From Rubrivirga marina (GTDB lineage: Bacteria > Bacteroidota > Rhodothermia > Rhodothermales > Rubricoccaceae): 64,000 bases of DNA. A program made the position numbers and the translations under genes. The DNA is taken from positions 993,694 to 1,057,693 of the forward strand of contig NZ_MQWD01000001.1 in NCBI RefSeq assembly GCF_002283365.1, written 5' to 3'. Below, in pieces: positions 1-64,000 of the stretch. How positions within the stretch are numbered: position 1 is the stretch's first letter; the number at the start of each line of letters is the position of its first letter. Under the pieces are notes generated by a model. It was not told the DNA's origin. It saw only the letters and a list, made by a program, of their open reading frames with translations, and made no database searches.

Positions 1-1
1 C

Positions 2-1225
2 GGCGTCGACCTCGTGGCGAGCGCGCCGGCCGGGCTGTTCTACGGCGTCCAGACGCTCCGCCAGCTGCTGCCGGCCCGCGTCGAGTACGAGGCCGCGCTG
101 TACGCGCCGCTCCCGGTCCCGGCCGTCCGCGTCGTCGACCGGCCGCGGTACGAATGGCGCGGGATGATGCTCGACGTGGCCCGCCACTTTTTCGAGGTCG
201 AGGACGTCGAGCGCGTGATCGACCTCATGGCGCTCCACAAGCTCAACCGCCTCCACCTCCACCTGTCGGACGACCAGGGCTGGCGGATCGAGATCCCGTC
301 GCGTCCCGCCCTCGCGCGCGTCGGGGGGCGGACCGAAGTCGGCGGCGGGCCGGGCGGGTACTACACGGTCGAGGACATCGCCCGGATCGTCCAGTATGCG
401 GCCGAGCGGTTCATCACCGTCGTCCCCGAAATCGACCTGCCGGGGCACACGAACGCGGCGCTCGCGGCGATCCCCGAGATCAACTGCGACGGCCGCGCGC
501 GCGCGCCGTACACCGGCACGAACGTCGGCTTCAGCACGGTGTGCGTCGAGCGGGAGGAGACGTGGGCGTTCGTCGAGGACGTCGTGGCGTCGCTGGCGGA
601 GCAGTTTCCCGGCGAGACCATCCACCTCGGCGGCGACGAGGTCGAGGAGCTGACGGCGGATCAGTACGCCGCGTTCGTCACGCGCGCCCAGGCCATCGTG
701 ACGGCCGCCGGCAAACGGTACGCCGGGTGGGACGACGTGGCACACGCGGGCCTCGCGCCGGGCGCCGTGATCCAGGTCTGGCGCGCCCAGCGGGCGGACG
801 TCGCCCGGCAGGTCGAGGCGGCCGTCGCCAACGGCGCCGCGCTCGTCCTCTCGCCGTCCGACCGGATCTACATCGACATGAAGTACGACGAGTCGACGGT
901 CCTCGGGCTGACGTGGGCCGGCCTCAACGGCGTCCGCGACGCCTACGACTGGGACCCCGGGGTGCTCCTCGACGTGCCCGAGGCGGCCGTGCTCGGCGTC
1001 GAGGCGCCGCTGTGGGCCGAGACGCTCTCCACGATCCGCGACGTCGAGTTCATGGCGTTCCCCCGGCTGGCGGGCGTCGCCGAGATCGGGTGGACGCCGC
1101 AGACGGCCCGGTCGTGGGGCGGCTACCGCGCCCGCCTCGGCGCGTTCGGCCCGCGGTGGACGGCGCTCGGCGTCCACCACTTCCGCTCGCCCGAGGTCGA
1201 CTGGACGCTCGGCGGCGTCGAGTAG
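2..1225 (+). CDS. beta-N-acetylhexosaminidase, GH20 (5' end missing)
   Basis: Family 20 glycosidase that removes terminal N-acetylhexosamine from chitin fragments or glycans, probably exported. The reading frame is open to the window edge, and the first residues (AGLFYGVQTLRQL) match the end of the small N-terminal domain of GH20, so the true start lies upstream. The TIM-barrel part is complete: LHLHLSDDQGWR, then HLGGDEVEE, whose Asp-Glu pair (nt 635-640) is the family's substrate-assisted catalytic pair, then the WAETL segment near the C-terminus. It ends one base before the stop of the convergent regulator gene. Family assignment is firm; exact substrate is unknown. Confidence 0.93.
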   Translation, partial: GVDLVASAPAGLFYGVQTLRQLLPARVEYEAALYAPLPVPAVRVVDRPRYEWRGMMLDVARHFFEVEDVERVIDLMALHKLNRLHLHLSDDQGWRIEIPSRPALARVGGRTEVGGGPGGYYTVEDIARIVQYAAERFITVVPEIDLPGHTNAALAAIPEINCDGRARAPYTGTNVGFSTVCVEREETWAFVEDVVASLAEQFPGETIHLGGDEVEELTADQYAAFVTRAQAIVTAAGKRYAGWDDVAHAGLAPGAVIQVWRAQRADVARQVEAAVANGAALVLSPSDRIYIDMKYDESTVLGLTWAGLNGVRDAYDWDPGVLLDVPEAAVLGVEAPLWAETLSTIRDVEFMAFPRLAGVAEIGWTPQTARSWGGYRARLGAFGPRWTALGVHHFRSPEVDWTLGGVE

Positions 1226-1981
1226 TCACTCGCCGAACTGGGCGGCGGCGTAGAAAAAGACGGACTCCGCCGAGTCGGCCGCCGTGCTCCCGGTCGTCGT
1301 GTGCTCGGCCAGGACCGCGCCGCCGCGACGCACCGTCACCGCCAGTCGGACGTCGGCCTGCGCGGACCGGCCTCGGAGGCGAACCTCGACCGTCCCCGAC
1401 CGGCGCTCCCCGAAGTCGACGGTCCGGGTGAAGGGGAACGACGCGATGGGCTCCTCGACCGGCGTGCCGTCGGCGCCCGTCGTCGTCACGCGGGCGTCGG
1501 CGATCGGGCCGGCCACGTCGACGCGGTACTCGACGCGGGTGGGGGCGGAGGGGCCGCGCCAGAGGACGGGCGCCACGACGAGGACGAGGGCGACCGCCAG
1601 CCCGAAGAGCACGAGCGCTCGGCGCTGGGACGCCGGGCCGGGGTCGGGAGGCTCCGCCTCGGCGACGTCGTCGGGCGGGTGGAGGCGGTAGCCGACCTTG
1701 GGGACCGTCTCGATGAGGCCGGCGCCGCGCGCGTCGTCGCCGAGCGCCTGGCGGAGCTGCGAGACGCACCGCGTCAGCGAGGCGTCGGTGACGACCACGT
1801 CGGGCCAGACGGTGTCCATCAGTTCGTCGCGCGTCACGACCTCGCCGGCCCGCTCCGCGAGGAGGACGAGGACGGCCACGGCCTTCGGCTCCAGGCGCAC
1901 CGCTGCGCCGTCGCGCCGGACCTCGTTGGCGACGGGGTCGACGGTCCAGGGACCGAGGGCGAACGCGGTGGCGGGCGGCAT
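1226..1981 (-). CDS. membrane-anchored winged-helix regulator (ToxR/CadC-like)
   Basis: 251 aa. Residues 1-105 form an OmpR-type winged-helix DNA-binding domain (KAVAVLVLLAERAGEVVTR, then the KVGYRL wing). A single transmembrane segment follows at about 124-142, then a roughly 105-residue domain predicted to lie outside the inner membrane. This is the layout of ToxR/CadC one-component regulators, which sense on the outside and bind DNA from the membrane. It lacks a receiver domain. It is divergent from the secreted HExxH gene, with a perfect 20-base palindrome between them, so it may control that gene or itself. The signal sensed is not evident. Confidence 0.8.
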   Translation of the reverse strand: MPPATAFALGPWTVDPVANEVRRDGAAVRLEPKAVAVLVLLAERAGEVVTRDELMDTVWPDVVVTDASLTRCVSQLRQALGDDARGAGLIETVPKVGYRLHPPDDVAEAEPPDPGPASQRRALVLFGLAVALVLVVAPVLWRGPSAPTRVEYRVDVAGPIADARVTTTGADGTPVEEPIASFPFTRTVDFGERRSGTVEVRLRGRSAQADVRLAVTVRRGGAVLAEHTTTGSTAADSAESVFFYAAAQFGE

Positions 1982-2040
1982 CGGGTTGGCGGAGATGGGT
2001 GGAGGCTAGGCGTGGGAGGCGTCCCTCTGTCGGAGGAAGA

Positions 2041-2060
2041 TCGGAGGTCGCGACCTCCGA
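2041..2060. promoter_or_regulatory. 20-bp perfect palindrome between divergent genes
   Basis: TCGGAGGTCGCGACCTCCGA is a perfect inverted repeat, 60 bases before the winged-helix regulator start and about 70 before the secreted metalloprotease-like gene. Position between divergent genes suggests an operator, most simply for the adjacent regulator. It differs in sequence from the GCCTCGGC palindromes seen elsewhere in the window. Confidence 0.45.
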
Positions 2061-2131
2061 CGGACCTTCGAACGCCCTGAGGGCTCTAGCGGGCGATCGC
2101 GGCGATGCTCCGGCGTCCCACCCCACGCCCG

Positions 2132-3124
2132 ATGAAGCCCGTCCTCCTGGCCCTCGTGCTCACCGCCACCGCGCCCCTGTCCGCCCAACCCCCCGCCGAC
2201 CTCTGCCCGCCGCTCGCCGAGGCGGACCGGGTCGCGCTGGCGGAGGCCTTCCGCCTCGGCGCAGCCGTAGACCCGCTGCCCGGTTGGCACGACGCGCCGT
2301 CCGCCGTCCTGCTGGTCGCCGGCGACCGCGAGGTGCTCGTCCGCCACCCGCGCCCGCCGGACGGCTTCGCCCTCGCCGTCCCGTTCGACTCGCTCCTCGG
2401 CGGCCCGGTCTACGTCCGCGACCGGCAGTTCCAGCCGGACTTCCTCGCCACGTTCCCCGTCGGCGGCGTGCCGACGGTCGTCGTGGGCACGCCCGGGCAG
2501 ACGGGCCTGGGGCCGACCGACTGGGTACTGACGCTGCTCCACGAGCACGTCCACCAGGTCCAGATGGCCCAGCCGGAGTATTTCGACGCCGTCGCTGCGC
2601 TCGGCCTCGCCCGCGGCGACACGACCGGGATGTGGATGCTGACCTACCCGTTCCCGTACGACGAGCCGGCCGTCGGCGAGCGGTTCGACGCCTACCGCAC
2701 GGCGCTGGCGGACGCGCTGGCGGACCCGACGCCGGCGGCACTCGCGGAGGTCCGAACAACGCGGGCCGCGCTCCGCGACAGGCTGGGCCCGGCCGACGAC
2801 CGCTACCTCGCCTTCCAGCTGTGGCAGGAGGGCGTGGCCCGGTACGTCGAGGTCCGGGGGGCCGAAGCGGCGGCCGAGGCGGGCGGGGCGCTCCCCGCCT
2901 TCCGCGCCCTCCCCGGCGCGGTCCCGTACGGAGTGGGCGCGGCCGGTCTCCGTGAGCAGGTCGCGAACCAACTCCGCGGGCTGGAGCTCGCGGGGGCGAG
3001 GCGGAACGTCGTCTACCCGGTCGGGGCGGCCGAGGCGCTCCTCCTCGACACGGCGCGGCCGGGCTGGCGCCACCGGTACCACGCCGAGCCGTTCGACCTC
3101 TCGCGCTACTGGGTCCGGCGCTGA
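2132..3124 (+). CDS. secreted putative zinc metalloprotease (HEHVH)
   Basis: 330 aa from the ATG at 2132, chosen because a clean signal peptide (MKPVLLALVLTATAPLSA) begins there; another ATG at 2105 would add nine residues. Residues 137-141 read HEHVH, a match to the HExxH zinc site, and WQEGVARYVE follows with Glu233, spaced like the third zinc ligand of gluzincin peptidases. No named family is recognised. Activity is inferred only from these motifs. It stands alone on the plus strand, divergent from the winged-helix regulator. Confidence 0.6.
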   Translation: MKPVLLALVLTATAPLSAQPPADLCPPLAEADRVALAEAFRLGAAVDPLPGWHDAPSAVLLVAGDREVLVRHPRPPDGFALAVPFDSLLGGPVYVRDRQFQPDFLATFPVGGVPTVVVGTPGQTGLGPTDWVLTLLHEHVHQVQMAQPEYFDAVAALGLARGDTTGMWMLTYPFPYDEPAVGERFDAYRTALADALADPTPAALAEVRTTRAALRDRLGPADDRYLAFQLWQEGVARYVEVRGAEAAAEAGGALPAFRALPGAVPYGVGAAGLREQVANQLRGLELAGARRNVVYPVGAAEALLLDTARPGWRHRYHAEPFDLSRYWVRR

Positions 3125-3188
3125 GCAGGTCCGCCTCAGGACCGGGGGGATGGCTGGGGCTGTACCGGGCATCACGTGGCGCCGCCGA

Positions 3189-3196
3189 AAGCGCTT
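3189..3196. promoter_or_regulatory. AAGCGCTT box upstream of secreted esterase
   Basis: Palindromic octamer within GAAAGCGCTTGC, 48 bases before the esterase start. The same octamer occurs before csbD and three times at 62.6 kb. The core resembles operators of LacI-family repressors, but no such regulator is encoded here. Confidence 0.35.
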
Positions 3197-3243
3197 GCGC
3201 CCGGCCCGCACCACGGCGACCATGGGGAGGCCACCACGTCTCG

Positions 3244-5736
3244 ATGTCCATGCGGTTCGCTCTCTTCGCCGTCGCTCTTCTCGCCACCGTCGGCACGGCG
3301 TCCGCTCAGTCCGAGCGGTTCGAGCGGCTCGAACGGACCTCGAACGGTGTCACCATCACGTACGGTCTGTTCGTGCCGGAGGACTACGACCCGACCGTCG
3401 CGTACCCGCTCGTGATGGCCCTCCACGGCGCCGGCGAGCGCGGCTCCGACTACCGCAACCTGACCGTCGGCGACGCCGCGACGAACGGGCTCACGACCTG
3501 GGCCACGCCTCAGGTCCAGGACGAACACCCCGCGTTCGTCCTCGCCCCGCAGGTCCCGTCGGACCGCCGCTGGAGCGCCGAGACGGACCCCGACCAGTCT
3601 GACCTCACGGCCGTCCAACTCACGACGCTGGAGATCCTGGAGTCCGTCGAGGCCGAGTACTCCATCGACCCGGACCGGATCTACGTTGCTGGCCTGTCGA
3701 TGGGCGGGCACGGGACGTGGGACTTCGTGTCTCGCCTCCCCGGCCGGTTCGCCGCCGCCGTCCCGATGAGCGGCGAGGGCTTCCCGTCCCAGGCCGAGAC
3801 GCTGCTCCACCTCCCGATCTGGGCGTTCACCGGCGAGTCGGACACGGTCGTTCCGCCGGGCGAGACGCGCCGCGTGATCCAGCGGCTCGAAGACCTCGGC
3901 CGAGACGTGATCTACACGCACTGCCGCCGGTCGCCGATTGGCGCGCGGGCCTACGGCTGCCCCGGATACATCGGCACCGACTCCCTCGCGGCGGCCCTCG
4001 ACGCCCACGCCGACCTGATCTACTGGAGCGAACCGAGCGTCGGGCACGGGCCGTGGGGGCCGTGGTTCCGAAACGGGTTGATGCAGGACTGGCTGTTCTC
4101 GAAGGTCCGCCAGGACCCCGACGCCGTGACGATCACCGCGCCCGCCTCGGGCGCGCGCTGGGCCGGGACGGAGACGGTCACCTGGACCACGACGCGCTCG
4201 ACGGCCGACGTCGTCGAAGTGTGGCTCAACCGGACCGACGACCCCGCCAGTTGGCAGAAGCTGGGCGAGGCGCCCATCGCCGCCGGCACGTTCGAGGTCG
4301 ACACCGAGGCGGCCGAGGACGCCGCCCGGGCCCGCGTCCGCCTCTGGGTGCGGAACGCGGACGGGCGGATCGCTGGCCGGGCCACGAGCGCGCCGTTCGC
4401 CCTCGACAACCCCGGGGACGCGTCGCCGGAGCTGACGCTCCAGGCCGAGGGCCTCCGCTTCGACCCGCGCCTCGGCGGCACGGAGTACACGCTCTCGTTC
4501 CTCGCCGCCGACCCCGACGGCGACGCGCTCACGGCCGAGGTCGCCTACAGCCTTGACGGCGGCCAGACCTACACGGTCATCGACACGCCCGACCTCGGCG
4601 CCGGGGCGGAGCAGGCCGTCGAGATCGACCTGGCGGCGCTCCCGAACTCGCGCGAGGCCCGCTTCCTCGTCTCGCTCTCCGACGGCACGACGACCGTTTC
4701 GGAGGAGACGGTCTCGTTCCTCAAACAGACCCCGCGTGACGAGAACACGTTCGTTCAGCGGGTCGCAGGCGACGGCGAGGGCACGGTCACGCTCCACTTC
4801 GTGGACCCGGCGGCGCTCACGGGCCACGAGTACCGGATCTCGATCGCGGTCGCCGAGGACGGGACCAAGACCTACGACGTGACGGACGTGGATGAGGGCG
4901 AGACCGTGCTGGAGGGCGTCCCGCTCTCCGACGGCATCCTCGAGAGCCCCGTGTTCGACGGGATCGCGCTCGTGGTCGAAGACCTGGACGAGGGCCGTGC
5001 GAACCCGGAGCAGACGGGCTGGGTCGCGGGCGACACGGACCTCGGCGTGACCGTCTCCGGCGGCACGGCGCGCGTCGCGATTCTGACCATCGACCTCCTC
5101 GCGACGGAGACCGACTACGAGGTCACGGTCGCCGACGAGGTCGTCGGCCAGTCGACGGCGATCTACACCTTCCCGGCGACCGACGTCCGGTTCACCGTCA
5201 CCGGTGACGGCGGGCAGCCCCGCGAGGTCGCCTTCGACGACGCGGACGATGACGGCCAGCTCGGCGACGGCGACGTGCTCTACATCCTCGAACCCGACGC
5301 CGCGGGCGAGCTGGAACTCGCGTGGAAGCTGGAGTTCGAGGACGGCGAGGTCGCCCCCGAGGCCGGCGACGTGTTCCGCCTCGTCCCGGTCCGCTCGCTC
5401 GGCGCGGGCGACGTGTTCCAATTCGAGGGCCGGTTCAACACGACCGTCGAGGCGTCGCCCGAGACCGCGTCGCTGGAGGCGTTCCCCAACCCCTTCGGCG
5501 ACCGGCTGACGGTGGCTTACCGGCTGGCGGCGCCCGCCGCCGTCCGCGTCGAGGTGTTCGACGCCCTGGGCCGCCGCGTGGCGCTCCTCGTCGATGGCCC
5601 GTCGCCCGCCGACGGGCAGGTGCGGTGGAACGCGCGCGGCGTGGCGAGTGGCGTCTACGTCGTCCGCCTGACGACCGAGGCGGACGGGGCCGCGCCCGCC
5701 TCGGTGCGCCGGTCGGTGGTGCGAGTGGGGCGGTAG
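3244..5736 (+). CDS. secreted alpha/beta-hydrolase esterase with C-terminal sorting domain
   Basis: 830 aa. A signal peptide (about 1-22) is followed by an esterase domain to about 285 of the type seen in predicted phospholipase/carboxylesterases: ALHGAGERGSDYRN (oxyanion region), GLSMGGHGTWD with nucleophile Ser152, GESDTVVPP (probable Asp) and SVGHGPW (probable His). The middle 290-740 looks like Ig/FnIII-type beta modules (TAPASGARWAGTETVTW). The last 85 residues (FPNPFGDRLTVAYRL ... GVYVVRLTT) form a type A sorting domain that directs export by type IX secretion in Bacteroidota. The substrate, perhaps a polysaccharide ester, is unknown. An ATG six bases downstream is an alternative start. 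Confidence 0.85.
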   Translation: MSMRFALFAVALLATVGTASAQSERFERLERTSNGVTITYGLFVPEDYDPTVAYPLVMALHGAGERGSDYRNLTVGDAATNGLTTWATPQVQDEHPAFVLAPQVPSDRRWSAETDPDQSDLTAVQLTTLEILESVEAEYSIDPDRIYVAGLSMGGHGTWDFVSRLPGRFAAAVPMSGEGFPSQAETLLHLPIWAFTGESDTVVPPGETRRVIQRLEDLGRDVIYTHCRRSPIGARAYGCPGYIGTDSLAAALDAHADLIYWSEPSVGHGPWGPWFRNGLMQDWLFSKVRQDPDAVTITAPASGARWAGTETVTWTTTRSTADVVEVWLNRTDDPASWQKLGEAPIAAGTFEVDTEAAEDAARARVRLWVRNADGRIAGRATSAPFALDNPGDASPELTLQAEGLRFDPRLGGTEYTLSFLAADPDGDALTAEVAYSLDGGQTYTVIDTPDLGAGAEQAVEIDLAALPNSREARFLVSLSDGTTTVSEETVSFLKQTPRDENTFVQRVAGDGEGTVTLHFVDPAALTGHEYRISIAVAEDGTKTYDVTDVDEGETVLEGVPLSDGILESPVFDGIALVVEDLDEGRANPEQTGWVAGDTDLGVTVSGGTARVAILTIDLLATETDYEVTVADEVVGQSTAIYTFPATDVRFTVTGDGGQPREVAFDDADDDGQLGDGDVLYILEPDAAGELELAWKLEFEDGEVAPEAGDVFRLVPVRSLGAGDVFQFEGRFNTTVEASPETASLEAFPNPFGDRLTVAYRLAAPAAVRVEVFDALGRRVALLVDGPSPADGQVRWNARGVASGVYVVRLTTEADGAAPASVRRSVVRVGR

Positions 5737-5794
5737 CGCCGTGGCATCCGGTAGGGGCGTATCGCAATACGCCCCTACGCCGTCGGTGGCGGTG

Positions 5795-6427
5795 TCAGCC
5801 GACGTCCGGGTTCGTCGTGTACGTCCCGACGATCTCGGCCTGATCGAGGACGTGGCCGTCGAGGGCGTCGAGCACGTCCGGCCCGCGCCAGTCGCCGTCC
5901 TCGCTCAGCCCGAGGCTCTCCGTGTCGAGCGCGTAGACGGTGAAGTGGTAGTGGTGGACGGCCTCGTCGTTCCAGGGCGGGCAGGGGCCGTCGTAGCCGC
6001 CGTAGGTGCCCTCCATCGGCGAGCCCGCGAGGAAGCCGGTGAAGTCGTTGGTGCCCTCGATGCCGTGCGTCGTCCGGCCCGGCTTCCGACCGTTTTGGAC
6101 CACGCCGTCGGACAGCGCGCCCTCGGCGATCTCGCGGATCTCGGACGGGACGTCGACGAGGAGCCAGTGGAAAAAGTCGGTCCGCTCGGCGTCGGGAGGG
6201 ATCGTCTTGCCCTCGGTGTTGGCGTCGGACGCGTCGGCCGGCACGTCGGGGTCGTGGACGACGACGGCGAACGACTTCGTGCCCTCGGGGACGCCGGACC
6301 ACGCGAGGTGCGGGTTCCGGTCGTCGCCGTGCGTGGTGTGGTCGCCGGAGTCCGGCGCGGCGGTGCAGAAAGCGAAGGTCGGCGCGATGCGGGCGCCGTC
6401 GGCGAGGGAGGTGCTGGTGAGGAGCAT
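5795..6427 (-). CDS. YbhB/YbcL-family (PEBP-fold) protein
   Basis: 210 aa, no signal peptide, so cytosolic. It has the hallmarks of bacterial phosphatidylethanolamine-binding-like proteins: NPHLAWSGVPEGTKSFAVVVHDPD near residue 40-60, FHWLLVDVP, the GYDGPCPPWNDEAVHHYHFTVYALD segment and the ligand-site histidines. Bacterial members have no settled biochemical role. It lies downstream of the SDR gene on the same strand but is separated by two strong hairpins (6459-6518), so it is probably transcribed separately. Confidence 0.88.
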   Translation of the reverse strand: MLLTSTSLADGARIAPTFAFCTAAPDSGDHTTHGDDRNPHLAWSGVPEGTKSFAVVVHDPDVPADASDANTEGKTIPPDAERTDFFHWLLVDVPSEIREIAEGALSDGVVQNGRKPGRTTHGIEGTNDFTGFLAGSPMEGTYGGYDGPCPPWNDEAVHHYHFTVYALDTESLGLSEDGDWRGPDVLDALDGHVLDQAEIVGTYTTNPDVG

Positions 6428-6458
6428 GACACTGGGGGAGAGGGGCTGAAACCAACGC

Positions 6459-6487
6459 GCCCGCCCCGGCGCGGTGCCGGGGCGGGC
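6459..6487 (-). terminator. 12-bp GC hairpin after the SDR gene
   Basis: GCCCGCCCCGGC and GCCGGGGCGGGC form a perfect 12-bp stem with a five-base loop, downstream of the SDR stop. There is no T-run, so termination is inferred from position and stem strength. Confidence 0.4.
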
Positions 6488-6498
6488 GGTGAGTCGGT

Positions 6499-6518
6499 CC
6501 GCCTCGGGCCCGAGGCGG
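6499..6518. repeat. GCCTCGG palindrome (GGGCCC centre)
   Basis: CCGCCTCGGGCCCGAGGCGG, a perfect 20-base palindrome 15 bases after the SDR stop codon. Same arms as the main family but with a GGGCCC centre. Confidence 0.75.
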
Positions 6519-6532
6519 TCGGTGGCAGGGGC

Positions 6533-7450
6533 CTAGGTCGAGGGCGCGTCGGCCGGGTCGGAGGCGCGCTGGAACCGGAGCGTCAGCTTGCCCTCCGGCT
6601 CCTGGCGGATCTCGTCGGGGACCTGCTTGCCCGGGAGGCCGTGGACGATCGTCGTCGCGCCGTCGACGAGCCAGAGCGCGCCGGTGACGTAGCTGGCCTC
6701 GTCGGAGGCGAGGAACGCGTAGACGTTGGCGATCTCCTCGGTCGTGCCGCGGCGGCCGAACGCGGTCGAGAAGACGATGGTCTCCTCGGCGTCGGCGTCC
6801 ATCGGGCCGGTCTCCTTGTGCGTCCAGCTCGTGTCGACGGGGCCGGGGCAGACGGCGTTGGCGCGGACGCCGTACTGGCCCTGCTCGCCGGCCACGCCCT
6901 TCATCAGCGCGTGGATGTACGCCTTCGTCGGGCCGTACGGGGCGAACTGGGGCGACCCGTTCCACCCGGCCTCGGAGCCGGCCGAGACGATGTTGCCGCG
7001 CGTCTTCTGGAGCTCGGGCAGCGCGGCCCGCGTCATGTGGAACGCCGTGTAGATGTTGTTGTGGATGAGCTTTTCGAAGTCCTCGACGGGGTACTCGTGG
7101 AGCTCGGCCAGCTTCGGCAGCACGCCCGCGTTGTTGACGAGCACGTCGAGCTTGCCGAACGCGTCGACGGCGGCCTTCACCGCAGCCTCGGCGTTCTCCT
7201 GCACGCCGAGGTCCTTGGCGAACGTCTCGACGGCCGTGCCGGGGTACTGCTCTTCGATGTCGGCCTTGACCTCGTCGAGCGGGTCGTCGGGGAGGCCGGC
7301 CAGGAGGAGGCCAGAGGCCCCCTCGTAGGCGAACTTGTGGGCGATGGCCTCGCCGATGCCTTCGCCGGCGCCGGTGATGAGCGCGACCTTGCCGTCGAGC
7401 TTGCCGGCCCGCTGGGCCTGGCCGTTGGAGGAGCCGTTGGTGGATGCCAT
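6533..7450 (-). CDS. SDR-family oxidoreductase, stress-type
   Basis: 305 aa NAD(P)-dependent short-chain dehydrogenase. TGAGEGIG at about 27-34 is the nucleotide-binding turn, VLVNNAGVL the structural motif, and YGPTKAY carries the catalytic Tyr/Lys. The N-terminal 16 residues are Ser/Asn/Gln-rich, as in the longer YghA-like SDRs often found among general stress genes. Its 5' leader shares a 13-base motif with the leader of the CsbD stress gene at exactly the same distance from the ATG, supporting joint control. Substrate unknown. Confidence 0.9.
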   Translation of the reverse strand: MASTNGSSNGQAQRAGKLDGKVALITGAGEGIGEAIAHKFAYEGASGLLLAGLPDDPLDEVKADIEEQYPGTAVETFAKDLGVQENAEAAVKAAVDAFGKLDVLVNNAGVLPKLAELHEYPVEDFEKLIHNNIYTAFHMTRAALPELQKTRGNIVSAGSEAGWNGSPQFAPYGPTKAYIHALMKGVAGEQGQYGVRANAVCPGPVDTSWTHKETGPMDADAEETIVFSTAFGRRGTTEEIANVYAFLASDEASYVTGALWLVDGATTIVHGLPGKQVPDEIRQEPEGKLTLRFQRASDPADAPST

Positions 7451-7469
7451 GGGGGGAGGAGAACGGTGA

Positions 7470-7482
7470 GAAAGGACGGCTT
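7470..7482 (-). promoter_or_regulatory. shared leader motif AAGCCGTCCTTTC (SDR copy)
   Basis: On the minus strand AAGCCGTCCTTTC ends 20 bases before the SDR start codon. The identical 13-mer ends 20 bases before the csbD start. Both are followed by a C/T-rich stretch up to the ATG. It may be a promoter -10 region of an alternative sigma factor or a 5'UTR element. Confidence 0.5.
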
Positions 7483-7552
7483 GGATCGAGTCGTCCGGAG
7501 CGCCGTTCCAGCTTCACCGGCCCTCCCCGCGATCTCAAGCCTTTCCCGACCC

Positions 7553-7807
7553 GTGCCCGACCTGTCCGTCCGCGTCCTCCTGTTCGACGTGCTCCGCCGC
7601 GAACTCGGCGCGTCCGAGCTGGACGCGGCCGTGCCCGCGGGCGCGACGGCCGGCGACCTCCTCGACCGGCTCGCCGAGGCGCACGCGCCCGTCGCGCGGC
7701 ACCGGCCGGTCATCCGCCTCGCCGTCAACCGCCGCTACGTCCCGGCCGAGACGGCGCTCGACGACGGCGACGAGGTCGCGCTCATCACCCCGGTGAGCGG
7801 CGGCTGA
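7553..7807 (+). CDS. moaD: MoaD-family sulfur carrier protein
   Basis: 84 aa from a GTG start. Ubiquitin-like fold of the molybdopterin synthase small subunit: VRVLLFDVLRRELGAS at the start, LAVNRRYVPAETALDDGDEVALITPVSGG at the end. The C-terminal Gly-Gly is the site activated as a thiocarboxylate to deliver sulfur to the molybdopterin precursor. No moaE or other molybdenum cofactor gene is nearby, so a ThiS-like role in another sulfur-transfer route cannot be excluded. Confidence 0.85.
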   Translation: MPDLSVRVLLFDVLRRELGASELDAAVPAGATAGDLLDRLAEAHAPVARHRPVIRLAVNRRYVPAETALDDGDEVALITPVSGG

Positions 7808-7813
7808 GTCGGT

Positions 7814-7833
7814 CCGCCTCGGCGTCGAGGCGG
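7814..7833. repeat. GCCTCGG palindrome copy
   Basis: CCGCCTCGGCGTCGAGGCGG, one mismatch from the perfect form, between the convergent stops of moaD and the TerB-like gene. Confidence 0.75.
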
Positions 7834-7844
7834 GGGACTCGGCC

Positions 7845-8204
7845 CTACGCCTCGGCCGACTCCGGCCCGAGCGCGCGCTCGATGAGGTGGATCAGATCCT
7901 CCTCGCCCTGCGTCACGCGGCCGTCGGCGCGGGCGACGCGGCGGAGGTCGGCGAGGACCTGGGCGCGGCCTGACGCGCCGAGTCGGTTGCGGACGCGGTC
8001 GAGGACCGCCTCGAGCGCCGTGCGGCGGGCGTCGACGAGAGCGGCCTCGCGCAGGGCATGGTCGACGCCCGCGGGATCTTCGCCGGGCGCCCACGCCTCG
8101 AGCGCCGTGCGCATGGCGTCGGACTCGGCGGGGTCGAGGTCGCCGTCGGCGCCGAAGGCCAAGGCGCGGTAGAGGACGGCGAGGTCGAGGAGGAGGGGGG
8201 CCAT
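7845..8204 (-). CDS. TerB-like helical protein
   Basis: 119 aa. Two acidic metal-site-like motifs typical of the TerB fold are visible, DGDLDPAE near residue 20 and RADGRVTQGEEDLI near residue 90, in an all-helical context. TerB-fold proteins are linked to tellurite resistance or membrane stress, but isolated copies such as this have no assigned role. It starts 17 bases after the rny stop on the same strand and may be co-transcribed with it. Confidence 0.75.
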   Translation of the reverse strand: MAPLLLDLAVLYRALAFGADGDLDPAESDAMRTALEAWAPGEDPAGVDHALREAALVDARRTALEAVLDRVRNRLGASGRAQVLADLRRVARADGRVTQGEEDLIHLIERALGPESAEA

Positions 8205-8221
8205 GGGAACGTCGGGGTCGG

Positions 8222-9937
8222 CTAGCGGGCGACGGCGACGGCACGCACCTCGCGGATGACCGTCACCTTGATCTGCCCAGGGTACTCCATCTCGCGTTCA
8301 ATCCGACGCGAAATGTCTCGGGCCAGCGTCTCGGCGACGGCATCGGACACCCGTTCGGTGTCGACCACGACGCGGATCTCGCGGCCCGCCTGGATGGCGT
8401 AGGCCTGGAGGACGCCTTCGAAATCGGAGGCGATGCCCTCCAGCCCTTTGAGGCGCTGGACGTACCGTTCGAGGGCCTCGCGACGGGCGCCGGGGCGCGC
8501 GCCCGAGGCGGCGTCGGCGGCCTGGACGATGGGCGCGATGGGGGTCGCCATGGGCACCTCGTCGTGGTGGGCGCCGACGGCGTTGGCCACGTCCGGGTGC
8601 TCCTTGTACTGGCGGGCCAGCTCCATCCCCGCGATCGCGTGCGGCTGCTCGAGGTCGCCCTCGATCACCTTGCCGATGTCGTGGAGGAGGCCGGCGCGGC
8701 GGGCCTTCCGGGCGTCGAGCCCGAGCTCGGCCGCCATCAGCCCGGCCAGCTTGGCCGTCTCGACGGAGTGCTGGAGGAGGTTCTGGCCGTAGCTCGCGCG
8801 GTACTTCATCCGCCCGACGAGCCGGATCAGCTCGGGGTGGAGCCCGTGGATCTGGAGGTCGAGCGCGGCCTGCTCGCCGGCCTCGACGATCTCGGCGTCG
8901 ATCTCCTCGCGCGTCGCCTCGACGACCTCCTCGATCCGCGCCGGGTGGATCCGGCCGTCGTCGAGGAGGCGGACGAGCGCGAGCCGGGCCACCTCGCGGC
9001 GGACGGGGTCGAACCCGGACACGAGCACGGCGTCGGGCGTGTCGTCGACGATGACCTCGACGCCCGTCGCGGCCTCGAACGCGCGGATGTTGCGCCCCTC
9101 GCGGCCGATCACGCGGCCCTTCATGTCGTCGCTCTTGAGCGGGACGGCCGAGACGGTGTGCTCGATGGTGGCCGTGGCCGCGAGCCGCTGGATGGCCTTC
9201 AGGATCACCTTCGTGGCCTCGCGCTGAGCCGTCCGCTTGGCCTCGTCGCGCGCGTCCTTGACGGCGCCGGCCGCTTCGAGCTTGGCCTCGCGCGTGAGCT
9301 CGGCGACGAGCCGGTCGCGGGCCTCCTCGCGCGAGAGCGACGCCGTCTGTTCGAGCTTGGCGAGGTGCTCCTTTACGAGCTGGTCGAGGCGGGCGGTGGC
9401 CTCGTCGAGGTGGGCCTGGAGCTCGTCGACCTCCCGCTCGCGGCCGGCCAGCTCCTGCTGGCGGCGGCCGACGGACGTGGCGAGGCCCTGGACCTGCTCG
9501 CGGAGCGTGTCGGCCTCGGCGCGGCGGCGTTCGGCGGCGGCGGTGAGCGCGTCGAGCGCGTCGGCGGCCGTCTCGAGCGCGCTCTCGCGGGCGGCGACCC
9601 GCTTGGCCTTCTTGTCGACGCGGGCGCGGGCGGCGTCGAGCTTGTCGCGCGTCTTCTGGTGGCGCTCCTTGACCTCGGCCACGCGGGTCTCGAGGCGGGC
9701 CCGGCGGCGGCGGACCTCGTCGCGGGCGGTGGCCAACTCGCTCTGGGCGGCCTCGGCGCGCTCCTGGAAGCGGTCGGCCTCGGCCTCGGCGCGCGCGGCG
9801 ACGTCCTCGGCCCGGCGGGCGGCGGCCTCGAACTGGGCCGCCGCGGTCCCGCCGCTCCTCACGCGCCCGCCGATGAATCCGACGGCCAGCGCTAGGACGA
9901 CGCCGGCGGTGGCGAGGGCAAGCGTGATCGGGTCCAT
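8222..9937 (-). CDS. rny: ribonuclease Y
   Basis: 571 aa endoribonuclease that starts mRNA decay, anchored in the membrane. A transmembrane helix (residues 4-22) is followed by a long Glu/Arg-rich coiled coil to about 260, a KH RNA-binding domain (GRVIGREGRNIRAFEAATG), then an HD domain whose HDIGKV holds the metal-binding His-Asp. Slightly longer than the usual 520 aa because of the coiled coil. The ATG at 9937 was chosen because the membrane helix follows directly. It ends the translation and division gene block; its place after zapA and a probable 6S RNA is a common Bacteroidota arrangement. Confidence 0.97.
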   Translation of the reverse strand: MDPITLALATAGVVLALAVGFIGGRVRSGGTAAAQFEAAARRAEDVAARAEAEADRFQERAEAAQSELATARDEVRRRRARLETRVAEVKERHQKTRDKLDAARARVDKKAKRVAARESALETAADALDALTAAAERRRAEADTLREQVQGLATSVGRRQQELAGREREVDELQAHLDEATARLDQLVKEHLAKLEQTASLSREEARDRLVAELTREAKLEAAGAVKDARDEAKRTAQREATKVILKAIQRLAATATIEHTVSAVPLKSDDMKGRVIGREGRNIRAFEAATGVEVIVDDTPDAVLVSGFDPVRREVARLALVRLLDDGRIHPARIEEVVEATREEIDAEIVEAGEQAALDLQIHGLHPELIRLVGRMKYRASYGQNLLQHSVETAKLAGLMAAELGLDARKARRAGLLHDIGKVIEGDLEQPHAIAGMELARQYKEHPDVANAVGAHHDEVPMATPIAPIVQAADAASGARPGARREALERYVQRLKGLEGIASDFEGVLQAYAIQAGREIRVVVDTERVSDAVAETLARDISRRIEREMEYPGQIKVTVIREVRAVAVAR

Positions 9938-10136
9938 CAGCGGTGGAGGCGACGGGAAACGGTGCGACGCGAGCGCCCCGGGGGCTCCCCAGGGCGCTCG
10001 CGCAGGGACCCGTCCAGGGGCGGCGGAATCCCGCCGTCCGTCCGGGTCGGACAGAGGCACCAGCCTGCAGCGCTTGACGAGAACCTTGCTCGTCTGACAA
10101 TGTGGAGACCCCTCGGACCCTCTCGCCTTCCGCGGC

Positions 10137-10154
10137 GGGGCGCCGGAGCGCCCC
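10137..10154 (-). terminator. hairpin upstream of rny, possible 6S terminator
   Basis: GGGGCGC-TCCG-GCGCCCC (minus strand) is a perfect 7-bp stem with a tetraloop, 200 bases before the rny start and just after the probable 6S RNA. No T-run follows, so it may instead be part of the rny leader. Confidence 0.35.
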
Positions 10155-10164
10155 AACCCGGGAC

Positions 10165-10355
10165 GGGGACCGTCCGCGGGATGCGGCCTGATGGTCAGGT
10201 CCTAAATGGAGCCTCCGCGGTAAACGCTGTTCAGGTTCCCATGCGGTGGCTACAAGCCGGTGGGCGCGGTCGGGGGGTTGGCCCGAGCCGCGCGGTCCCC
10301 AATATCGCGCTGGCCGGTGTGTCGTTCCGAGAGAGACCGCGAATTCCCCCGGAGC
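10165..10355 (-). ncRNA. ssrS: probable 6S RNA (ssrS)
   Basis: This 477-base gap between zapA and rny holds no convincing gene on either strand. 6S RNA, which mimics an open promoter and sequesters RNA polymerase, is encoded beside zapA in many bacteria and between zapA and rny in many Bacteroidota. The minus-strand sequence has locally self-complementary arms (GCGCG...CGCGC near 10288-10305), lower coding character than its neighbours, and a strong hairpin beyond its 3' side. Ends are approximate. The call rests mainly on synteny; I could not run a covariance model. Confidence 0.48.
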
Positions 10356-10356
10356 C

Positions 10357-10377
10357 GCCGAGGCGGCCCGCCTCGGC
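10357..10377. repeat. inverted-form palindrome after zapA
   Basis: GCCGAGGCGG C CCGCCTCGGC: the two arms of the common palindrome in reversed order around one base, 38 bases after the zapA stop. The identical 21-mer occurs inside the coding sequence at 21567. It could terminate zapA. Confidence 0.6.
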
Positions 10378-10414
10378 AGGCCGGTGAGAGGAGTCGCAGC
10401 GTCCGGCCGGCTCC

Positions 10415-10756
10415 TTACTCCTCAGGCGCCTCGGGTTCGGACCCGGCCGAGCCGTCGCCTCCACCGAGGACCGCCTCGATCTGCTCCGACAGCGACGCCG
10501 CTTCGATCTCGAGGCGGGCCCGGAGGCGGTCGGTCTCGGCGCGCGCGGCGTACAGCTCCTCCGCCAGCTCGAGCGCGACGAGCACCGCGTGCGTCATGTC
10601 GGGCTGCGACGGGAGCTGCTGGCGGAGCCGCCGGAGCCGCTCGTCGACGCGGGCCGCGAGGTGGACCGTGTAGTCCTCGTCGCCCGGCGCCACGCGGAGC
10701 GGGTAGTCGCGGTCGAGGATCCGGACGCGGACGGAGACGGGGAGGGCGGAGCTCAT
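10415..10756 (-). CDS. zapA: cell division protein ZapA
   Basis: 113 aa. ZapA bundles FtsZ filaments at the division site. The N-terminal beta domain (SVRVRILDRDYPLRVAPGDE) is followed by the typical helix AARVDERLRRL and a C-terminal coiled coil with LELAEELYAA. Its start overlaps the stop of the upstream coiled-coil gene by four bases (ATGA), indicating translational coupling. Confidence 0.93.
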   Translation of the reverse strand: MSSALPVSVRVRILDRDYPLRVAPGDEDYTVHLAARVDERLRRLRQQLPSQPDMTHAVLVALELAEELYAARAETDRLRARLEIEAASLSEQIEAVLGGGDGSAGSEPEAPEE

Positions 10757-11085
10757 GCGGCCGGGGGCGGGTCGGCGCTGCCGTCGCCGCCGGCGCCCTC
10801 GCCGGCTTGGAGCAGCCCGTCTACGAGGTCCAAGAACCCCTGAACGCGGGCCTTGAGCGCCGCCGGGTCCTCGCCCTCGCCGAAGGCGAACGACGGAGAG
10901 CTCCCGCCGGCGCCGGTCTCCTGGATCTCGAGGAGCCGCTTGGCGAGCGCCGCGTTCTCCGACCGGAGCCGCTCGATCTCACGCACAGCCGCGTCCACGC
11001 GGTCGCGGAGATGGCTCAGCGACCGCCACTCGGGCCGAGGGTCGGGACGACCCGGCTCGGCCTCGGACGGGGCGGTGGGCTCCAT
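10753..11085 (-). CDS. small coiled-coil protein coupled to zapA
   Basis: 110 aa, no close family recognised. The core (about 22-55) is a heptad coiled coil, LSHLRDRVDAAVREIERLRSE followed by NAALAKRLLEIQE, flanked by Pro/Glu-rich and Gly-rich ends. It resembles ZapB or other short division-site coiled coils in size and layout, and the four-base overlap with zapA suggests the two products are needed together. It lies between pheT and zapA in the housekeeping block. A role with ZapA is inference. Confidence 0.75.
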   Translation of the reverse strand: MEPTAPSEAEPGRPDPRPEWRSLSHLRDRVDAAVREIERLRSENAALAKRLLEIQETGAGGSSPSFAFGEGEDPAALKARVQGFLDLVDGLLQAGEGAGGDGSADPPPAA

Positions 11086-11180
11086 GCGGGCAGGCGGTAG
11101 GAGGTCAAGATAGACACGAACCGTTCCGGGGGATCCCCCATCCGCCGGCTATGCACTTGTTGATCAGGCCGTAACGGCCG

Positions 11181-13763
11181 CTAGGACCGGAGCGTGGCAC
11201 CGTGCTGACTCTCCAGCGCCTTCACGATCCGCCGCACACGGCCGTCGACCTCCTGGTCGCGGAGCGTCTTGTCGGCCCCGAAGCGGAGCGCGACGGCGAG
11301 GCTTTTCTGGCCCCCCGCCACGCCCTCGCCGCGGTACACGTCGAACACGCGGACGTCCTGGAGGAGCGGCTTGCCGGACTGGCGGATCGTGTCGAGGAGC
11401 GGCCCGGCCGCCTGCGCCTCGGGGATCATGAGGGCGAGGTCGCGCTCGACCGTCGGGAAGCGCGAGATGGGTTGGTAGCGCGCCGGCTCGTCGCGGTCGG
11501 CGAGGCGCGCGAGCGCGTCCCAGTCGAGCTCGGCGACGAAGAGGGGCTCCTGGAGCTCGGCCGCGTCGCCGACCCCGTCTGCGAGGCGGCCGAGGCTGCC
11601 GAGGCGGACGTCGCCGAGGTGGAGGTCGAGGGCGTAGGCCGTGAGGCCCTCCGGCGCCGGCCGCGGCGTCTCCGTCACCCCGTCGATGCCGAGGTCGGCG
11701 AGGACGTCCGTCACGACGCCTTTGAGATCGTAGACATCGGCGGCGCGGGCGGGGCCGTTCCAGGTCGCCGGCGTCTCGCCGCTCATCCCGAGCACGAGCG
11801 ACGTGTGCTCGTGGTAGCCCTCGACGAGGTCCGTCGCGGCGTGGGACTGGCGGTAGACGTGGCCGGCCTCGAACAGGCGGAGGGCGCCAGCGCCGCGCGC
11901 CTGGTTGTAGCTCGCGACGGCCACGAGGCCGGGCAGCAGCGACGGCCGCATGGCCGCCATCTCCTGCGAGATCGGGTTGAGCGTCTCGACCGGGCCGCCC
12001 TCGCGGCCCGTCCACGCGGCGTCGGCGAAGGCCTCGGCGGTGGGCTTCGGGACCAGCGAGTTGGTGTACAGCTCGCGGAAGCCGAGCGCGGCGAGCCGCC
12101 GCCGCACGCGGGCCAGCAGCCGGGCCGACGGCGTGTCCGAGGCGGGCACGAGCGGGACCGGCGTCGAGGCCGGCGTGGGCAGGTGGTCGTAGCCCCACAG
12201 CCGCGCGACCTCCTCGATCACGTCGACCTCGCGCTCCACGTCGGGGCGGAACGGCGGGATCGTGACGCGAAGGCCGGCGTCGGCGGCCTCCCTGGCCGCG
12301 GCCTCGACGCCCTCCTCGCGCATGGCCGCCTCGGCGAACGCGTCGAGGCGGCCGGCCTCGGCGTCGCTCACCTCGAACCCGATGGCTCCAAGGAGCCGGA
12401 CGATCTCGTCCTCGGGGACCTCCACGCCGAGCACCGCCGCCACGCGCGACGGGCGGAGCGTGACGGTCCGCGCCTCGTACGGGGTCGGGTGCTCGTCGAT
12501 CAGGCCGGGCACGACGGTTCCGCCGGCGACCTCCGCCAGCAGTTGGGCCGCGCGGGCGGCGGCGCGCGCCTGGCCCGTCGGGTCGACGCCGCGTTCGAAG
12601 CGGTAGCTCGCGTCGGTCTGCAGCCCGAGCGCCTTCGACGTTTTGCGGATGCGCGACGGGTCGAAGTAGGCGCTCTCGATCAGCACGTCGGTCGTGGATC
12701 CGCTCACCTCCGAGTTGGCCCCGCCCATCACGCCGGCGACGGCGACCGGCTTCTCGTGGTCGCAGACGAGGACGGTGCCCGCCGGCACCTTGCGCTCCTG
12801 GTCGTCGAGCGTCGTCACGACCTCGCCCGCCTCGGCGGCGCGGATGACGAGGCCGCCGCCCTCCAGAAGGTTCAGGTCGAAGGCGTGGAGCGGCTGGCCA
12901 AGCTCGTGGAGGACGTAGTTCGTCACGTCCACGACGTTGTTGATCGAGCGGACGCCGATCGCCTCCAGCCGCTCGCGCATCCAGTCCGGCGACGGCCTGA
13001 CGGTGATGCCGCGCACGACCATGGCGACGAGCCGGTGGCAGCCCTCGGCGTCCTCGATCCGGATCGATGCCTGCGAGGCGGCCTCGCCGCCCGCCTCGGG
13101 GACATCCACCTTGGGTAGTGTGAGCGGCTGGTCGGTGAGCGCCGCCACGTCGCGGGCGACGCCGACGTGCGAGGTCGCGTCCGGCCGGTTCGGCGTGATG
13201 GCGATGTCGAGGACCGTGTCGCCCGGAAGCGCGTCGCGCTGCCGGAGGTAGTCGGCGAAGTCCTGCCCGACGGCCGCGTCCTCGTCGAGGACCATGATCC
13301 CATCGTGGCTGTCGCCGACGCCCAACTCGTCCTCGGCGCAGATCATCCCGTTCGAGACCTCGCCGCGGATTTTGCCCTTCTTGATCGTGACCGGCTCCAG
13401 CTGAGACGGGTCCTTCCGCGACGGCAGCATCAACTCCGTGCCGACGGTCGCGACCGGCACCTTCTGCCCGGCGGCTACGTTGGGCGCGCCGCACACGATC
13501 TGGACCGTTTGGCTGCGCCGACCTTCCGGTTCACCCGCCTCGGGCGCGGCGTCGCCGAGGTCGACGTCGCAGACGCGGAGCCGGTCGGCGTTGGGGTGCG
13601 CGCGGACGGACACGACGTGCCCAACGACGACGCCGTCGAGCGACGGCCCGCCCGTCGTGACCTCCTCGACCTCGAGGCCGGTCATCGTCAGGAGCTCCGC
13701 GAGGGCGTCGGGCGCGAGCCCGTGCTTGACGTAGTCGGAGAGCCAGTTGAGGCTGATGTTCAT
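11181..13763 (-). CDS. pheT: phenylalanyl-tRNA synthetase beta subunit
   Basis: 860 aa, slightly above the usual 790-810. It starts MNISLNWLSDYV, followed by the tRNA-binding EMAP-like domain (VVGHVVSVRAHPNADRLRVC), the B3/B4 editing region that hydrolyses mischarged Tyr-tRNA(Phe), B5 domains and the C-terminal anticodon-binding FDX-ACB domain (SRFPTVERDLAL). Extra length comes partly from Glu/Ala/Gly-rich inserts, for instance near residues 76-86 in the EMAP-like domain. It lies 12 bases after pheS, forming the alpha2-beta2 enzyme with it. Confidence 0.98.
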   Translation of the reverse strand: MNISLNWLSDYVKHGLAPDALAELLTMTGLEVEEVTTGGPSLDGVVVGHVVSVRAHPNADRLRVCDVDLGDAAPEAGEPEGRRSQTVQIVCGAPNVAAGQKVPVATVGTELMLPSRKDPSQLEPVTIKKGKIRGEVSNGMICAEDELGVGDSHDGIMVLDEDAAVGQDFADYLRQRDALPGDTVLDIAITPNRPDATSHVGVARDVAALTDQPLTLPKVDVPEAGGEAASQASIRIEDAEGCHRLVAMVVRGITVRPSPDWMRERLEAIGVRSINNVVDVTNYVLHELGQPLHAFDLNLLEGGGLVIRAAEAGEVVTTLDDQERKVPAGTVLVCDHEKPVAVAGVMGGANSEVSGSTTDVLIESAYFDPSRIRKTSKALGLQTDASYRFERGVDPTGQARAAARAAQLLAEVAGGTVVPGLIDEHPTPYEARTVTLRPSRVAAVLGVEVPEDEIVRLLGAIGFEVSDAEAGRLDAFAEAAMREEGVEAAAREAADAGLRVTIPPFRPDVEREVDVIEEVARLWGYDHLPTPASTPVPLVPASDTPSARLLARVRRRLAALGFRELYTNSLVPKPTAEAFADAAWTGREGGPVETLNPISQEMAAMRPSLLPGLVAVASYNQARGAGALRLFEAGHVYRQSHAATDLVEGYHEHTSLVLGMSGETPATWNGPARAADVYDLKGVVTDVLADLGIDGVTETPRPAPEGLTAYALDLHLGDVRLGSLGRLADGVGDAAELQEPLFVAELDWDALARLADRDEPARYQPISRFPTVERDLALMIPEAQAAGPLLDTIRQSGKPLLQDVRVFDVYRGEGVAGGQKSLAVALRFGADKTLRDQEVDGRVRRIVKALESQHGATLRS

Positions 13764-13775
13764 CGTCGAGGCGGT

Positions 13776-14831
13776 TTAGAACTGCTTCAGGAAGCGGACG
13801 TCGTTCTCGTAGAGGAGCCGGATGTCATCGATGCCGTGGCGGAGCATGGCCATCCGCTCGACGCCCATCCCGAAGGCGTAGCCCGTGTAGCGCTCCGAGT
13901 CCACGCCGACGTTCTCGAGCACGTTCGGGTCGACCATGCCGGAGCCGAGGATCTCCATCCAGCGCCCGCCGCCCGGGAGGCTCTCGTCGGCCCACCACAC
14001 GTCGACCTCGGCGCTCGGCTCGGTGAACGGGAAGAAGGACGGGCGGAACCGCATCTTCGCCTCGCGCGCCGGCCCGTCGGAGGCGCCGAAGAGCGCCTTC
14101 GCGAACGCCGTCAGCATCGCCTTGAGGTCGGCGAACGAAACGCCCTCGTCGACGACGAGGCCCTCGACCTGGTGGAACAGGCAGTAGCTCTTGTACGAGA
14201 TGGCCTCGTTCCGGAACACGCGGCCCGGCGCGATCACGCGGATCGGCGGTTTCTGGCGCTCCATCACGCGCACCTGGACCGGCGACGTGTGCGTGCGGAG
14301 GAGGACGCCGCGGCCCTCGGGCGGAGGCGGTTCGAGGAAGAACGTGTCCTGCATGTCCCGCGCCGGGTGGTCGGGCGGGAAGTTGAGCGCCGAGAAGTTG
14401 TGCCAGTCGTCCTCGATCTCCGGCCCACGCGCGACGGCGAAGCCGAACGACTGGAAGATGGCCTGGATGTCCTCCAGCGTCTGCGTCAACACGTGCAGAC
14501 TCCCGCGCTCGACCGGCGCCGGGACGCGGCCGGGCAGCGTGAGGTCGAGGTCGGTCGCGCCGGCCTCGGTGTCACCGGCGAGGGCCTCGGTCGCGGCGTC
14601 GAGGCGGGCCTGGGCGGCCTGCTTCAGCGCGTTGAGCCGCTGGCCCACGGCCCGGCGCTCCTCGGGCGGGACGGTCCCGATCTTCGAGAACAGGTCCGTG
14701 ATCACCCCGGCCTTCCGGCCGAGGAAGCGAACGCGGTAGGCCTCCGCCTCGTCGTCGGTGGTGAGCGGGAGCGTGTCGATCTCGGCCTGGACGGCCTCGA
14801 TCTCGGCGTCGAGCGTCGTCGTCTCGGACAT
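13776..14831 (-). CDS. pheS: phenylalanyl-tRNA synthetase alpha subunit
   Basis: 351 aa. N-terminal coiled coil that contacts tRNA(Phe) is followed by the class II catalytic core: [12 protein letters not shown] and [23 protein letters not shown] (motif 2), and [13 protein letters not shown]-type motif 3 (here [13 protein letters not shown]). The ATG at 14831 was chosen; in-frame upstream ATGs lie inside or beside an intergenic repeat element (14851-14985) and would add residues foreign to the family. The gene precedes pheT by 12 bases. Confidence 0.97.
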
Positions 14832-14850
14832 GGCGCGGGGGCTCATCGTG

Positions 14851-14985
14851 TCATCCTGAGCGAGGGGGGCGAGCCGATGGATCTCGGGTGCGACCCGGTC
14901 TCGTGCCGGCATCGAGCGCGCTGCGCGGGCGTCGTGCTCGCCAGAGATCCTTCGGCTCCGGGCTGCGCCCTCCGCTCAGGATGTC
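14851..14985. repeat. TCATCCTGAGC element, copy 1
   Basis: About 135-base imperfect inverted repeat between rplT and pheS. It opens TCATCCTGAGCGAGG and closes CGCTCAGGATGTCGG, with inner arms GGATCTCGG and AGAGATCCTTCGGCTCCGG. The inner right arm is shared almost exactly with copy 3 at 59171. No coding potential. Confidence 0.7.
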
Positions 14986-15007
14986 GGGAGGTGAAGGGCG
15001 GAGCCAA

Positions 15008-15043
15008 CCAAAAACTCCCGCCGGGCCGGGGCCGGGCGGGAGT
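15008..15043 (-). terminator. rho-independent terminator after rplT
   Basis: On the minus strand ACTCCCGCC ... GGCGGGAGT forms a GC-rich stem followed by TTTTTGG, 24 bases beyond the rplT stop. It separates the infC-rpmI-rplT unit from pheST. Confidence 0.8.
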
Positions 15044-15066
15044 CGTGGTCGAACGGGTCCGGGGCG

Positions 15067-15414
15067 CTAGGCCGCGGCCTGCTCGACCACGGCGGTAAAG
15101 GCGGCCTTGTCGTGGACCGCGAGGTCCGCGAGGACCTTCCGGTTCAGGGGGATGTCGGCCTTCTTGAGCCCCGAGATGAGGCGCGAGTAGGTCGTCCCGT
15201 TCTGACGGGCGGCGGCGTTGATGCGGGCGATCCAGAGCCGGCGGAACTGGCGCTTGCGGGCGCGGCGGTCGCGGTAGGCGTACTGGAGGCCCTTCTCAAC
15301 GGTGTGCTTAGCAACGGTGTGGACGTTGCCACGGCGGCCCCAGTAACCTTTCGCCTGCTTCAGGAGCTTGCGGCGACGGCGACGGGCAGCCACGAGATTT
15401 TTTGCTCGGGGCAT
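15067..15414 (-). CDS. rplT: 50S ribosomal protein L20
   Basis: 115 aa, full length. Very basic N-terminus ([20 protein letters not shown]) that enters 23S rRNA domain II during early 50S assembly, followed by the globular part [24 protein letters not shown]. In many bacteria L20 represses translation of the rpmI-rplT message; the order infC-rpmI-rplT is kept here. Confidence 0.98.
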
Positions 15415-15508
15415 TTTGGTTCCGTGGTGAGGGTGTCGGGGTGCCGGCCGAGGCCGGCGCGATCGGTGGGGTGCTGGCGGGCCAGCGGCTGGCCGAGGCC
15501 AGCGGGCG

Positions 15509-15703
15509 CTACTTGACGATCAGCTTCTTGATCCGCTTCTCGTCGGCCTTATCCACCAGCGTCGTCTCGCGGAGGTCTCGCTTCCGCTTCGGCGACTTCT
15601 TGGTCAGGATGTGGCTCGCGAACGCCTTCTTGCGCTTGACGCGACCCGTCCCGGTCAGCGAGAAGCGCTTCTTGGCGCCGCTGTTCGACTTCATCTTCGG
15701 CAT
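15509..15703 (-). CDS. rpmI: 50S ribosomal protein L35
   Basis: 64 aa. [20 protein letters not shown] at the start and a Lys/Arg-rich C-terminus are diagnostic. The ATG at 15703 fits the family; longer in-frame starts lack similarity. It lies between infC (201 bases upstream) and rplT (94 bases downstream), so a leader for L20 control could be present before it, though none was identified. Confidence 0.97.
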
Positions 15704-15874
15704 CGGTCTCTTCGGGTGTTCGGAAGGGCCGGACAAGGGACCGCCCATCGCGTGGCGCCAACGGCGCTGTGCGACGGGCGGGGGGACAGGGAAGCTAGGG
15801 GCGCTCCGGGGCCGCGCCAACCGCGGCCTCGGGTCTTCGCAGAGTGTTCGGGCGCGTTCTGCGGTCGGGGCGTC

Positions 15875-15894
15875 CCGCCTCGGCGCCGAGGCGG
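15875..15894. repeat. perfect GCCTCGG palindrome
   Basis: CCGCCTCGGCGCCGAGGCGG, 11 bases after the infC stop. One of five copies with no mismatch in the window. Confidence 0.8.
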
Positions 15895-15904
15895 AGGCGC
15901 TCGC

Positions 15905-16459
15905 CTACCGCTTGTCCGGCGTGAGCATCGTGGTCATCCGGCGGCCCTCCATCGTGGGGGCCTGGTCGACCTTGGCGATGTCGGCGAGGTCCTCCGTGAA
16001 CCGCTCGAGCATGTCGAGGCCCTGGTCCTTGTAGATGATGTCGCGGCCGCGGAACTGGACCCACGCCTTGACCTTGTTCCCCTTCTCGAGGAACTCGCGG
16101 GCGTGCTTCAGCTTGAACTCGTAGTCGTGGTCGTCGGTCCGCGGGCGGAAGCGGACCTCCTTGAGCTCGCCCTGGCCGGCCTGCTTCTTCCGCTGCTCCT
16201 TGGCCTTCTTCTGCTGCTCGTACCGGTACTTCCCGTAGTCCATGATCTTGGTCACGGGCGGGTCCGAGTTGGGCGAGATCTCGACGAGGTCGAGGCCCAT
16301 GCTGCGGGCCATGTCGATGGCCTCGTCGGTGGCCATCACCCCTTTCTGACCCTCGCCGTCGATGACGACGCGGACCTTGTTGGAGCGGATGTTCTCGTTG
16401 ATGTTGACGTCGGGCTCGCGGCGGGCCGGCTGCGGGCGTCGGGATCTGCGTCGGGCTAT
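15905..16459 (-). CDS. infC: translation initiation factor IF-3, ATA start
   Basis: 184 aa. IF3 guards start-codon choice on the 30S subunit. The N-domain (NINENIRSNKVRVVIDGEG), linker and C-domain (FRPRTDDHDYEFKLKHAREFL) are all present. The start is read as ATA at 16459: an AGAGG sequence lies seven bases upstream and the residues from there (ARRRSRRPQPARREPDV) look like the usual basic IF3 leader, while no ATG, GTG or TTG lies at a suitable place. Rare start codons (AUU, AUA, AUC) are known for infC and allow IF3 to limit its own synthesis. Confidence 0.93.
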   Translation of the reverse strand: MARRRSRRPQPARREPDVNINENIRSNKVRVVIDGEGQKGVMATDEAIDMARSMGLDLVEISPNSDPPVTKIMDYGKYRYEQQKKAKEQRKKQAGQGELKEVRFRPRTDDHDYEFKLKHAREFLEKGNKVKAWVQFRGRDIIYKDQGLDMLERFTEDLADIAKVDQAPTMEGRRMTTMLTPDKR

Positions 16460-16562
16460 GGTAAACCTCTGAGGTTGTGGAAAAGGGTAAGGCCCCGTAG
16501 GGGCATGGTCGTGGGGGAGATACGACGGAGGCGGCCGCGGGTTCGGGCGCCGAGTGCGAAAT

Positions 16563-16584
16563 CCGGCCGTCCGGGCCGGTTTTT
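16563..16584 (+). terminator. hairpin with T5 in infC/csaA gap
   Basis: CCGGCC-GTCCG-GGCCGG followed by TTTTT on the plus strand, 115 bases before the CsaA-like gene and on the opposite strand from infC. No plus-strand gene ends before it, so it would act on a leader or an antisense transcript. Confidence 0.45.
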
Positions 16585-16698
16585 CCCGTCGCTCCATCCG
16601 ACGAGCCTCTCTCGGCAGAGAATCGGAGCCCGTTACCACCGGCGCCGTAGGAGACGCCGCAGCGGGCCTAGCTTGCGGCCCGCACCGCCGCCGCCCCC

Positions 16699-16974
16699 AT
16701 GGACTTCACCGCCGTCGACCTCCGGGTCGGGACCGTCGTCGAGGCCGTCGTCGAGGGCGACGCGCTCCGCCTCACGATCGACCTCGGGGGCGTCCAACGC
16801 GAGGCGACGACGCACGTGACCGAGAACTACGGGCCCGACGACGTGCGCGGGACGCAGGTCGTGGTCGTGACGAACGGCCCGGAGCCCGTGGTGCTGGCGG
16901 CCGTGAGCCCGAGCCAGGGCGCCGTGCTCCTCCGCCCCGACCGGCCCGTCGCCGACGGCACGCAGGTCGTGTAG
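16699..16974 (+). CDS. CsaA-like tRNA-binding domain protein
   Basis: 91 aa single OB-fold of the EMAPII/CsaA type. FTAVDLRVGTVVEAVVEGDALRL and VTENYGPDDVRGTQVVVVTN match CsaA, and LLRPDRPVADGTQV matches its end. CsaA has been described as an export-related chaperone in Bacillus, while the fold binds the elbow of tRNA. The protein is about 20 residues shorter than typical CsaA, lacking part of the central loop. It is preceded by a plus-strand terminator-like hairpin that might act as an attenuator. Confidence 0.75.
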   Translation: MDFTAVDLRVGTVVEAVVEGDALRLTIDLGGVQREATTHVTENYGPDDVRGTQVVVVTNGPEPVVLAAVSPSQGAVLLRPDRPVADGTQVV

Positions 16975-16997
16975 CCGAGTCGCCTCGGGGGGTCTCT

Positions 16998-17017
16998 CTG
17001 CCTCGGCGCCGAGGCGG
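16998..17017. repeat. GCCTCGG palindrome copy
   Basis: CTGCCTCGGCGCCGAGGCGG, paired through the centre with one G-T wobble, between the convergent CsaA-like and P1 peptidase genes. Confidence 0.75.
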
Positions 17018-17023
17018 GCGGGG

Positions 17024-18157
17024 TCACTCGCGCCCCGGCGGGAGCGACCGGTCCCAGCCGCGCACGCCGTAGGCGTCGAGGACCTCGACGACGCGGTCGA
17101 GCGGCAACGACTCGATCGTCCCTCGGTGCCCCGTCACGGTCGTCGCGCGGAGCATCGAGTTGTAGATAGCCTCCTCCGTGGCCTCGGCGACGGCCTGGAA
17201 AAGGGGCGACATGGCGTCGTTGGGGACGAGCGCGTCGCCGTCGCGGTCGGTCGAGAACGCGATGACGTAGTCGCCCGAGCCGTTCGTGAAGGCGGCGCCG
17301 GTGCGGGCGAGCCCGGCGAGAGCCCGGTGCGCCAGCCGCTCCAGCAGCCGGGCGTCGAGCGGGGCGTCGGTCGCGACGACGATCATGACGCTGCCGTCGG
17401 CGCTCTCGCCGAGCGCCTGCTGGAAGGCGAACTGGCCCAGCTCTCGGCCGACCGGCGCGCCGTTCATCGTCAGGACGCCGCCGAAGTTGGACTGGACGAG
17501 GACGCCGACGGTGTGCCCGCCGAGGGTCGCCGGAAGCGCCCGGCTGGCGGTCCCGATCCCGCCCTTCCAGCCGAACGCGACCGTGCCGGTCCCGGCGCCG
17601 ACGGACCCTTCGGCGACCGGGCCACCGGACGCCGCGCCGAGCGCCTCCGCGACGTGTTCGGGCCGGACCGGCCGGCTCCGGATGTCGTTCAGGACCCCGT
17701 CGTTCGTCTCGCCCACGACGGCGTTGATCGAGCGGACCTCCTCCATCCCCGGCTGCTCCAGAAGGATCTCGACGAGGGCGTCGGCCGCGCGCCAGACGCA
17801 GAGCGTGCACGTGAGGAGGATCGGCGTCTCGATCTCGCCGAGCTCGCGGATCTGCGTCACGCCGAGCAGCTTGCCGTACCCGTTGCCGACGGCGACGGCC
17901 GCCGGCACGCGCTCCGCGTAGACGTTGCCGCCGTGGGGGAGGATGGCCGTCACGCCCGTCCGCACGGCGTCGCCCTCGACCACGGTCGCGTGGCCCACGC
18001 GGACGCCCGCGACGTCGGTGATGGCGTTGAGCGGGCCCGGCGGGAGGATCCCGACGGCGAGGCCGAGGTCGCGCGCCCGAGGCCGGTCCGCCTCGGGCGA
18101 CGGCTGAGCGTGGGCGGCGAGCGTCGCCGCGAGGGCGAGGAGGACGAGGCGCAGCAT
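17024..18157 (-). CDS. P1-family aminopeptidase (DmpA-like), exported
   Basis: 377 aa. DmpA/BapA-type peptidases are N-terminal nucleophile hydrolases that cut themselves and then remove N-terminal D- or beta-amino acids from peptides. Seen here: a signal peptide (to about residue 18), NAITDVAGVRVGHATV, GSVGAGTGTVAFGWKGGIGTAS, HTVGVLVQSNFG, and the ADGS-VMIVVATDAP segment, where Ser256 corresponds to the expected autocleavage nucleophile. NGSGDYVIAFST follows. A signal peptide, less common in the family, points to a periplasmic site. Confidence 0.92.
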   Translation of the reverse strand: MLRLVLLALAATLAAHAQPSPEADRPRARDLGLAVGILPPGPLNAITDVAGVRVGHATVVEGDAVRTGVTAILPHGGNVYAERVPAAVAVGNGYGKLLGVTQIRELGEIETPILLTCTLCVWRAADALVEILLEQPGMEEVRSINAVVGETNDGVLNDIRSRPVRPEHVAEALGAASGGPVAEGSVGAGTGTVAFGWKGGIGTASRALPATLGGHTVGVLVQSNFGGVLTMNGAPVGRELGQFAFQQALGESADGSVMIVVATDAPLDARLLERLAHRALAGLARTGAAFTNGSGDYVIAFSTDRDGDALVPNDAMSPLFQAVAEATEEAIYNSMLRATTVTGHRGTIESLPLDRVVEVLDAYGVRGWDRSLPPGRE

Positions 18158-18203
18158 GAGCAGGGGAATGGCGGTCCGTCAGTCTACAGAGCGTCCTCGC
18201 CGC

Positions 18204-18962
18204 TCACGCCTCGGTGAGCACCTCCGGGCAACTCCGGCGCACGAGCGCGCGGGCCAACACCCGCGTCGCGTCGAGCATCGGGACGCCGCCGACCTCCGTC
18301 ATCGACAGGGCGAGGGGGATCTCGGTGCAGGCGAGGACGACCACCTCGGCGCCCGCCCCGACGAGGTGGTCGAGGCCGGCCCGGAGACCCGCCACGGCCC
18401 GGTCGTTGACCGGTGCGGACACGCTCTTCACGCCGTACGTCGGGTCGTAGATGGCGGGGTGGACGTCGGTCTCTTGGACCGACGGGGGCGGGGCGATCAC
18501 GTCGAGCCCGAGCGGGCCGAGGCGGTCGGGGTAGACCCGGGCCGCCAGTGTCCCCGTCGTCGAGAGGACGCCGACGCGGCGGGCGTCCGGAAAGCGGTGG
18601 CGGATCTCGTCGGCCACGGCCTCGATCAGGTCCACGAACTCGGCCCGGCCGCCGATTCGCTCGCGGACGCAGGCGATGATGGCCGGCGCGTGGGCCGTGT
18701 TGCAGGGGATCCCGATGATCTCGGCGCCGCCCGTGATGAGGGTGTCGGCGAGGTCGGCGAGCGCGAGGCCGGGGTTGATGGCGGTGCGGCCCAGCAGGAA
18801 GTCCGTCCGGTCGGCGATCCGGTGCGGGTGCGAGACGAGCGTGACCGGCAGGTGGTCCTGGTCGCAGCGCGCGCGCGTCGCGGCCGTGATCTTGCGGACG
18901 AGGTCGAGGCCGGCCATCGGGCCGACGCCGCCGACGATGCCGATGGGGCGGGGGGAGGGCAT
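18204..18962 (-). CDS. aspartate/glutamate racemase family protein
   Basis: 252 aa cofactor-independent amino-acid racemase. PIGIVGGVGPMAGLDL opens the protein; Cys87 in IPCNTAH and the Cys in VLACTEIPLAL are the two acid/base cysteines of the family. SVSAPVND and the TGTLAARVY segment fit the broad-specificity group. The ATG at 18962 starts directly before the first strand. It may supply D-amino acids; the neighbour DmpA-like peptidase can release such residues, a plausible but unproven link. Confidence 0.9.
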   Translation of the reverse strand: MPSPRPIGIVGGVGPMAGLDLVRKITAATRARCDQDHLPVTLVSHPHRIADRTDFLLGRTAINPGLALADLADTLITGGAEIIGIPCNTAHAPAIIACVRERIGGRAEFVDLIEAVADEIRHRFPDARRVGVLSTTGTLAARVYPDRLGPLGLDVIAPPPSVQETDVHPAIYDPTYGVKSVSAPVNDRAVAGLRAGLDHLVGAGAEVVVLACTEIPLALSMTEVGGVPMLDATRVLARALVRRSCPEVLTEA

Positions 18963-19047
18963 GCCCCCGAGACGTTTGGTCCTGGCAGCGGATCCCGCCG
19001 GCCCGCGTCCCGCCACGTCTTGCGGGGCTGCCCGCAGCCGGGTGGGT

Positions 19048-19067
19048 CCACCTCGGGCGCGAGGTGG
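19048..19067. promoter_or_regulatory. inverted repeat between racemase and ruvB
   Basis: CCACCTCG-GGCG-CGAGGTGG, an 8-bp stem in the gap between divergent genes, next to a second hairpin (TGCGGG-GCTG-CCCGCA, 19021-19036). Position suits an operator or promoter element; nothing more can be said. Confidence 0.3.
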
Positions 19068-19127
19068 GGTGGGTGACGGGAGCTGTCATACCTCGGCCCT
19101 ACCTTGCGGGAAACCGACTCCGAACGC

Positions 19128-20177
19128 ATGGACTCCGCCCCCCGCGACGCCTCGGCCCCCTCGGGCCAGGACGCCGACCTCGAGAAGGCCCTCCGGCCCC
19201 GCGCCCTCGACGACTTTATCGGCCAGAGGAAGATCAAGGACAACCTCCGGGTCTTTATCACGGCCGCCCTCCAGCGCGGCGAGGCGCTCGACCACGTCAT
19301 CCTCTCGGGCCCGCCCGGGCTCGGCAAGACGACGCTCGCCCACATCATCGCCGAGGAGATGGGCGCCGAGGTCAAGACGACCTCCGGGCCCGCGCTCGAC
19401 AAGCCGGCGAACATCGCCGGCCTGCTCACGAACCTCAACGAGGGCGACGTCCTGTTCATCGACGAGATCCACCGGCTCTCGCCCGTCGTCGAGGAGTACC
19501 TGTACTCGGCGATGGAGGACTACGCCATCGACATCCTCATCGACTCGGGGCCGAGCGCGCGGAGCGTCCGGATCGCGCTCCCGCCGTTCACGCTCATCGG
19601 CGCGACGACGCGGAAGGGCCTCCTCACGGCCCCGCTCCGCGCCCGCTTCGGCGTCGACTTCCGGTACGACTACTACGACGTCGACACGCTCCACCGGATC
19701 GTGCTCCGGAGCGCGAGCCTCATGAAGGTGGCCATCGACGAGGACGGGGCGTTCGAGATCGCGCGCCGCAGCCGGGGCACGCCGCGCATCGCCAACAAGC
19801 TCCTCCGGCGGACGCGCGACTTCGCCGAGGTCGAGACCGAGGCCGGGCCGGGCGACGGCCGCGTCACGCGCGCCGTGGCCGACCACGCGCTCAACGCGCT
19901 CGACGTCGACGAGGCCGGGCTGGACGAGATGGACGCCCGCATCCTCCTCGCGCTCATGGAGAAGTTCGACGGCGGGCCCGTCGGCATCTCGACCATCGCG
20001 GTCGCCGTCGGCGAGGACGCCGGGACGGTCGAGGAGGTCTACGAGCCGTACCTCATCCAGGAGGGCTTCATGGCGCGGACGCCGCGCGGCCGCGTCGCCA
20101 CGCGCCGCGCGTACGACCACTTCGACGTGGTCCCCCCGCTCAAGCAGTCCGACATCTTCGACGAGTTGATCGGGTAG
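19128..20177 (+). CDS. ruvB: Holliday junction branch migration helicase RuvB
   Basis: 349 aa AAA+ motor that drives branch migration with RuvA. Walker [10 protein letters not shown] at about residue 60, Walker B LFIDEIHR at about 108, sensor region [21 protein letters not shown], and the winged-helix C-terminus with [10 protein letters not shown]. The ATG at 19128 was preferred over a TTG at 19104. ruvA and ruvC are not adjacent. Confidence 0.98.
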
Positions 20178-20190
20178 CGGCCGCCGACTC

Positions 20191-20216
20191 CTCCTGCCTC
20201 GGCGCCGAGGCGGGAG
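20191..20216. repeat. extended GCCTCGG palindrome after ruvB
   Basis: The palindrome core is extended to a 13-bp stem (CTCCTGCCTCGGC / GCCGAGGCGGGAG, one wobble), 14 bases after the ruvB stop and just before the DinB gene. Confidence 0.75.
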
Positions 20217-20229
20217 GAGCCACACACCG

Positions 20230-20703
20230 ATGACCGACCCGCGGATCGCCCTGCTCCTCCACGCGCTCGACCGGTCGTTCGACGGGACGGGTTGGCACGG
20301 GCCGACGCTCGTGGGCGCGACGCGCGGGATGGACGAAGACGCCGCGAGCTGGCGGCCTGCGCCCGACGCGCACAACGCGTGGGAATACGTCGTCCACACC
20401 GCGTACTGGACGTACCGCGTCCTCCGGCACGTCGCCGAGGAGCCGCCCGCCCACTTCGACGAGGCGGGCTCCAACTTTTTCGAGCGCCCCGCCGAAGGGA
20501 GGGCGCTGGCCGACGACCTCGACCGGCTCCGCGACTGGCACTACCGGCTGGTCGAGGCCGTCGAGGCGTTCGACCCGGAACGGCTGGACGAGACGGCGTA
20601 CGACGACTACTCCTTCGGAGACGCCATCGCGGGGATCGCGGCGCACGACGCGTACCACGCGGGGCAGATCCGCCTGCTCCGTCGCCTCCAGGGCGATCTG
20701 TAG
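20230..20703 (+). CDS. DinB-family protein 1
   Basis: 157 aa four-helix DinB/YfiT-like fold. The expected metal-binding histidines are visible: VVHTAYW near residue 55 and AAHDAYHAGQI near 140. Such proteins are metal-dependent thiol transferases in Gram-positive bacteria, but most members elsewhere are uncharacterised. It follows ruvB by 52 bases across a strong palindrome, so co-transcription is doubtful. Two further DinB-fold genes occur in this window. Confidence 0.85.
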   Translation: MTDPRIALLLHALDRSFDGTGWHGPTLVGATRGMDEDAASWRPAPDAHNAWEYVVHTAYWTYRVLRHVAEEPPAHFDEAGSNFFERPAEGRALADDLDRLRDWHYRLVEAVEAFDPERLDETAYDDYSFGDAIAGIAAHDAYHAGQIRLLRRLQGDL

Positions 20704-20768
20704 TCGCCGAGGCAAGGATGCGCGAGCGGGAGTGCGAGGCGTTCTTCGAGGCGTCCACCCGTTCGCCG

Positions 20769-21701
20769 ATGCGCACGCTCGTCCTGCTCGCCGCCTTCCC
20801 TCTCGCGGTCTCCGCCCAGTCCGTCGGTTCGTTCTCGGAGCCGGTGACCGAGTCGGACGCGCCGCCGCGCGTCTGCGTGGACCTCGAAAGCACGCAGGTC
20901 TGCCGCACGGTCGATGACGACGGCGAAGGCGTCATCGAGGTGGAGGGGGCTGGGTTCGGAGGCGCATTGTGGCGAGCGTCGGCGCCGGGTATCGTCGACG
21001 ACGTCCGCGCGTTTCGGGTCGTGTGGGGGGATGGGCGGAGCGCGCTCGCCGTCGCCGTGTTGGAGGGCGTCTCCAACGGCCTCGGCGTCGCCACGTGGTC
21101 GGTTCACGTCGTCCCCGAGGGGGCGGATCAGCCGGCGTACGGGTTCATCGCGCGCGACTTCGACCCCGAGGGCGGCAGCTTCGCGACGTGGGGCGGCGAG
21201 CCCGTCGTCTGGGCCACGGAGTGGATGGAGGCCGAGGACCCGGCCGGGCGCCGCGGCACCGGCATGTACCTCGTCGGGCGCCCGTTTTTCATCGGCGCCG
21301 ACGGGCTGGCGCCGGCCGCCGACCTGCCGATCCGTGCGCGGCGTCTTCTAGCGGAGTTCCGAACCGAGCCCGGCGGGCCGGTCGGCTGGCTGTCGAGCCG
21401 CGCGGCCGAGACGCGCCGCCAGGACCCCGCGCGTTCCGGGGCGCCGGGGGGCGACGCCGGCCGGATCACGTCCGTCCGCCCCGGCCCCGACGGCTTCCGC
21501 GTGACCTGGACCGACGGCGCGACCGAGCGCGCGTTCGTCGTCGACCCATGGAGCCCGCCGGCCGACGCCGAGGCGGCCCGCCTCGGCGACCGCGCCACGG
21601 GCCGGCTCTACCCTCTCGCGTACCGCCCCGCCGACCTCGATGGCCGCGCCGCCACCCTCGGGATGGGTGCCGGGGGGACCGTCACTCTCTGGCTCGACTA
21701 G
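20769..21701 (+). CDS. exported protein of unknown function
   Basis: 310 aa from the ATG at 20769, where a signal peptide (MRTLVLLAAFPLAVSA) begins; an ATG at 20718 is an alternative. No family is recognised. Mature part is acidic and predicted mostly beta. The C-terminal region contains the segment AEAARLGD, encoded by an exact copy of the inverted-form palindrome (21567-21587) also found after zapA. Its TAG stop shares CTAG with the convergent MFS gene. Confidence 0.7.
   Translation: MRTLVLLAAFPLAVSAQSVGSFSEPVTESDAPPRVCVDLESTQVCRTVDDDGEGVIEVEGAGFGGALWRASAPGIVDDVRAFRVVWGDGRSALAVAVLEGVSNGLGVATWSVHVVPEGADQPAYGFIARDFDPEGGSFATWGGEPVVWATEWMEAEDPAGRRGTGMYLVGRPFFIGADGLAPAADLPIRARRLLAEFRTEPGGPVGWLSSRAAETRRQDPARSGAPGGDAGRITSVRPGPDGFRVTWTDGATERAFVVDPWSPPADAEAARLGDRATGRLYPLAYRPADLDGRAATLGMGAGGTVTLWLD
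21567..21587. repeat. inverted-form palindrome inside a coding sequence
   Basis: GCCGAGGCGG C CCGCCTCGGC, identical to the copy at 10357, here within the exported protein gene and kept in frame. Confidence 0.6.
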
Positions 21702-22918
21702 GCTGGCACGCTCGTCGAGGCGGGCGCCGTTGCAAACCGGCGGCGGAGGACAGGGAGCAGCCCGAGCAAGACGACTGCCGCCACCCCAGCGAGGCCGCCG
21801 GCCCCGAGCCACAGCTCCTCCGACCCGGCGGCCGTGAGCACAAGCCCGCCAAGCGCAGGGCCGACGGTCTTCGACAGGCCCCAACTCGCGTGGTAGACGC
21901 CCTGGTACGAGCCGCGGAGGTGCGCCGGCGCCAGCCGCGACACGATGGTCGGGACGACGGGGAGGAACGCCATCTCGCCGAGCGTCCAGATCACGGCGAA
22001 GGCGGCGTAGGCCCAGAACGTCTCGGCGGTCGCCGTGAGCGCGAGGCCGATCGCGACGAGGGCGACCGCGCCCGGCACGAGCACCGTCGTCAGCCGGTCG
22101 CCCACGTACGCGGCCACGGGCAGCCCGATGAGCACGATCAGCCCGCCGTTGACGGTCACGACGAGGCCGAACTCGAGCTCGTTCAGCCCGTCGGCGGCCA
22201 TGGTGATCGGGAGCGACGAGAACAGCTGGAAGAACCCGATGCCGACGAGGAGGACGGCGACGGCCAGCGCGGCGAGCGCTCCGTCGCGGGCGAGAGGGCG
22301 GAGCGACAGCGTCCGCGCCGCGCTCTCGTCCGATAGAGGCCGCGTTTCGGGAACGGCTACGAGCACGATCGCGGCGTAGCCGAGGAGCGTCGCGCCTTCC
22401 AGCCAGAACAGCCCGGCGTACGACCGCGCGGCGATGAGCCCGCCGAGCGCCGGCCCCACCGCTGCGCCGAGGTTGATGGCCCAGTAGACGATGGCGTAGG
22501 CCCGCGGCTGGCGCTCTTCGGGGAGCATGTCGGCCACGGCCGCCGAGACGGCGGGCCGGTACATCTCAGCCAAGAGCCCGAACGCGAACGCCAGCGCCGC
22601 GATGGCCGCGTAGGTCGGCGCGGCCGGGAGGAGAGCGACGGGCACGGCGGCCCCGGCGAGGCTCGCCAGGAGGACCGGCCGTCGCCCGATCCGGTCTGAG
22701 ACCCAGCCGCCCGTGAAGCCGCCCACGAACGAGCCGGCGCCGTAGAGCGACACCGCCAGCGTCGCCTGCGCCACGCTGAATCCACGTTGGCCGTGGAGGT
22801 ACAGCGCGAGGAACGGCAGGACGACGAGGCCCGTCCGGTTCACGAACGTGCCCACGACGAGCATCCAGAACGGGCGGGGGTAGGCCGCGTAGGCGGCGCG
22901 CAGGCGAGTTCCGGTCAC
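21698..22918 (-). CDS. MFS transporter
   Basis: 406 aa with about 12 hydrophobic helices. The loop 2-3 signature GGWVSDRIGRRPVLL is clear, and EMYRPAVSAAVADM with GPALGGLIA fits the drug:H+ antiporter (DHA1, MdtG-like) group. Substrate cannot be read from sequence. Its stop codon overlaps the convergent upstream gene by the four bases CTAG. Confidence 0.9.
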   Translation of the reverse strand: MTGTRLRAAYAAYPRPFWMLVVGTFVNRTGLVVLPFLALYLHGQRGFSVAQATLAVSLYGAGSFVGGFTGGWVSDRIGRRPVLLASLAGAAVPVALLPAAPTYAAIAALAFAFGLLAEMYRPAVSAAVADMLPEERQPRAYAIVYWAINLGAAVGPALGGLIAARSYAGLFWLEGATLLGYAAIVLVAVPETRPLSDESAARTLSLRPLARDGALAALAVAVLLVGIGFFQLFSSLPITMAADGLNELEFGLVVTVNGGLIVLIGLPVAAYVGDRLTTVLVPGAVALVAIGLALTATAETFWAYAAFAVIWTLGEMAFLPVVPTIVSRLAPAHLRGSYQGVYHASWGLSKTVGPALGGLVLTAAGSEELWLGAGGLAGVAAVVLLGLLPVLRRRFATAPASTSVPA

Positions 22919-22982
22919 GCCCGAACGTACCGCGCCCCGGACAGCCGGGGCCGTCCGGGGCGCGGAGAATCGAGAGGCGGGC

Positions 22983-23225
22983 CTACTTCTTCTCGAGCTT
23001 GTCAGCCGCCTTGCCGAGGAGTTCCGTCGCCTTCGACGCCGCCTTGTCGGCGAGGTCGCCGGCGGCGTGGGCCGCCTTGTCGGCCGCCTTCTTGGCCTGC
23101 TGCTTCACGGCGTCCGGCGCGAGGTCCGACGCCTTGTCGGCGAGGGTCTTGGCCGCGCCCTCGGCCGAGTCGGCGGCCTTCTTGGCGAGGTCGCCCGCGC
23201 CGTCTTTCAAGCTGTCGAGGTTCAT
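22983..23225 (-). CDS. small Ala/Lys-rich amphipathic helical protein
   Basis: 80 aa of Ala, Lys and Asp in a regular pattern (DLAKKAADSAEGAAKTLADK), predicted to form one long amphipathic helix like LEA or apolipoprotein-type proteins. No signal peptide. It sits 52 bases downstream of the CsbD stress gene on the same strand, suggesting a stress or desiccation-related job; function is not known. Confidence 0.7.
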   Translation of the reverse strand: MNLDSLKDGAGDLAKKAADSAEGAAKTLADKASDLAPDAVKQQAKKAADKAAHAAGDLADKAASKATELLGKAADKLEKK

Positions 23226-23277
23226 GGCGGTGGGGGTGGGTGGTCGAGGAGTCTACGGCCCAGCCCCCAGCCGGGTC

Positions 23278-23523
23278 CTAGTCGATGGCGTCCTCGGCCC
23301 GGTCGGCCGCGTCGGCGTAGGTGTCGCCGGCCTTCTTGCGGGCCTTCCCGCCCATCTCCTCGGCCGCGCCTTCGGCCTGCATCCGCTCGTTGTCCATCGC
23401 GTCGCCGACGGCCTTCTTGACCTTGCCCTTGACCTCGTCGAAGGCGCCGGCCGCCTGCTCCTTGCGCCCGCGGGCTTCCTCCTTGTGGAGTTTGCGCTGC
23501 GCGTCGTTGGTGATGTCGTCCAT
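23278..23523 (-). CDS. CsbD-family stress protein
   Basis: 81 aa. KEEARGRKEQAAGAFDEVKG and KVKKAVGDAMDNERMQAEG match the CsbD pattern (GxxxQxxGxxxExxGxxxxx). CsbD-like proteins are abundant general stress products of unknown mechanism. Upstream lie an AAGCGCTT box and the 13-base leader motif shared with the SDR gene at 7450, consistent with a common stress regulon. Confidence 0.88.
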   Translation of the reverse strand: MDDITNDAQRKLHKEEARGRKEQAAGAFDEVKGKVKKAVGDAMDNERMQAEGAAEEMGGKARKKAGDTYADAADRAEDAID

Positions 23524-23542
23524 GGTGGGGGAGGGGGAACGT

Positions 23543-23555
23543 GAAAGGACGGCTT
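23543..23555 (-). promoter_or_regulatory. shared leader motif AAGCCGTCCTTTC (csbD copy)
   Basis: Identical to the motif before the SDR gene and also ending 20 bases before the ATG. Confidence 0.5.
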
Positions 23556-23561
23556 AGACGG

Positions 23562-23569
23562 AAGCGCTT
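23562..23569. promoter_or_regulatory. AAGCGCTT box upstream of csbD
   Basis: Centre of the 12-base palindrome GGAAGCGCTTCC, six bases upstream of the shared leader motif. Same octamer as at 3189 and 62585-62634. Confidence 0.4.
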
Positions 23570-23619
23570 CCCGGACGGGTCCGCCGCCGGGCCGTCTTTG
23601 CTCTGGCCCGTGGATTCCC

Positions 23620-24348
23620 CTACTCCACCTCGGCGGCCCGCTCGCGGTAGGCGTCGCGCGAGCGGACGTAGTCGTCGGCGAGGCGGTCGGTGATCCGCTC
23701 GGCGGCGAGGTCGGCGAGGCGGCCGAGGCCGGTCGCCATGTCGCGGGACGAGAGCGAGGCGAGGGCCCGGCCTGTGATGACGTTGCCGGCCGCGAGCGGG
23801 AGCCCGAACAGGGACCGGTCCACGACCTCGCGCTCGCGGAGCTCGGCGTCCCACAGCGACGCGCCGGTCCGGGCGTTGAGGAGGTGGACCTCACCGATCA
23901 GAATGAAATAGACGGCCCCCTCGTACGAGTCGGCCACGAGGGCGTAGTCGGCGATGCGGAGGTCGAGGACGAAGTCGGACGCCTCGGGCGTCGGGGCGGG
24001 GGCGAAGCGGAGGAGCGAGGCCGTCCGCGCCAGCGACTGCCGCGCGATCCGGTCGGCCACGTCGACCGTGGCCACGACGCTGTCGAGGCGGGCCTGGGCG
24101 CGACGCGCCTGCCGACGCTTGTCGAGCGACGTCCCCACGCGCACGGCCGTCCCGACCGGGTCGTACGGGTCGATCCCCGACTCGATGGGGCTGCCGGCCT
24201 GGACGCGTGGGGCCGGCGGGATGGCGGCGGTCACGGCCACCCGGCGGCCGTCGAGCGAGACCTCGTCGAGCCGGTTCGAGGTCCCGCACCCCGAGGCGGC
24301 CAGGAGGACGGCGGCGAGGGCGGCGAGCAGGCGGGGGCGGGGGAACAC
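23620..24348 (-). CDS. lipoprotein of unknown function
   Basis: 242 aa from a GTG start. The signal peptide ends in the lipobox LLAASGC, so it is a lipid-anchored envelope protein. The middle has a helical stretch ([20 protein letters not shown]) and the segment [23 protein letters not shown], then [11 protein letters not shown], reminiscent of lipoproteins that measure or assemble envelope parts, but no family is assigned. Confidence 0.75.
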
Positions 24349-24438
24349 GGTCGAACGCGGTGGGTGAGCGGTGGGCCTCTCGGAGGCCCTAGCTTAGCCG
24401 CTCCTCCCCCGGCCTCGGTAACCCCCGGTCCCCTCGTC

Positions 24439-24801
24439 ATGCCCTACGTCGTCGCTCAGCCCTGCATCAACTGCAAGCACACGGACTGCGTCGAGGTCTG
24501 CCCCGTCGACTGCTTCTACGAGGGCCCGAACTTCCTCGCGATCCACCCCGACGAGTGCATCGACTGCAACGCCTGCGTGCCGGCGTGCCCTGTCGAGGCC
24601 ATCTACGCCGACGACGAGCTCCCGGAGGAGTGGGCCCACTACACCGAGTGGAACGCGTACCTCGCCAACCAGTGGCAGGCCCTCGGCTACAACATCACGG
24701 AGAAGAAGCCGGAGCTCCCGGACGCCGAGACGTGGGCCTCGCCGCCGGAGTCGGAGACGAAGAACGAGGAGGACATCCTCACATGGGAGGGCGCCGAGTA
24801 A
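24439..24801 (+). CDS. fdxA: 7Fe ferredoxin
   Basis: 120 aa. Cysteines 9, 17, 21, 25, 40, 43, 46 and 50 reproduce the spacing of Azotobacter-type ferredoxin I, which holds one 3Fe-4S and one 4Fe-4S cluster (CVEVCPVDC and [12 protein letters not shown]). Length and the acidic tail fit FdxA. It transfers low-potential electrons; the partner enzyme is not encoded nearby. The following small membrane gene starts nine bases later. Confidence 0.95.
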
Positions 24802-24810
24802 GCGCTCACG

Positions 24811-25122
24811 GTGTGGTCCTGGCGGTGCGGCCTCGGCGCGACGCTTGTCACGTTCGCCGTCCAGTACGTCGGCCCGGTCGTCCGCGTCAGAAACGAGTGT
24901 GAGCCGCGCGATGCCCCGGCGTGGGTCGGGCCGGTTCTCGCCGCCGGCCTCCCGCTCTACTGGGTCTCGGACAGCCCCTGGATCTCGGCGGTCAGCTCCC
25001 TCACCCCGTTCGTCGAGGCCCCCGTCCGATGGTGGGCGCTCTTGGCGGATGCCACGTTCGGGGGCGTCGCCTTCGCCGTCGTGGCGAGAGCGCGAAAGAG
25101 CCGGACGCGTCAGTCGACCTAG
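24811..25122 (+). CDS. small membrane protein, hypothetical
   Basis: 103 aa from a GTG start nine bases after fdxA. Two or three hydrophobic segments (GATLVTFAVQYVGPVV, WVGPVLAAGLPLYWV, WWALLADATFGGVAFAVVA). No family recognised. Its TAG stop shares CTAG with a tiny convergent ORF. Confidence 0.5.
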   Translation: MWSWRCGLGATLVTFAVQYVGPVVRVRNECEPRDAPAWVGPVLAAGLPLYWVSDSPWISAVSSLTPFVEAPVRWWALLADATFGGVAFAVVARARKSRTRQST

Positions 25123-25205
25123 AGGACGACCGCCAGCATGGCGACGGCGAGCACGGTCGACACGAGGGCCGAGCGGATCGCGGAACGGGAGGGGAAGTAG
25201 GGCAC
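25119..25205 (-). CDS. possible 28-aa single-helix membrane peptide
   Basis: GTG-started ORF (VPYFPSRSAIRSALVSTVLA, then a short hydrophobic end). One predicted membrane helix. It has high third-position GC and shares the CTAG stop overlap seen at two other convergent gene pairs. No Shine-Dalgarno sequence is visible. Real coding status is uncertain. Confidence 0.3.
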   Translation of the reverse strand: MPYFPSRSAIRSALVSTVLAVAMLAVVL

Positions 25206-25344
25206 GGTCGTGGGGACCAGGGTGGCCCCAAGGTGCTGGACCCGGGCGGTTTAGGTCAAGAGTGTGCCCATGATCGTTTCCTGATGGTTTGCCTGAGATC
25301 TGGGTCAAGAATGCGACATTAGGCGTTCCACTGGCCGCCTCGCG

Positions 25345-26208
25345 ATGCCCACCTGCGCCTTCCTCACCACCGACGACCTCGACGCCTTCGTGACGTACGA
25401 CGCCGAGGCCGTGGCGCCCCTCGCCGCGCTCGGGTGGACCGTCGAGGACGTCGCATGGCGCGCCGAGGCCGACTGGGACGCCTACGACGCCGTCGTCGTC
25501 CGGTCGCCCTGGGATTACCAGGACGCCCCGGATCACTTCTTGGAGGTGCTCGGCGCCATCGACCGGTCGTCGGCGCGGCTGGAGAACCCGCTGCCGGTGA
25601 TCCGCTGGAACCTCCGCAAGACGTACCTCCGCGACCTGGAGCGCGCCGGCGTGCCCGTCGTCCCGACGCGCTGGGCGGAGGACGGCCTGACCGCCGGCAC
25701 GCTGGCCGCGGCCTTCCGTCAGTGGGACGTGGCTGGGGTCGTCGCCAAGCCGATCGTCAGCGCCAACGCTGACGGGACGTTCCGCCTCGGCGCCGAGGCG
25801 GACGGGGTCGAGGCGCTGTCGGCGCTCGCTGACCGGCCGTCTCTCGTCCAGCCATTCGTGCCGGCGGTCGTGGAGGAGGGCGAGTACTCCGTCTTCGCGT
25901 TCGGCGGGGCCGTCAGCCACGCGATCCTCAAGACGCCGGCTGCGGGCGACTTCCGGGTGCAGGAGGAGCACGGCGGCGTGATTCGCGGCGTGGAGCCGGA
26001 GCCCGCGCTCCTCGACCTCACGCACCGCGCGCTCGCCGCCGTGCCCCACGACCGCCCGCTCCTTTACGCCCGCGTCGACGCCGTGCGGATGCCCGACGGC
26101 GCGTGGGCGGTGATGGAGCTCGAACTCATCGAGCCGTCGCTGTACTTCTCCTATTCGGAGGGATCGGCCGCCCGCTTCGCCGCGGTCCTCGACGCGCTGT
26201 GCCGATGA
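25345..26208 (+). CDS. ATP-grasp domain protein
   Basis: 287 aa. N-terminal domain VVVRSPWDYQDAPDHFL, central WNLRKTYLRDLERAGVPVVPT, and C-terminal FVPAVVEEGEYSVFAF and VMELELIEPSLYF (metal-binding Glu) fit the glutathione-synthetase/RimK-like ATP-grasp fold. Such enzymes join a carboxylate to an amine via an acyl phosphate; the substrate is unknown and no peptide precursor lies nearby. Residues encoding RLGAEAD come from a perfect copy of the intergenic palindrome (25782-25801). Confidence 0.85.
   Translation: MPTCAFLTTDDLDAFVTYDAEAVAPLAALGWTVEDVAWRAEADWDAYDAVVVRSPWDYQDAPDHFLEVLGAIDRSSARLENPLPVIRWNLRKTYLRDLERAGVPVVPTRWAEDGLTAGTLAAAFRQWDVAGVVAKPIVSANADGTFRLGAEADGVEALSALADRPSLVQPFVPAVVEEGEYSVFAFGGAVSHAILKTPAAGDFRVQEEHGGVIRGVEPEPALLDLTHRALAAVPHDRPLLYARVDAVRMPDGAWAVMELELIEPSLYFSYSEGSAARFAAVLDALCR
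25782..25801. repeat. perfect GCCTCGG palindrome inside ATP-grasp gene
   Basis: CCGCCTCGGCGCCGAGGCGG in frame within the coding sequence, giving RLGAEAD. All other perfect copies are intergenic. Confidence 0.7.
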
Positions 26209-26244
26209 GCCCGCGTCGGCGGTGCCGCTGATCCGGCCTGTCCC

Positions 26245-26374
26245 TCCTGTCATCCTGAGCAGAGCGAAAGATCTCGTGTCGGCTGACGGTTCGCGGTCGC
26301 GAGCGCGGCACGCGAGTCCGACGAGATCCTTCGACTCCCCCGCTGCGCGGCTCCGCTCAGGATGACGGGCAGGT
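26245..26374. repeat. TCATCCTGAGC element, copy 2
   Basis: About 130 bases between the ATP-grasp and aldehyde dehydrogenase genes. Ends CCTGTCATCCTGAGC and GCTCAGGATGACGGGCAGG pair; inner arms are AAGATCTCG and CGAGATCCTTCGACTCC. No gene in it. Confidence 0.75.
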
Positions 26375-26467
26375 GGGGAGGTGAGCGACCGAGGCGGGCG
26401 GTCCTCCGTCTCGGGAGGGCACCCGTGCGGCGCGTCCGCGTACGCGGACGCCCCCGATCCCCCCACG

Positions 26468-28198
26468 ATGCAGCCACCCCAGAGCCCGCCCGACAGCACG
26501 CCCGCCGAGATCGACGCGGCCCTCGCCGACCTCCAGGCCCACGCGACGGAGTGGGCCCGCCTGCCGATCCCTGCGAAGGTCGACCTGTTGGAGACGATCC
26601 TCCCTCGCATCGCCGACGTCGCCGGCCGCTGGGTGACGGCGGCGTCGCGCGCGAAGGGGCTGGCCGTCGGCTCGCCGCTGCGGGCCGAGGAGTGGACCTC
26701 CGGGCCGTGGGCCGTCGCCAACTACGTCGGGGCGCTGGTGGAGACGCTGCGGCACATCGAAGCGGGGACGGTCGCCGAAGCGCTCCGCGGACGCGTCCGC
26801 CAGCGGCTCGACGGGCAGGCCGTCGTGCGTGTGTTGCCGGACGGGCTGTACGACCGCGTCCTCCTGAACGGCGTCGAGGCCGACGTGTGGATGCAGCCGG
26901 GCGTGGCGGCGGCCGAGGTCCCGGAGACGGTCGGGCGGTTCTACCGGGAAGAGGACCCGGAGGGAGCGGTTGCGCTGGTCCTCGGCGCGGGCAACATCGC
27001 GGCGATCCCGGCGCTCGACGTGCTCTACAAACTGTTCGCCGAGGGGCAGGTGGCCCTGCTCAAGATGAACCCGGTGAACGGCTACCTCCAGCCACTCTTC
27101 GAGACCGTGTTCGGCGCGTTCGTCGAGGCCGGATACCTCCGGTTCGTGGCCGGCGGCGCGGACGTCGGGGCGTACCTCACCGGCCACGACGCGGTCGACG
27201 CCATCCACATGACGGGGAGCGCAGCGACGCACGATGCCATCGTCTACGGGACGGGCGCGGAGGGGGCGGGCCGGAAGGCGCGCGACGAGCCGCGAATCGA
27301 GGTGCCCGTGTCGAGCGAGCTCGGCGGCGTGAGCCCGTGTCTCGTGGTCCCGGGTGACTGGTCGGAGCCGGACCTCGTGTTCCAGGCGGAGAACGTGGCG
27401 TCCCAGAAGCTCCACAACAGCGGGTTTAACTGCATCGCCAGTCAGGTCCTCGTGCTGGCCGACGGGTGGCGTCAGCGGGGCGCGTTTCTGGGCGAGCTCC
27501 GCCGCGTGCTGGCGTCGGTCGAGGACCGTCCAGCCTACTACCCCGGCGCCCAGGAGCGCCTCGACGCGTTCGCCGAAGCGTACCCGACCGCCGAGCGCCT
27601 CGGCGACGACTCCCAGCGCCTCCTGGCGACCGTCTCGTCTGAGGCCGGCGAGCCCGCGTTCGAGGAGGAGGTCTTCGGCCCGGCCCTCGCCGTGACCGAC
27701 CTCCCCGGCGGCGACGACCCCGCCGACTGGCTCGACCGCGCCGTCGACTGGGGCAACGAGACGCTCGCGGGCACGCTCGGCGCCACGATCCTCATCCACC
27801 CGCGGACGCGCAAGGCGATGGGGGCGCGATTCGACGACGCCGTCGCGCGGCTCCGCTACGGGACGATCGGCGTCAACGTGTGGTCGGGCGCGGGCTTCTT
27901 CGTGGCGCAGGGCGCGTGGGGCGCGTTTCCCGGCCACACCCGCGACGACGTGCAGAGCGGGATCGGCGTGGTCCACAACAGCTGGCTGTTCGAGCGGCCG
28001 CAGAAGACGGTGCTCTCCGGTCCGTTCGCGCCGTTCCCACGCTCGCTCCTCCTCGGCGAGACGCACACGGCCCCGACGCCGCTCTACTTTGTGACGAACG
28101 AGACGGCCGAGACGACGGCCCGCCGCGTGACCGAGTTCGCGACGGCGCCGAGCCCGGCCAAGCTGCCGGCGATCGTGGCATCCGCGCTCCGCGGCTGA
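26468..28198 (+). CDS. aldehyde dehydrogenase family protein
   Basis: 576 aa, longer than the usual 480-500. Glu284 in SSELGGVSP and Cys322 in SGFNCIASQ are the general base and the nucleophile. MTGSAATHD is the NAD-binding turn, and EEEVFGPALAVTDLP is the conserved C-terminal motif. The N-terminal 100 residues diverge from standard ALDHs and there is an insert in the C-terminal half (GVNVWSGAGFFVAQGAWGA), so the substrate is likely atypical. The ATG at 26468 follows the repeat element; upstream in-frame starts are not supported. Confidence 0.9.
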   Translation: MQPPQSPPDSTPAEIDAALADLQAHATEWARLPIPAKVDLLETILPRIADVAGRWVTAASRAKGLAVGSPLRAEEWTSGPWAVANYVGALVETLRHIEAGTVAEALRGRVRQRLDGQAVVRVLPDGLYDRVLLNGVEADVWMQPGVAAAEVPETVGRFYREEDPEGAVALVLGAGNIAAIPALDVLYKLFAEGQVALLKMNPVNGYLQPLFETVFGAFVEAGYLRFVAGGADVGAYLTGHDAVDAIHMTGSAATHDAIVYGTGAEGAGRKARDEPRIEVPVSSELGGVSPCLVVPGDWSEPDLVFQAENVASQKLHNSGFNCIASQVLVLADGWRQRGAFLGELRRVLASVEDRPAYYPGAQERLDAFAEAYPTAERLGDDSQRLLATVSSEAGEPAFEEEVFGPALAVTDLPGGDDPADWLDRAVDWGNETLAGTLGATILIHPRTRKAMGARFDDAVARLRYGTIGVNVWSGAGFFVAQGAWGAFPGHTRDDVQSGIGVVHNSWLFERPQKTVLSGPFAPFPRSLLLGETHTAPTPLYFVTNETAETTARRVTEFATAPSPAKLPAIVASALRG

Positions 28199-28220
28199 GA
28201 CCGCCCGTGGCTGAGTCCCT

Positions 28221-28240
28221 CCGCCTCGACGCCGAGGCGG
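28221..28240. repeat. GCCTCGG palindrome copy
   Basis: CCGCCTCGACGCCGAGGCGG, 22 bases after the ALDH stop and before the MATE gene. Confidence 0.75.
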
Positions 28241-28261
28241 GCGGGGGCGAGGCCGGCCCGC

Positions 28262-29590
28262 ATGGCCCCGACCGAGCACCCGTTCCACCGCCGGCCGCAC
28301 CGGACGCTCCTCGCGCTGGGGCTCCCCGTGCTCGGGTCGCTCGTGGCCGAGCCCCTCACCGGGCTCGTCGACACGGCGTTCGTGGCGCGGCTCGGGACGG
28401 CGCCGCTCGCCGCGCTCGGCGTCGGGACGATCGTCCTCTCGGCGTCGCTATGGATCTTCAACTTCCTCGGCGTGGGCACGCAGACGGCCGTGGCGCAGGC
28501 GCTCGGCCGCGGGGAGCGGGAGGCGGCGGCGTCCACGACGGCCCACGCGCTCGCGTTGGCCATCGCGTGCGGCGTCGGCGTGGCAGTGCTCGGATGGTTC
28601 GGGGCGGTCCCGGTCTCCCGGTTGATGGGCGCGGAGGGCGCCATCACCGACCTCGCCGCCGCGTACGTCCGCATCCGCGTGCTGGGCGCGCCGGCCGTGC
28701 TGGTGACCGTCGCCGCGTTCGGCGCGCTGCGCGGGCGCGAGGACATGACGACGCCGCTGTGGGTGGCCGTCGGCGTCAACGTGCTGAACGCGGTGCTGGA
28801 CGGGCCGCTCGTGTTCGGGTGGGGCCCGGCACCGGAGCTCGGCGTCGAGGGGGCCGCCTGGGCGAGCACGGTCGCTCAGTGGCTCGGCGCGGGGTGGGCC
28901 GTGCGGGCCGCGCTCGTGCGCCTCGGCCGGCCGGGCGCGCTCGCGTGGGCCGAGGTCGGGTCGCTCGTCCGCGTCGGCGGCGCCCTGTTCGTGCGGACCG
29001 GCCTGCTGACGCTCTTTCTCCTCCTCGCCACCCGCGCGGCGACGCAGGCCGGCGCCGAGGCGGGCGCGGCGCACCAGGCCATCCGTCAGGTGTGGGCGTT
29101 CACGGCCCTCTTTCTCGACGCCTTCGCCGTGACGGGCCAGAGCCTCGTGGCCGGGTTCGTGGGCGGTGGCACGCTCGTAGCGGCCCGGCGGGCGGCCCGC
29201 GTCGTGCTGGGGTGGAGCGCGGGGGTCGGCCTCGCGCTCGCGCTCGTCCTTCTGGCGGCGACGCCCATCGTGGGGGCGCTCCTCGTGCCCGAGGCGGCAC
29301 GGCCCGTGTTCCGGACGGCGTGGCTCGCGTCGCTCGTCTTCCTCCCGGTCAACGGGCTCACGTTCGGGACCGACGGCGTCCACTGGGGGACGGGCGACTT
29401 CCGGTACCTCGCCGTCGCGGTCGCCGCGGCGACGGGGCTCGGCGCCGCCGGGCTCGCGCTCGTCCGTCCCGAGGCGCCCGACGCGCTCGCCCTCATCTGG
29501 TGGGTCACGGGCGGGTGGATCGTCGTCCGCGCTCTGTTCGGCCTCGTGCGGATCTGGCCGGGCGTCGGCCGCGCCCCGCTCGCCGGCTAG
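28262..29590 (+). CDS. MATE-family efflux transporter
   Basis: 442 aa with about 12 membrane helices. ALGLPVLGSLVAEPLTGLVDTAFVARLG at the start and GVGTQTAVAQALGRGE are typical of the DinF-like branch of MATE exporters, which use Na+ or H+ gradients to expel organic cations or peptides. Substrate unknown. Flanked on both sides by the palindromic repeat, so likely a single-gene unit. Confidence 0.92.
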   Translation: MAPTEHPFHRRPHRTLLALGLPVLGSLVAEPLTGLVDTAFVARLGTAPLAALGVGTIVLSASLWIFNFLGVGTQTAVAQALGRGEREAAASTTAHALALAIACGVGVAVLGWFGAVPVSRLMGAEGAITDLAAAYVRIRVLGAPAVLVTVAAFGALRGREDMTTPLWVAVGVNVLNAVLDGPLVFGWGPAPELGVEGAAWASTVAQWLGAGWAVRAALVRLGRPGALAWAEVGSLVRVGGALFVRTGLLTLFLLLATRAATQAGAEAGAAHQAIRQVWAFTALFLDAFAVTGQSLVAGFVGGGTLVAARRAARVVLGWSAGVGLALALVLLAATPIVGALLVPEAARPVFRTAWLASLVFLPVNGLTFGTDGVHWGTGDFRYLAVAVAAATGLGAAGLALVRPEAPDALALIWWVTGGWIVVRALFGLVRIWPGVGRAPLAG

Positions 29591-29614
29591 GTCCGCCTCG
29601 GCGCCGAGGCGGAC
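29591..29614. repeat. 24-bp perfect GCCTCGG palindrome
   Basis: GTCCGCCTCGGC / GCCGAGGCGGAC, the longest perfect copy, beginning at the first base after the MATE stop codon. Confidence 0.8.
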
Positions 29615-29713
29615 CCCCTCACGGCCGCCGGCCGTAGGCCCCGGCGGAGGGGCACACCCGCGCGGCGTGCCCCTCCGCCCGTTTCCGACCGCTGACGGTA
29701 CTCCCACACGGCC

Positions 29714-30223
29714 ATGTCCGACAACGTCCTCCGAACCTCCGACGGCGAGCCCATCGACCTCGACGCGGTCGATTACCACGAGATCGCTCGTAGCGGCGAC
29801 GCCGACGTGCTCGAAGCCTTCCTCCAGGCCGGCATCGACCCCGACCGCCGCGACGAGACGGGCCACACGCTCCTCATGATCGCGGCCTACGCCGACCAGG
29901 AGCCGACGACGACGCTGCTCCTCAAGCGCGGCGCCGACCCCGACGGGCCCGACGGACAGGGCAACACGCCGCTCATGGCGATGGCCTTCAAGGGCTACGT
30001 CGAGCGCGCCCGCCAGTTGTTGGATGCGGGCGCTCAGCCCAACCGGAAGGGGCCCGGCGGCGCGACGGCCCTCCACTACGCGGCCCGGTTCGGCCAGCTC
30101 GACATGGCGGCCCTCCTCGTCGCCCGCGGCGCCGACACGGAGGCCACCGACGACGAGGGGCGGACGCCCGCCGACCTCGCTCGCGAGAACGGCCACAGCT
30201 TCTTGGCCGGCCGCCTGAGCTGA
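29714..30223 (+). CDS. ankyrin-repeat protein
   Basis: 169 aa, soluble. Four ankyrin repeats span about residues 25-165: GDADVLEAFLQAGIDPDRRDETGHTLLMIAA, then repeats with TTLLLKRGADPDGPDGQGNTPL, ARQLLDAGAQPN and MAALLVARGADTEATDDEGRTP. Ankyrin arrays bind partner proteins; bacterial ones of this size are often inhibitors or scaffolds. No obvious partner gene is adjacent. Confidence 0.92.
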   Translation: MSDNVLRTSDGEPIDLDAVDYHEIARSGDADVLEAFLQAGIDPDRRDETGHTLLMIAAYADQEPTTTLLLKRGADPDGPDGQGNTPLMAMAFKGYVERARQLLDAGAQPNRKGPGGATALHYAARFGQLDMAALLVARGADTEATDDEGRTPADLARENGHSFLAGRLS

Positions 30224-30229
30224 CTCCCT

Positions 30230-30249
30230 CCGCCCCGGCGTCGAGGCGG
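30230..30249. repeat. GCCTCGG palindrome copy
   Basis: CCGCCCCGGCGTCGAGGCGG, two mismatches from the perfect form, seven bases after the ankyrin gene stop, facing the convergent GNAT-nitrilase gene. Confidence 0.65.
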
Positions 30250-30277
30250 GCCAGGTGGCCGCGCTGTCGCGTCGCGG

Positions 30278-31879
30278 TCAGCCGGTCTCGACGGAGCCGG
30301 TGACGGGGACGCCCTCGATCGGGAGTGTGGGCTGGGGCGGGCTCGGCTCCTTCTCGACCACCTCGTAGAGGTCGAGCCGCCGGTCGGTCCAGGGGCGGAC
30401 GGTCCCGGCGATCCGGTTGCGGCGCGTGAGCTCGAGGTCGAGGTCGGCCACGACGATCGCCTCGATGTTCGGTTCGCACTCGGCGGCCACGCCGTCGCGC
30501 GCGAACGGGAAGTCGCTGGGCGTGAAGACGCCGCTCTGGGCGTAGTTCACGTTCATGTTGTCGACGTCCGGGATGAGGCCCGTCACGCCGGCCGTGACGA
30601 CGTACATCTGGTTCTCGATGGCCCGCGCCTGCGCGCACAGCCGCACGCGGAGGTAGCCCTGCCGGTTGTCGGTGCAGAACGGGACGAACAGGATCTGCGC
30701 CCCCTTCTGCGCCGCGATCCGCGCGACCTCCGGGAACTCGACGTCGTAGCAGATCGAGATGGCCACGCGCCCCCGGTCGGTGTCGAACACGCGGACGCCG
30801 GCGCCGGGGCGGACGCCCCACCAGCGGGCCTCGCTCGGCGTGATGTGGAGCTTCTTCTGCGCCTCGATCGTCCCGTCGCGCCGGAAGAGGTACGCCACGT
30901 TGTAGATCCCGTCGTCCTCCTCGACGTAGGTGCTCCCGCCGACGATGTTCGTGTTGTAGCGGACGGCGAGGTCGTGGAACAGGTCGAGGTAGTCGGGCGC
31001 GAGGGCGGCCAGCTGGCGGACGGCCTTCCCGCGGCGCGCCGTCGGCAGGAACGACAGGAGCTGGAGCGTAAAGATCTCCGGGAAGAGGACGAAGTCGGCC
31101 CGGTAGCCGCCGGCGGCGTCGACGAAGAACGTGACCTGCTTGGCGAACTCGTCGAACGACGCGACCGGCCGGACCGGGTACTGGACGGCGCACACCCGCA
31201 CCGGGAACGTGCTCCGCGTCCGCTCGGCGGAGTCCGGCTGGTAGTGGAGGTTGACCCACTCCATGATGACGCCGTGGCCGAGGCTCTCCTCGTCGTCGGG
31301 GAGGTAGCCCTTCACGACGCGCTTGATGGCGAACCCGTTGGCGAGCTGGAAGCTCAGGACGGGCTCGACGAGCTCGCGTGCGACCACGGCCTCGACGTAC
31401 TCCTGGGCCGTCATCTCGTCGGCCACCTTGTAGTACCCGGGCAGCCGCCCGCCGATCACGATCCGCTTGAGGTTCAGGCGGCGGCAGAGCACCTTCCGCT
31501 CCTCGTAGAGCCGCCGCCCGATCCGCATCCCCTGGAACGCGGGGTCGACGGCGACCTCGATGCCGTAGAGCGAGTCGCCGTCGGGGTCGTGGCTCCCGGC
31601 GAGGTCGTCGTGGACGACGTCGTCATAGACGTGGCTCGGCCCGTACTCGTCGACGTCGACCTGGAGGCTGAGGGCCGTCGCCACGAGGCGGCCGTCGATC
31701 TCGACGCCGATCTGGCCCTCGGGGAACCGCTCGGTGAGCGCGTCGAGCTCGCGCTCGGACCACGTCTCCATGCCGGGGAAGCACAGGCCGTGGAGGCGGA
31801 CGATGGCGTCGTGGTCCGCCGGCGTGAGCGGGCGGACGCGGAGCTGGGTCTGGAAGTCGTCGAGGTCGATTTCGGGCAC
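30278..31879 (-). CDS. GNAT acetyltransferase-nitrilase fusion
   Basis: 533 aa from a GTG start. Residues 1-220 are a GNAT domain (VDPAFQGMRIGRRLYEERK is the acetyl-CoA loop). Residues 228-510 are a carbon-nitrogen hydrolase with the full Glu268-Lys343-Cys377 triad in FPEIFT, KKLHIT and ISICYDVEFPE. The fusion is known in many genomes but its chemistry is unsettled; the pair could acylate and deacylate an amine, or repair a damaged metabolite. No neighbour hints at the substrate. Confidence 0.9.
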   Translation of the reverse strand: MPEIDLDDFQTQLRVRPLTPADHDAIVRLHGLCFPGMETWSERELDALTERFPEGQIGVEIDGRLVATALSLQVDVDEYGPSHVYDDVVHDDLAGSHDPDGDSLYGIEVAVDPAFQGMRIGRRLYEERKVLCRRLNLKRIVIGGRLPGYYKVADEMTAQEYVEAVVARELVEPVLSFQLANGFAIKRVVKGYLPDDEESLGHGVIMEWVNLHYQPDSAERTRSTFPVRVCAVQYPVRPVASFDEFAKQVTFFVDAAGGYRADFVLFPEIFTLQLLSFLPTARRGKAVRQLAALAPDYLDLFHDLAVRYNTNIVGGSTYVEEDDGIYNVAYLFRRDGTIEAQKKLHITPSEARWWGVRPGAGVRVFDTDRGRVAISICYDVEFPEVARIAAQKGAQILFVPFCTDNRQGYLRVRLCAQARAIENQMYVVTAGVTGLIPDVDNMNVNYAQSGVFTPSDFPFARDGVAAECEPNIEAIVVADLDLELTRRNRIAGTVRPWTDRRLDLYEVVEKEPSPPQPTLPIEGVPVTGSVETG

Positions 31880-31932
31880 AGAGGTGGAAGGCGGCGTCCG
31901 CCTTGAACCGCCGCCGCCCGCGACGGCTCCCT

Positions 31933-31966
31933 CCGCCTCGGCGCCGCGACCGAGACACCGAGGCGG
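31933..31966. repeat. interrupted GCCTCGG palindrome
   Basis: Arms CCGCCTCGG and CCGAGGCGG are separated by a 16-base loop that itself contains CGGCGCCG-like sequence, between the GNAT-nitrilase start and the DinB stop. Confidence 0.6.
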
Positions 31967-31972
31967 GCGGGG

Positions 31973-32482
31973 TCAGCCCGCGGCCGTGAGCACGCGGACC
32001 GTCACCAGCAGCTGCCCCACGTGCCGCTGGCTGTGCTCCGCGGCGTGGACGAGCAGGCCGAGCACGGTCGACGGAAGCCCCTTCCGTCCGACGCCGCGCG
32101 GCTCGGTGAGCGTGACGGGGTCGGTCGCGCGGAGCTGGGCGAGCGCGGCGTCGACGCGGGCGGTGAAGGCATCGGCCAGCGCGGCGGGCGTGAGCGCGTC
32201 GTCGGGGGCGCCCTCGGCGCGCAGCGAGGCGAACTGCCGGTCGGTCAGCGCCTCGCCGCGGGCGTAGGTCAGCATCCGGTCGAGGACGCCGTCGAGGTGC
32301 TGGAGGTGGAAGCCGGCCGAGGCCACGCCGCCGGGGCGCTCCCAGAGCTTGCTGGCGGGGAGCTCGGCCGCCAGCGCCGCGGCGTCCTCCCGCGCCTGCA
32401 GGAGCGCGTGCGCCACGGGCTGGAGGAGCGCTGGCACGCCCTCGACCGGTCCGCGGAGCCAGACTTCGGGCCGATCGGCCAT
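31973..32482 (-). CDS. DinB-family protein 2
   Basis: 169 aa four-helix fold. FHLQHLDGVLDRML around residue 60 and HAAEHSQRHVGQLL near 145 supply the metal-binding histidines expected for DinB/YfiT-like proteins. It differs clearly from the other two DinB proteins in the window. It lies 57 bases downstream of yebC on the same strand with an interrupted palindrome between. Confidence 0.85.
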   Translation of the reverse strand: MADRPEVWLRGPVEGVPALLQPVAHALLQAREDAAALAAELPASKLWERPGGVASAGFHLQHLDGVLDRMLTYARGEALTDRQFASLRAEGAPDDALTPAALADAFTARVDAALAQLRATDPVTLTEPRGVGRKGLPSTVLGLLVHAAEHSQRHVGQLLVTVRVLTAAG

Positions 32483-32496
32483 GGGTTGGGGCGTCT

Positions 32497-32536
32497 GCCT
32501 CGGCCCGTCGGCTTCGCTCAGGAGCGCCGCCGAGGC
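32497..32536. repeat. interrupted GCCTCGG palindrome
   Basis: Arms GCCTCGGC and GCCGAGGC separated by 24 bases, just after the yebC stop on the minus strand. Confidence 0.55.
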
Positions 32537-32539
32537 GGG

Positions 32540-33265
32540 CTAGGCCAGGTTGTGGAAGACGCGCTGGACGTCCTCGTCGCCCTCGATCTTCGCCACCAGC
32601 TCGAGCACGGCGTCGGCCTGCTCGTCCGGGAGCTCCGTCGTGGTGGAGGGGACGTACTCGACCTCGGCGGCGATCGGCTCGATGCCGCGCGCCTCGAGCG
32701 CCCGCTGCATCTGGCCGAAGTCGGAGAACGCGCAGCGCGCGAGGAGCGCGTCGCGGCCGTCCTCCGTCGTCGTCTCGGTCAGCTCCTCCAGCCCCTCGTC
32801 GATCAGCTCCAGCTCGAGCTCGTCGCGGTCGCCGACGGCCTCGGGGTCGAGCGTGAACGCGCCCATCTTGGTGAACTGGAAGGCGACCGAGCCGCTCGTG
32901 CCGAGGTTGCCGCCGCCGCGCGAGAGGAGGGCCCGGAGGTTGGCGACGGTCCGGTTCACGTTGTCCGTCGCGGCCTCCACGAGGAGCGGCACGCCGTGCG
33001 GCGCGTAGCCCTCGTAGAGGACCTCGTCGTAGCTCGCGGTGTCCTTGCCGAGCGCCCGCTTGATGGCCGCGTCCACCTTGTCCTTGGGCATGTTGACGCC
33101 CTTGGCGTTCTGGATGGCCCGGCGGAGCTGGGGGTTGAGGTCGGGGTCCGGCCCCCCGGCCTTGACGGCGATGACGATGTCCTTCCCGATCCGGGTGAAC
33201 TGCTTCGCCATCCGGTCGTAGCGCGCGAACATCGTGTGCTTGCGCTTCTCGAACATGCGGCCCAT
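32540..33265 (-). CDS. yebC: YebC/PmpR-family protein
   Basis: 241 aa. [22 protein letters not shown] is the Bacteroidota-type version of the YebC N-terminus; [39 protein letters not shown] and [14 protein letters not shown] are diagnostic. Members have been described as DNA-binding regulators and more recently as translation factors relieving ribosome stalling at prolines, so the role here is left open. Confidence 0.95.
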
Positions 33266-33339
33266 GCGTGCGGGGGCTTGGTGAGGCGCGGAAGCTAGCG
33301 GCCCGGCCGTGGAGCGCCCGCGAATCGGACGCGGGGTGC

Positions 33340-33359
33340 CCGTCTCGGCGCCGAGGCGG
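33340..33359. repeat. GCCTCGG palindrome copy
   Basis: CCGTCTCGGCGCCGAGGCGG, one mismatch, 19 bases after the stop of the secreted phosphatase-like gene on the minus strand. Confidence 0.7.
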
Positions 33360-33377
33360 AGCGAGCCGAGCGAGCGC

Positions 33378-35183
33378 CTAGCGGCGGACCACCGTCCCGC
33401 CGGCCCCGCCCGCCTCGGTCGTCACGCGGAAGAGGTAGACGCCGGGCGTCAGCGCCGTCGCGTCGAACGGGAGCCGGTGCGCGCCGGCCGCGAGCCGCCC
33501 GTCGAACGCGACGGCCACGCGCCGGCCGAGCACGTCGAACACCTCGACGGTCACGGCGCCCGCGCGGGGCAGGGTCACGCGGAACGCCGTCGGGCCGTCG
33601 GACGGATTGGGCACCGGCGCGGCGACCTCGGCCCCGTCCGGCACTTCGTCCGGCGCCGCCGTGGTGCGGGCCGGGACGAAGTCGGCGACGAGCGGGAGGT
33701 GGTCGGAGGCCACGCCCGTGTCGGTCGCGCGGAGGCCGGCCGTGGCGAGCGCGTCGGCCGAGAGGTGCGGCGTGAACAGGACGAACGCGTTGTCGAGGTC
33801 GAGCGCGCTGTCGGTGTAGACGACGAAGTCGAGCCGGCCGGCGGGGAAGTCGCTGCCGGGGTTGTACCACGTGAAGGACGCCGGCGCGCCGACGTGGAGC
33901 GGGAGCGCGTCGGTGAGGTCGGTCCCGTCGAGGTCCGGCGCGAAGTCCGGCCCGAACCGGGCGTTGTCGACGAGGTCGCCCGTCAGCATCGTCTGGAGCG
34001 GCCGGTCCGTCCCAACCATGTTGAGGTCGCCGACGATCGCGACCGGCGTCTCCGGGTCGACGCCCGCGACGCTCCCCTCGCCGACCTCGCGGACGAACCG
34101 CATGAACCGGTCGGTCTCTTCGATCCGCCCGCTCTCGTTGGTGCAGCACGGCGTGTGCGCGCTGATGACGAGGAGGTCGCGCTCCCACTCGCCCGGCGTC
34201 TCGACCACGAACGCGCTGTTGCCCCCGAGGTCGCGCTCGAGCGTTACGGGCCAGCGGCTCACGAGGAGGTTGTCGGAGCCGGCGTCGCCGCTGTACCACG
34301 TGCCGCCGAGCGCCTCGGCCACGAGCGCCGCCGCCTCGGCCCCCGAGTGGTCGTAGATCTCCTGGAACGCGACGACGTCCGGCCCGATCGCCCGGATGAT
34401 CCTCGTGAACGCCGCCTTCGGCGCGCCCTCGAAGACGCTGTCGAACAGGACGTTGTAGCTCAGCACGCGGACGGCCCCGTCGCGCCGGTCGAGCGCGGGC
34501 CCCTCGTAGGGGGGGAGCGCCGTCGTCCGGTCGAGGACGTAGGCGACGCCGGCCTCGGCCTGCGGCAGCCGCTCGCCGCCGGCGGTCGCCAGCGCCACGA
34601 GGACCGTGTCACCCGGGAACAGGCGGGCTCCGCCGACTTCCATGTCGAGGGCGATCTCGACCTCGTACTCCGCGGACGCGTACGTCGGCGCCCACACGAG
34701 GCCGAGGTCGGCGTGCTCGACGGGGATCTGGCGACCCTCTGCGTAGACCGTCCCGGAGCGGGCGCCGAAGGCGAACACGAGGTCTGCCCCCATGCCCGGC
34801 GCCGCCCGGCCGGTCGCGGCGTCCGCGTCCGTGTCGAGATACAGGACGAGGTCGTTGTCCTGCTGGAGCAGCAGGACATCGTCGAACGTGAGTCGGAGGC
34901 GGAGCGCGCGCTCGTCGTTCGTGATCGAGAGGGCGCGGAGGTCGACCTCGCCTGCCGGCTGGTCGGCCGGGTCGAGGGCGATCGGCTCAACGTCGTTCCA
35001 GTCGTCGAACCGGCCATCCGGGATGATCCGTGCGGCGCCCGAGGCGGCCACCCTCGTGCCCCACGTCGCGCTCGGTCCGCGTCCGGCCGCGCCTTCGGTG
35101 TCGACGGGAGTCTGAGCGAGGGCCGGAGGGAGGAGCGCCGCGACGGCGCAGAGCACCGCGAGGCGGAGGAAGGACAGAGGCAA
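33378..35183 (-). CDS. secreted endonuclease/exonuclease/phosphatase-fold protein with sorting domain
   Basis: 601 aa. Signal peptide (1-23); residues 50-215 look like a CBM9/DOMON-type beta sandwich ([16 protein letters not shown]); residues 240-505 are an EEP hydrolase with [21 protein letters not shown] and SDHLPLVAD carrying the metal and phosphate-site residues; residues 525-601 ([15 protein letters not shown] ... [10 protein letters not shown]) form a type A sorting domain for type IX secretion. It probably cleaves DNA, RNA or phosphate esters outside the cell, giving phosphorus. Confidence 0.9.
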
Positions 35184-35298
35184 CGGTCGGGGGACGGTCT
35201 ACACAGACGGCCGAATCTAGGGCCCCAGATGTGTGGACCGTGTTCAGACCTCAACCGTCGGCGACAGATCTGGCGACGCGGCTCCCACGGTGTCGCCG

Positions 35299-36333
35299 CT
35301 AGAAATGAGCGTTGGCGAACGGGAGCAGCCGCTTCCAGCCCCGGTTGTTGCCGGCCCAGTTGAGGAGCCCGATCTGGACGCCGTGGAGCGACCCCGCGAT
35401 GTTGACGATCCCGATGCTGAGCCCGCGCATCTCGCCGCGGACGTTCGAGTACGGGCTAATGGCGACGCCGCGGAGCACGCCGTCGCGCGGGACCCGGACC
35501 GTCGCCCCCGCCACGAGAAGGCCTCGCCCGTCGGCGGTGCCGGCGCCGAGCCCGCCGATCGCCACGCCCCGGAGTTCGGACGCCCCGGCCCCGAGGCCGC
35601 CCACGAGGAGGCCGTCGGCCCGCCCGCCCACGCCGGCCCCGAGGCCGCCGACGCCGATCCCTCGGAAGTCGCCCCCGACGCCGACGCCCGCGCCGCCAAT
35701 CAAGAGTCCGTCGGCCCGCTCGCCGACGCCCACGCCGAGCCCGCCGACCGCGATGCCCGTGACGTCACCCCCCGCCCCGATGCCGAGGCCGCCGACCCAG
35801 AGGCCGACCACGTCGCCGCCCGCGCCGACGCCCAGCCCGCCCGCACCGACTCCGACGAGGTCGCCGCCCGCTCCGATCCCGAGTCCGCCGAGGCCGATGC
35901 CCTGAACGTCGTCGCCCGCACCGACGCCGAGCCCGCCCACCACGAGGCCGCGCACGCTTCCGCCCGCGCCGACGCCGAGGCCGCCGAGGGCGATCCCGTC
36001 GAGCCGGTCCGTGGCGCTCACGCCGCCCAGGCCCACCGCGATGCCCTCCACCTCGGCGGCGCCCGTGAGCGGGAGGCCGAGGGCGAGGCCGGAGATCCGC
36101 CCGACGCTGTCGGCCGGCGCCTTCGGCGCGAGGACCGTCGCGTTGATCCCGACGACCCGACGGAGCGCGCGGTCGCGGACGTTGAGCCGGAGCCCGGTCA
36201 CGTGTGGCACGTCGCCGATCCCGATGCCGACGCCCTCGGCTCCGATCAGGACGCCGCCCGACGGCGGCGGGTCGGCCGGCTGGGCCGAGGCGGCGACGGA
36301 CAGCAGGGCGGCGGCGAGAAGGGCGAGGCGCAT
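35299..36333 (-). CDS. exported protein with ten 16-residue Gly repeats
   Basis: 344 aa. Signal peptide to about residue 18. Residues 110-275 consist of about ten units of 16 residues on the pattern xxGxxxGGLGxGxGGx, for instance VRGLVVGGLGVGAGDD and VQGIGLGGLGIGAGGD. The period suggests a stacked beta structure. The C-terminus (IVNIAGSLHGVQIGLLNWAGNN) resembles the end of Leptospira LA_2272-type surface repeat proteins. DNA repeats follow the protein period but vary at third bases, so the array is old or selected. Surface or periplasmic location is inferred; function unknown. Confidence 0.8.
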   Translation of the reverse strand: MRLALLAAALLSVAASAQPADPPPSGGVLIGAEGVGIGIGDVPHVTGLRLNVRDRALRRVVGINATVLAPKAPADSVGRISGLALGLPLTGAAEVEGIAVGLGGVSATDRLDGIALGGLGVGAGGSVRGLVVGGLGVGAGDDVQGIGLGGLGIGAGGDLVGVGAGGLGVGAGGDVVGLWVGGLGIGAGGDVTGIAVGGLGVGVGERADGLLIGGAGVGVGGDFRGIGVGGLGAGVGGRADGLLVGGLGAGASELRGVAIGGLGAGTADGRGLLVAGATVRVPRDGVLRGVAISPYSNVRGEMRGLSIGIVNIAGSLHGVQIGLLNWAGNNRGWKRLLPFANAHF

Positions 36334-36445
36334 GGGGCGGTGGGAGACGATCCGACCGCCTACGGCCGTGTCGCCCGCCGGTTACGCCCGCCTCGGCGAC
36401 CCGGCGGGCCCGGCTCGCCCCGAGAACCGCCCGAGGCGGTCGCGG

Positions 36446-36796
36446 TCAGCCCACCGGCGTGACGGCCGCCCGGTCCTCCTCGCCCGTCCGGATCCGCACG
36501 ACGCGCTCGATGGGGAGCACGAACACCTTCCCGTCGCCGACCTCGCCCGTCCGCGCGGCGCCGACGATGGCGTCGACGGTCCGCTCGACGAACGGGTCGG
36601 AGACGGCGACCTCGAGCTGGACCTTGTCGTGGAGCTCCATCTTGACCGTCGTCCCGCGGTAGGTCTCGACGGTGTCGAGCTCCCCACCGTGGCCCTGCAC
36701 GCGGTTGACGGTGACGCCGCGGACGTCGGCCTGGAAGAGGGCCTGGAGCGTGGCGGAGAGGCGCTCGGGACGGATGACGGCGAGGACCAGCTTCAT
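36446..36796 (-). CDS. glnK: PII nitrogen regulator, T-loop lacks Tyr51
   Basis: 116 aa PII protein that senses 2-oxoglutarate and ATP/ADP and gates AmtB. TGEVGDGKVFVLPIERVVRIRTGE is the C-terminal signature. In the T-loop, Tyr46 is present (TYRG) but position 51, uridylylated in enterobacterial GlnB/GlnK, is Val. Control by GlnD-type uridylylation is therefore unlikely; direct ligand sensing is expected. It starts one base after the amtB stop, the classic amtB-glnK operon with amtB first. Confidence 0.95.
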   Translation of the reverse strand: MKLVLAVIRPERLSATLQALFQADVRGVTVNRVQGHGGELDTVETYRGTTVKMELHDKVQLEVAVSDPFVERTVDAIVGAARTGEVGDGKVFVLPIERVVRIRTGEEDRAAVTPVG

Positions 36797-36797
36797 C

Positions 36798-38156
36798 TCA
36801 GACGGTGGCAGGGGTGGGAGCGGCGACGGCGGCCCGGACGTCGGCCGGCGCCTCGGCGTCGAGGACGAGCACGGCGCCCTCGCCGCGGGCGTAGGCCTCC
36901 TCGCCGTGGTCGCCCACGTCGAGGCCCGCGCCCTCGTACGCGTCGCTCGAGCGGAGGGCCGTCACGAGCGAGATTCCCTTGAGGATGACGAACGAGAGCG
37001 CGCCGCTGTAGGCGGCCACGGCCACGATCGAGAGGAACTGCGGCCAGAGCTGGCCCGGGTTGCCGAAGAGGAGGCCGTCGGCCCCGCCACCCCAGGCCGT
37101 TGAGGCGAACACGCCCGTCAGGAGCGCCCCGACGGCGCCGCCGAGGCCGTGCGCCGCGACCACGTCGAGCGAGTCGTCGAGCCGCGTCCGCGTGCGGTAG
37201 TGGATGGCGAAGTAGGACGGGAACGCGCCGATGGCGCCGATCGCCATAGCCCCGAGCGGCGGGACGTGGCCGGCCGCCGGCGTCACGGCCACGAGCCCGA
37301 CGACGATGGCCGTCGCGGCGCCTACGGCCGTGACCTTCCGCCCGTACCCGAGGTCGAGGAACGTCCAGACCGTGATCGTCGCGGCCGGCGCCAGGAACGT
37401 GTTGGCGAAGGCGAGCGCGGCCGAGGTGTTCGCCCCGAGTGCGCTTCCGGCGTTGAACCCGAACCACCCGAACCACAGGAGCCCGGCCCCGAGGAGGACG
37501 AACGGCACGTTGTGCGGCACGATGGCCTGCCGCCCGTAGTCCTTCCGCGGGCCCACCACGAGGGCCGCCACGAGGGCCGCGGCCGCCGCGTTCACGTGGA
37601 CCACCGTCCCGCCCGCGAAGTCGAGCGCGTCGATCCCGAAGATCCAGCCGTCGGCCGACCACACCCAGTGGGCGACCGGCGCGTAGACCACGAGGCTCCA
37701 GATCGTGATGAAGGCGAGGTACGGCACGAACCGCATCCGCTCGACGACGGCCCCCGAGATGAGCGCGGCCGTGATTACGACGAACGTCCCCTGGTAGATC
37801 GCGAACAAGAGGTGCGGGATCTCGCCGGAGGCCTCGAGCCCGACGCCGTTCAAGAACGCGTACCCGAGCCCGCCCGTGAACGGACCGCCGCCCTCGCCGA
37901 ATGCCAGCGAGTAGCCCAAGAGCGCCCATCCGACGGCCACGATTCCCATCGAGGCCACGCTCATCATCATCGTGTTGAGCATGTTCTTCGCCCGCACGAG
38001 CCCGCCGTAGAAGAAGGCGAGGGCCGGCGTCATGAGGAGGACGAGTGCGGCGGCGGCGAGCATCCAGGCCGTCGAGGCCGGGCTGATCTCGGCGTCCTGG
38101 GCCGACGCCGCCAGCGGCGCGAGCAACAGGGCCACGGGGAGGAAGCGACGGAGCAC
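36798..38156 (-). CDS. amtB: ammonium transporter
   Basis: 452 aa from a GTG start that gives a signal peptide (LRRFLPVALLLAPLAASAQ), as in many Amt proteins; a TTG at 38210 is the alternative. Eleven membrane helices; conserved FYGGLVRAKNMLNTMMMS, the twin-His pore residues in FAGGTVVHVNAAAAALV and in DVVAAHGLGGAVGALLTG. It conducts ammonium in and is blocked by PII, whose gene follows by one base. Confidence 0.95.
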   Translation of the reverse strand: MLRRFLPVALLLAPLAASAQDAEISPASTAWMLAAAALVLLMTPALAFFYGGLVRAKNMLNTMMMSVASMGIVAVGWALLGYSLAFGEGGGPFTGGLGYAFLNGVGLEASGEIPHLLFAIYQGTFVVITAALISGAVVERMRFVPYLAFITIWSLVVYAPVAHWVWSADGWIFGIDALDFAGGTVVHVNAAAAALVAALVVGPRKDYGRQAIVPHNVPFVLLGAGLLWFGWFGFNAGSALGANTSAALAFANTFLAPAATITVWTFLDLGYGRKVTAVGAATAIVVGLVAVTPAAGHVPPLGAMAIGAIGAFPSYFAIHYRTRTRLDDSLDVVAAHGLGGAVGALLTGVFASTAWGGGADGLLFGNPGQLWPQFLSIVAVAAYSGALSFVILKGISLVTALRSSDAYEGAGLDVGDHGEEAYARGEGAVLVLDAEAPADVRAAVAAPTPATV

Positions 38157-38210
38157 GGGGGCGATCGGCAGTGAGAGCGAGAAGATGCTGCCGAGATGAA
38201 GCGTCGGCAA

Positions 38211-38290
38211 GACCCTTCCCTCACTTTATGAGGCGAAACATCTTGTAACCGCTTCCAATTTCAGATCGACTATCAATTTGCCTGGACTGG
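38211..38290 (-). promoter_or_regulatory. AT-rich promoter region of amtB-glnK
   Basis: This stretch is far richer in A/T than its surroundings (TTTATGAGG, CTTGTAACC, CAATTTCAGATC) and lies directly before amtB, as expected for its promoter. It includes TTGATA and TTACAA on the minus strand, but their spacing (22 bases) is long, and no sigma-54 or NtrC-type site was recognised. Confidence 0.4.
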
Positions 38291-38313
38291 GTCGGATGAT
38301 GAGGAGGTGCTCC

Positions 38314-38571
38314 TCATCCCTTGCCAGTCGGGGCGCGGAGGACGAGCCGTGGGGCGACGTCGGCGTCGCGGTGCTCCAGGAGGACCGCGAGGAGCGCGTC
38401 GACGTAGGCGTTGTAGGGCGTCCGCCGGTGTGCCTGGAGTGTGCTGACGAGTCCGGGAGAGGCGACCCCTGTGACCCGGACCTGGGCCGCCTCGGGTGTG
38501 ACCGCTGCGACGTCGAGGCGGAGGGTGCGGGTCGCGTCGACGAGGATCGCCAGCGTGGGTGACGTGCTCGG
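38314..38571 (-). pseudogene. short coding remnant or hypothetical protein
   Basis: The frame reading ATRTLRLDVAAVTPEAAQVR and ending in LVLRAPTGKG has the base bias of a real gene, but no start codon lies close before it and further upstream the frame loses coding character and runs into the promoter of the divergent DUF1801 gene. Read as the 3' end of a decayed gene or one with an unusual start. No family recognised. The rest of the 560-base gap (38211-38782) shows nothing else. Confidence 0.3.
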
Positions 38572-38782
38572 CGCTGGCTCGGGGATGGCGGGGTACGGGA
38601 GGTGCGCATGGCGGTAGCGCGGGTGTCCCGAGGAGGCACCCGACCGCCTCGCCCGTCGTCCTCGGTCCGTCGCTCCCGGCCCGCTCCGCCTCGGGCATCT
38701 CCATCTCGGGCATCGAGGCGGTCCGGGTGACCGGCGGCTGTCGCCGGGCAGGGCGTACCCTGGGGGGACAGCCGCACCGCCC

Positions 38783-39205
38783 ATGTCCGACCTCAAGACC
38801 CAGCCCACCGGCGCCTCCGTCGACGCGTTCATCGATGGGCTCGACAGCGAGCGCCGCCGCGAGGAGTCCCGCCGCCTCGTGGAGATCCTCCGCGACGTGA
38901 CCGGCGAGGAGCCCGAGATGTGGGGCGAGAAGATCGTCGGGTTCGGGCGGTACCACTATCGCTACGCCTCCGGGCATGAGGGGGACTGGATGCGGATCGG
39001 GTTCGCCCCGTCGAAGCGGCACCTCTCGCTCTACTGCATGGGCGGGGCCGCCGACGCGCACGCCGACATCCTGGGGCGCCTCGGCCCGCATCGGACGGGC
39101 TCGGGCTGCGTCTACGTCACCCGCCTCGACCGCGTCGACGAGGGCGTGCTGCGGGAGCTGTTCGAGGCCAACCTCGCCCGGCTAGCGGCGACCTACGACG
39201 ACTGA
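38783..39205 (+). CDS. DUF1801 (YdhG-like) protein
   Basis: 140 aa. FIDGLDSERRREESRRLVEI, EPEMWGEKIVGFGRYHYRY and GFAPSKRHLSLYCM match the DUF1801 fold, a small alpha/beta domain distantly related to frataxin-like and iron-chaperone-type proteins. Function unknown. Its end overlaps the convergent TetR gene by 13 bases. Confidence 0.9.
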   Translation: MSDLKTQPTGASVDAFIDGLDSERRREESRRLVEILRDVTGEEPEMWGEKIVGFGRYHYRYASGHEGDWMRIGFAPSKRHLSLYCMGGAADAHADILGRLGPHRTGSGCVYVTRLDRVDEGVLRELFEANLARLAATYDD

Positions 39206-39795
39206 CCGGGCGCGGCGAGGACCGTCTCTGCCAGCGCCCGGACGCGGTCGCGGTCGGCAGCGAGCGCCCGGAGCGGGCCGTCGACGAGGAGCGCCGCCAA
39301 CCCATGGGCGTGGCTCCAGGCCCCGAGCGCGACGACGGCCTGGCGGTCGGCCTCGGGCTCGAGGTCGCGGACGACGGCCACGAGACGCCGGAAGCCCACG
39401 ACGTCCTCCGGCAGCCCATCCGTGTCGATCTCGCCGAACGGATCGCCCATCTCGGGCCGGAAGGCGAGGCGGAACCGCTCGGGGTGGTCGACCGCGAAGA
39501 GGACGTACGCCACGCCGATCGCGCAGAGCCTCTCATGCGGCTCACCACCGGCCGCTTCGGTCTCCCCGTCCGCCTCGGCGAGCGCGGCGTCGAGGTCGGC
39601 CAGGGCGTCCTCGGCGAGGGCGGTCACGAGCTCGGCCTTCCCGCGGAAGTGGTGGTACGGCGCCGTCGCGCTGACGCCGGCCCGCCGGGCGAGGTCGCGG
39701 AGCGAGAGCGCGCCGACGCCGTCGGCGTCGAGGACGGCGGCGGCCTCGTCGAGGAGCGCGCGGCGGAGGTCGCCGTGGTGGTAGGCATCGGACAC
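39193..39795 (-). CDS. TetR-family transcriptional regulator
   Basis: 200 aa from the GTG at 39795 (VSDAYHHGDLRRALLDEA); a longer in-frame GTG at 39852 lies inside a candidate operator and is less likely. The N-terminal HTH (LSLRDLARRAGVSATAPYHHFRGK) is typical, and the C-terminal domain contains the WSHAHGLAALLVDG motif of the TetR_C/WHG class. It is divergent from a four-gene operon that includes an SDR and a DUF4188 protein and probably represses it. Confidence 0.93.
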   Translation of the reverse strand: MSDAYHHGDLRRALLDEAAAVLDADGVGALSLRDLARRAGVSATAPYHHFRGKAELVTALAEDALADLDAALAEADGETEAAGGEPHERLCAIGVAYVLFAVDHPERFRLAFRPEMGDPFGEIDTDGLPEDVVGFRRLVAVVRDLEPEADRQAVVALGAWSHAHGLAALLVDGPLRALAADRDRVRALAETVLAAPGQSS

Positions 39796-39825
39796 GGGCT
39801 TCGGGGGGGCGGGTGAAACTTCGCG

Positions 39826-39852
39826 GTGCTCAGATGGTACAGAACTAAGCAC
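39826..39852. promoter_or_regulatory. candidate TetR operator
   Basis: GTGCTCAGATG-GTAC-... AAGCAC: a 27-base imperfect inverted repeat centred on GTAC, with outer arms GTGCT and AAGCAC, between the TetR gene and the divergent operon. The stretch is also locally AT-rich, as a promoter would be. Confidence 0.5.
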
Positions 39853-39882
39853 CCGTCAGATTGCCGCCTTCGCGGCCCGGCC

Positions 39883-40149
39883 ATGACCCGCCTCCAAACC
39901 GCCCTCCTCCTCGTCCTCCTCGCGTTGGCGTCGCTCGTCGTCGGGCGCGCCGCGTGGGACCTCGTCGCCGACCCACTGTGGGCGGCGCTCACCGTGCTGC
40001 CAGCCCTCGCCGCGTCGGCCGCCCGCTCCGTCCCCGAGTGGGTGGGGTGGGTCGCGTTCAGCTCGATCTGGTGGCTCCCGTGCGCGCTCGGGAAACGTCG
40101 CTGGGCCTGCGGGTCGCGCGCGTGCATCTCCCGTCCTTCCGCCGCCTGA
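39883..40149 (+). CDS. small membrane protein, first gene of TetR-linked operon
   Basis: 88 aa with two predicted membrane helices (ALLLVLLALASLVVGRAAW and VPEWVGWVAFSSIWWLP) and a basic Cys-containing tail (CALGKRRWACGSRAC). No family recognised. It starts about 30 bases after the candidate TetR operator; the next gene begins three bases after its stop. Confidence 0.65.
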   Translation: MTRLQTALLLVLLALASLVVGRAAWDLVADPLWAALTVLPALAASAARSVPEWVGWVAFSSIWWLPCALGKRRWACGSRACISRPSAA

Positions 40150-40152
40150 GCC

Positions 40153-40599
40153 ATGACGTCGTCTCCGAGCCGCGCCACCCTCTGGCTGACCGGCCTCCTG
40201 CTCCTCGCCGTCCCGACCATCCAGTACGGCGGCTATTTCCTCGTTACCGTCGTCAGCGGTTGGTCGGACCTCGCGCTGACGGACTTCCAGCGGGCCTTCT
40301 TCCGCGCCGGCCACGCGCACGCGGGCGTCCTCGTGATCCTCGCCCTCGTGGGCCTCGTGCTCGCCGACCACGCCGCGCTCCCGGCCGGTTGGCGGTGGAC
40401 GGGACGGATCGCCCTGGTCCTCGCGCCGATCCTGGTGAGTGGGGGCTTCTTCGCGTCCGCGATCGGCGAGGGCGTGACCGAGCCGCCCGGCGGCATCGCG
40501 CTGCTCTGGATTGGCGTCGCCGCGCTCGCCCTCGCCATGCTGACGCTGGGCGTCGGCCTGCTCCGCGCGGCCCGCCGGGCGCCTGTCGGAGCCACGTGA
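40153..40599 (+). CDS. four-helix membrane protein
   Basis: 148 aa with four hydrophobic helices. The motif FFRAGHAHAGVLVILALV, with two histidines at the start of helix 2, is conserved-looking and could bind a metal or heme, but no family function is known to me. It is the second gene of the TetR-linked operon and is followed by the SDR gene after 14 bases. Confidence 0.75.
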   Translation: MTSSPSRATLWLTGLLLLAVPTIQYGGYFLVTVVSGWSDLALTDFQRAFFRAGHAHAGVLVILALVGLVLADHAALPAGWRWTGRIALVLAPILVSGGFFASAIGEGVTEPPGGIALLWIGVAALALAMLTLGVGLLRAARRAPVGAT

Positions 40600-40613
40600 T
40601 CCCCACCCGACCC

Positions 40614-41405
40614 ATGGCAGACTTCCAGACCACCTACGGCCCGTGGGCCGTCGTCACCGGCGCGTCGTCGGGGATCGGGCGCGCGTTCGCCGAGGCGCTC
40701 GCCACGCGCGGCCTGAACGTGGTCCTGACCGCCCGTCGGGAGGCCGCGCTCGCCACGCTGGCGGAGGCCCTCCGCCAGACCCACGGCGTCGAGGCGCGCG
40801 TCGTCCCGGCCGACCTCGGGACCGAGGCGGGCGTAGCCGCGGTCGAGGGAGGCAGCGCGGACCTCGACGTGGGGCTCCTCGTGGCGTCGGCCGGCTTCGG
40901 CACGTCGGGCGCGTTCCTCGAATCCGACCTCGGCGACGAGATCGCCATGCTCGACGTGAACGTCCGCGCCGTGGCCCGGCTGACGCACGGCGTCGGGCGT
41001 CGGCTGGTGGCGCGCGGGCGCGGCGGGATCGTCCTGCTCGGCTCGCTCGTCGGGTTCCAGGGGACGCCGTTCGCGGCCCACTACGCGGCGACGAAGGCGT
41101 ACGTCCAGACGCTCGGCGAGGCGCTCCACGTCGAGCTCGCGCCGCGCGGCGTCGACGTGGTGGTCAGCGCGCCGGGGCCCGTCGACACCGGGTTCGCCGA
41201 GGTCGCCGACATGCAGATGGGGGCGGCCCTCACGCCCGACGCCGTCGTCGGGCCGACGCTGGCGGCGCTCGGGCGGCGCCAGACGGTCCGTCCCGGCCTC
41301 CTCACCAAGGTCCTGACGGCCGGGCTGTCGCCGCTGCCGCGGTGGGCGAGGGTCCGCGTGATGGGCCGCGTGATGGGCGGGATGACCGAGCACCAGCGCG
41401 CCTAG
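40614..41405 (+). CDS. SDR-family oxidoreductase
   Basis: 263 aa. TGASSGIGRAFAEALA is the NAD(P)-binding motif, YAATKAYV carries catalytic Tyr/Lys, and SAPGPVDTGFAE follows. The RREAAL region after strand 2 favours NADP. In the family DltE/YqjQ-like group by overall look. Third gene of the TetR-linked operon; the DUF4188 gene starts two bases after its stop, so the two products probably act on related substrates. Confidence 0.93.
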   Translation: MADFQTTYGPWAVVTGASSGIGRAFAEALATRGLNVVLTARREAALATLAEALRQTHGVEARVVPADLGTEAGVAAVEGGSADLDVGLLVASAGFGTSGAFLESDLGDEIAMLDVNVRAVARLTHGVGRRLVARGRGGIVLLGSLVGFQGTPFAAHYAATKAYVQTLGEALHVELAPRGVDVVVSAPGPVDTGFAEVADMQMGAALTPDAVVGPTLAALGRRQTVRPGLLTKVLTAGLSPLPRWARVRVMGRVMGGMTEHQRA

Positions 41406-41407
41406 CG

Positions 41408-41899
41408 ATGCCGTACCCCGACCGCACCGCCGCCCACACCGAGGGCGACGTCGTCGTGTTCCTGATCGGGACCCGCATCAACAAGCTCCACCGTCCCGAC
41501 AAGTGGGTCCCGGTCGTCCGCGCGATGGGCCGGGCGATGGCCGAGCTCTCGGCGCACCCGGAGCTCGGCCTGCTCGGCTCGCGGTTCCGCCGCGCCGGCC
41601 GCTGCGTCGACGCCGTCCAGTACTGGCGCTCGTTCGATCACCTCCACGCCTACGCCCGGGCCCGCGACGCGGCCCACCTCCCGGCGTGGCAGGCCTACAA
41701 CCGGGCCGCGCGCGGCAACGACGCCGTCGGCGTGTGGCACGAGACGTTCCTCGTGCGGGCCGGCGAGTACGAGGCCGTGTACCGCAACATGCCGACGTAC
41801 GGGCTGGCGAAGGCCGCCGAGGCGGTCCCGGCCGTCGGGGCGTGGGAGGGCACGGCCGGCCGCCTCGGGCGCGGCGTCGAGCCCCTCGCCGGGTCCTAG
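41408..41899 (+). CDS. DUF4188 protein
   Basis: 163 aa. VVVFLIGTRINKLHRPDKWVPVVRAM, VQYWRSFDHLHAYAR and HETFLVRAGEYEAVYRNMP define DUF4188, a ferredoxin-like alpha+beta barrel related to monooxygenase-like and phenylacetaldoxime-dehydratase-like proteins; histidines in RSFDHLHAYA and VWHETF may be functional. Last gene of the operon controlled from the TetR operator. Substrate unknown. Confidence 0.9.
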   Translation: MPYPDRTAAHTEGDVVVFLIGTRINKLHRPDKWVPVVRAMGRAMAELSAHPELGLLGSRFRRAGRCVDAVQYWRSFDHLHAYARARDAAHLPAWQAYNRAARGNDAVGVWHETFLVRAGEYEAVYRNMPTYGLAKAAEAVPAVGAWEGTAGRLGRGVEPLAGS

Positions 41900-41906
41900 G
41901 CGCCGG

Positions 41907-42776
41907 CTACCGCGACCCGATCTCGACCTCGACCGCCTGGCGCTCGCCGCCGCGGACGACGTCGAGCGTCCGCGTCTGCCCCGCCGCGTCGGCGAGAGCG
42001 GCGACGAGGTCGTGCGGCCCTTGGACCGGCTCGCCCCCGACGCCCACGATCACGTCGCCGACGAGGACGCCCGCGGCCTCAGCCGGGCCGTCTTCGGTCA
42101 CGTCGAGGACGAGGAGGCCGGCGGCGCCGTCGCGCAGGCGGACCGGCTGCGTCGACACCCCGAGGAAGCCGTGCGGGACGTGGCCGTGCTCCTGGAGCGC
42201 CTCGGCGACCCGCCGGAGCGTGCCGACCGGGAGCGCCAGCGCCGCGCGCCGGCCGAACCACGACGTTCCAAGCCCGACCACGCGCCCGTGAGCGTCGGCG
42301 ACGGCGCTCCCCGAGAACCCGGGGTAGACGCGGATGCCGGTGTGGACGAAGGCGTCGACGCGGCCGCCGGTGCCCGTCCGCCACGCGCCGCCGCGCTGCT
42401 CGACGACGCCGAGCGCCGTCTGCGCGCCCTCGTCGTGGCGGCCGATGGACAGGGCGAGGTGGCCGACGCGGACGGTGTCCGCCTCCGCCCACTCGGGTGG
42501 CGCCAACTCGGTGTCCGCCCGGAGGAGGGCGAGGTCGGTCGCCGGGTCGCGCCCGACGAGCTCGGCCTCGACGACGTCGCCGGAGGGGAGCCCGAGGCGG
42601 AGGTCCTCGTCGCGCTGGACGGTGTGGTCGGAGGCGATCACGAGCCCGTCGGCGCTCCAGGCCACGCCGGAGGCGTTCCCGCGGCGCCGGGCCTCGACGC
42701 GGACGACGGATGGGGCAACGGACTCGACCACGGCGGCGAGGCTGTCGGAAAGCTGGGCGAACGGGGAGTCGGGCAT
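41907..42776 (-). CDS. cytosolic HtrA-like serine protease with PDZ domain
   Basis: 289 aa trypsin-like protease. Triad His51 (IASDHTV), Asp81 (ATDLALL) and Ser155 (YPGFSGSAV; the family norm is GNSGG, so the oxyanion loop is altered). A PDZ domain follows (about 205-285: GPAEAAGVLVGDVIVGVGGEPV). There is no signal peptide or membrane anchor, unlike DegP/DegS. It follows the atypical LuxR regulator gene by 96 bases on the same strand. Confidence 0.9.
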   Translation of the reverse strand: MPDSPFAQLSDSLAAVVESVAPSVVRVEARRRGNASGVAWSADGLVIASDHTVQRDEDLRLGLPSGDVVEAELVGRDPATDLALLRADTELAPPEWAEADTVRVGHLALSIGRHDEGAQTALGVVEQRGGAWRTGTGGRVDAFVHTGIRVYPGFSGSAVADAHGRVVGLGTSWFGRRAALALPVGTLRRVAEALQEHGHVPHGFLGVSTQPVRLRDGAAGLLVLDVTEDGPAEAAGVLVGDVIVGVGGEPVQGPHDLVAALADAAGQTRTLDVVRGGERQAVEVEIGSR

Positions 42777-42872
42777 GGGAGGACGTGGAGTGGATCGGTC
42801 TCAGGATCGGCCGAGCGGCGGCGGCGGCGCCTCGGCCGAGCGGCCGCTCGGCGCTGGCGCTTCGGCCAGGCG

Positions 42873-43454
42873 CTAGAGCGCGACGAGGCCGAGGCGGGCG
42901 CCCGTCACGACGGCCTCGGTCCGGCTCTGGGCGCCCAGCTTGGCGAGGATTTGCGCGACGTGGTAGCGCGCCGTCCGCTCCGTGATGCCGAGGCGGTCGG
43001 CGACGAGCTTGTTGGGGAGGCCCTCGGCGAGGAGGGCGAGCACCTCGCGCTCGCGGTCGGTCAGGGGCTCGACGCCGTCGGGGACGGCGCCGGTCGGGGC
43101 GCCGAGGGCGTCTTCGAAGGCGGGGTCGACCACGAGGAGGCCCTGGGCGACGGCGCCGAGCGCGGCGAGGAGCGCGTCGCCGTCGGCATCGCGGGGGAGG
43201 AGGCCGCGGGCACCGGCGAGCCAGGCCGCGCGCGCCGCATCGCCGTCGGCGACGAGGGCGACCGTGGGGAGGTCGTCGTCCGGGGCGCCGGCCGCGTTCG
43301 CGAGGAGGACCACGTCGGCCTCGGCCGCGTCGGGGACGACGTCGGCCCCCGCCGCGACGAGGAGCGCCGGGAGCGCGGCCCGCACGAGCGGGTCGGCGGC
43401 GTCGACCCGGACGCGGAGCGGGTCGTGGGTGGACGGCGTGACCGACAGGATCAT
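42873..43454 (-). CDS. LuxR-type regulator with degenerate receiver domain
   Basis: 193 aa. The C-terminus is a clear GerE/LuxR helix-turn-helix (LTDREREVLALLAEGLPNKLVADRLGITERTARYHVAQILAKLG). The N-terminal 110 residues have receiver size and pattern, but the phospho-acceptor Asp is missing: the strand reads VVLLANAAG where VVLLD is expected. It is therefore probably not controlled by phosphorylation. It precedes the HtrA-like protease gene; joint function is inferred. Confidence 0.88.
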   Translation of the reverse strand: MILSVTPSTHDPLRVRVDAADPLVRAALPALLVAAGADVVPDAAEADVVLLANAAGAPDDDLPTVALVADGDAARAAWLAGARGLLPRDADGDALLAALGAVAQGLLVVDPAFEDALGAPTGAVPDGVEPLTDREREVLALLAEGLPNKLVADRLGITERTARYHVAQILAKLGAQSRTEAVVTGARLGLVAL

Positions 43455-43631
43455 GCCGCGGCAACCCGCCGCCGCGCGCCGGGGTCCAGCCCCTGGCCGA
43501 AGCGCCAGCGCCGCTGGCCGCCCGGCCATGCCTGCGGCTCCGTCGAGGCGGACTGAGTCGGCGGAGCTCGGGCGGCGGTGACCTCCCCGGCCGGCCGTTC
43601 ACGCATGGAGAGACGTCCCGCCCGTCTCGCC

Positions 43632-44174
43632 ATGGCCTCCGCTCCGCCCCCCCACCCCTCCGCCATCGCCCTCATCGGGCTGGGCGCCGTCACCCTCTTG
43701 ATCGGCGCCGCGGGCCTCTGGGCCGCCGCCAGCCTCGCCGTCAGCGGCGACGCCTCGACCGCGTGGGTCGAGGTAAAGGGCGAGGTCGTGGAGTCCGGCG
43801 TCGACACCCGGCGCTCGGTCCACGCGAGCGACCTCCGGGACCCGTACGGGCCTCCGACCTACGAGCACCGGCCGGTCGTGCGCTACACCTACGCCGTCGA
43901 CGGGCGGACATACACGGCCGACCGCGTCCACTTCGGCGAGAAGAACGCGGCGGACGGCGACCGGGGGCGCGACCGCGCGCAGGCTGAGGCGGACCGCTAC
44001 CCGACGGGCACGCCGGTCACAGTCTACGTCGACCCGGCGGACCCGACCGACGCCGTGCTCGAGCCCGGCCGCCAGTCGACGCCGTGGATGATCGGCGTCG
44101 GGGGGATCGCGTTCCTGGGCGGGATCGCGCTCGTCGGTCTGGGCATCCGTGCGCGGCGCGTAGGTCCGCCCTGA
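43632..44174 (+). CDS. DUF3592 membrane protein
   Basis: 180 aa. Two membrane helices (IALIGLGAVTLLIGAAGLW and WMIGVGGIAFLGGIALVGLG) flank an external domain: VEVKGEVVESGVD, YEHRPVVRYTYAVDGRTYTADRVHFG, and YPTGTPVTVYVDPADPTDAVLEPG, the hallmark of DUF3592. Function unknown. The ATG at 43632 places the first helix near the N-terminus; an earlier one at 43578 is possible. Confidence 0.88.
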   Translation: MASAPPPHPSAIALIGLGAVTLLIGAAGLWAAASLAVSGDASTAWVEVKGEVVESGVDTRRSVHASDLRDPYGPPTYEHRPVVRYTYAVDGRTYTADRVHFGEKNAADGDRGRDRAQAEADRYPTGTPVTVYVDPADPTDAVLEPGRQSTPWMIGVGGIAFLGGIALVGLGIRARRVGPP

Positions 44175-44207
44175 AGTCGCTCGGTCTGCCCCGGTCGGCG
44201 GCCGGGC

Positions 44208-44783
44208 CTAGCGCGCCGAGCGGCGCGGCGGTCGCCAGCCCGACGTCGCGCGACGCGACGGCTCGCTCTGCGGCAGCGGTCCGAAGGCTCCATCGCCGGA
44301 GGCGGACGGGGCCGCTCCCCCGCGGGCCGTCGGAGCGTCCGCCGCGGTCTCGGTCGCGAGCACGTCGCGGAGCTGCGTCAGGAGGCGGAGGAGCGCCTTC
44401 CGGTTGTCGATCGTCCGGTAGACGACGAGCGTCGCCTGCGCCGCGAGCGCGCGGCACTCGATGACGGCGAGGTTGCCGTAGGCCACCTCCGACATGGCCT
44501 TCGTGATCTTGGCGTGGTCGTCCTTGACCGACTGCCGGTAGTCGGCGTACTCGCGGGCCGTGTCGTCGTCGAGTTCCACGCCGTGGGCGTCGAAGAACGC
44601 GTCGACCTTGCCGACGACGTCGAGCGCCTCTTGGAGCAGGAGGCTGGCCGTGTGCGTCGAGGAGAGGGCGACCGCGCGATGCTTCTCCCGCTCGAGTCGC
44701 CGGTTCTCGGCGAACACCAACAGCGCGAACACGAAGCTCGCGACGGAGACGAGGAGGGCGATTGCCGCGGTGAGCACGGGCAT
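44208..44783 (-). CDS. membrane-anchored coiled-coil protein, hypothetical
   Basis: 191 aa. One N-terminal membrane helix (LTAAIALLVSVASFVFALLVF), then a charged helical region (ENRRLEREKHRAVALS through LLRLLTQLRDVLA), then a disordered Pro/Ala/Arg tail. No family recognised. Resembles the many small anchored proteins of unknown role in marine Bacteroidota. Confidence 0.65.
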   Translation of the reverse strand: MPVLTAAIALLVSVASFVFALLVFAENRRLEREKHRAVALSSTHTASLLLQEALDVVGKVDAFFDAHGVELDDDTAREYADYRQSVKDDHAKITKAMSEVAYGNLAVIECRALAAQATLVVYRTIDNRKALLRLLTQLRDVLATETAADAPTARGGAAPSASGDGAFGPLPQSEPSRRATSGWRPPRRSAR

Positions 44784-44889
44784 CGGAGACCGCCCGAGGG
44801 CGTGTCGATTCAATCCCGTAGCGTACTCGGTGGCGAGTCCATGCGCAACCCCGAGATCTCCCCACTTCCTGCGTGGGGCCGCCGGCTGC

Positions 44890-45138
44890 TCAGCAGGCCG
44901 ACGTCACGGCGACGCCGCCCACGCGCACGAGCCGGTCGGCGCGGACCTCGGCGCCGGTCCCGAGGCGGACCCAATCGGCCCCGCCGCGGGCGTACACGTC
45001 GGCGATGGTCGTGGACTCCTGGCGCTCGGCGTCACCGTCGCGCCAGACGACCTCGACCGTGTCGCCGCGGACGGCCCAGTGCTCCAGCCTGTCGTGGACG
45101 CCGCACGCGATGAGCGTGTAGCCGGCGGCGTTGCTCAC
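44890..45138 (-). CDS. Rof-like small protein
   Basis: 82 aa from a GTG that overlaps the upstream gene's TGA (GTGA). The pattern CGVHDRLEHWAVRGDTVEVV, then QESTTIADVYARGGADWVRL and ADRLVRV resembles Rof (YaeO), a small beta protein that binds Rho and blocks termination. Similarity is by eye and modest. Translational coupling to the Cys-rich gene upstream suggests the two work together. Confidence 0.5.
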   Translation of the reverse strand: MSNAAGYTLIACGVHDRLEHWAVRGDTVEVVWRDGDAERQESTTIADVYARGGADWVRLGTGAEVRADRLVRVGGVAVTSAC

Positions 45139-45344
45139 GCCTCGCCGGTCGTCTGGCCGAGCACGTCGAGCGGGATGAGCTCGAGGTGGATGCCGCGGTC
45201 GCCGGGGTAGCTCGAGGTGTGGGCGACCTCGTTGGTCCAGATCTCGTCCGGAATCCCGCCCGGGAAGGCGTCGCAGTGCGGATCGGCCTCGGCCTGGCGG
45301 TCGAGGTGGGTGCAGGCGGTGCACTGGGGCTGTGGGGCGATCAT
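45135..45344 (-). CDS. small Cys-containing conserved protein
   Basis: 69 aa. CTACTHLDRQAEADPHCDAFPGGIPDEIW, then HTSSYPGDRGIHLELI, is a pattern I recognise from small uncharacterised proteins (C-x2-C ... CDAFPxGIPxEI ... H ... PGDxGI). The cysteines may bind zinc. Its stop overlaps the start of the Rof-like gene. Confidence 0.7.
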   Translation of the reverse strand: MIAPQPQCTACTHLDRQAEADPHCDAFPGGIPDEIWTNEVAHTSSYPGDRGIHLELIPLDVLGQTTGEA

Positions 45345-45426
45345 GGTGGTGCGGGGTGGTTCGCTCGGTAAACCCGCTGTCGCCTCGAGAAGGTCCGCCT
45401 CGGGCTGACATTGGACGCGGTCCAGA

Positions 45427-46185
45427 TCAAGCCGGCGCCGCGTGGGCCGTCGGGAACGGACCGTACCGGCGGGCACCCCGCACGGCCGTGGTGATCACAA
45501 CGAGCGCGCCGACGCCGAGGCCGATCAGGAGCGTCGCCCGATCCGGGTGGGCCGCCGCGATGGCGCCGAAGGCCCACAAGACGACGAGCGCGGCGGCCGC
45601 GTCGCCCGTGCGCGCGAGCCACGCGCCGGCGATGGCCGCGACCGTGAGGACGAGCGCGATCGGCCAGAACGTCCCGGCGGGCGTCCAGCCGAGGTCGCGG
45701 AGCCAGACCGTGACGTTGAGCGGGGCCGCGACCGTGATCCACGCCAGGAAGAGCGCGGCGGGCACGCCGAGCGCCCACCGCTCGGCCCCGCGGAGCCCCA
45801 TCCGGTCGAGGCGCACGTAGAGCCACACCAGCGACGCCAGGATCCCGACGATGACGAGCGCGGCGAGGCCGAACCGCTCGGCGAGCCACGGGATCTGCCA
45901 GAGCCCGTTGAGGAGGTTGGCCGCGACGAACGGCGCGCCGAGGCCGTCGTAGCGGGGCCCGCGCCGGGCCGGGAGCGCCTGCCACGCGGCGAACGCCAGC
46001 ACGCCGACGAAGATGACGGACCAGATCGAGAACGCCCAGCCGGCCGGCGTGATCGGCGTCGGGTGGGCGTCGGAGACGGCGCCGGTCGGGGTGCCGAACA
46101 GGACGCCGGCCCCGGCGAGCGCGTTGAGGCCCACGTTCGCGAGGGCGGCGAGGACAACGGCGAGCTGACGGGCGGCTCCGTGCAT
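45427..46185 (-). CDS. TspO/MBR-family tryptophan-rich membrane protein
   Basis: 252 aa, about seven membrane helices, longer than five-helix TspO. TPAGWAFSIWSVIFVGVLAFAAWQ and NLLNGLWQIPWLAERF match the first part of the family, which binds porphyrins or related ligands. Bacterial long forms have no defined role; stress or tetrapyrrole handling is a family-based guess. The ATG at 46185 begins just before the first helix. Confidence 0.8.
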   Translation of the reverse strand: MHGAARQLAVVLAALANVGLNALAGAGVLFGTPTGAVSDAHPTPITPAGWAFSIWSVIFVGVLAFAAWQALPARRGPRYDGLGAPFVAANLLNGLWQIPWLAERFGLAALVIVGILASLVWLYVRLDRMGLRGAERWALGVPAALFLAWITVAAPLNVTVWLRDLGWTPAGTFWPIALVLTVAAIAGAWLARTGDAAAALVVLWAFGAIAAAHPDRATLLIGLGVGALVVITTAVRGARRYGPFPTAHAAPA

Positions 46186-46290
46186 GGCGGGCGGGGTGGG
46201 GGAGTCCTCTACTCCGGCCAGCGCGGGCGGCTCCGCCGGACCTGCCCGGCCGCGCGCCCGTTCGTCCCGGTCCCTGGCCTCCGTCGCTCC

Positions 46291-46884
46291 ATGCTCCACC
46301 TTTCCGACCTCACCCCCGGTGACCAACACCAGCTCCGCGCGGACCTCCGGATCGCCCTCACGGGCGGGCTCTTCGCGGCGGCCGCGATGGCCGCCGTCGT
46401 GATCACCGTCGGGAGCGTCGGCGCGGGCGAGGCCCGGTCGCTGCTCGAGAGCTCGACGCCGACCGTCCGCTCGTTCTGCTCGACGGTCATGGTCGTCAGC
46501 GCGTCGACGCTCGCGCTCATGCTCACGCTGCTCGGCCTGACGACCGACACCGAGGAGGACATCAAGGGCAGCCACTTCGAGCGGATCCGCCAGATCGCGT
46601 TCGTCGACGCGGCCGTGTTCGCGGGCGCGACGCTGCTGCTGCTCGTGCTCATCGTCCCGATCAACGACGCCACGGAGATCCCGGCCAGGTGGTACGTCGG
46701 GATCTACTTCGCCTCGACGCTCATCGCGACGGTCCTCGGCGGGGCGGTCATCTCCGTCATCATCCTGCTCTACGCCGCCATCCGGGACCTCGTCAAGACG
46801 TTCGGCCCGGGCGAGGAGAGCCCGCTGCTGGAGGACGACAGCTCGGGGAGCGAGCGCGCCGAGGCGGAGGGGGCCGAGGGCTAG
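46291..46884 (+). CDS. four-helix membrane protein, hypothetical
   Basis: 197 aa with four predicted membrane helices (LTGGLFAAAAMAAVVITVG, STVMVVSASTLALMLTLLG, DAAVFAGATLLLLVLIVPI, GIYFASTLIATVLGGAVIS) and an acidic Ser-rich tail. TTDTEEDIKGSHFERIRQIA between helices 2 and 3 is the most distinctive loop. No family recognised. Its stop shares CTAG with the convergent ABC gene. Confidence 0.75.
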   Translation: MLHLSDLTPGDQHQLRADLRIALTGGLFAAAAMAAVVITVGSVGAGEARSLLESSTPTVRSFCSTVMVVSASTLALMLTLLGLTTDTEEDIKGSHFERIRQIAFVDAAVFAGATLLLLVLIVPINDATEIPARWYVGIYFASTLIATVLGGAVISVIILLYAAIRDLVKTFGPGEESPLLEDDSSGSERAEAEGAEG

Positions 46885-47645
46885 GCGAACGCCTCGGCCA
46901 CGAGCGCCTCGGCGAGGTCGTAGGCGTCGGCCGCGGCCGTGAGCTTGCCGAAGGCGTCCTCGAGCGAGACGCCCCCGCCCGACGCCGTGATCTCCTCCGG
47001 CGAGCCGACCTGGAGGATCTGCCCGTCGCGGATGACCACGACGAGGTCGGCGACTTTCTCGACGGCGTCGAGGAGGTGCGACGAGTAGAACACGGTCCGC
47101 CCGCGGGCCGCGAGCGTGCGGAGGAGCGCCCGCGTCTGGAGCACGGCGTGGGCGTCGAGCCCGCCGAGCGGCTCGTCGAGCAGGAGCACCGGCGGGTCGT
47201 GGAGGAGCGCGGCCGAGAGGAGCACCTTCTGCTTCATCCCCTTCGAGAAGCCGACCATCGAGCGGTCGGCGCTGTCCGTGAGGCCCCAGAACTCGAGGTG
47301 GGCCGCGGAGCGGTCCCGGATCCGGGCCTCGTCCAGCCGGTGCATCCGGCCGATGAACGTGAGGTACTCGTTCGGGGTGAAGCTCTCGTAGACGTGGCCG
47401 TGCTCGGGGACGTACCCGAACCGCCGCTTGGCCTCGACGGGGTCCGCCACGACGTCGACCCCGCCAACCTCGACGCGCCCGGCGTTCGGCGGGAGGCCGC
47501 CCGTGAGCAGGCGCATCGTCGTCGTCTTGCCGGCCCCGTTCGGCCCGACGTAGCCGGCCACGACGCCGTCGCCGACCTCGAACGAGATCCCGTGGAGGAT
47601 CTCCGTGCCGTCGATGGCGACGCGGACGTCGGTGACTCGGATCAT
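46881..47645 (-). CDS. ABC transporter ATP-binding protein
   Basis: 254 aa. Walker A GPNGAGKTTT, signature FSKGMKQKVLLSAAL (an LSGGQ variant typical of ABC-2 exporters), Walker B VLLLDEPLGG and switch SSHLLDAVE. The VPEHGHVYESFTPNEYL segment fits exporters of the ABC-2 type. No membrane partner gene is adjacent on either side, so the permease must be encoded elsewhere. Confidence 0.93.
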   Translation of the reverse strand: MIRVTDVRVAIDGTEILHGISFEVGDGVVAGYVGPNGAGKTTTMRLLTGGLPPNAGRVEVGGVDVVADPVEAKRRFGYVPEHGHVYESFTPNEYLTFIGRMHRLDEARIRDRSAAHLEFWGLTDSADRSMVGFSKGMKQKVLLSAALLHDPPVLLLDEPLGGLDAHAVLQTRALLRTLAARGRTVFYSSHLLDAVEKVADLVVVIRDGQILQVGSPEEITASGGGVSLEDAFGKLTAAADAYDLAEALVAEAFA

Positions 47646-47646
47646 G

Positions 47647-47713
47647 GGGGACTGGGGACTAGAGAGTCAGGGGACGGGGGGAGGGAGTGGCGAGCGCACA
47701 GTCCCCAGTCCCC
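47647..47713. repeat. 14-bp inverted repeat between ABC and HIT genes
   Basis: GGGGACTGGGGACT (47647-47660) and AGTCCCCAGTCCCC (47700-47713) pair perfectly with a 39-base spacer. The arms are themselves tandem copies of GGGGACT, and further near copies (CAGTCCCTAG) lie beside them. Confidence 0.65.
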
Positions 47714-47726
47714 ACGTCGCCAGTCC

Positions 47727-48074
47727 CTAGCCGGGCGGCCACTGGAAGTCGCGCCCGCCGAGGAGGTGGACGTGGAGGTGGAACACGGTCTGCCCCGCTC
47801 CCTCGCCGTTGTTGACGACGAGGCGGTAGTCGCTCAGTCCCTCCGCCTCGGCGACCGTCCGGGCGACCGTGAACAGGTGCCCGATCACGGCCTCGTCCTC
47901 CGGCTCGATGGCGTCGGCCCGCGGGATCGGCTGGCGGGGGACGACGAGGACGTGCGTCGGCGCCTGCGGGTGGATGTCGCGGAACGCGATGGCGCGGTCG
48001 TCCTGATAGACGAGGTCGGCCGGGATCTCGCCGTCGGCGATCTTCTGGAAGAGCGTTTTGTCGGAGTCGGCCAC
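47727..48074 (-). CDS. HIT-family (HinT-like) protein
   Basis: 115 aa from a GTG start. FQKIADGEIPADLVYQDD at the start and the catalytic HLHVHLL triad near the end identify a histidine-triad purine nucleoside phosphoramidase, which hydrolyses AMP-amine conjugates such as adenylated lysine. Cytosolic. The ABC gene follows after the 14-bp inverted repeat. Confidence 0.95.
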   Translation of the reverse strand: MADSDKTLFQKIADGEIPADLVYQDDRAIAFRDIHPQAPTHVLVVPRQPIPRADAIEPEDEAVIGHLFTVARTVAEAEGLSDYRLVVNNGEGAGQTVFHLHVHLLGGRDFQWPPG

Positions 48075-48227
48075 GGGCGGGGTATCGGCGGGGCGAACCG
48101 CAAGCTAACCGGGCCGGCCACCGCGCACGCGCGGAGGCGCGTACGTGAAGAATGACGGGCAGGGCGCCACCGGGCCGTACCTCGCCGCCCGTGCTCTACG
48201 TTCGACGGCAATCTCGCCGCGTGTGGC

Positions 48228-49733
48228 ATGCGCCCTGCACCGGTCCACCCTCTCACGCTCCGGTTCCACGACCGGACCACCGAGGTCGCCTTCCTGGCGG
48301 CTTACCGGGCGCGGTCGTGGCCGCTCGTCCGGGCTGCGCTGGTGCTCGGCCTCGTGCAGTACGCCGCGTTCGGGTGGCTCGACGAGTGGGTCGCGACGGC
48401 CGCCTTCGCGGAGGTGCGGATGGTGCGGGTCGTGGTCTGCGTCGTGGTGGCGGCGAGCATCGGCGTGACGTACCTGCCGCGGGTCCGCCGCTGGGTCCGG
48501 CCAGCGGCGACGGCGGCCCTGGCGGGAGGGCTCGGCGTGGTCGCGATGGAGTGGTTCGTCTTGGAGGCCGCCCAGACGGCGGGGGCGCTGTCGGCGGAAC
48601 GGGACGCGCTCCTCCTCGACGGCTACTATTACAGCGGGATGATGCTCATCCTGATCTACGTGCACGTGCTGCTCCGCATGCGGTTCGTCGTGGCGTCGGC
48701 CATCGGGGGCGTCCTCGTCGTGCTGTTCCTCGCGGCCGCCGCGCCCTACACGCCGCCCCTCGCTCTCGCGAACGCCGCTCAGTTCCTGCTCTCGACCCAG
48801 TTCAGCGGGATGATCGCGTCGTACGCGCTGGAGCGGTACGCCCGGTTCGAGTTCGCGCACGCGCGCCGCCAGGCCGAGAGCCATGCCATTCTGGAGACGG
48901 CCCTCCGCGGGCTGACGGCGGCGCAGGACCGCCTCGTCCACGCCGAGAAGATGGCGTCGCTGGGACGCGTCACGGCCGGCGTCGCCCACGAGATCCAGAA
49001 CCCGCTCAACTTCGTGACCAACTTCGCCACCCTGGCCGGCGACCGCGTGGCCGAGCTCCGCGCCCACCTCGGCGACCTCGACGCCGAGGCGGCCGAGGCC
49101 CTCGACGACATCGCGCTCGGCGTGGCGAAGGCGGCCGAGCACGGGGCGCGGGCCAGCGCTGTGATCCGGAGCATGCTCGACCACAGCCGCCGCGGGCCGG
49201 CGGCCGAGGCCGCCGTCGACCTCAACGCCCTCGTCCGCGAGCACGCCGCGATCGCGGAGCACACCGCGGCCGCCCGGGGGGGCGAGCCGCCGCCCGTCAC
49301 GCTCGACCTCGACCCCGCCGTGGGGACCGTCGTCGTCGTCCCGTCCGACCTCGGGCGCGTGGTCCTCAACCTGATCGGGAACGCGTACTACGCGCTCGGG
49401 CAGCGGGGCGACCGGCCCGACGGTCCGCTCCTCACCGTCGCCACGCGACGCCGGGGCGACGCCGTCGAGATCGAGGTGGCCGACCGCGGCGTGGGAATGT
49501 CGGAGGAGGCGGCCGCCCGCGCGTTCGAGCCGTTCTACACCACCAAGCCGACGGGGGCCGGCACCGGCCTCGGGCTCTCGCTCGCCTACGACATCGTGAC
49601 GGGGGGGCACGGGGGGCAGATCGCGCTGGAGTCGGTCGAGGGGGAGGGGACGACGGTCCTGCTGACGATCCCGGCGCCGCCCGTCGCGGAGACGCCGGAG
49701 GCGGAGCCCGCCGTCGCGCTGGAGCCGGCGTAG
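48228..49733 (+). CDS. sensor histidine kinase, orphan
   Basis: 501 aa. Residues 30-205 contain about six membrane helices acting as the sensor. The dimerisation domain has His254 in [19 protein letters not shown], preceded by a coiled coil ([12 protein letters not shown]); the ATPase domain has N ([10 protein letters not shown]), G1 (VADRGVGMS), F (FEPFYTTK) and G2 ([11 protein letters not shown]) boxes. No response regulator is adjacent. The signal is unknown. Confidence 0.93.
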
Positions 49734-49751
49734 CGCTCCGCCCGACTCGCC

Positions 49752-49771
49752 CCGCCTCGGCGCCGAGGCGG
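49752..49771. repeat. perfect GCCTCGG palindrome
   Basis: CCGCCTCGGCGCCGAGGCGG between the convergent histidine kinase and recG genes. Confidence 0.8.
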
Positions 49772-49784
49772 ATGGAGCCGGCGA

Positions 49785-51920
49785 TCAGCCGACGCGCGCG
49801 AAGCCGAGCGACCGCGGGGCCGTCTTGGCGAAGTGCGCCCGCGTGCCGGCGTGCGCTGCGTCGGCCAGCCCAGGGTCCTCGTCTGCCAGCGCGAAGGCCG
49901 CCTCGCGCGCCTCGGACAGGATCTCGGCGTCCTTGACGAGGTCGCCGATCTTGAGGTCCGGCAGGCCCGACTGGCGGGTCCCGAAAAAGTCGCCGGCGCC
50001 GCGCAAGTTGAGGTCGATCTCCGAGATCTCGAATCCGTCGGTCGTGTCGGCCATGGCCTGGAGACGCTCCTCGGCGTCGGCCGTGCGTTTGTACGCGGCC
50101 ATCAGGAAGCAGTAGCTCTGGTCGGCGCCGCGCCCGACGCGCCCGCGGAGCTGGTGGAGCTGAGACAGGCCGAACCGCTCGGCGTGCTCGATGACCATGA
50201 CCGTCGCGTTCGGCACGTCGACGCCGACCTCGATGACGGTTGTCGCCACCAGCACGTCGGTCTCGCCGGACTTGAACCGGTCCATCGCCTCGTCCTTCTC
50301 GTACGAGAACATCCGGCCGTGGACGAGGTCGACGCGGTACGGGCGGAGCGCCTCCATCAACTCGGCCGCGCCGTTCTCGGCGTCCTTCACGTCCGCCAGC
50401 GTCTCGGACTCCGACTCCTCCACGAGCGGATACACGACGTAGGCCTGGCGGCCTTCGCGGAGCTGGCGCTTGACGAAGTCGAGCATCTCGTCGCGCCGTT
50501 TTTCGGAGTAGACGCGCGTGTCGATCGGCTTCCGCCCGGCCGGGAGCTCGTCGATGGCGCTCACGTCGAGGTCGCCGTAGACGGTCATCGCGAGCGAGCG
50601 CGGGATGGGCGTCGCCGTCATCATGAGGACGTGCGGGCGCTGGCCCTTCTTGAACATCTTCGCCCGCTGGACGACGCCGAACCGGTGCTGCTCGTCGACG
50701 ACCGCCAGGCCGAGGTTCTGGAACGCCACTTTGTCCTCGATGACGGCGTGCGTCCCGACGACGACGTGGGCCGTCCCGTCGGCGATCTCGGCCAGGATCT
50801 CGTCGCGGAGCGTTTTTCGTTGGCCGCCGATGAGGAGATGGGCCTTCAACCCGAGCGGCTCCAAAAACCGGCGGATGTTGGCGTAGTGCTGCTCCGTCAG
50901 GATCTCCGTCGGCGCCATGAAGGCCGCTTGGTAGCCCGCGTCGACGGCCATCAGCATCGCCGCCACGCCGACGACGGTTTTTCCGGAGCCCACGTCGCCC
51001 TGGACGAGGCGGTTCATCTGGCGGCCCGAGGCGGTGTCGGCCGCGATCGTGTCGAGCACGCGCTGCTGCGCGCCCGTCAGCTCGAACGGCAGGACGTCGT
51101 CGAGGAACTGCCGGCCGTACGCGCCGAGGCCGTCGAGCGTGATGCCGGGCTGGCGCTCCTGCTTCCCCTTCGTGAGGGCGAGCAGGAGCTGGAGGAAGAA
51201 GAACTCCTCGAACTTGAGCCGGCGGACGGCCCGCCCGCGCTCGGCGACGTCCTTCGGAAAGTGGACGGCCCGGAGCGCGACGTTCCCCTCCATCAGCCCG
51301 TACCGCTCGCGCACCGAGGCGGGGAGGACCTCGGGGATGGCGAGGCCGTGCTCCTTGAACATCCGGTAGATCAGCTTCCGGAGCGTCCGGCTGTTGAGCC
51401 CCACTTTCTCAAGGGCCGCGCCGCCCGGATACAACGGCACGATCCGGCCCGTCGTCAGCGCCGCGCTCGCGTCGTCGAGCTTGTCGGACTCGGGGTGGGC
51501 CATCGAGAACTGGGACCCGTACTGCTCGGCCTTCCCGTGGAAGGCGTAGAGGTCGCCGCGGTTGTAGAGCCGCTGGATCCAGTTGGCGCCGCGGAACCAG
51601 ACGCACTTGAGCGTCCCGCCCGAGTCGTCGGTGACGCGGAGCTCGAACCGGCTCCGCCCGCCGCGGCCGGGGATCATCCCCTTCGACGTCACGGTCCCGA
51701 CGACGGTGTACGGGCCGGCCTCGCGGATCTCGCGGATGGGCGTGACCGTGCTCCGGTCGAGGTAGCGCCGCGGGTAGTAGCGCAGGAGGTCGCCGTAGGT
51801 CTTGACGCCGGCCTTCCGCAGCGGCTCCGCGCGCCGCTCGCCCACGCCGGGGAACTGCTCGATGTCGGTGTCGAGGACGGCGGGGTCGGTCGGGTTCGTC
51901 GTGGTCGTCTCGGCGGCCAT
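49785..51920 (-). CDS. recG: ATP-dependent DNA helicase RecG
   Basis: 711 aa, full length. N-terminal wedge/OB region (GPYTVVGTVTSKGMI) that splits branched DNA; helicase motifs I (LVQGDVGSGKTVVG), II (AVVDEQHRFG), III (LMMTATPIPRSLAM), and VI (QLRGRVGRGADQSYC). RecG reverses stalled replication forks and processes R- and D-loops. It starts at the ATG; no operon partner. Confidence 0.98.
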   Translation of the reverse strand: MAAETTTTNPTDPAVLDTDIEQFPGVGERRAEPLRKAGVKTYGDLLRYYPRRYLDRSTVTPIREIREAGPYTVVGTVTSKGMIPGRGGRSRFELRVTDDSGGTLKCVWFRGANWIQRLYNRGDLYAFHGKAEQYGSQFSMAHPESDKLDDASAALTTGRIVPLYPGGAALEKVGLNSRTLRKLIYRMFKEHGLAIPEVLPASVRERYGLMEGNVALRAVHFPKDVAERGRAVRRLKFEEFFFLQLLLALTKGKQERQPGITLDGLGAYGRQFLDDVLPFELTGAQQRVLDTIAADTASGRQMNRLVQGDVGSGKTVVGVAAMLMAVDAGYQAAFMAPTEILTEQHYANIRRFLEPLGLKAHLLIGGQRKTLRDEILAEIADGTAHVVVGTHAVIEDKVAFQNLGLAVVDEQHRFGVVQRAKMFKKGQRPHVLMMTATPIPRSLAMTVYGDLDVSAIDELPAGRKPIDTRVYSEKRRDEMLDFVKRQLREGRQAYVVYPLVEESESETLADVKDAENGAAELMEALRPYRVDLVHGRMFSYEKDEAMDRFKSGETDVLVATTVIEVGVDVPNATVMVIEHAERFGLSQLHQLRGRVGRGADQSYCFLMAAYKRTADAEERLQAMADTTDGFEISEIDLNLRGAGDFFGTRQSGLPDLKIGDLVKDAEILSEAREAAFALADEDPGLADAAHAGTRAHFAKTAPRSLGFARVG

Positions 51921-52082
51921 GCCGGAAGCTAGGCCCGCCGCGGTGACGACTGGGGCGTCACGGCCCCGCCCGCCTAGGTCGCTCCACCGAGGCGGGCGGG
52001 CTCACGGTCCGTCGACGCGCAGGAGCGTCCCGCAACCCCACACGCCATTCTGAGTCTCCCCCGCCTCACCCCACCCCTCCCT

Positions 52083-52484
52083 ATGCTCCGCCCGTTCGCC
52101 CTCCTCGCGCTGGCCGCGCTCGCCGCCAGCGGTTGCGTCACCACCGCTTCGGTCCCCGATCAGAGCGCCCTCGTCGGGCGCTGGGACATGGAGTCGATCG
52201 TCGACGACGGCACCGACGTGTCGGCCGAGGCGAACCCGGCCGGCGACCGCTACATCGACCTCCGCGCCGACGGGACGTTCGTGAGCGGGGGCCAGCCGTA
52301 CGGCCGCAACACGGGACGCTGGGTCTACAACCCGCGGACGCGCCGGCTCGGCCTCGACAGCGACCTCGGCCCCGACGACGACAGCGTGTGGAGCGTGACG
52401 ATCCGCGGCGACGTGATGAGATGGAGGGGGGAGGGCTCGGACTACGCCCGCCGGTTCACGATCACCTCTCGGCGGGCCGACTGA
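52083..52484 (+). CDS. lipocalin-like lipoprotein, hypothetical
   Basis: 133 aa. Lipobox LAASGC after a short signal peptide. The mature part begins ALVGRWDMESIVDDG and contains DLRADGTFVSGG and GRWVYNPRTRRL, a pattern of small lipocalin-like beta domains (W near the N-terminus, alternate strands). Ligand unknown. Lipid-anchored in the envelope. Confidence 0.75.
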   Translation: MLRPFALLALAALAASGCVTTASVPDQSALVGRWDMESIVDDGTDVSAEANPAGDRYIDLRADGTFVSGGQPYGRNTGRWVYNPRTRRLGLDSDLGPDDDSVWSVTIRGDVMRWRGEGSDYARRFTITSRRAD

Positions 52485-52514
52485 CAGGCCGGAATCGGAC
52501 GGCGGAGAGGACAG

Positions 52515-52577
52515 TCTTCACTTGATCGTAAATAAAGTAATGCATAAATTCAAATGAGCCTTAAAAATTACGGCTCG
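52515..52577. promoter_or_regulatory. AT-rich island before small ORF
   Basis: A sharply AT-rich stretch (GTAAATAAAGTAATGCATAA, then CCTTAAAAATTACGG) in a genome near 70% GC. It ends in an imperfect hairpin GAGCC-TTAA...TTAC-GGCTC and lies 27 bases before a small plus-strand ORF. Best read as a strong promoter or operator region, though an imported fragment is possible. Confidence 0.4.
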
Positions 52578-52603
52578 CGACCGACTCCCCCACCGGCCGA
52601 CCC

Positions 52604-52840
52604 ATGGTGACCCTCGCACCGCCCGCCCTCTCCGCCCCGCACTCCGTCGCCGACGAGGCCTGCGCGCTCGCCGAGCGCGTCCTCTCGTACCTCGATGCCG
52701 AGCGCCGGCTCGTCCAGAACCACATGGTCCGCGACGCCGTCGACGACGGCTACCTCGCCTACGCCGACCGCGAGTTCGCGGCGTTCCGAGCGCAGATCGA
52801 GGGCGAAGTCCGCGAGCTCCGTGCGCGTGCGATGGGGTAG
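52604..52840 (+). CDS. small helical protein, hypothetical
   Basis: 78 aa, soluble, predicted helical (SVADEACALAERVLSYLDAE and FAAFRAQIEGEVRELRARAM). No family recognised. Its promoter side is the AT-rich island. Base usage fits a real gene. Confidence 0.55.
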   Translation: MVTLAPPALSAPHSVADEACALAERVLSYLDAERRLVQNHMVRDAVDDGYLAYADREFAAFRAQIEGEVRELRARAMG

Positions 52841-52918
52841 GGTGACGCCGGAGGTCACGGCCGGCGTGATCCTTGCCGGGAGCGACTGACGCAGGGAGGG
52901 GACACAGGCTCTCCTCCG

Positions 52919-53776
52919 ATGTCCTCCCGCCACCTCCTCGTCCTGCTCGCCGTGCTGGCCGTCGTGACCGGCTGCGGCTCCGTCGATGGCGCCCGTGCGC
53001 TGTTGGCCGGCCCTGAGCCGGCGCCTGCGGTCCTGCCGGACTCGCTCGACGCGACACTGGCCGTCCTCGCCTTCTCCAACGACACGGGCGACCCGCGCTA
53101 CGACCCGCTCGGCCGCGGCCTTGCCTCAATGATGACGAGCGACCTCGCGGCCGTCTCCACGATCCGCCTCGTCGAGCGCGACCGGATCCAGGCCCTCGTC
53201 GACGAGCTCGACTTCCAACAGACCGCGTACGTCGACCCTGAGACGGCGCTTCAGGTGGGCCTGTTCGTGGGGGCCGACCACGTGGTGGTGGGCTCGCTGA
53301 CGGCCGTCCGCCCCGAGATCCGGCTCGACACGCGCGTCGTCCGCGTCGAGACGTCGGAGATCGTCCAGACGGCGAGTGTGACCGGACGGGAGGACGCGCT
53401 CTTCGAGCTCCAGCAGGCCCTCGCGGCGTCGCTCATCGACGGGATCGACGTGGTGATGTCGGACGAGGCGCGGGCGGCGCTCGCGGCGCAGCAGGAGGCC
53501 AACCGCCTCGACGACGTGGAGACGGCGCTCGCGTTCTCGCAGGCGCTCTCGCTCTACGACCGGGGCGAGTTCACGCTCGCGGCGACGCAGCTCTTCGAGG
53601 TCCAGCAGCGCGCGCCGTCGTCGCAGCTCGTGTCGGTCGCGCTCGGGCTGGCGCGGGAGGCAGGGCAGCGGGCGCTCACCCGCGAGGCCGGCCGCCAGGT
53701 CCGCGGGCGGCTCGACGGCTGGCTCCGCGGCCGCCTCGACCGGAGCGCCGAGGCGGACACGACCGGCGGGCGGTAG
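52919..53776 (+). CDS. CsgG-family lipoprotein
   Basis: 285 aa. Lipobox VVTGC. LAVLAFSNDTGDPRYDPLGRGLASMMTSDLAAV and RLVERDRIQALVDELDFQQTAYVDPETALQVGLFVGADHVVVGSLT match the CsgG/FlgO-type periplasmic fold. The C-terminal third (EANRLDDVETALAFSQALSLYD) is helical, TPR-like. Family members assemble curli pores or flagellar parts; no curli or flagellar gene is near, so a general envelope role is more likely. Confidence 0.85.
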   Translation: MSSRHLLVLLAVLAVVTGCGSVDGARALLAGPEPAPAVLPDSLDATLAVLAFSNDTGDPRYDPLGRGLASMMTSDLAAVSTIRLVERDRIQALVDELDFQQTAYVDPETALQVGLFVGADHVVVGSLTAVRPEIRLDTRVVRVETSEIVQTASVTGREDALFELQQALAASLIDGIDVVMSDEARAALAAQQEANRLDDVETALAFSQALSLYDRGEFTLAATQLFEVQQRAPSSQLVSVALGLAREAGQRALTREAGRQVRGRLDGWLRGRLDRSAEADTTGGR

Positions 53777-53778
53777 CG

Positions 53779-53798
53779 CGGCCTCGGCGTCGAGGCGG
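53779..53798. repeat. GCCTCGG palindrome copy
   Basis: CGGCCTCGGCGTCGAGGCGG, two mismatches from perfect, between the convergent CsgG-like and LolA-like genes. Confidence 0.65.
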
Positions 53799-53800
53799 AG

Positions 53801-54619
53801 CTACTCGCTCGCGGCGACGCCCTCGGCCCAACGGCGCGGATCGAACAGGACCGGGTCGAGGTCCGGGTCGGCGACCATGTCGGAGTAGGTCTCCCAGAAC
53901 ACGAGGCGGTCGTCCTGGAAGACGGCGACGTAGGGCGCGATCCAGCCGCCGCCGAGCCGCTGGTAGTTCTCGAACCGGACGTCCTGGAGGCCGCCGCTCT
54001 GCGCCGGCTCCACGAGGCGGACGAACAGGAGCCGGTCCTGCTCCACCCAGACCTCGCCGCTCTCGGGCGCGCCGAGGACGTACATCGGCCGGTTCTCCCA
54101 CACGTCGGTGCGGAACGCGCCGAGGTCGAGGCCCTCGGCCTCGAGGATGCGGAGCGTCTCGGCCGGGTCCTGGCGGTACACGTCGAAGCCCCACAGCAGG
54201 AGCGGGTTCCGGTCGGCGCGGGCCGCGGTGAGCTGGCCGTCGCGGTAGATGTAGGTCGTGTCGCCGACGAAGAGGGCGTCGGTGCCCGTCATCGGGTCGT
54301 CCATCTCGATGCGGAGGCGGCCCGGGACGGCGGCCCACTCGCGCCACGTCTCGACCGAGACGGAGCCGTCGGGGAGGCGGCGGTTCGTCTGTTGCGTGAA
54401 CGAGAGCGTCTCGTACCACGTCTCGGCGTAGCGGTCGTGCATGGCCGCCACGAGTGTGGCGGCGTCGTAGACCGGGTCGGCGCGCATGGGGCCGGCGAAG
54501 ACGGGGCCCATCCGGGGCGGGCCGGCCGTCGTGTCGGGCGCGGCGTCGGCGTCCTCGGCGGACGGCGGGGCGGAGGCGCAGCCGGAGACGACGAGGGCGA
54601 AGAGGAGGGCGAGGCGCAT
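53801..54619 (-). CDS. lipoprotein with LolA-like fold
   Basis: 272 aa. Lipobox LVVSGC. YETLSFTQQTNRRLPDGS, EWAAVPGRLRIEMDDPMTGTDALFVGDTTYIYRDGQLTA and YVLGAPESGEVWVEQDRLLFVRL give the strand pattern of LolA/LolB-type half-barrels. It may bind a lipid or lipoprotein. Its ATG shares one base with the stop of the upstream DinB gene (TGATG), so the two are translationally coupled. Confidence 0.75.
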   Translation of the reverse strand: MRLALLFALVVSGCASAPPSAEDADAAPDTTAGPPRMGPVFAGPMRADPVYDAATLVAAMHDRYAETWYETLSFTQQTNRRLPDGSVSVETWREWAAVPGRLRIEMDDPMTGTDALFVGDTTYIYRDGQLTAARADRNPLLLWGFDVYRQDPAETLRILEAEGLDLGAFRTDVWENRPMYVLGAPESGEVWVEQDRLLFVRLVEPAQSGGLQDVRFENYQRLGGGWIAPYVAVFQDDRLVFWETYSDMVADPDLDPVLFDPRRWAEGVAASE

Positions 54620-55083
54620 CAGGGGGCGGGCTCGCCGGAGCGGGCCCAGAAGATGAAGTCGAGGGCGCGGGGCGTGGCGCCGGCCGCGCGGAGGGCGGCG
54701 TTGGCCTGTCCGCGGTGGTGGGCGGCGTGGAGCAAGACGTGGTCGAACACGTCCCGCACCGCGCTCTCGAACGGCTCGCCGCGCGAGTTCTGATACACGG
54801 CCGGGCCGTCGAGGTCGAGCGGGCCGGCGAGGAAGGCCTGCCAGTCGTCTGTCGTCTCCTGGAGGAGAGCGCGGCAGCCGTCGACGTCGAGCGCCGGCCA
54901 GATCTCGAGGCCGTCGGTCGGGGCGCCCGCCAGGCGGTGGTGCCAGACGCGGTCGGCGGCGAGCGCGTGGGCAAACGGACGGAGCGCGTCGGGCGCGGGG
55001 TGGTCCGCAATCACCCCGAGGAGGGTGGACCCGGCCCACACGTGGTGACGGAAGCGACGGCGGACGGCGTCGGGCGCGGTCAT
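54619..55083 (-). CDS. DinB-family protein 3
   Basis: 154 aa. RRRFRHHVWAGSTLL near the start and FDHVLLHAAHHRGQANAALRAAG near residue 120 carry the histidines of the DinB fold. DFIFWARSGEPAP ends the protein. Coupled (TGATG) to the downstream LolA-like lipoprotein gene, an unusual pairing whose sense is unknown. Confidence 0.88.
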   Translation of the reverse strand: MTAPDAVRRRFRHHVWAGSTLLGVIADHPAPDALRPFAHALAADRVWHHRLAGAPTDGLEIWPALDVDGCRALLQETTDDWQAFLAGPLDLDGPAVYQNSRGEPFESAVRDVFDHVLLHAAHHRGQANAALRAAGATPRALDFIFWARSGEPAP

Positions 55084-55236
55084 CGCAGATCGTTTGAGGG
55101 GGCGAATGGTAACGCGTGGGTTCCGCCTCGCCCCGCCGATGGGCCGAATTGGACCTGCGCGAGCCGCCGACGGGACGGAATCGGCCGGTTGGCACGTGAC
55201 TTGACGAAGGACGTGTCAAGCTCACCCCCACTGGCC

Positions 55237-55482
55237 ATGTCCCAGGTTCTCACCGCCCGCCCCTCGATCTTCACCGCGCTCCTCGCCGGCTACGTCGCCG
55301 GCGACGTCAGCGACGACGCGATGGCCCGCTTCGACGACCTCTTCGAGGACGCGTCGGCCTCGGCGCAGGAGCGGCTCGCGTTCGCGCGGTTCTACCTCGA
55401 CGTGCTCGCGGCCGGCGACGACGCGGAGGCCCTCCCAGACCCCTCCGAGGTCGGCGGCATCCTGTCCGCGGTCCGGGCGTAG
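55237..55482 (+). CDS. small hypothetical protein
   Basis: 81 aa, acidic, predicted helical (SIFTALLAGYVAGDVSDDAM, RFDDLFEDASASAQERLAFARFYLDVL). No signal peptide and no family recognised. Preceded by a possible promoter region (TTGACGAAGG); the next gene follows after 23 bases. Confidence 0.6.
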   Translation: MSQVLTARPSIFTALLAGYVAGDVSDDAMARFDDLFEDASASAQERLAFARFYLDVLAAGDDAEALPDPSEVGGILSAVRA

Positions 55483-55505
55483 GCGGCGGGCACCGCGCCC
55501 GCCCC

Positions 55506-55856
55506 ATGTCCGCCTGCCCCGACCACCTCCCGTCGACGCCCGACGGCCGCTACTTCGTCCACGGTGGGCGCCTCTGGCGGTGTTCGAACCCGGATCTCTC
55601 GGACGACGAGCGCCAGCGGCTCACGGGCGAGCTGATGGACGCCCGCCGTGCCGTCGGCGCCGCCAAGCGATCCGGCGACAGCGAGGCCGAGCGCGCGGCC
55701 CGGGCGCGCGTCCATGAGGCCAAGGTGGCCCTCGGCGAGCGCGGCCCCACGTGGTGGGACTCCGACGAGGACTACAACCGGCACGCCCCTAAGAACACGC
55801 CCTACGCCGACTGGTGGGCCAGCCTCGGCGATGCCGAGCGCGAGGCGGGGGAGTAA
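55506..55856 (+). CDS. conserved hypothetical protein (GRLWRCSNP type)
   Basis: 116 aa. YFVHGGRLWRCSNPDLSDDERQ, ELMDARRAVGAAKRSG, HEAKVALGERGPTWWDSDEDYNRH and NTPYADWWA form a pattern I recognise from uncharacterised proteins in proteobacteria and others. Soluble. Function unknown. Confidence 0.8.
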   Translation: MSACPDHLPSTPDGRYFVHGGRLWRCSNPDLSDDERQRLTGELMDARRAVGAAKRSGDSEAERAARARVHEAKVALGERGPTWWDSDEDYNRHAPKNTPYADWWASLGDAEREAGE

Positions 55857-55895
55857 GGACGGCAGAGCGGAGTTCGTGCCACCGTTCCTCTTGCC

Positions 55896-56003
55896 CTCCT
55901 GAGCGAACGCGACCCCGCTGGGGCTGCCGGCACGTCACCGGTGTGCCGACGCGGGAGAGGCGAGGCCCCTCGTCGCATCGCTTCTCGGGATGACACGAAC
56001 AGG
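55896..56003. repeat. degenerate TCATCCTGAGC-type element
   Basis: CCTCCTGAGCGAACGCGACC at the left and CGCTTCTCGGGATGACACG at the right resemble the ends of the 130-base element, but the inner arms are lost. It fills most of the gap before the PRC-barrel terminator. Confidence 0.4.
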
Positions 56004-56089
56004 ACGAGTCGCTCGGACCCGTCCAATTCGGCGCATCCTCCAAACACAGGCCGCCCCGCTGGCGAGGTGCGGGCGCCAGCGGGGCGGAC

Positions 56090-56129
56090 AAAAAAGAGGG
56101 CCGCCCAGTGCCGAGGATTCGGGCGGCCC
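56090..56129 (-). terminator. rho-independent terminator of PRC-barrel gene
   Basis: Minus strand GGGCCGCCC ... GGGCGGCCC (9-bp stem, 14-base loop) followed by TCTTTTTT, 39 bases after the stop. A second perfect 14-bp stem (56051-56064 with 56074-56087) lies just beyond. Confidence 0.85.
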
Positions 56130-56168
56130 CTTTGCGCCCCATCCACGGGGCGCGACTACGTGCGGCGA

Positions 56169-56549
56169 TCAGTTAGCCATCGCCGGCTCGTTCACGCGCG
56201 TCCTGAGGTAGGTGTCGCGGTGACCGTAGAAGTCGTACACACCCTCGGAGAACTCGCGGTTCGCAGTCTCGGGCCAGTTGTTCTTGTCGAACCCGGGCGC
56301 GTCCTCAAGGCGGTCCTTGGTCACGTCGACGACGAACCGCTCGTTGTTGCGGTCGATCTCGAAGGCCTGGAGCGGCACGGCGAACAGCTTGTCGCCGATC
56401 CCGAGGAACCCGCCGAAGTCGAGCACGACGTACTCGACGCGGCCGCTGTCGGGGTGGAGCATGATGTCCTCGATGGACCCCAGCTCGTCGCCCTGACGGT
56501 TCACGACGGTGGTGTTGCGGATGGTGGAAGTGGAGAGGAGGGTATTCAT
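56169..56549 (-). CDS. PRC-barrel domain protein
   Basis: 126 aa. NRQGDELGSIEDIMLHPDSGRVEYVVLDFGGFLGIGDKLFAVPLQAF is a complete PRC-barrel, followed by RFVVDVTKDRLEDAPGFDKNNWP, the usual tail of stand-alone stress-associated PRC proteins. Such proteins bind partners or RNA; exact role unknown. The leader (GTCTATCTCTTTCGAATCC) is AT-richer than average and may hold the promoter. Confidence 0.9.
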   Translation of the reverse strand: MNTLLSTSTIRNTTVVNRQGDELGSIEDIMLHPDSGRVEYVVLDFGGFLGIGDKLFAVPLQAFEIDRNNERFVVDVTKDRLEDAPGFDKNNWPETANREFSEGVYDFYGHRDTYLRTRVNEPAMAN

Positions 56550-56741
56550 AATCAGAGTAGGATTCGAAAGAGATAGACTCGGCGGGGCGCTCCCGGCGGG
56601 CAATGGGTGGTATAGAACGGAGCGTGTCGTGTTTTCAACTGCGGATGAAAGCCCGGGGCCGCGGCGTTGGGACACCGTTGTCCACATGCTTATCGTGGGC
56701 TCGCAACTGGCCGATGCTAGATGGCCCCGCCCCATCGTGTT

Positions 56742-57386
56742 ATGCGCGTCTCGCTCTCGACCGCGACGGTCCTCCTCGCCGCCCTCACCCTCTCTGCCTG
56801 CGCCACCACCGGCGGATCGCCGAACGGCTGGGGGGCGCCCCGTAGCGGAAACCGTACGCCCGTCGCCGAACGCCCGGCGCCGCGCCCCGAGCGTCCGCCC
56901 CTGGCTGAGCGCCCCGACCGCCGTCCCGAGGCGGACCGGCGGCCGAGCACGGCGTCCGGCCTCGTGATCCCCGTCGTCGGGGTCGAGGGCCACGACCTCC
57001 GCGACTCGTTCACCGCCGGCCGCTCTGGCGGGCGGACCCACAACGCCATCGACATCGCCGCGCCGACGGGCACGCCGGTCGTCGCCATCACCGACGGGAC
57101 CGTCTCGCGGAAGCACTGGAACGCCCTCGGCGGCCGAACGCTCTACCTCACCTCCGCCGACGGCCGCTACGACTTCTACTACGCTCACCTCGACAGCTAC
57201 GTCGACGGCATCGAGATCGGGAGCCGCGTCCGGCGCGGGCAGGTGCTCGGGGCGGTCGGGTCGACGGGCAACGCGCAGGGGCCGCACCTCCACTTCCAAG
57301 TCCTCGACAAGCGCGGCGGTGGGCGCGGCACGCCCGTCAACCCGTTTGACCTCCTGCGGACCGCGGAACTGGCCATCGCCGACTAG
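56742..57386 (+). CDS. M23 peptidase lipoprotein
   Basis: 214 aa. Lipobox LTLSAC, a Pro/Arg-rich linker, then a LytM/M23 domain: THNAIDIAAPTGTPVVAI carries the first zinc ligands (His and Asp), GRTLYLTSADGRYDFYYAHLD the middle strands, and GPHLHFQVL the last His-x-His. It probably cuts or anchors to peptidoglycan peptide cross-links in the periplasm. Confidence 0.92.
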   Translation: MRVSLSTATVLLAALTLSACATTGGSPNGWGAPRSGNRTPVAERPAPRPERPPLAERPDRRPEADRRPSTASGLVIPVVGVEGHDLRDSFTAGRSGGRTHNAIDIAAPTGTPVVAITDGTVSRKHWNALGGRTLYLTSADGRYDFYYAHLDSYVDGIEIGSRVRRGQVLGAVGSTGNAQGPHLHFQVLDKRGGGRGTPVNPFDLLRTAELAIAD

Positions 57387-57399
57387 GTCCGGCGTGCAC

Positions 57400-57418
57400 C
57401 CGAGGCGGTCCGCCTCGG
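57400..57418. repeat. inverted-form palindrome after M23 gene
   Basis: CCGAGGCGG T CCGCCTCGG, 14 bases after the M23 stop. Confidence 0.6.
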
Positions 57419-57483
57419 CGAACTCCGTGGCGGACCCGAGCGCGGGCGGTGGGGTAGACTGACGCCCCTCTCCGCCCGACCCT

Positions 57484-59142
57484 ATGTCCGTCGACCCGCT
57501 GGCCGGCCAGCCCGTCCCCCCGAGCCGCCTCCCCAACGTCCCGCGCATCGTCGCGGCCTACTACACGCTCGCGCCCGACCCCGAGGACCCCGGCCAGCGC
57601 GTGAGCTTCGGGACGTCCGGCCACCGCGGGCGCTCCGTCGACGGCGCGTTCAACGAGGCGCACGTGCTCGCCGTCAGCCAGGCGCTCGTGGAGCACCGCG
57701 CCGAGGCGGGCATCACCGGGCCGCTCATCGTCGGGTTCGACACGCACGCGTTGTCGGAGGCGGCCTTCGGGACGGCGCTCGAGGTCTTCGCGGCCAACGG
57801 CGTCGAGACGATCATCCAGCAGGGCCGCGGCTACACGCCGACGCCGTCTGTCTCGCACGCCATCCTCGCCTACAACCGGGACCGGAGCGACGGGCTGGCG
57901 GACGGCGTCGTCATCACGCCGAGCCACAACCCGCCCGAGGACGGCGGCTTCAAGTACAACCCGCCGACGGGCGGCCCCGCTGGGGGCGACGTCACGGGGC
58001 CGGTTCAGAAACGGGCCAACGCGATCCTCGAAGGGGACCTGAAGGACGTCAAGCGGACGACGCTCGCTCGCGCCCTCGCCGCCGACACGACGCACGAGCG
58101 GGACCTCGTCGGGCCCTACGTCGACGACCTCGGGGCGGTCCTCGACCTCGACGCGGTCCGTGAGGCCGGCGTCCGGATCGGCGTCGACCCGCTGGGCGGG
58201 GCCGGGATCGGCTACTGGGCACCCATCGCCGAGCGCTACGGGCTCAGTCTCGAGGTCGTCAACGAGCGCGTCGACGCGGCCTTCGGGTTCATGCGCCTCG
58301 ACCGCGACGGGAAGATCCGGATGGACTGCTCGTCGCCCTACGCGATGGCCGGCCTCGTCGAGCTGAAGGACCGGTTCGACGTGGCCGTCGGCAACGACCC
58401 CGACGCCGACCGGCACGGGATCGTGACGCCGAGCGCCGGGCTGATGAACCCGAACCACTACCTCGCCGTCGCCGTCGAGTACCTGTTCCAGAACCGCCCG
58501 GACTGGCCCGCCGAGGCGGCGGTCGGAAAAACGCTCGTGTCGTCGTCGATGATCGACCGCGTCGCGAAGTCGGTCGGCCGGCGGCTGGCCGAGGTGCCGG
58601 TCGGGTTCAAGTGGTTCGTCGACGGTCTCCTCTCGGGCGACTACGGCTTCGGAGGCGAGGAGAGCGCCGGCGCCTCGTTCCTCCGCAAGGACGGGAGCAC
58701 GTGGACGACCGACAAGGACGGCATCCTCCTCGCGCTGCTGGCGGCCGAGATCACCGCCGTCACCGGCGACGACCCGGGCGTGCGCTACCGCGCGCTCGAG
58801 GAGCGGTTCGGGAGTCCCGTCTACGCCCGCATCGACGCGCCGGCGAGCCGCGAGCAGAAGGCGATCCTGAACGACCTCTCGCCCGACGCCGTCACCGCCG
58901 ACACGCTCGCGGGCGATGCCGTGACGGCGACGATGACGCGGGCGCCGGGCAACGATGCGCCGATTGGGGGGCTGAAGGTCCAGACCGAGGCCGGCTGGTT
59001 CGCCGCGCGGCCGTCGGGCACCGAGGACATCTACAAGATCTACGCCGAGAGCTTTCGCGGCGAGGACCACCTCGCGAAGCTCCAGGCCGAGGCCCAGGAG
59101 ATCGTCTCCGACGCGTTCAGGAGCGCCGGTGTGGGAGGCTAG
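57484..59142 (+). CDS. pgm: phosphoglucomutase (alpha-D-glucose type)
   Basis: 552 aa. Interconverts glucose 1- and 6-phosphate for glycogen, trehalose and wall precursor supply. [12 protein letters not shown], the phosphoserine loop [21 protein letters not shown], metal site [10 protein letters not shown], and the sugar-binding GGEESAG and [15 protein letters not shown] are all present. Length agrees with the E. coli Pgm type. It stands alone. Confidence 0.98.
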
Positions 59143-59170
59143 GGACGCAACGGAACCTCTGTGCCTCTCG

Positions 59171-59306
59171 CTCCTATCGTCCTGAGCGAGCGGAGCGAGT
59201 CGAAGGATCTCCGACGTGCGCCACGCTCGGGCGGTCTCCTGTGCGTCGTGCCCGCCAGAGATCCTTCGGCTCCGGCCGTTGCGCGGCCTTCGTTCAGGAC
59301 GACGCG
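59171..59306. repeat. TCATCCTGAGC element, copy 3
   Basis: About 135 bases after pgm. Ends ATCGTCCTGAGCGAG and CGTTCAGGACGACG pair (compensated changes against copy 2); inner arms are GAAGGATCTCCG and AGAGATCCTTCGGCTCCGG. It shares the stretch CGCCAGAGATCCTTCGGCTC with copy 1 except one base. Confidence 0.75.
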
Positions 59307-59336
59307 TTGCGAGCGCGGTGCGCACCGGCACCCTGC

Positions 59337-59356
59337 CTGCCTCGGCACCGAGGCGG
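59337..59356. repeat. GCCTCGG palindrome copy
   Basis: CTGCCTCGGCACCGAGGCGG, close beside the end of the longer repeat element at 59306. Confidence 0.6.
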
Positions 59357-59444
59357 AGGGAGGCGGCCGCAGGACGCGCCCGTCGGGTTCGTCCATTCGA
59401 TAGAGGATGCGGTGTACGTTCTGGGCCGGAACCGCTTCCCATCT

Positions 59445-60974
59445 ATGCGCCCCCTCCTCCTCGTCGCGGCCGTCCTCGCCGCCTCCGCCAGCGCGCAGCC
59501 CGACCTCGGGGCGTTCACGGCTCACGCCGACGTTGGCGACGTCCGGACGCCCGGGACGGTCGCCTACAGCCCGGCCTCCGCGACGTACACGATCTCGGGG
59601 TCGGGCACCAACATGTGGGCCACGAGCGACGAGTTCCACCTCGTCTACCGGCGGATGACGGGCGACTTCGTCCTCACCGCCGACATGGCGTTCGTGGGCG
59701 AGGGCGTCGACCCCCACCGGAAGATCGGCTGGATCGCCCGCGCGTCGCTCGATCCGGGGGCGCCGTACGTCGACGCCGCGCTCCACGGCGACGGGCTCAT
59801 GTCGCTCCAGTACCGGGCCGCCGCCGGCGACTCGACGGTCCAGGTCGTGAGCGACTCGTCGGCGAGCACGGTCCGGCTGGCGCGGCGCGGCGGCGTGTAC
59901 TCGATGTCGGTGGCGAGGGCCGGCGAGCCGTTCACGACGGTCGAGCTGACCGAGCCGGTCGACCTCGGCGACGAGGTGCTCGTGGGGTTGTTCGTCTGCG
60001 CCCACAACCCGGACGTGGTCGAGACGGCGGTCTTCTCGAACGTCCGCGTGGCGGTCCCGGTCACGTCCGGCATCGGCGACCTCGTCCCCGCCGACGCCGA
60101 GGTGGAGGTCCTCGCCGAGGGGTTCACGTGGTCGGAAGGGCCCGTGTGGCGCCCGGCCGAGGGCGACCTCCTGTTTTCGGACGTCCCCGAGAACGTGGTC
60201 TACCGCTGGTCCGAGAGCGACGGCCTGTCCGCCTTCCTCCGCCCCGCCAGCCGCGCGTTCGGGAGCGCGACGCCCGGCGAGGCGGGCAGCAACGGGCTGA
60301 TCCTCGACGCCGACGGCCGCCTGCTCCTGGCCGAGCACGGGACGCGCGCCGTGATGCGCCTCGGCGACCGCTTCGTCCGCGACACGCTGGCGGCGCGCTA
60401 CGACGGGCGCCGGCTCAACAGCCCAAACGACCTCGTGCTCCACTCGTCGGGCGCCCTGTTCTTTACCGACCCCCCGTACGGGCTGGCCGGTCAGGACGGG
60501 TCGCCGCAGAAGGAGCTCCCGTTCAACGGCGTCTACCGCCTCGACTCGGACGGGACGGTCACGCTCATCGATGACGGCCTCTCGCGGCCCAACGGGATCG
60601 TCCTGTCGCCCGACGAGCGGACGCTGCTCGTGGCGAACTCGGACCCCGCGCGGGCGATCTGGATGGCGTACCCGGTCGCCGAGGACGGCTCGGTCGGGGA
60701 GGGGACGGTCCTGTTCGACGCGACCGAGTGGGTGGGCCCCGACCGGCCCGGCCTCCCGGACGGGATGGCCGTCGACGCAGACGGGAACGTGTTCGCGACG
60801 GGGCCGGGCGGCGTCCTCGTGTTCTCGGCCGCGGGCGAGTACCTCGGCACGATCGAGACGGAGAAGGCGACGGCCAACGTGGCCTTTGGCGACGCGGACG
60901 GCCGGGCGCTCTACCTCACGTCCAGCGACCAACTCCTCCGGCTCCGCGTCGCCACGCGAGGGCTCGGGTTTTGA
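59445..60974 (+). CDS. exported SMP-30/gluconolactonase-like protein
   Basis: 509 aa. Signal peptide (1-17). Residues 20-205 are a DUF1349/LamG-like beta sandwich (MWATSDEFHLVYRRMTGDFVLTADM). Residues 220-509 are a six-bladed SMP-30 propeller: EGFTWSEGPVW with metal Glu, LNSPNDLVLHSSGALFFTDPPYG and RPNGIVLSPDERTLLVANSD with Asn/Asp ligands, and GLPDGMAVDADGNVFATG. It should open sugar lactones such as gluconolactone in the periplasm. The GntP permease gene follows at 108 bases, supporting that. Confidence 0.9.
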   Translation: MRPLLLVAAVLAASASAQPDLGAFTAHADVGDVRTPGTVAYSPASATYTISGSGTNMWATSDEFHLVYRRMTGDFVLTADMAFVGEGVDPHRKIGWIARASLDPGAPYVDAALHGDGLMSLQYRAAAGDSTVQVVSDSSASTVRLARRGGVYSMSVARAGEPFTTVELTEPVDLGDEVLVGLFVCAHNPDVVETAVFSNVRVAVPVTSGIGDLVPADAEVEVLAEGFTWSEGPVWRPAEGDLLFSDVPENVVYRWSESDGLSAFLRPASRAFGSATPGEAGSNGLILDADGRLLLAEHGTRAVMRLGDRFVRDTLAARYDGRRLNSPNDLVLHSSGALFFTDPPYGLAGQDGSPQKELPFNGVYRLDSDGTVTLIDDGLSRPNGIVLSPDERTLLVANSDPARAIWMAYPVAEDGSVGEGTVLFDATEWVGPDRPGLPDGMAVDADGNVFATGPGGVLVFSAAGEYLGTIETEKATANVAFGDADGRALYLTSSDQLLRLRVATRGLGF

Positions 60975-61020
60975 CAGCGTTCTCGCCTCCGACCCGAGCG
61001 ACCGCGGCGACCGACCCGGC

Positions 61021-61040
61021 CCGCCTCGGCGCCGAGGCGG
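61021..61040. repeat. perfect GCCTCGG palindrome
   Basis: CCGCCTCGGCGCCGAGGCGG between the gluconolactonase and gntP genes, 43 bases before the gntP start. Confidence 0.8.
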
Positions 61041-61082
61041 GGGGAGCCGGCCGGCTGTGATCAAACCGCTCCCGTTCGCTCC

Positions 61083-62429
61083 ATGCACCCGCTCCTGATC
61101 CTGGCCGTCGGCATGGCGACGGTGCTCGGGCTGATCGTCGCTGCGCGCGTCCACGCGTTCCTGGCGCTGCTGGCGGCGGCGCTCGTCGTGAGTCTGCTCG
61201 CTGGCGGGGCGACCGGCGAGGCCGTCACGCGTGTGGCCGAGGCGTTCGGGGCGACGGCGGCGAGCGTCGGCATCGTGATCGCGTTCGCGGCCGTCATCGG
61301 GAAGGCCATGACCGACAGCGGCGCGGCCGACCGGATCGTCCGCTCGATGACGGGGACCGCCGGCGACGGGCGCGTGGCGCCGGCCCTCGCCGGGAGCGGG
61401 GCCATCCTCTCGATCCCGGTCTTCTTCGACACGGTCTTCTACCTCCTCGTGCCGCTCGCGCGGTCGGCCGCGCGGGCGTCGGGGCGGCGCTACCTCCGCT
61501 ATCTCCTGGCCGTCGCCGGCGGCGCCGTCGTGACGCACGCGCTCGTGCCCCCGACGCCCGGCCCGTTCGTGACGGCCGCCGAGCTCGGCGTCGACCTCGG
61601 CACGATGATGATCGTGGGCCTCGTGATCGCCGTCCCGTGCACCGCCTCGGTCCTCCTCTTCGCCAAGTGGGCCGACGACCGGGTGCCTGTCGAGCTGCCC
61701 GACCACGACGACCCGGCCGCCGCCGGCGTCCCCGAGGTGGAGGCGCCGCCACCCGTCCTCCCCGGCCTCGGCGCGTCGTTGGCCCCCATCGTCCTGCCCG
61801 TCGTGCTCATCACGGCGGCGACGATCGCGAACGCGCTCGAGCGGCCCCTTGCGTGGCTCGACGCGCTCGGCAACCCGAACCTCGCGCTCGGGCTGGCGAC
61901 CGTCGCCGCGCTCGGGGTCTACGTCCGCCAGCGGCGGCCGAGCCGCGACGACGTGGCCGAGGCGGTCGAGGAGGCGCTGATGTCGGCCGGCGTCATCATC
62001 CTCATCACGGCGGCCGGCGGGGCGTTCGGGGCGATGCTGCGCGAGGCCGGCGTCGGCGACGTCCTGGCGGCGCTGGCGGGCGGCGGAGCGGGCGGGTTCG
62101 CGCTCCTGGGCCTCGCCTTCGGCACGGCCAGCCTCCTGAAGATCGCGCAGGGCTCCTCGACGGTCGCCATGATCACGACGGTCGGGCTCGTCGGCGCGGC
62201 CGTGGCCGGCGCCGACCTCCCGTTCCACCCGGTCTACCTCGCGACGGCGATCGCGTCGGGCTCGCTCGTCGGCTCGTGGATGAACGACAGCGGCTTCTGG
62301 ATCTTCGCCAAGATGGGCGGCCTCTCGGAGGTCGAGACGCTCCGGACGTGGACGCCGCTGCTGGCCGTCGTCGGGCTCGTGGCGTTCGCGATGACGCTCG
62401 TGCTCGCGCTTGCGGTGCCGCTCGTCTAG
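61083..62429 (+). CDS. GntP-family gluconate permease
   Basis: 448 aa with 12-14 membrane helices. SIPVFFDTVFYLLVPLARS, VPPTPGPFVTAAELGVDLG and GSLVGSWMNDSGFWIF are the GntP family signatures. It imports gluconate or a related sugar acid. Upstream lies a predicted periplasmic lactonase that would make such an acid. Its stop overlaps a tiny convergent ORF through CTAG. Confidence 0.95.
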   Translation: MHPLLILAVGMATVLGLIVAARVHAFLALLAAALVVSLLAGGATGEAVTRVAEAFGATAASVGIVIAFAAVIGKAMTDSGAADRIVRSMTGTAGDGRVAPALAGSGAILSIPVFFDTVFYLLVPLARSAARASGRRYLRYLLAVAGGAVVTHALVPPTPGPFVTAAELGVDLGTMMIVGLVIAVPCTASVLLFAKWADDRVPVELPDHDDPAAAGVPEVEAPPPVLPGLGASLAPIVLPVVLITAATIANALERPLAWLDALGNPNLALGLATVAALGVYVRQRRPSRDDVAEAVEEALMSAGVIILITAAGGAFGAMLREAGVGDVLAALAGGGAGGFALLGLAFGTASLLKIAQGSSTVAMITTVGLVGAAVAGADLPFHPVYLATAIASGSLVGSWMNDSGFWIFAKMGGLSEVETLRTWTPLLAVVGLVAFAMTLVLALAVPLV

Positions 62430-62512
62430 CGGGCGGGCAGAGAGCGGGTCACGGTCTGGACGACGTGGCGGAGCCAGTCGCTGAGGGGGACGGGGGTCAT
62501 GGAGACGAACAT
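62426..62512 (-). CDS. possible 28-aa peptide downstream of AAGCGCTT array
   Basis: ATG-started ORF (MFVSMTPVPLSDWLRHVVQT, then a basic end). Not hydrophobic enough for a membrane helix; may be amphipathic. Its stop shares CTAG with gntP, as at two convergent pairs of larger genes, and the three AAGCGCTT boxes lie 73-122 bases upstream on its strand. Coding status is unproven. Confidence 0.35.
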   Translation of the reverse strand: MFVSMTPVPLSDWLRHVVQTVTRSLPAR

Positions 62513-62584
62513 GGCGGTGGGAGCTGGGGGACGGTCACAGAGTAGGGCCTGGACCGGCCGTATCAGATCACCGAAACGCCACCT

Positions 62585-62634
62585 AAGCGCTTCCGGCACA
62601 ACGGGAAGCGCTTTTTGCCCGAGGCGAAGCGCTT
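62585..62634. promoter_or_regulatory. three AAGCGCTT boxes at 21-bp spacing
   Basis: AAGCGCTT occurs at 62585, 62606 and 62627, exactly 21 bases apart, so each palindromic octamer lies on the same face of the helix two turns from the next. The only gene downstream is the 28-aa ORF on the minus strand; otherwise the gap lies between convergent genes. The core resembles LacI-family operators. Confidence 0.55.
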
Positions 62635-62675
62635 TCCTCCACGAACCCTCCACGGGCCATTCGCTGGCCCTCCCC

Positions 62676-62691
62676 GCCTCGGTGTCGAGGC
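62676..62691. repeat. degenerate GCCTCGG palindrome
   Basis: GCCTCG-GTGT-CGAGGC just after the DUF2237 stop on the minus strand. Confidence 0.5.
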
Positions 62692-62695
62692 CGGC

Positions 62696-63067
62696 CTACT
62701 GGGCCTGGTGCTGGCGGAGGTCGTCGAGCGAGACCACGTCGAGCGCCCGGGCGTGCGTCGCCTCCAGCACGACGGGCGGAGCCACCCCGGCCTCGAAGGC
62801 CTCGCGCCACCGGCTCACGCAGAGGCACCACCGGTCGCCGGGGGCGAGGCCGGGAAAGCGCATCTCGGGCCGCGGCCTCGAGAGGTCGTTGCCGCGGGCC
62901 CGGGTAAAGTCGAGAAACTCCTCCGTCATCACGGCGCAGACGACGTGCGTGCCGAGGTCGTCGGGGCCGGTCTCGCAGCAGCCGGACCGGTAGAACCCCG
63001 TGAGCGGATCGCGGCCGCAGTCCTGGAGCTCGCCGCCGAGGACGTTCGTGAGAGGGACGACTTGCAT
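62696..63067 (-). CDS. DUF2237 protein
   Basis: 123 aa. NVLGGELQDCGRDPLTGFYRSGCCETGPDDLGTHVVCAVMTEEFL and GDRWCLCVSRWREAFEAGVAPPVVLEATHARAL are the full DUF2237 pattern, with conserved cysteines (DCG, GCC, WCLC). A small conserved soluble protein of unknown function, often annotated as hypothetical in proteobacteria and Bacteroidota. Confidence 0.95.
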   Translation of the reverse strand: MQVVPLTNVLGGELQDCGRDPLTGFYRSGCCETGPDDLGTHVVCAVMTEEFLDFTRARGNDLSRPRPEMRFPGLAPGDRWCLCVSRWREAFEAGVAPPVVLEATHARALDVVSLDDLRQHQAQ

Positions 63068-63202
63068 GGGGCCGGTCGGAGTGTGCGCCCTGGCAACGGA
63101 CGCGAGCGGGAGTCGGGTCCTCCGGGACGGCCTGAACGCGAGCGACAGACGGAACGGCTCCGGACGCTCGGCTCGTTCGCACGGCCCACCTGTCCCATCC
63201 GC

Positions 63203-63919
63203 ATGGCTGAAAAAACGATCGACGACTGGCTCGACGAGACCTCCATCGACGCGTCCGACATCCCGGACCACTATCCCGACGACTACACCGACCCCGAGCT
63301 CCGGTGGCGGCTCAAGGAGGCCATCCAGGCGTCCGGGAAGGGCGGCGACGAGGGGGAGTGGTCGGCCCGGAAGGCGCAACTCCTCACGCAGGCGTACGAG
63401 AAGCGCGGCGGCAGCTACATCGGCGAGAAGTCCGAGCGCCAGACGAGCCTCGAGGACTGGACGGAGCAAGACTGGCAAACGGCCGACGGCTCGGCCGACG
63501 CGGCCTCGGGCGACCACATGGACCGCTACCTCCCGCGCGACGCCTGGGCCCTCCTCTCCGAGTCCGCCCGGAATGAGGCCGAGCGGACCAAAGAGCGGGC
63601 CGACGACGCCGGCCGCCAGGTGGCCGACTGGCCGGAGGCCGTCCGCCGCGTCATGGCGGAGCTCGGCTACGCCGACGGCGGCGAGGGCCTGACCAAAGAG
63701 ATGCTCTACGACCGAGCCCAAGAGCTCGACGTCGAGGGCCGCTCCGACATGACCAAGGGCGAACTGAAGGCGGCCATCCTCGACGCCTATCGGTCCGAGC
63801 ACGGCGAGCCGACCAAGGACGAGCTGATGACGCGCGCTCAGGCCCTCGACGTCCACGGGCGCAGCGACATGACCAAGAGCGAGCTGCAGGACGCCCTCGA
63901 CGGCGCCACCGACCGCTGA
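63203..63919 (+). CDS. DUF5872-like protein with two SAP/Rho-N-like repeats
   Basis: 238 aa, acidic. Residues 1-110 (WRLKEAIQASGKGGDEGEWSARKAQLL, then KRGGSYIGEKSERQTSLEDWTEQDWQT) fit the small DUF5872 domain. Residues 155-238 hold two near-identical units, MLYDRAQELDVEGRSDMTKGEL and LMTRAQALDVHGRSDMTKSEL, each a helix-turn-helix of SAP or Rho-N type, folds that bind nucleic acid. A DNA- or RNA-associated role is inferred. Confidence 0.8.
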   Translation: MAEKTIDDWLDETSIDASDIPDHYPDDYTDPELRWRLKEAIQASGKGGDEGEWSARKAQLLTQAYEKRGGSYIGEKSERQTSLEDWTEQDWQTADGSADAASGDHMDRYLPRDAWALLSESARNEAERTKERADDAGRQVADWPEAVRRVMAELGYADGGEGLTKEMLYDRAQELDVEGRSDMTKGELKAAILDAYRSEHGEPTKDELMTRAQALDVHGRSDMTKSELQDALDGATDR

Positions 63920-63946
63920 CTCGGCCCGCCGCGGTGGGACTCCCAC

Positions 63947-64000
63947 ATGCCCGACCAACCCGCCCTCCTCGTCCACGCCGACTGGAGCACGGCCGCGCGC
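63947..64000 (+). CDS. start of an unidentified gene (cut by window end)
   Basis: An ATG opens a frame of 18 codons (MPDQPALLVHADWSTAAR) running off the window, 27 bases after the previous stop. High third-position GC fits coding sequence. HADWS near the N-terminus is reminiscent of DUF429-like nuclease-fold proteins, but this is too little to name it. Confidence 0.55.
   Translation, partial: MPDQPALLVHADWSTAAR

Follow-up and report, generated by a model that had tools for sequence, protein, structure and literature searches.

Two of the described systems close to the genes analysed here are enzymes named at the outset. Styrene oxide isomerase (SOI; StyC, NF045734, PDB 8pnu) is a four-helix membrane protein reported to bind ferric haem b via H58 (PMC11374702). 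Fma-ABM (af470), from the fumagillin cluster, gave the Pfam family PF13826 its name and is credited with the oxidative cleavage of prefumagillin (PMC7020470). A PF13826 gene and the gene of a small membrane protein, M2, lie together in a five-gene cluster within a 64,000-nucleotide stretch of Rubrivirga marina DNA (the window, i.e. the whole stretch analysed). What recurs across genomes is M2, a four-helix family without a Pfam or NCBIfam match, rather than the five-gene set.

Gene order and putative operator

A sequence-only reading of the cluster had described a TetR gene and a 27-base palindrome facing an operon of four genes, two of them encoding membrane proteins of unknown family. This layout was borne out. 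The TetR gene (39193..39795, minus strand) lies opposite the genes for M1 (39883..40149), M2 (40153..40599), a classical SDR oxidoreductase (40614..41405) and a DUF4188 protein (41408..41899), all on the plus strand and separated by 3, 14 and 2 bp, as claimed. The named families were confirmed with Pfam: the regulator matched TetR_N (E 2e-12) and TetR_C_33 (PF13305; E 1.3e-13), both over the cut-off; the SDR matched adh_short (E 2.4e-37) and has both the TGxxxGxG and YxxxK motifs (TGASSGIG, YAATK); and the last protein matched PF13826 over profile positions 1–118 of 118 (E 1.8e-39; 135 bits against a cut-off of 25), being the only match to this family in its own genome. PF13826, 'Monooxy_af470-like', is presumably the former DUF4188, a name whose one literature match was to a cysteine database. 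M1 (88 aa) is a small hydrophobic protein with a Cys/Arg-rich tail, a third-position GC of 0.95 across its N-terminal part and no Pfam match. M2 (148 aa) matched no Pfam or NCBIfam family at E values up to 1 and carries the GHAHAG motif at residues 53–58, within the RAGHAHAG of helix 2. The window neighbours of M2 are DUF1801, TetR, SDR, DUF4188 and trypsin/PDZ genes; in a check for insertion of the cluster between conserved flanks, matches to the flanking protease in the organism's own family were just 29–44% identical and resembled paralogues.

The closest counterpart of this arrangement was found in a genome from another family of the order (G017), in which a TetR gene is divergent from M2-SDR-M1. 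The TetR proteins of the two genomes are 62% identical and the SDRs 74%, while M1 is 43% identical over 60 aa to the protein encoded 3′ of the SDR in G017. The start of the window TetR was set at the GTG at 39795 because it matches that of the G017 protein; the longer open reading frame, to 39852, crosses the palindrome. The divergent intergenic region between tetR and M1 measures 87 bp, and the putative operator within it is best described as an imperfect inverted repeat of 29 bp rather than 27 (39825..39853), with 9-nt arms (8 of 9 positions paired) around 11 nt. Its symmetry as such was not above chance, since palindromes equally good were obtained in 263 of 2000 shuffles of the intergenic region and in 587 of 2000 fragments of 87 nt drawn at random from the window. 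The site is nevertheless credible: a sequence identical to it at 25 of 30 aligned positions, and covering both arms, precedes M2 in G017, and the 4.98-Mb genome holds no second copy when as many as two mismatches are allowed. In addition, TetR_C_33 was present in all six of the scanned TetR proteins that adjoin M2 or DUF4188. Taken together with the gene order, M1-M2-SDR-DUF4188 very probably forms a TetR-regulated operon, and the predicted regulation is well supported by synteny.

The M2 family and its neighbourhood

To read the distribution of M2, the way its members were collected has to be borne in mind. The locus set consisted of the best 80 of 106 loci from a peptide search, mostly from Actinomycetota; because the six peptides searched with included FFRAGHAH, the invariance of FFRAGHAHA in the M2 alignment (A1) is partly an artefact. 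Among 36 loci found with an HMM, RAGH-x-HA-[GA] was present in 33, and in 30 of 33 once the three lying in genomes already known from pattern or sequence matches had been removed. One of the three loci lacking it (L229) reads WHAGHAHAG, with H for R, in a frameshifted copy, and the other two (L228, L231) are unreadable at that position. No literature match to 'RAGHAHAG' was obtained. When 67 members were compared with Pfam, weak matches turned up here and there (best E 0.00027); of the 37 families involved, the 25 listed each matched five members at most. The family, unclassified and widespread, was detected in at least 31 of 296 sampled genomes of the actinobacterial phylum and in at least 3 of 395 of the window's own phylum, that of the window included, with just 10 to 20 candidates scored in many genomes of both sets; it was not found in the three same-genus and five same-family genomes searched.

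M2 recurrently adjoins regulators of the TetR, MerR and PadR types. A regulator gene was divergent from M2 in 63 of 82 loci (MerR in 39, TetR in 24), and one further locus has TetR on both sides. Of the regulator matches in these loci, 70 fell within 1 kb of M2 and 7 farther away, a 31-fold higher density near M2, as counted with HMMs built from the same loci, which under-count regulators of other subfamilies elsewhere. The simple gene caller used failed to call the M2 gene in 36 of 80 loci, and neighbour lists are weak where they lack Pfam or HMM backing (e.g. a 91-aa protein in L040). The majority of the M2 genes inspected had an adjoining regulator and no detected SDR or DUF4188. DUF4188 lies directly 3′ of M2 in 4 of 29 loci of the actinobacterial phylum (four genomes), and M2 and PF13826 occurred together in 13 of 296 genomes when 4.4 were expected (Fisher P = 5e-5). 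Within the window's own phylum, two genomes from a single genus carry TetR-DUF4188-NAD epimerase.

These data do not sustain the idea of a self-contained five-gene pathway: G017 has no PF13826 match in its whole genome, hence no DUF4188 beside M2, and the closest relatives searched gave no M2. The whole set is not widely kept, but subsets of it, namely TetR divergent from M2-SDR-M1, M2-DUF4188 and TetR-DUF4188-NAD epimerase, are found elsewhere. The patchy distribution and the absence of DUF4188 from G017 might indicate that the four plus-strand genes are a chance assembly with no common function. This is improbable, as TetR, M2, SDR and M1 are kept together in G017, M2-DUF4188 pairs occur elsewhere, and the co-occurrence of the two families exceeds expectation.

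The sequence-only reading also had the cluster 'moving' a compound. Neither membrane protein has a Pfam family that would speak for this, and the hint of export is confined to three of six acidobacterial loci (L232, L233, L234), in which M2 lies within a TetR-headed exporter operon, flanked by a MacB/FtsX permease on one side and an ABC ATPase on the other, with HlyD next. Drug export is a frequent function of small four-helix proteins whose genes follow TetR or MerR. M2, too, could export a toxic lipophile that induces it, either as a small exporter in its own right or as one subunit, the SDR and DUF4188 being secondary. The ABC context was rejected as a general one, however, because it is missing in the other three loci (L002, L003, L005). 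An EmrE-type match was recorded in just 1 of 67 members (E 0.0035), the family has no invariant acidic residue, and no transporter fold appears among the best structure matches listed, which together make an exporter unlikely.

Fold of M2 and candidate functions

Two models of M2 were obtained, with pLDDT values of 91.6 and 96.6. SOI aligned to them with Z 11.2 (3.3 Å over 130 residues) and Z 10.9 (2.9 Å over 132). The second model also matched C-terminal helices of haem-copper oxidases (Tetrahymena COX1 482–629, Z 11.2; ba3 oxidase 339–495, Z 11.0), and the MAPEG proteins LTC4 synthase, MGST2 and mPGES-1 reached Z values of up to 10.6 and 10.7 with the two models; SOI, COX1 and MAPEG are thus tied, at Z values near 11 that lie below the level of ∼13 under which the tool advises caution for helical bundles. 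With Foldseek, LTC4 synthase topped the list for the first model (E 0.086), SOI not being among the 50 matches listed, and the second model matched SOI with TM 0.73/0.66 (E 0.94). The M2 profile gave weak matches to the sequences of solved structures (best E 0.23). Homology between M2 and SOI was not significant by hhalign, either with alignment A1 against six SOIs (Prob 0.2, E 0.3) or with an enlarged M2 set in local mode (E 0.4), a weak test given the thin profiles (Neff 2.9 and 1.9). The oxidases compared were selected for carrying H-x-H: a frame with this motif was present in 37 of 42 loci, of which L150, L153, L157 and L164 were dropped to leave 33. Homology to these 33 (E 0.2) or to five C-type/NOR-like enzymes (E 0.22) was likewise not significant in local mode. 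The best local alignment to the 33 placed GHAHAGVL on the AHFH of helix X, while that to the five C-type/NOR-like enzymes alone fell elsewhere.

The MAPEG matches raise the possibility that M2 is a thiol- or lipid-acting membrane enzyme of that kind, without haem. We regard this as improbable: it leaves the H-x-H unexplained, the window M2 has no Pfam match, and the conserved residues of M2 are G, F, R and H, whereas MAPEG thiol sites have tyrosines and arginines. A role in electron transfer, with M2 as a haem protein that takes electrons from quinol and hands them to DUF4188 or c-type cytochromes without converting a substrate itself, would agree with the H-x-H of helix 2, placed as in oxidase helix X, with the COX1 fold matches, and with the position of distant M2 relatives directly 3′ of multihaem c-type cytochromes in both of two genomes. 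It is rather unlikely, though, considering that the window operon contains no recognised redox partner and that M2 is frequently alone with a regulator.

Fold and motif leave haem binding by M2 a serious possibility, slightly short of even. The reading put forward, tentatively, as the best explanation is that a TetR switch, released by ligand, controls an operon for biotransformation: M2 would be a membrane enzyme with haem b, and the SDR and DUF4188 would act downstream. This reading draws on gene order, the conservation of the operator in G017, regulator adjacency, the pairing of M2 with DUF4188 and with an SDR, and the RAGH-x-HA motif. The fold matches to SOI and the oxidases, the co-occurrence of M2 with PF13826 and the multihaem cytochrome genes next to distant M2 relatives also speak for it; the profile comparisons, the MAPEG tie and the chance-level palindrome speak against it. 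A dimer of this TetR_C_33-type regulator, sitting on the 29-bp site, would repress M1-M2-SDR-DUF4188, and probably tetR too, until released by a hydrophobic ligand; the induced proteins would then convert the inducing compound or a product of it. In what we infer of the chemistry, the ligand or substrate and the oligomeric state of the system, M2, probably oligomeric, would hold haem b via H54 and H56 of helix 2 and work on lipophilic substrates, either as an enzyme of the membrane or as a redox centre. Reduction or oxidation of the carbonyl product with NAD(P)H would fall to the SDR; DUF4188 would be a soluble partner resembling a monooxygenase, and M1 would have an accessory role. The cluster probably handles a fat-soluble compound, since M2 adjoins chemical-sensing regulators and resembles haem-binding membrane enzymes.

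Members of the M2 family frequently have a ligand-sensing regulator as neighbour, and some also have a PF13826 enzyme; this makes the inducer and activity of the family directly testable. If M2 binds haem, as fold and motif suggest, it would join SOI in a class of haem-b membrane enzymes that is so far very small, with possible implications for how haem-copper oxidases arose. A bolder and improbable extension would place M2 and SOI together in a superfamily, so far overlooked, whose members are single membrane units of four helices with haem b. Such a unit would match one of the three four-helix arcs of oxidase subunit I (helices IX–XII), and an M2 homotrimer would be the living counterpart of the triplicated unit, now an inducible enzyme under TetR, MerR or PadR; the literature matches listed gave no account of an origin by triplication.

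Comparison with described systems

The DUF4188 protein belongs to the same Pfam family as Fma-ABM, but its gene lies in a bacterial operon with no polyketide or terpene genes adjoining. MAPEG proteins may share the four-helix fold of M2, given their tied Z values, although no thiol-site residues were recognised in M2 by eye. Haem-copper oxidase subunit I (PF00115) has 12 helices rather than four and M2 does not match its Pfam family, yet in helices IX–XII the H-x-H likewise stands in the second helix of the unit, with a GG pair 24–25 residues earlier. StyC itself scores 251.7 bits with NF045734 (cut-off 150 bits), a family the window M2 does not match; no styAB monooxygenase adjoins M2, the context being one of TetR, MerR and PadR regulators, and the catalytic N64, N99 and Y103 have no obvious counterparts in M2 as judged by eye, without a residue alignment. 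StyC is nonetheless similar in size to M2 and a tied-best structure match to both models (VIA-align); in both proteins a helix-2 His follows a GG pair by ∼24–25 residues, and in both systems the gene of a carbonyl-processing enzyme may come next.

Gene layout and conservation of the cluster

The window sits on contig C1 of the 4.98-Mb, 11-contig Rubrivirga marina genome. The gene layout described in the sequence-only reading was confirmed: a gene for a TetR regulator (39193-39795, minus strand) diverges from plus-strand genes for M1 (an 88-aa small hydrophobic protein; 39883-40149), M2 (a 148-aa four-helix membrane protein; 40153-40599), an SDR (40614-41405) and a DUF4188 protein (PF13826; 41408-41899), with spacings of 3, 14 and 2 bp. 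On one flank, the 3′-end of a convergent DUF1801 gene (38783-39205, plus strand) overlaps that of tetR by 13 bp; on the other, a trypsin/PDZ protease gene lies tail to tail with the DUF4188 gene. The Pfam scan assigned the regulator to TetR_N plus TetR_C_33 and the SDR to adh_short; no Pfam family was matched by M1 or M2, nor any NCBIfam family by M2. Elsewhere in the window, an ammonium transporter gene (PF00909, E 8.6e-110) is followed by a small ORF whose sequence reads like that of a P-II signalling protein (36446-38210, minus strand), and some 450 bp from this ORF there is an imperfect tandem repeat array (48/96 bp, ∼400 bp in total; 35583-35994).

M2 was matched in 2 of the 60 genomes compared, R. 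marina included, and in none of the three same-genus and five same-family genomes searched. The second genome (G017; same order, another family) has tetR divergent from M2, SDR and M1 genes, in that order (62, 78, 74 and 43% identity, respectively); DUF4188 is missing from this set. Of 395 genomes of the phylum, 3 have M2 and 6 have a full-length PF13826 match (E below 1e-38), R. marina being counted in both. In the third M2-bearing genome (G301), M2 lies on a 3.4-kb stretch in which neither TetR nor SDR was detected nearby. Given the rarity of M2, the absence of DUF4188 from G017 and the M2 of G301 with neither partner, the five genes do not form a fixed unit, and the conservation of the full set proposed earlier as a check did not hold.

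Regulators beside M2 and the candidate operator

The best 80 of 106 loci from a pattern scan for M2 were mainly from Actinomycetota, the others coming from Acidobacteria, Myxococcota, Rokubacteria and one Bacteroidetes bacterium. In HMM searches, 31 of 296 actinobacterial-phylum genomes and 5 of 199 acidobacterial-phylum genomes gave an M2 match, one of these five through a distant relative only. Genome G777 bears two nearby M2 genes (locus L241, 3562-3963 and 4869-5390), and G667 gave three M2 matches.

When the 80 pattern-scan loci were pooled with G017 and the window, the gene divergent from and adjacent to M2 encoded MerR in 39 and TetR in 24 of the 82 loci, with TetR on both sides in one; 18 were scored as having none, the window among them solely because M1 lies between tetR and M2. 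At two loci (L004 and L012) TetR is upstream on the same strand. Pfam recovered MerR_1 in 2/2, and TetR_N with TetR_C_33 in 3/3, of the regulators scanned. Regulator HMMs, biased by having been built from the same loci, gave 70 matches within 1 kb of M2 versus 7 in the rest of the loci; in a less biased actinobacterial set (L203-L231), MerR or TetR was near M2 in 12 of 29 loci. A PadR gene is divergent around M2 at L225, L229 and L230 (also numbered L250, L244 and L257), its identity being backed by Pfam in L238 and L230; the end of what appears to be a PadR-like protein is visible near M2 in L226.

The palindromic site of the sequence-only reading corresponds to a 29-bp inverted repeat at 39825-39853 (arms GGTGCTCAG and CTAAGCACC, 8/9 paired, 11-nt spacer). 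Its symmetry is at chance level and by itself proves nothing: when the 87-bp intergenic region was shuffled 2000 times, 263 versions contained an equally good repeat, as did 587 of 2000 pieces drawn at random from the window. The site does recur upstream of M2 in G017, where 25 of 30 aligned positions are kept, both arms included, embedded in a longer conserved stretch and beside a TetR 62% identical to that of the window. When the arms were scanned across the whole R. marina genome with up to two mismatches, 39825-39853 was the one site found. These two observations make it likely that the TetR switch is local and dedicated, with the repeat as its putative operator. Several actinobacterial TetR-M2 intergenic regions hold other palindromes (type GAAC..TGTT..TATAACA..GTTC), which carry little weight since their scores often overlap those of shuffled controls.

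Partners of M2 and DUF4188 in other genomes

In an Arthrobacter locus (L040) the SDR start overlaps the M2 end and a 91-aa small protein precedes M2; in L039, M2 and SDR adjoin divergently. In three acidobacterial loci (L232, L233 and L234; genes of the first and last assigned by similarity to L233), M2 sits between a MacB/FtsX permease and an ABC ATPase in a TetR-headed operon, with HlyD next; L234 adds a 3-beta-HSD/epimerase-type protein. This exporter operon was not seen at the acidobacterial M2 loci L002, L003 and L005; a 33-residue HlyD-like stretch (58% identity) just before M2 in L002 (4831-4929) is perhaps a remnant of it. At two acidobacterial loci (L242, 4374-6671; L243, 1154-3328), a multihaem c-type cytochrome gene is immediately followed by one for a distant M2 relative with the motif FRLAH[TA]HG (E 1.5e-8 and 2.7e-9), an arrangement suggestive of a membrane anchor/redox pair.

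Four of 29 actinobacterial-phylum loci have a DUF4188 gene as the next one downstream of M2, in the same orientation (L225; L226, at the end of its contig; L229, with M2 frameshifted; and L230, with two copies). In the wider version of L225 (L238), padR diverges from genes for a membrane protein (weak winged-helix matches, no similarity to M1), M2 and DUF4188, which resembles the arrangement in the window but has a different regulator and no SDR. M2 and PF13826 occurred together in 13 of 296 genomes versus 4.4 expected (Fisher p 5e-5, uncorrected for kinship). PF13826 had 51 matches in 42 genomes of this phylum; among the best 30 loci, a regulator lay within ∼1.7 kb in 18 (PadR 11, MerR 4, TetR 3) and M2 was present in 3. 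TetR accompanies 2 of 5 own-phylum PF13826 loci, both from one genus and ordered TetR-DUF4188-NAD epimerase (Pfam for L091 only). In an own-phylum genome with no M2 match, a 245-aa membrane protein (L089, 1922-2659, minus strand) with HIHG in a hydrophobic stretch is encoded 19 bp before DUF4188; its sole Pfam similarity is a weak DUF2871 match (E 0.052), and it is possibly an analogue of M2. In a Phaeobacter styrene operon, an EthD-family gene right after styC (L120, 3050-3370) recalls the M2-DUF4188 neighbourhood; the EthD and DUF4188 families have the dimeric alpha+beta barrel fold in common.

The M2 fold and a possible haem site

AlphaFold2 with the M2 family alignment predicted four helices (7-37, 44-71, 78-103 and 115-142; pLDDT 91.6) for the window protein (model 1); a Myxococcus member (model 2) gave pLDDT 96.6. 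The top VIA-align match of model 1 was styrene oxide isomerase (SOI, 8pnu; Z 11.2, 3.3 Å over 130), followed by MAPEG proteins (Z up to 10.6), cbb3 oxidase (9.4) and quinol NO reductase (9.3). Model 2 matched Tetrahymena COX1 482-629 (Z 11.2, 3.6 Å over 133) and Thermus ba3 oxidase 339-495 (Z 11.0, 3.6 Å over 132), segments which we take to be helices IX-XII, together with 8pnu (Z 10.9, 2.9 Å over 132) and LTC4 synthase (Z 10.7). All these Z values are tied and under the caution level for helical bundles. With Foldseek, 8pnu had the top TM-scores (0.73/0.66) among the 50 matches listed for model 2, yet an E of 0.94; for model 1, LTC4 synthase came first (E 0.086) and 8pnu was not among the 50 listed.

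The conserved RAGH-x-HA of M2 sits in helix 2. An H-x-H motif is also present in the oxidases, where it belongs to helix X and binds the two haems. In 46 of 67 M2 sequences, a GG pair lies 25 residues ahead of the first His (in the other 21 the nearest GG is at 15, 16, 27 or 28); the spacing is 24 in 6/6 SOIs and in 28 of 33 oxidases chosen for H-x-H, the other 5 having no GG there. In SOI, H58 ligates ferric haem b, and its authors saw no substantial relatives when they searched with DALI (PMC11374702); in the Rhodococcus enzyme, the ligand is H57 (PMC12502698). Profile comparisons of M2 with SOI and with oxidases were not significant. That M2 binds haem is therefore advanced as a hypothesis with several weak supports.

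The earlier reading was correct in observation and partly right in its interpretation as a self-contained pathway for a lipophilic compound: regulation and gene partnerships are backed by sequence comparison, while the chemistry is what we infer. A lipophilic ligand would lift TetR off the divergent promoter, and M1, M2, SDR and DUF4188 would then be produced; M2 would work at the membrane, most likely via haem b as a Lewis acid or redox centre, the SDR would handle a carbonyl, and DUF4188 would serve as a partner of monooxygenase-like type. PF13826 takes its name from a fungal member that cleaves prefumagillin oxidatively (PMC7020470). The operon as such is of an ordinary kind, a TetR-controlled oxidoreductase operon; the part deserving bench work is the unclassified, regulator-linked M2 family, with its possible haem fold resembling that of the oxidases and SOI.

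Follow-up and report, generated by a model that had tools for sequence, protein, structure and literature searches.

The window analysed here is a 64,000-nucleotide stretch of the Rubrivirga marina genome, with a GC content of 73% and 86% of its bases coding. The feature under study lies in the gap between two convergent genes: one called on the forward strand for a GntP-family permease (61083..62429; PF02447, E 2.7e-91), and one called on the reverse strand for a DUF2237 protein (62696..63067; PF09996, E 3.2e-56). Upstream of gntP, on the forward strand, is a gene for an SMP-30/gluconolactonase-like protein (59445..60974; PF08450, E 6.7e-45). A search of the genome contigs for the permease returned distant relatives only, and an Rfam scan of the window gave no matches. 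The gap itself contains a hairpin (CCCGCCTCGG..CGAGGC, 62673..62694) that is also present in two congeners, G001 and G002. Over the interval 62655-62694 two hairpins can be drawn, GGCCATTCGCTGGCC and GCCTCGGTGTCGAGGC. Sequences close to the right one are numerous in the genus, and it is probably a common form of terminator that lacks a T run.

Between the gntP stop and the shared hairpin, the window genome carries a segment of about 240 bp (62430..62672, right edge approximate) that is absent from G001 and G002, where the gntP and DUF2237 stops are separated by little more than the hairpin (loci L120 and L121). This comparison covers two congeners and rests on reading the gap sequences, as automatic alignment placed the ends poorly. 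Taken at face value, it means that the segment was either gained by the lineage of the window genome or lost by its relatives. We found no copy of the DNA elsewhere in the genome or in 39 relatives, except for its hairpin-like right end. A mobile element was considered and rejected, because a repeat search found no terminal inverted repeats at the ends of the segment, and no other copies were found. The segment contains three copies of a palindromic octamer and most of a 28-codon ORF on the minus strand (MFVSMTPVPLSDWLRHVVQTVTRSLPAR; 62426..62512 including the stop), whose TAG stop shares the sequence CTAG with the stop of gntP.

The three octamers are exact copies of AAGCGCTT, at 62585-62592, 62606-62613 and 62627-62634. 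Their starts are separated by 21 and again by 21 bp, precisely as the sequence-only reading had described. In a weight matrix of the motif, the first copy (CCT-AAGCGCTT-CCG) scores 16.0, the second (GGG-AAGCGCTT-TTT) 17.0 and the third (GCG-AAGCGCTT-TCC) 16.5, which correspond to about the 5th, 21st and 7th percentiles of the other intergenic sites. All three thus fall within about the bottom 20% of the motif sites; the array is three weak sites in phase, not one strong site. The 13-bp spacers share 6, 2 and 4 matches with one another, against a mean of 3.8 for random intergenic 13-mers. Because the spacers are no more alike than chance, there is no sign of a plain tandem duplication, and we rejected this as the origin of the array. 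A search of 394 other genomes of the phylum found no spaced triple of this kind (spacers of 8-28 bp). Three other loci of the window genome have pairs of AAGCGCTT, spaced 28, 30 and 14 bp from start to start, which indicates that the 21-bp spacing is not a general rule. Each component of the array is of a familiar type, and what is unusual is the arrangement.

The window contains six copies of AAGCGCTT, against 0.38 expected from dinucleotide shuffles (0 of 100 shuffles reached six) and 0.28 expected from a second-order model. The octamer had been predicted to be rare in 64 kb of such DNA, and the excess over expectation is real. Two of the copies outside the array had also been noticed before, at 3189 and 23562, and they do lie in front of genes: 47 bp before the gene at 3244-5736 and 38 bp before csbD, respectively. 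A third copy outside the array (15663-15670), absent from the sequence-only reading, falls within the coding sequence of ribosomal protein L35 and is probably a coding chance. A genome-wide search, which that reading had proposed, returned 86 copies of AAGCGCTT in 4.98 Mb, dispersed like a set of operators, compared with 54 for the reversed word. For AAGCGCTTCC, there were 67 matches genome-wide and 12 for the word read backwards.

To place these sites, we classified 76 of the 86 genomic copies from the surrounding DNA, with genes called by a home-made codon-usage script. Sixty-one of the 76 are intergenic, even though coding sequence fills 86% of the window, and nearly all of these lie on the promoter side of a gene, and the consensus of these 61 sites is (Y)GGAAGCGCTTCC(R), of which AAGCGCTT forms the core. 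The 58 intergenic copies outside the array are distributed over divergent gaps (25), tandem gaps (32) and one fragment edge, with none in a convergent gap. Since convergent gaps make up 11% of the intergenic bases in the window, about six of these 58 would be expected in such gaps by chance, and their absence argues that the motif keeps to promoter sides. Among the 76 copies examined, the array is the only intergenic occurrence of AAGCGCTT in a convergent gap. Most LacI-family motifs are palindromes of even length centred on CG, and they are mostly found 30-140 bp upstream of gene starts (PMC4052901). The motif described here is likewise an even palindrome with a central CG, and the set as a whole lies upstream of gene starts; the same can be said of the array only if the 28-codon ORF, or an RNA, is its target.

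The genes next to the sites are ones of carbon and nitrogen metabolism, and include those for sodium-solute symporters, SusC-type TonB receptors, DctP, an ammonium transporter (Amt), GH10, GH43 and GH5 hydrolases, altronate/galactarate dehydratase, an FGGY kinase, PEP carboxylase, PEPCK, glutamate dehydrogenase, acyl-CoA dehydrogenases and a carboxyl transferase. As judged from these assignments, the neighbour set is the profile of a putative global carbon regulon. Several of the sites are conserved at orthologous promoters. The PEPCK site lies 21 bp upstream of the gene in both the window genome and G001, and 15 bp upstream in G003, while both sites at amt, together with their 28-bp spacing, are retained in G002. 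Sites at the promoters of an acyl-CoA dehydrogenase gene, a chorismate mutase/DAHP synthase gene and an EF-G-like gene also have counterparts among the three congeners compared. Over a wider range of 40 relatives, most have more copies of GGAAGCGCTTCC than of the reversed control word. The sequence-only reading had counted a loss of the spacing in relatives against its own proposal. For the array the spacing is indeed not kept, the DNA being private to the window genome, whereas the motif is kept. On these genomes, the array is a private feature of the window genome that appears to be built from a widespread regulatory motif.

Two further observations concern the surroundings of individual sites. 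At L063:447-9713 (G000:C1 ~610846-620112), five copies of AAGCGCTT are found together with a LacI gene, glycoside hydrolase genes, an altronate/galactarate dehydratase gene and a gene for a DctP binding protein, a cluster that looks like a uronate utilisation locus. Palindromes of the form GAAACGTTTC adjoin AAGCGCTT sites in L111 (near 4708) and L088 (near 10594), and are perhaps operators of a second LacI-family regulator.

Which protein would bind such sites? The window genome encodes eight LacI-family proteins. One of them, a CcpA-like protein encoded at L082:3075-4112 (G000:C1 ~2181474-2182511; also seen as L056), has orthologs in G001, G002, G003, G004 and G007. A copy of AAGCGCTT lies 12-40 bp before the start of this gene and of all five orthologous genes. 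In the window genome the site has the form TGTAAGCGCTTACA and stands 12 bp before the start, with the span that includes the site beginning at L082:3055 (~2181454). TGTAAGCGCTTACA fits TGWAANCGNTNWCA, the cre consensus that PMC5263246 quotes for CcpA of B. subtilis. The best solved relative of the L082 protein is CcpA (E 4e-44), with a match in the ATVSR region of the recognition helix. By the NCBIfam equivalog model for CcpA (TIGR01481), the protein is not a CcpA ortholog: it reaches 174 bits where the cut-off is 442, and it does better with the models for RbsR and CytR. An HPr is present in the genome and has the regulatory serine, in the sequence NGKSIIGVM. The position aligned to Arg303 of CcpA, a contact with HPr-Ser-P, is Glu in the L082 protein and all five orthologs; this substitution and the low equivalog score make control of the regulator by HPr doubtful. 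In G006, a relative within the family, few sites were seen and no LacI protein was detected, which fits the assignment but is too little to weigh. We infer that the L082 protein likely binds the motif sites, and that it is probably a global carbon regulator for the group. The earlier suggestion of a LacI-type repressor is thus supported as a prediction from the even palindrome, the promoter-proximal sites and the site at the regulator's own gene in six genomes.

The 28-codon ORF had been named as the one possible target of the array, and 72 bp separate its ATG from the nearest octamer, which is upstream. The ORF has a codon score of +0.35 per codon, whereas the frame that precedes the ATG scores -0.58, and its GC3 is 0.96, against 0.62 upstream. 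For reference, genes score 0.47 (sd 0.10), and 78 intergenic short ORFs score -0.46 (sd 0.34), with this ORF the best. A longer minus-strand ORF beginning at the GTG at 62653 was rejected, because the part of it ahead of the internal ATG has a negative codon score. The codon usage of the 28-codon ORF is gene-like, and since an operator placed between convergent genes must act on something, the ORF is plausible as the target. This part of the earlier proposal stands as plausible; set against it, no homolog of the peptide was found in 39 relatives, and no consensus sigma-70 promoter was found in 61000-64000. The best promoter candidate by eye is a poor one, GATACG on the minus strand, 20 bp downstream of copy 1, and no Shine-Dalgarno sequence was seen for the ORF. 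It may also be a chance ORF in a GC-rich stretch. Altogether, a small unit on the minus strand is plausible from its sequence.

The explanation that we favour, and to which we give slightly better than an even chance, is that the array is a phased cluster of LacI-type operators that controls a young minus-strand unit, a peptide and/or an antisense RNA. It draws on the distribution of the motif, its conservation at orthologous promoters, the site at the LacI gene itself, the absence of the segment from the relatives and the codons of the ORF. The segment of about 240 bp would carry three weak-to-moderate operators for the CcpA-like global carbon regulator of the LacI family. A dimer would bind at each palindrome; with two turns from one site to the next, all would sit on one face of the helix, so that neighbours could aid the occupancy of weak sites. 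The bound regulator would control, and most simply repress, a minus-strand promoter situated just downstream. The resulting transcript would encode the 28-residue peptide and, continuing into gntP, would be antisense to the 3' end of its mRNA.

Alternatively, the segment could be a relic, in which a rearrangement brought to the side of gntP the operator region of some larger regulated gene, along with its first 28 codons. The CTAG at the end of gntP would then be a chance stop, and the sites might still bind the regulator while controlling nothing useful. The exact coincidence of the end of the ORF with the gntP stop speaks for this, as do a peptide without homologs and a segment private to the window genome. 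We regard a relic as rather unlikely: neither a donor gene nor a second copy was found in the genome, and with three intact octamers and clean codon usage the event would have to be recent.

Slightly less likely still is that the array acts as RNA, with copies 1 and 2 (or 2 and 3) pairing into a hairpin that would serve gntP as an intrinsic terminator or stabilise the 3' end of its mRNA. Copies 1 and 2 do belong to a perfect 10-bp inverted repeat (AAGCGCTTCC / GGAAGCGCTT, 62585..62613, plus strand) that is followed by TTT, and the predicted stem is stable (-17.7 kcal/mol, z -3.9), with a run of T5 if two T of the stem are counted. The position between convergent genes, beyond the gntP stop, also speaks for this reading, and such a hairpin could be useful to gntP because the insert has shifted the other hairpin about 240 bp away. 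A scan with a terminator consensus gave one weak site. Yet such a stem arises from any pair of palindrome copies whose flanks fit, only three T lie beyond the full stem, and neither an exact octamer nor a third copy would be needed. The hairpin common to the relatives is also still present downstream. What leads us to favour an operator over a terminator is the distribution of the other sites, in which 0 of 58 intergenic copies occupy a convergent gap.

A further reading, that another LacI paralog such as L057 binds the array and regulates gntP by roadblock or by looping to a near-consensus site (GGAACCGCTTCC, 59430-59437, one mismatch) lying a few bases ahead of the gluconolactonase-like gene, is improbable: two AAGCGCTT sites do precede the start of L057 (by 12 and 26 bp), but operators downstream of an operon would be unusual, the two elements lie 3.1 kb apart, and no counterpart of the 59430 site was found in G001 or G002.

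Returning to the phased operator cluster, one can extend it to a new, species-specific unit under carbon control, in which three phased CcpA-like operators would govern a peptide and an antisense RNA, with one or the other of these tuning expression of the transporter; the wider regulon would belong to a global carbon regulator of the LacI family, new to descriptions of this order. We offer this fuller version tentatively and consider it unlikely to hold as a whole. If the small unit is real, it would give a view of a regulatory gene newly arisen, or newly arrived, between two old genes. Whatever its function, the array led to a dispersed and phylogenetically conserved putative regulon with a likely regulator. 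We found no description of such a regulon in this bacterial group in the literature searched; a transcriptome paper on related genera, in the part of it covered here, has LacI genes beside hydrolase clusters and gives no motif (PMC7409140).

Several known systems offer points of comparison. By analogy, the putative unit may resemble a small RNA or peptide gene that stands beside a transporter gene, possibly under a carbon-responsive regulator. SgrS/SgrT of E. coli is a small regulatory unit of this kind that acts on a sugar transporter; there is no sequence relation between the two. The putative regulon resembles those of the global LacI-family regulators of Proteobacteria (PckR, GapR, GluR and FruR/Cra), which also have LacI-type sites dispersed over the promoters of PEPCK and further genes of central carbon metabolism, and for one of which, GapR, autoregulation has been suggested (PMC4052901). 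It differs from them in lineage, in motif and in the set of targets. A further parallel is with CcpA and cre of the Firmicutes, also of the LacI family. Here the consensus has the flanks GG..CC rather than TG..CA, and the candidate regulator departs from CcpA at the Arg303 position and in its equivalog score (174 versus 442 bits). In both, however, the site is an even palindrome of about 14 bp with the core AANCGNTT; the window genome encodes an HPr with the serine region GKSIIGVM, and the candidate binder has CcpA as its nearest solved relative. The sites of both are also dispersed over the promoters of genes for carbon catabolism, transport and central carbon metabolism.
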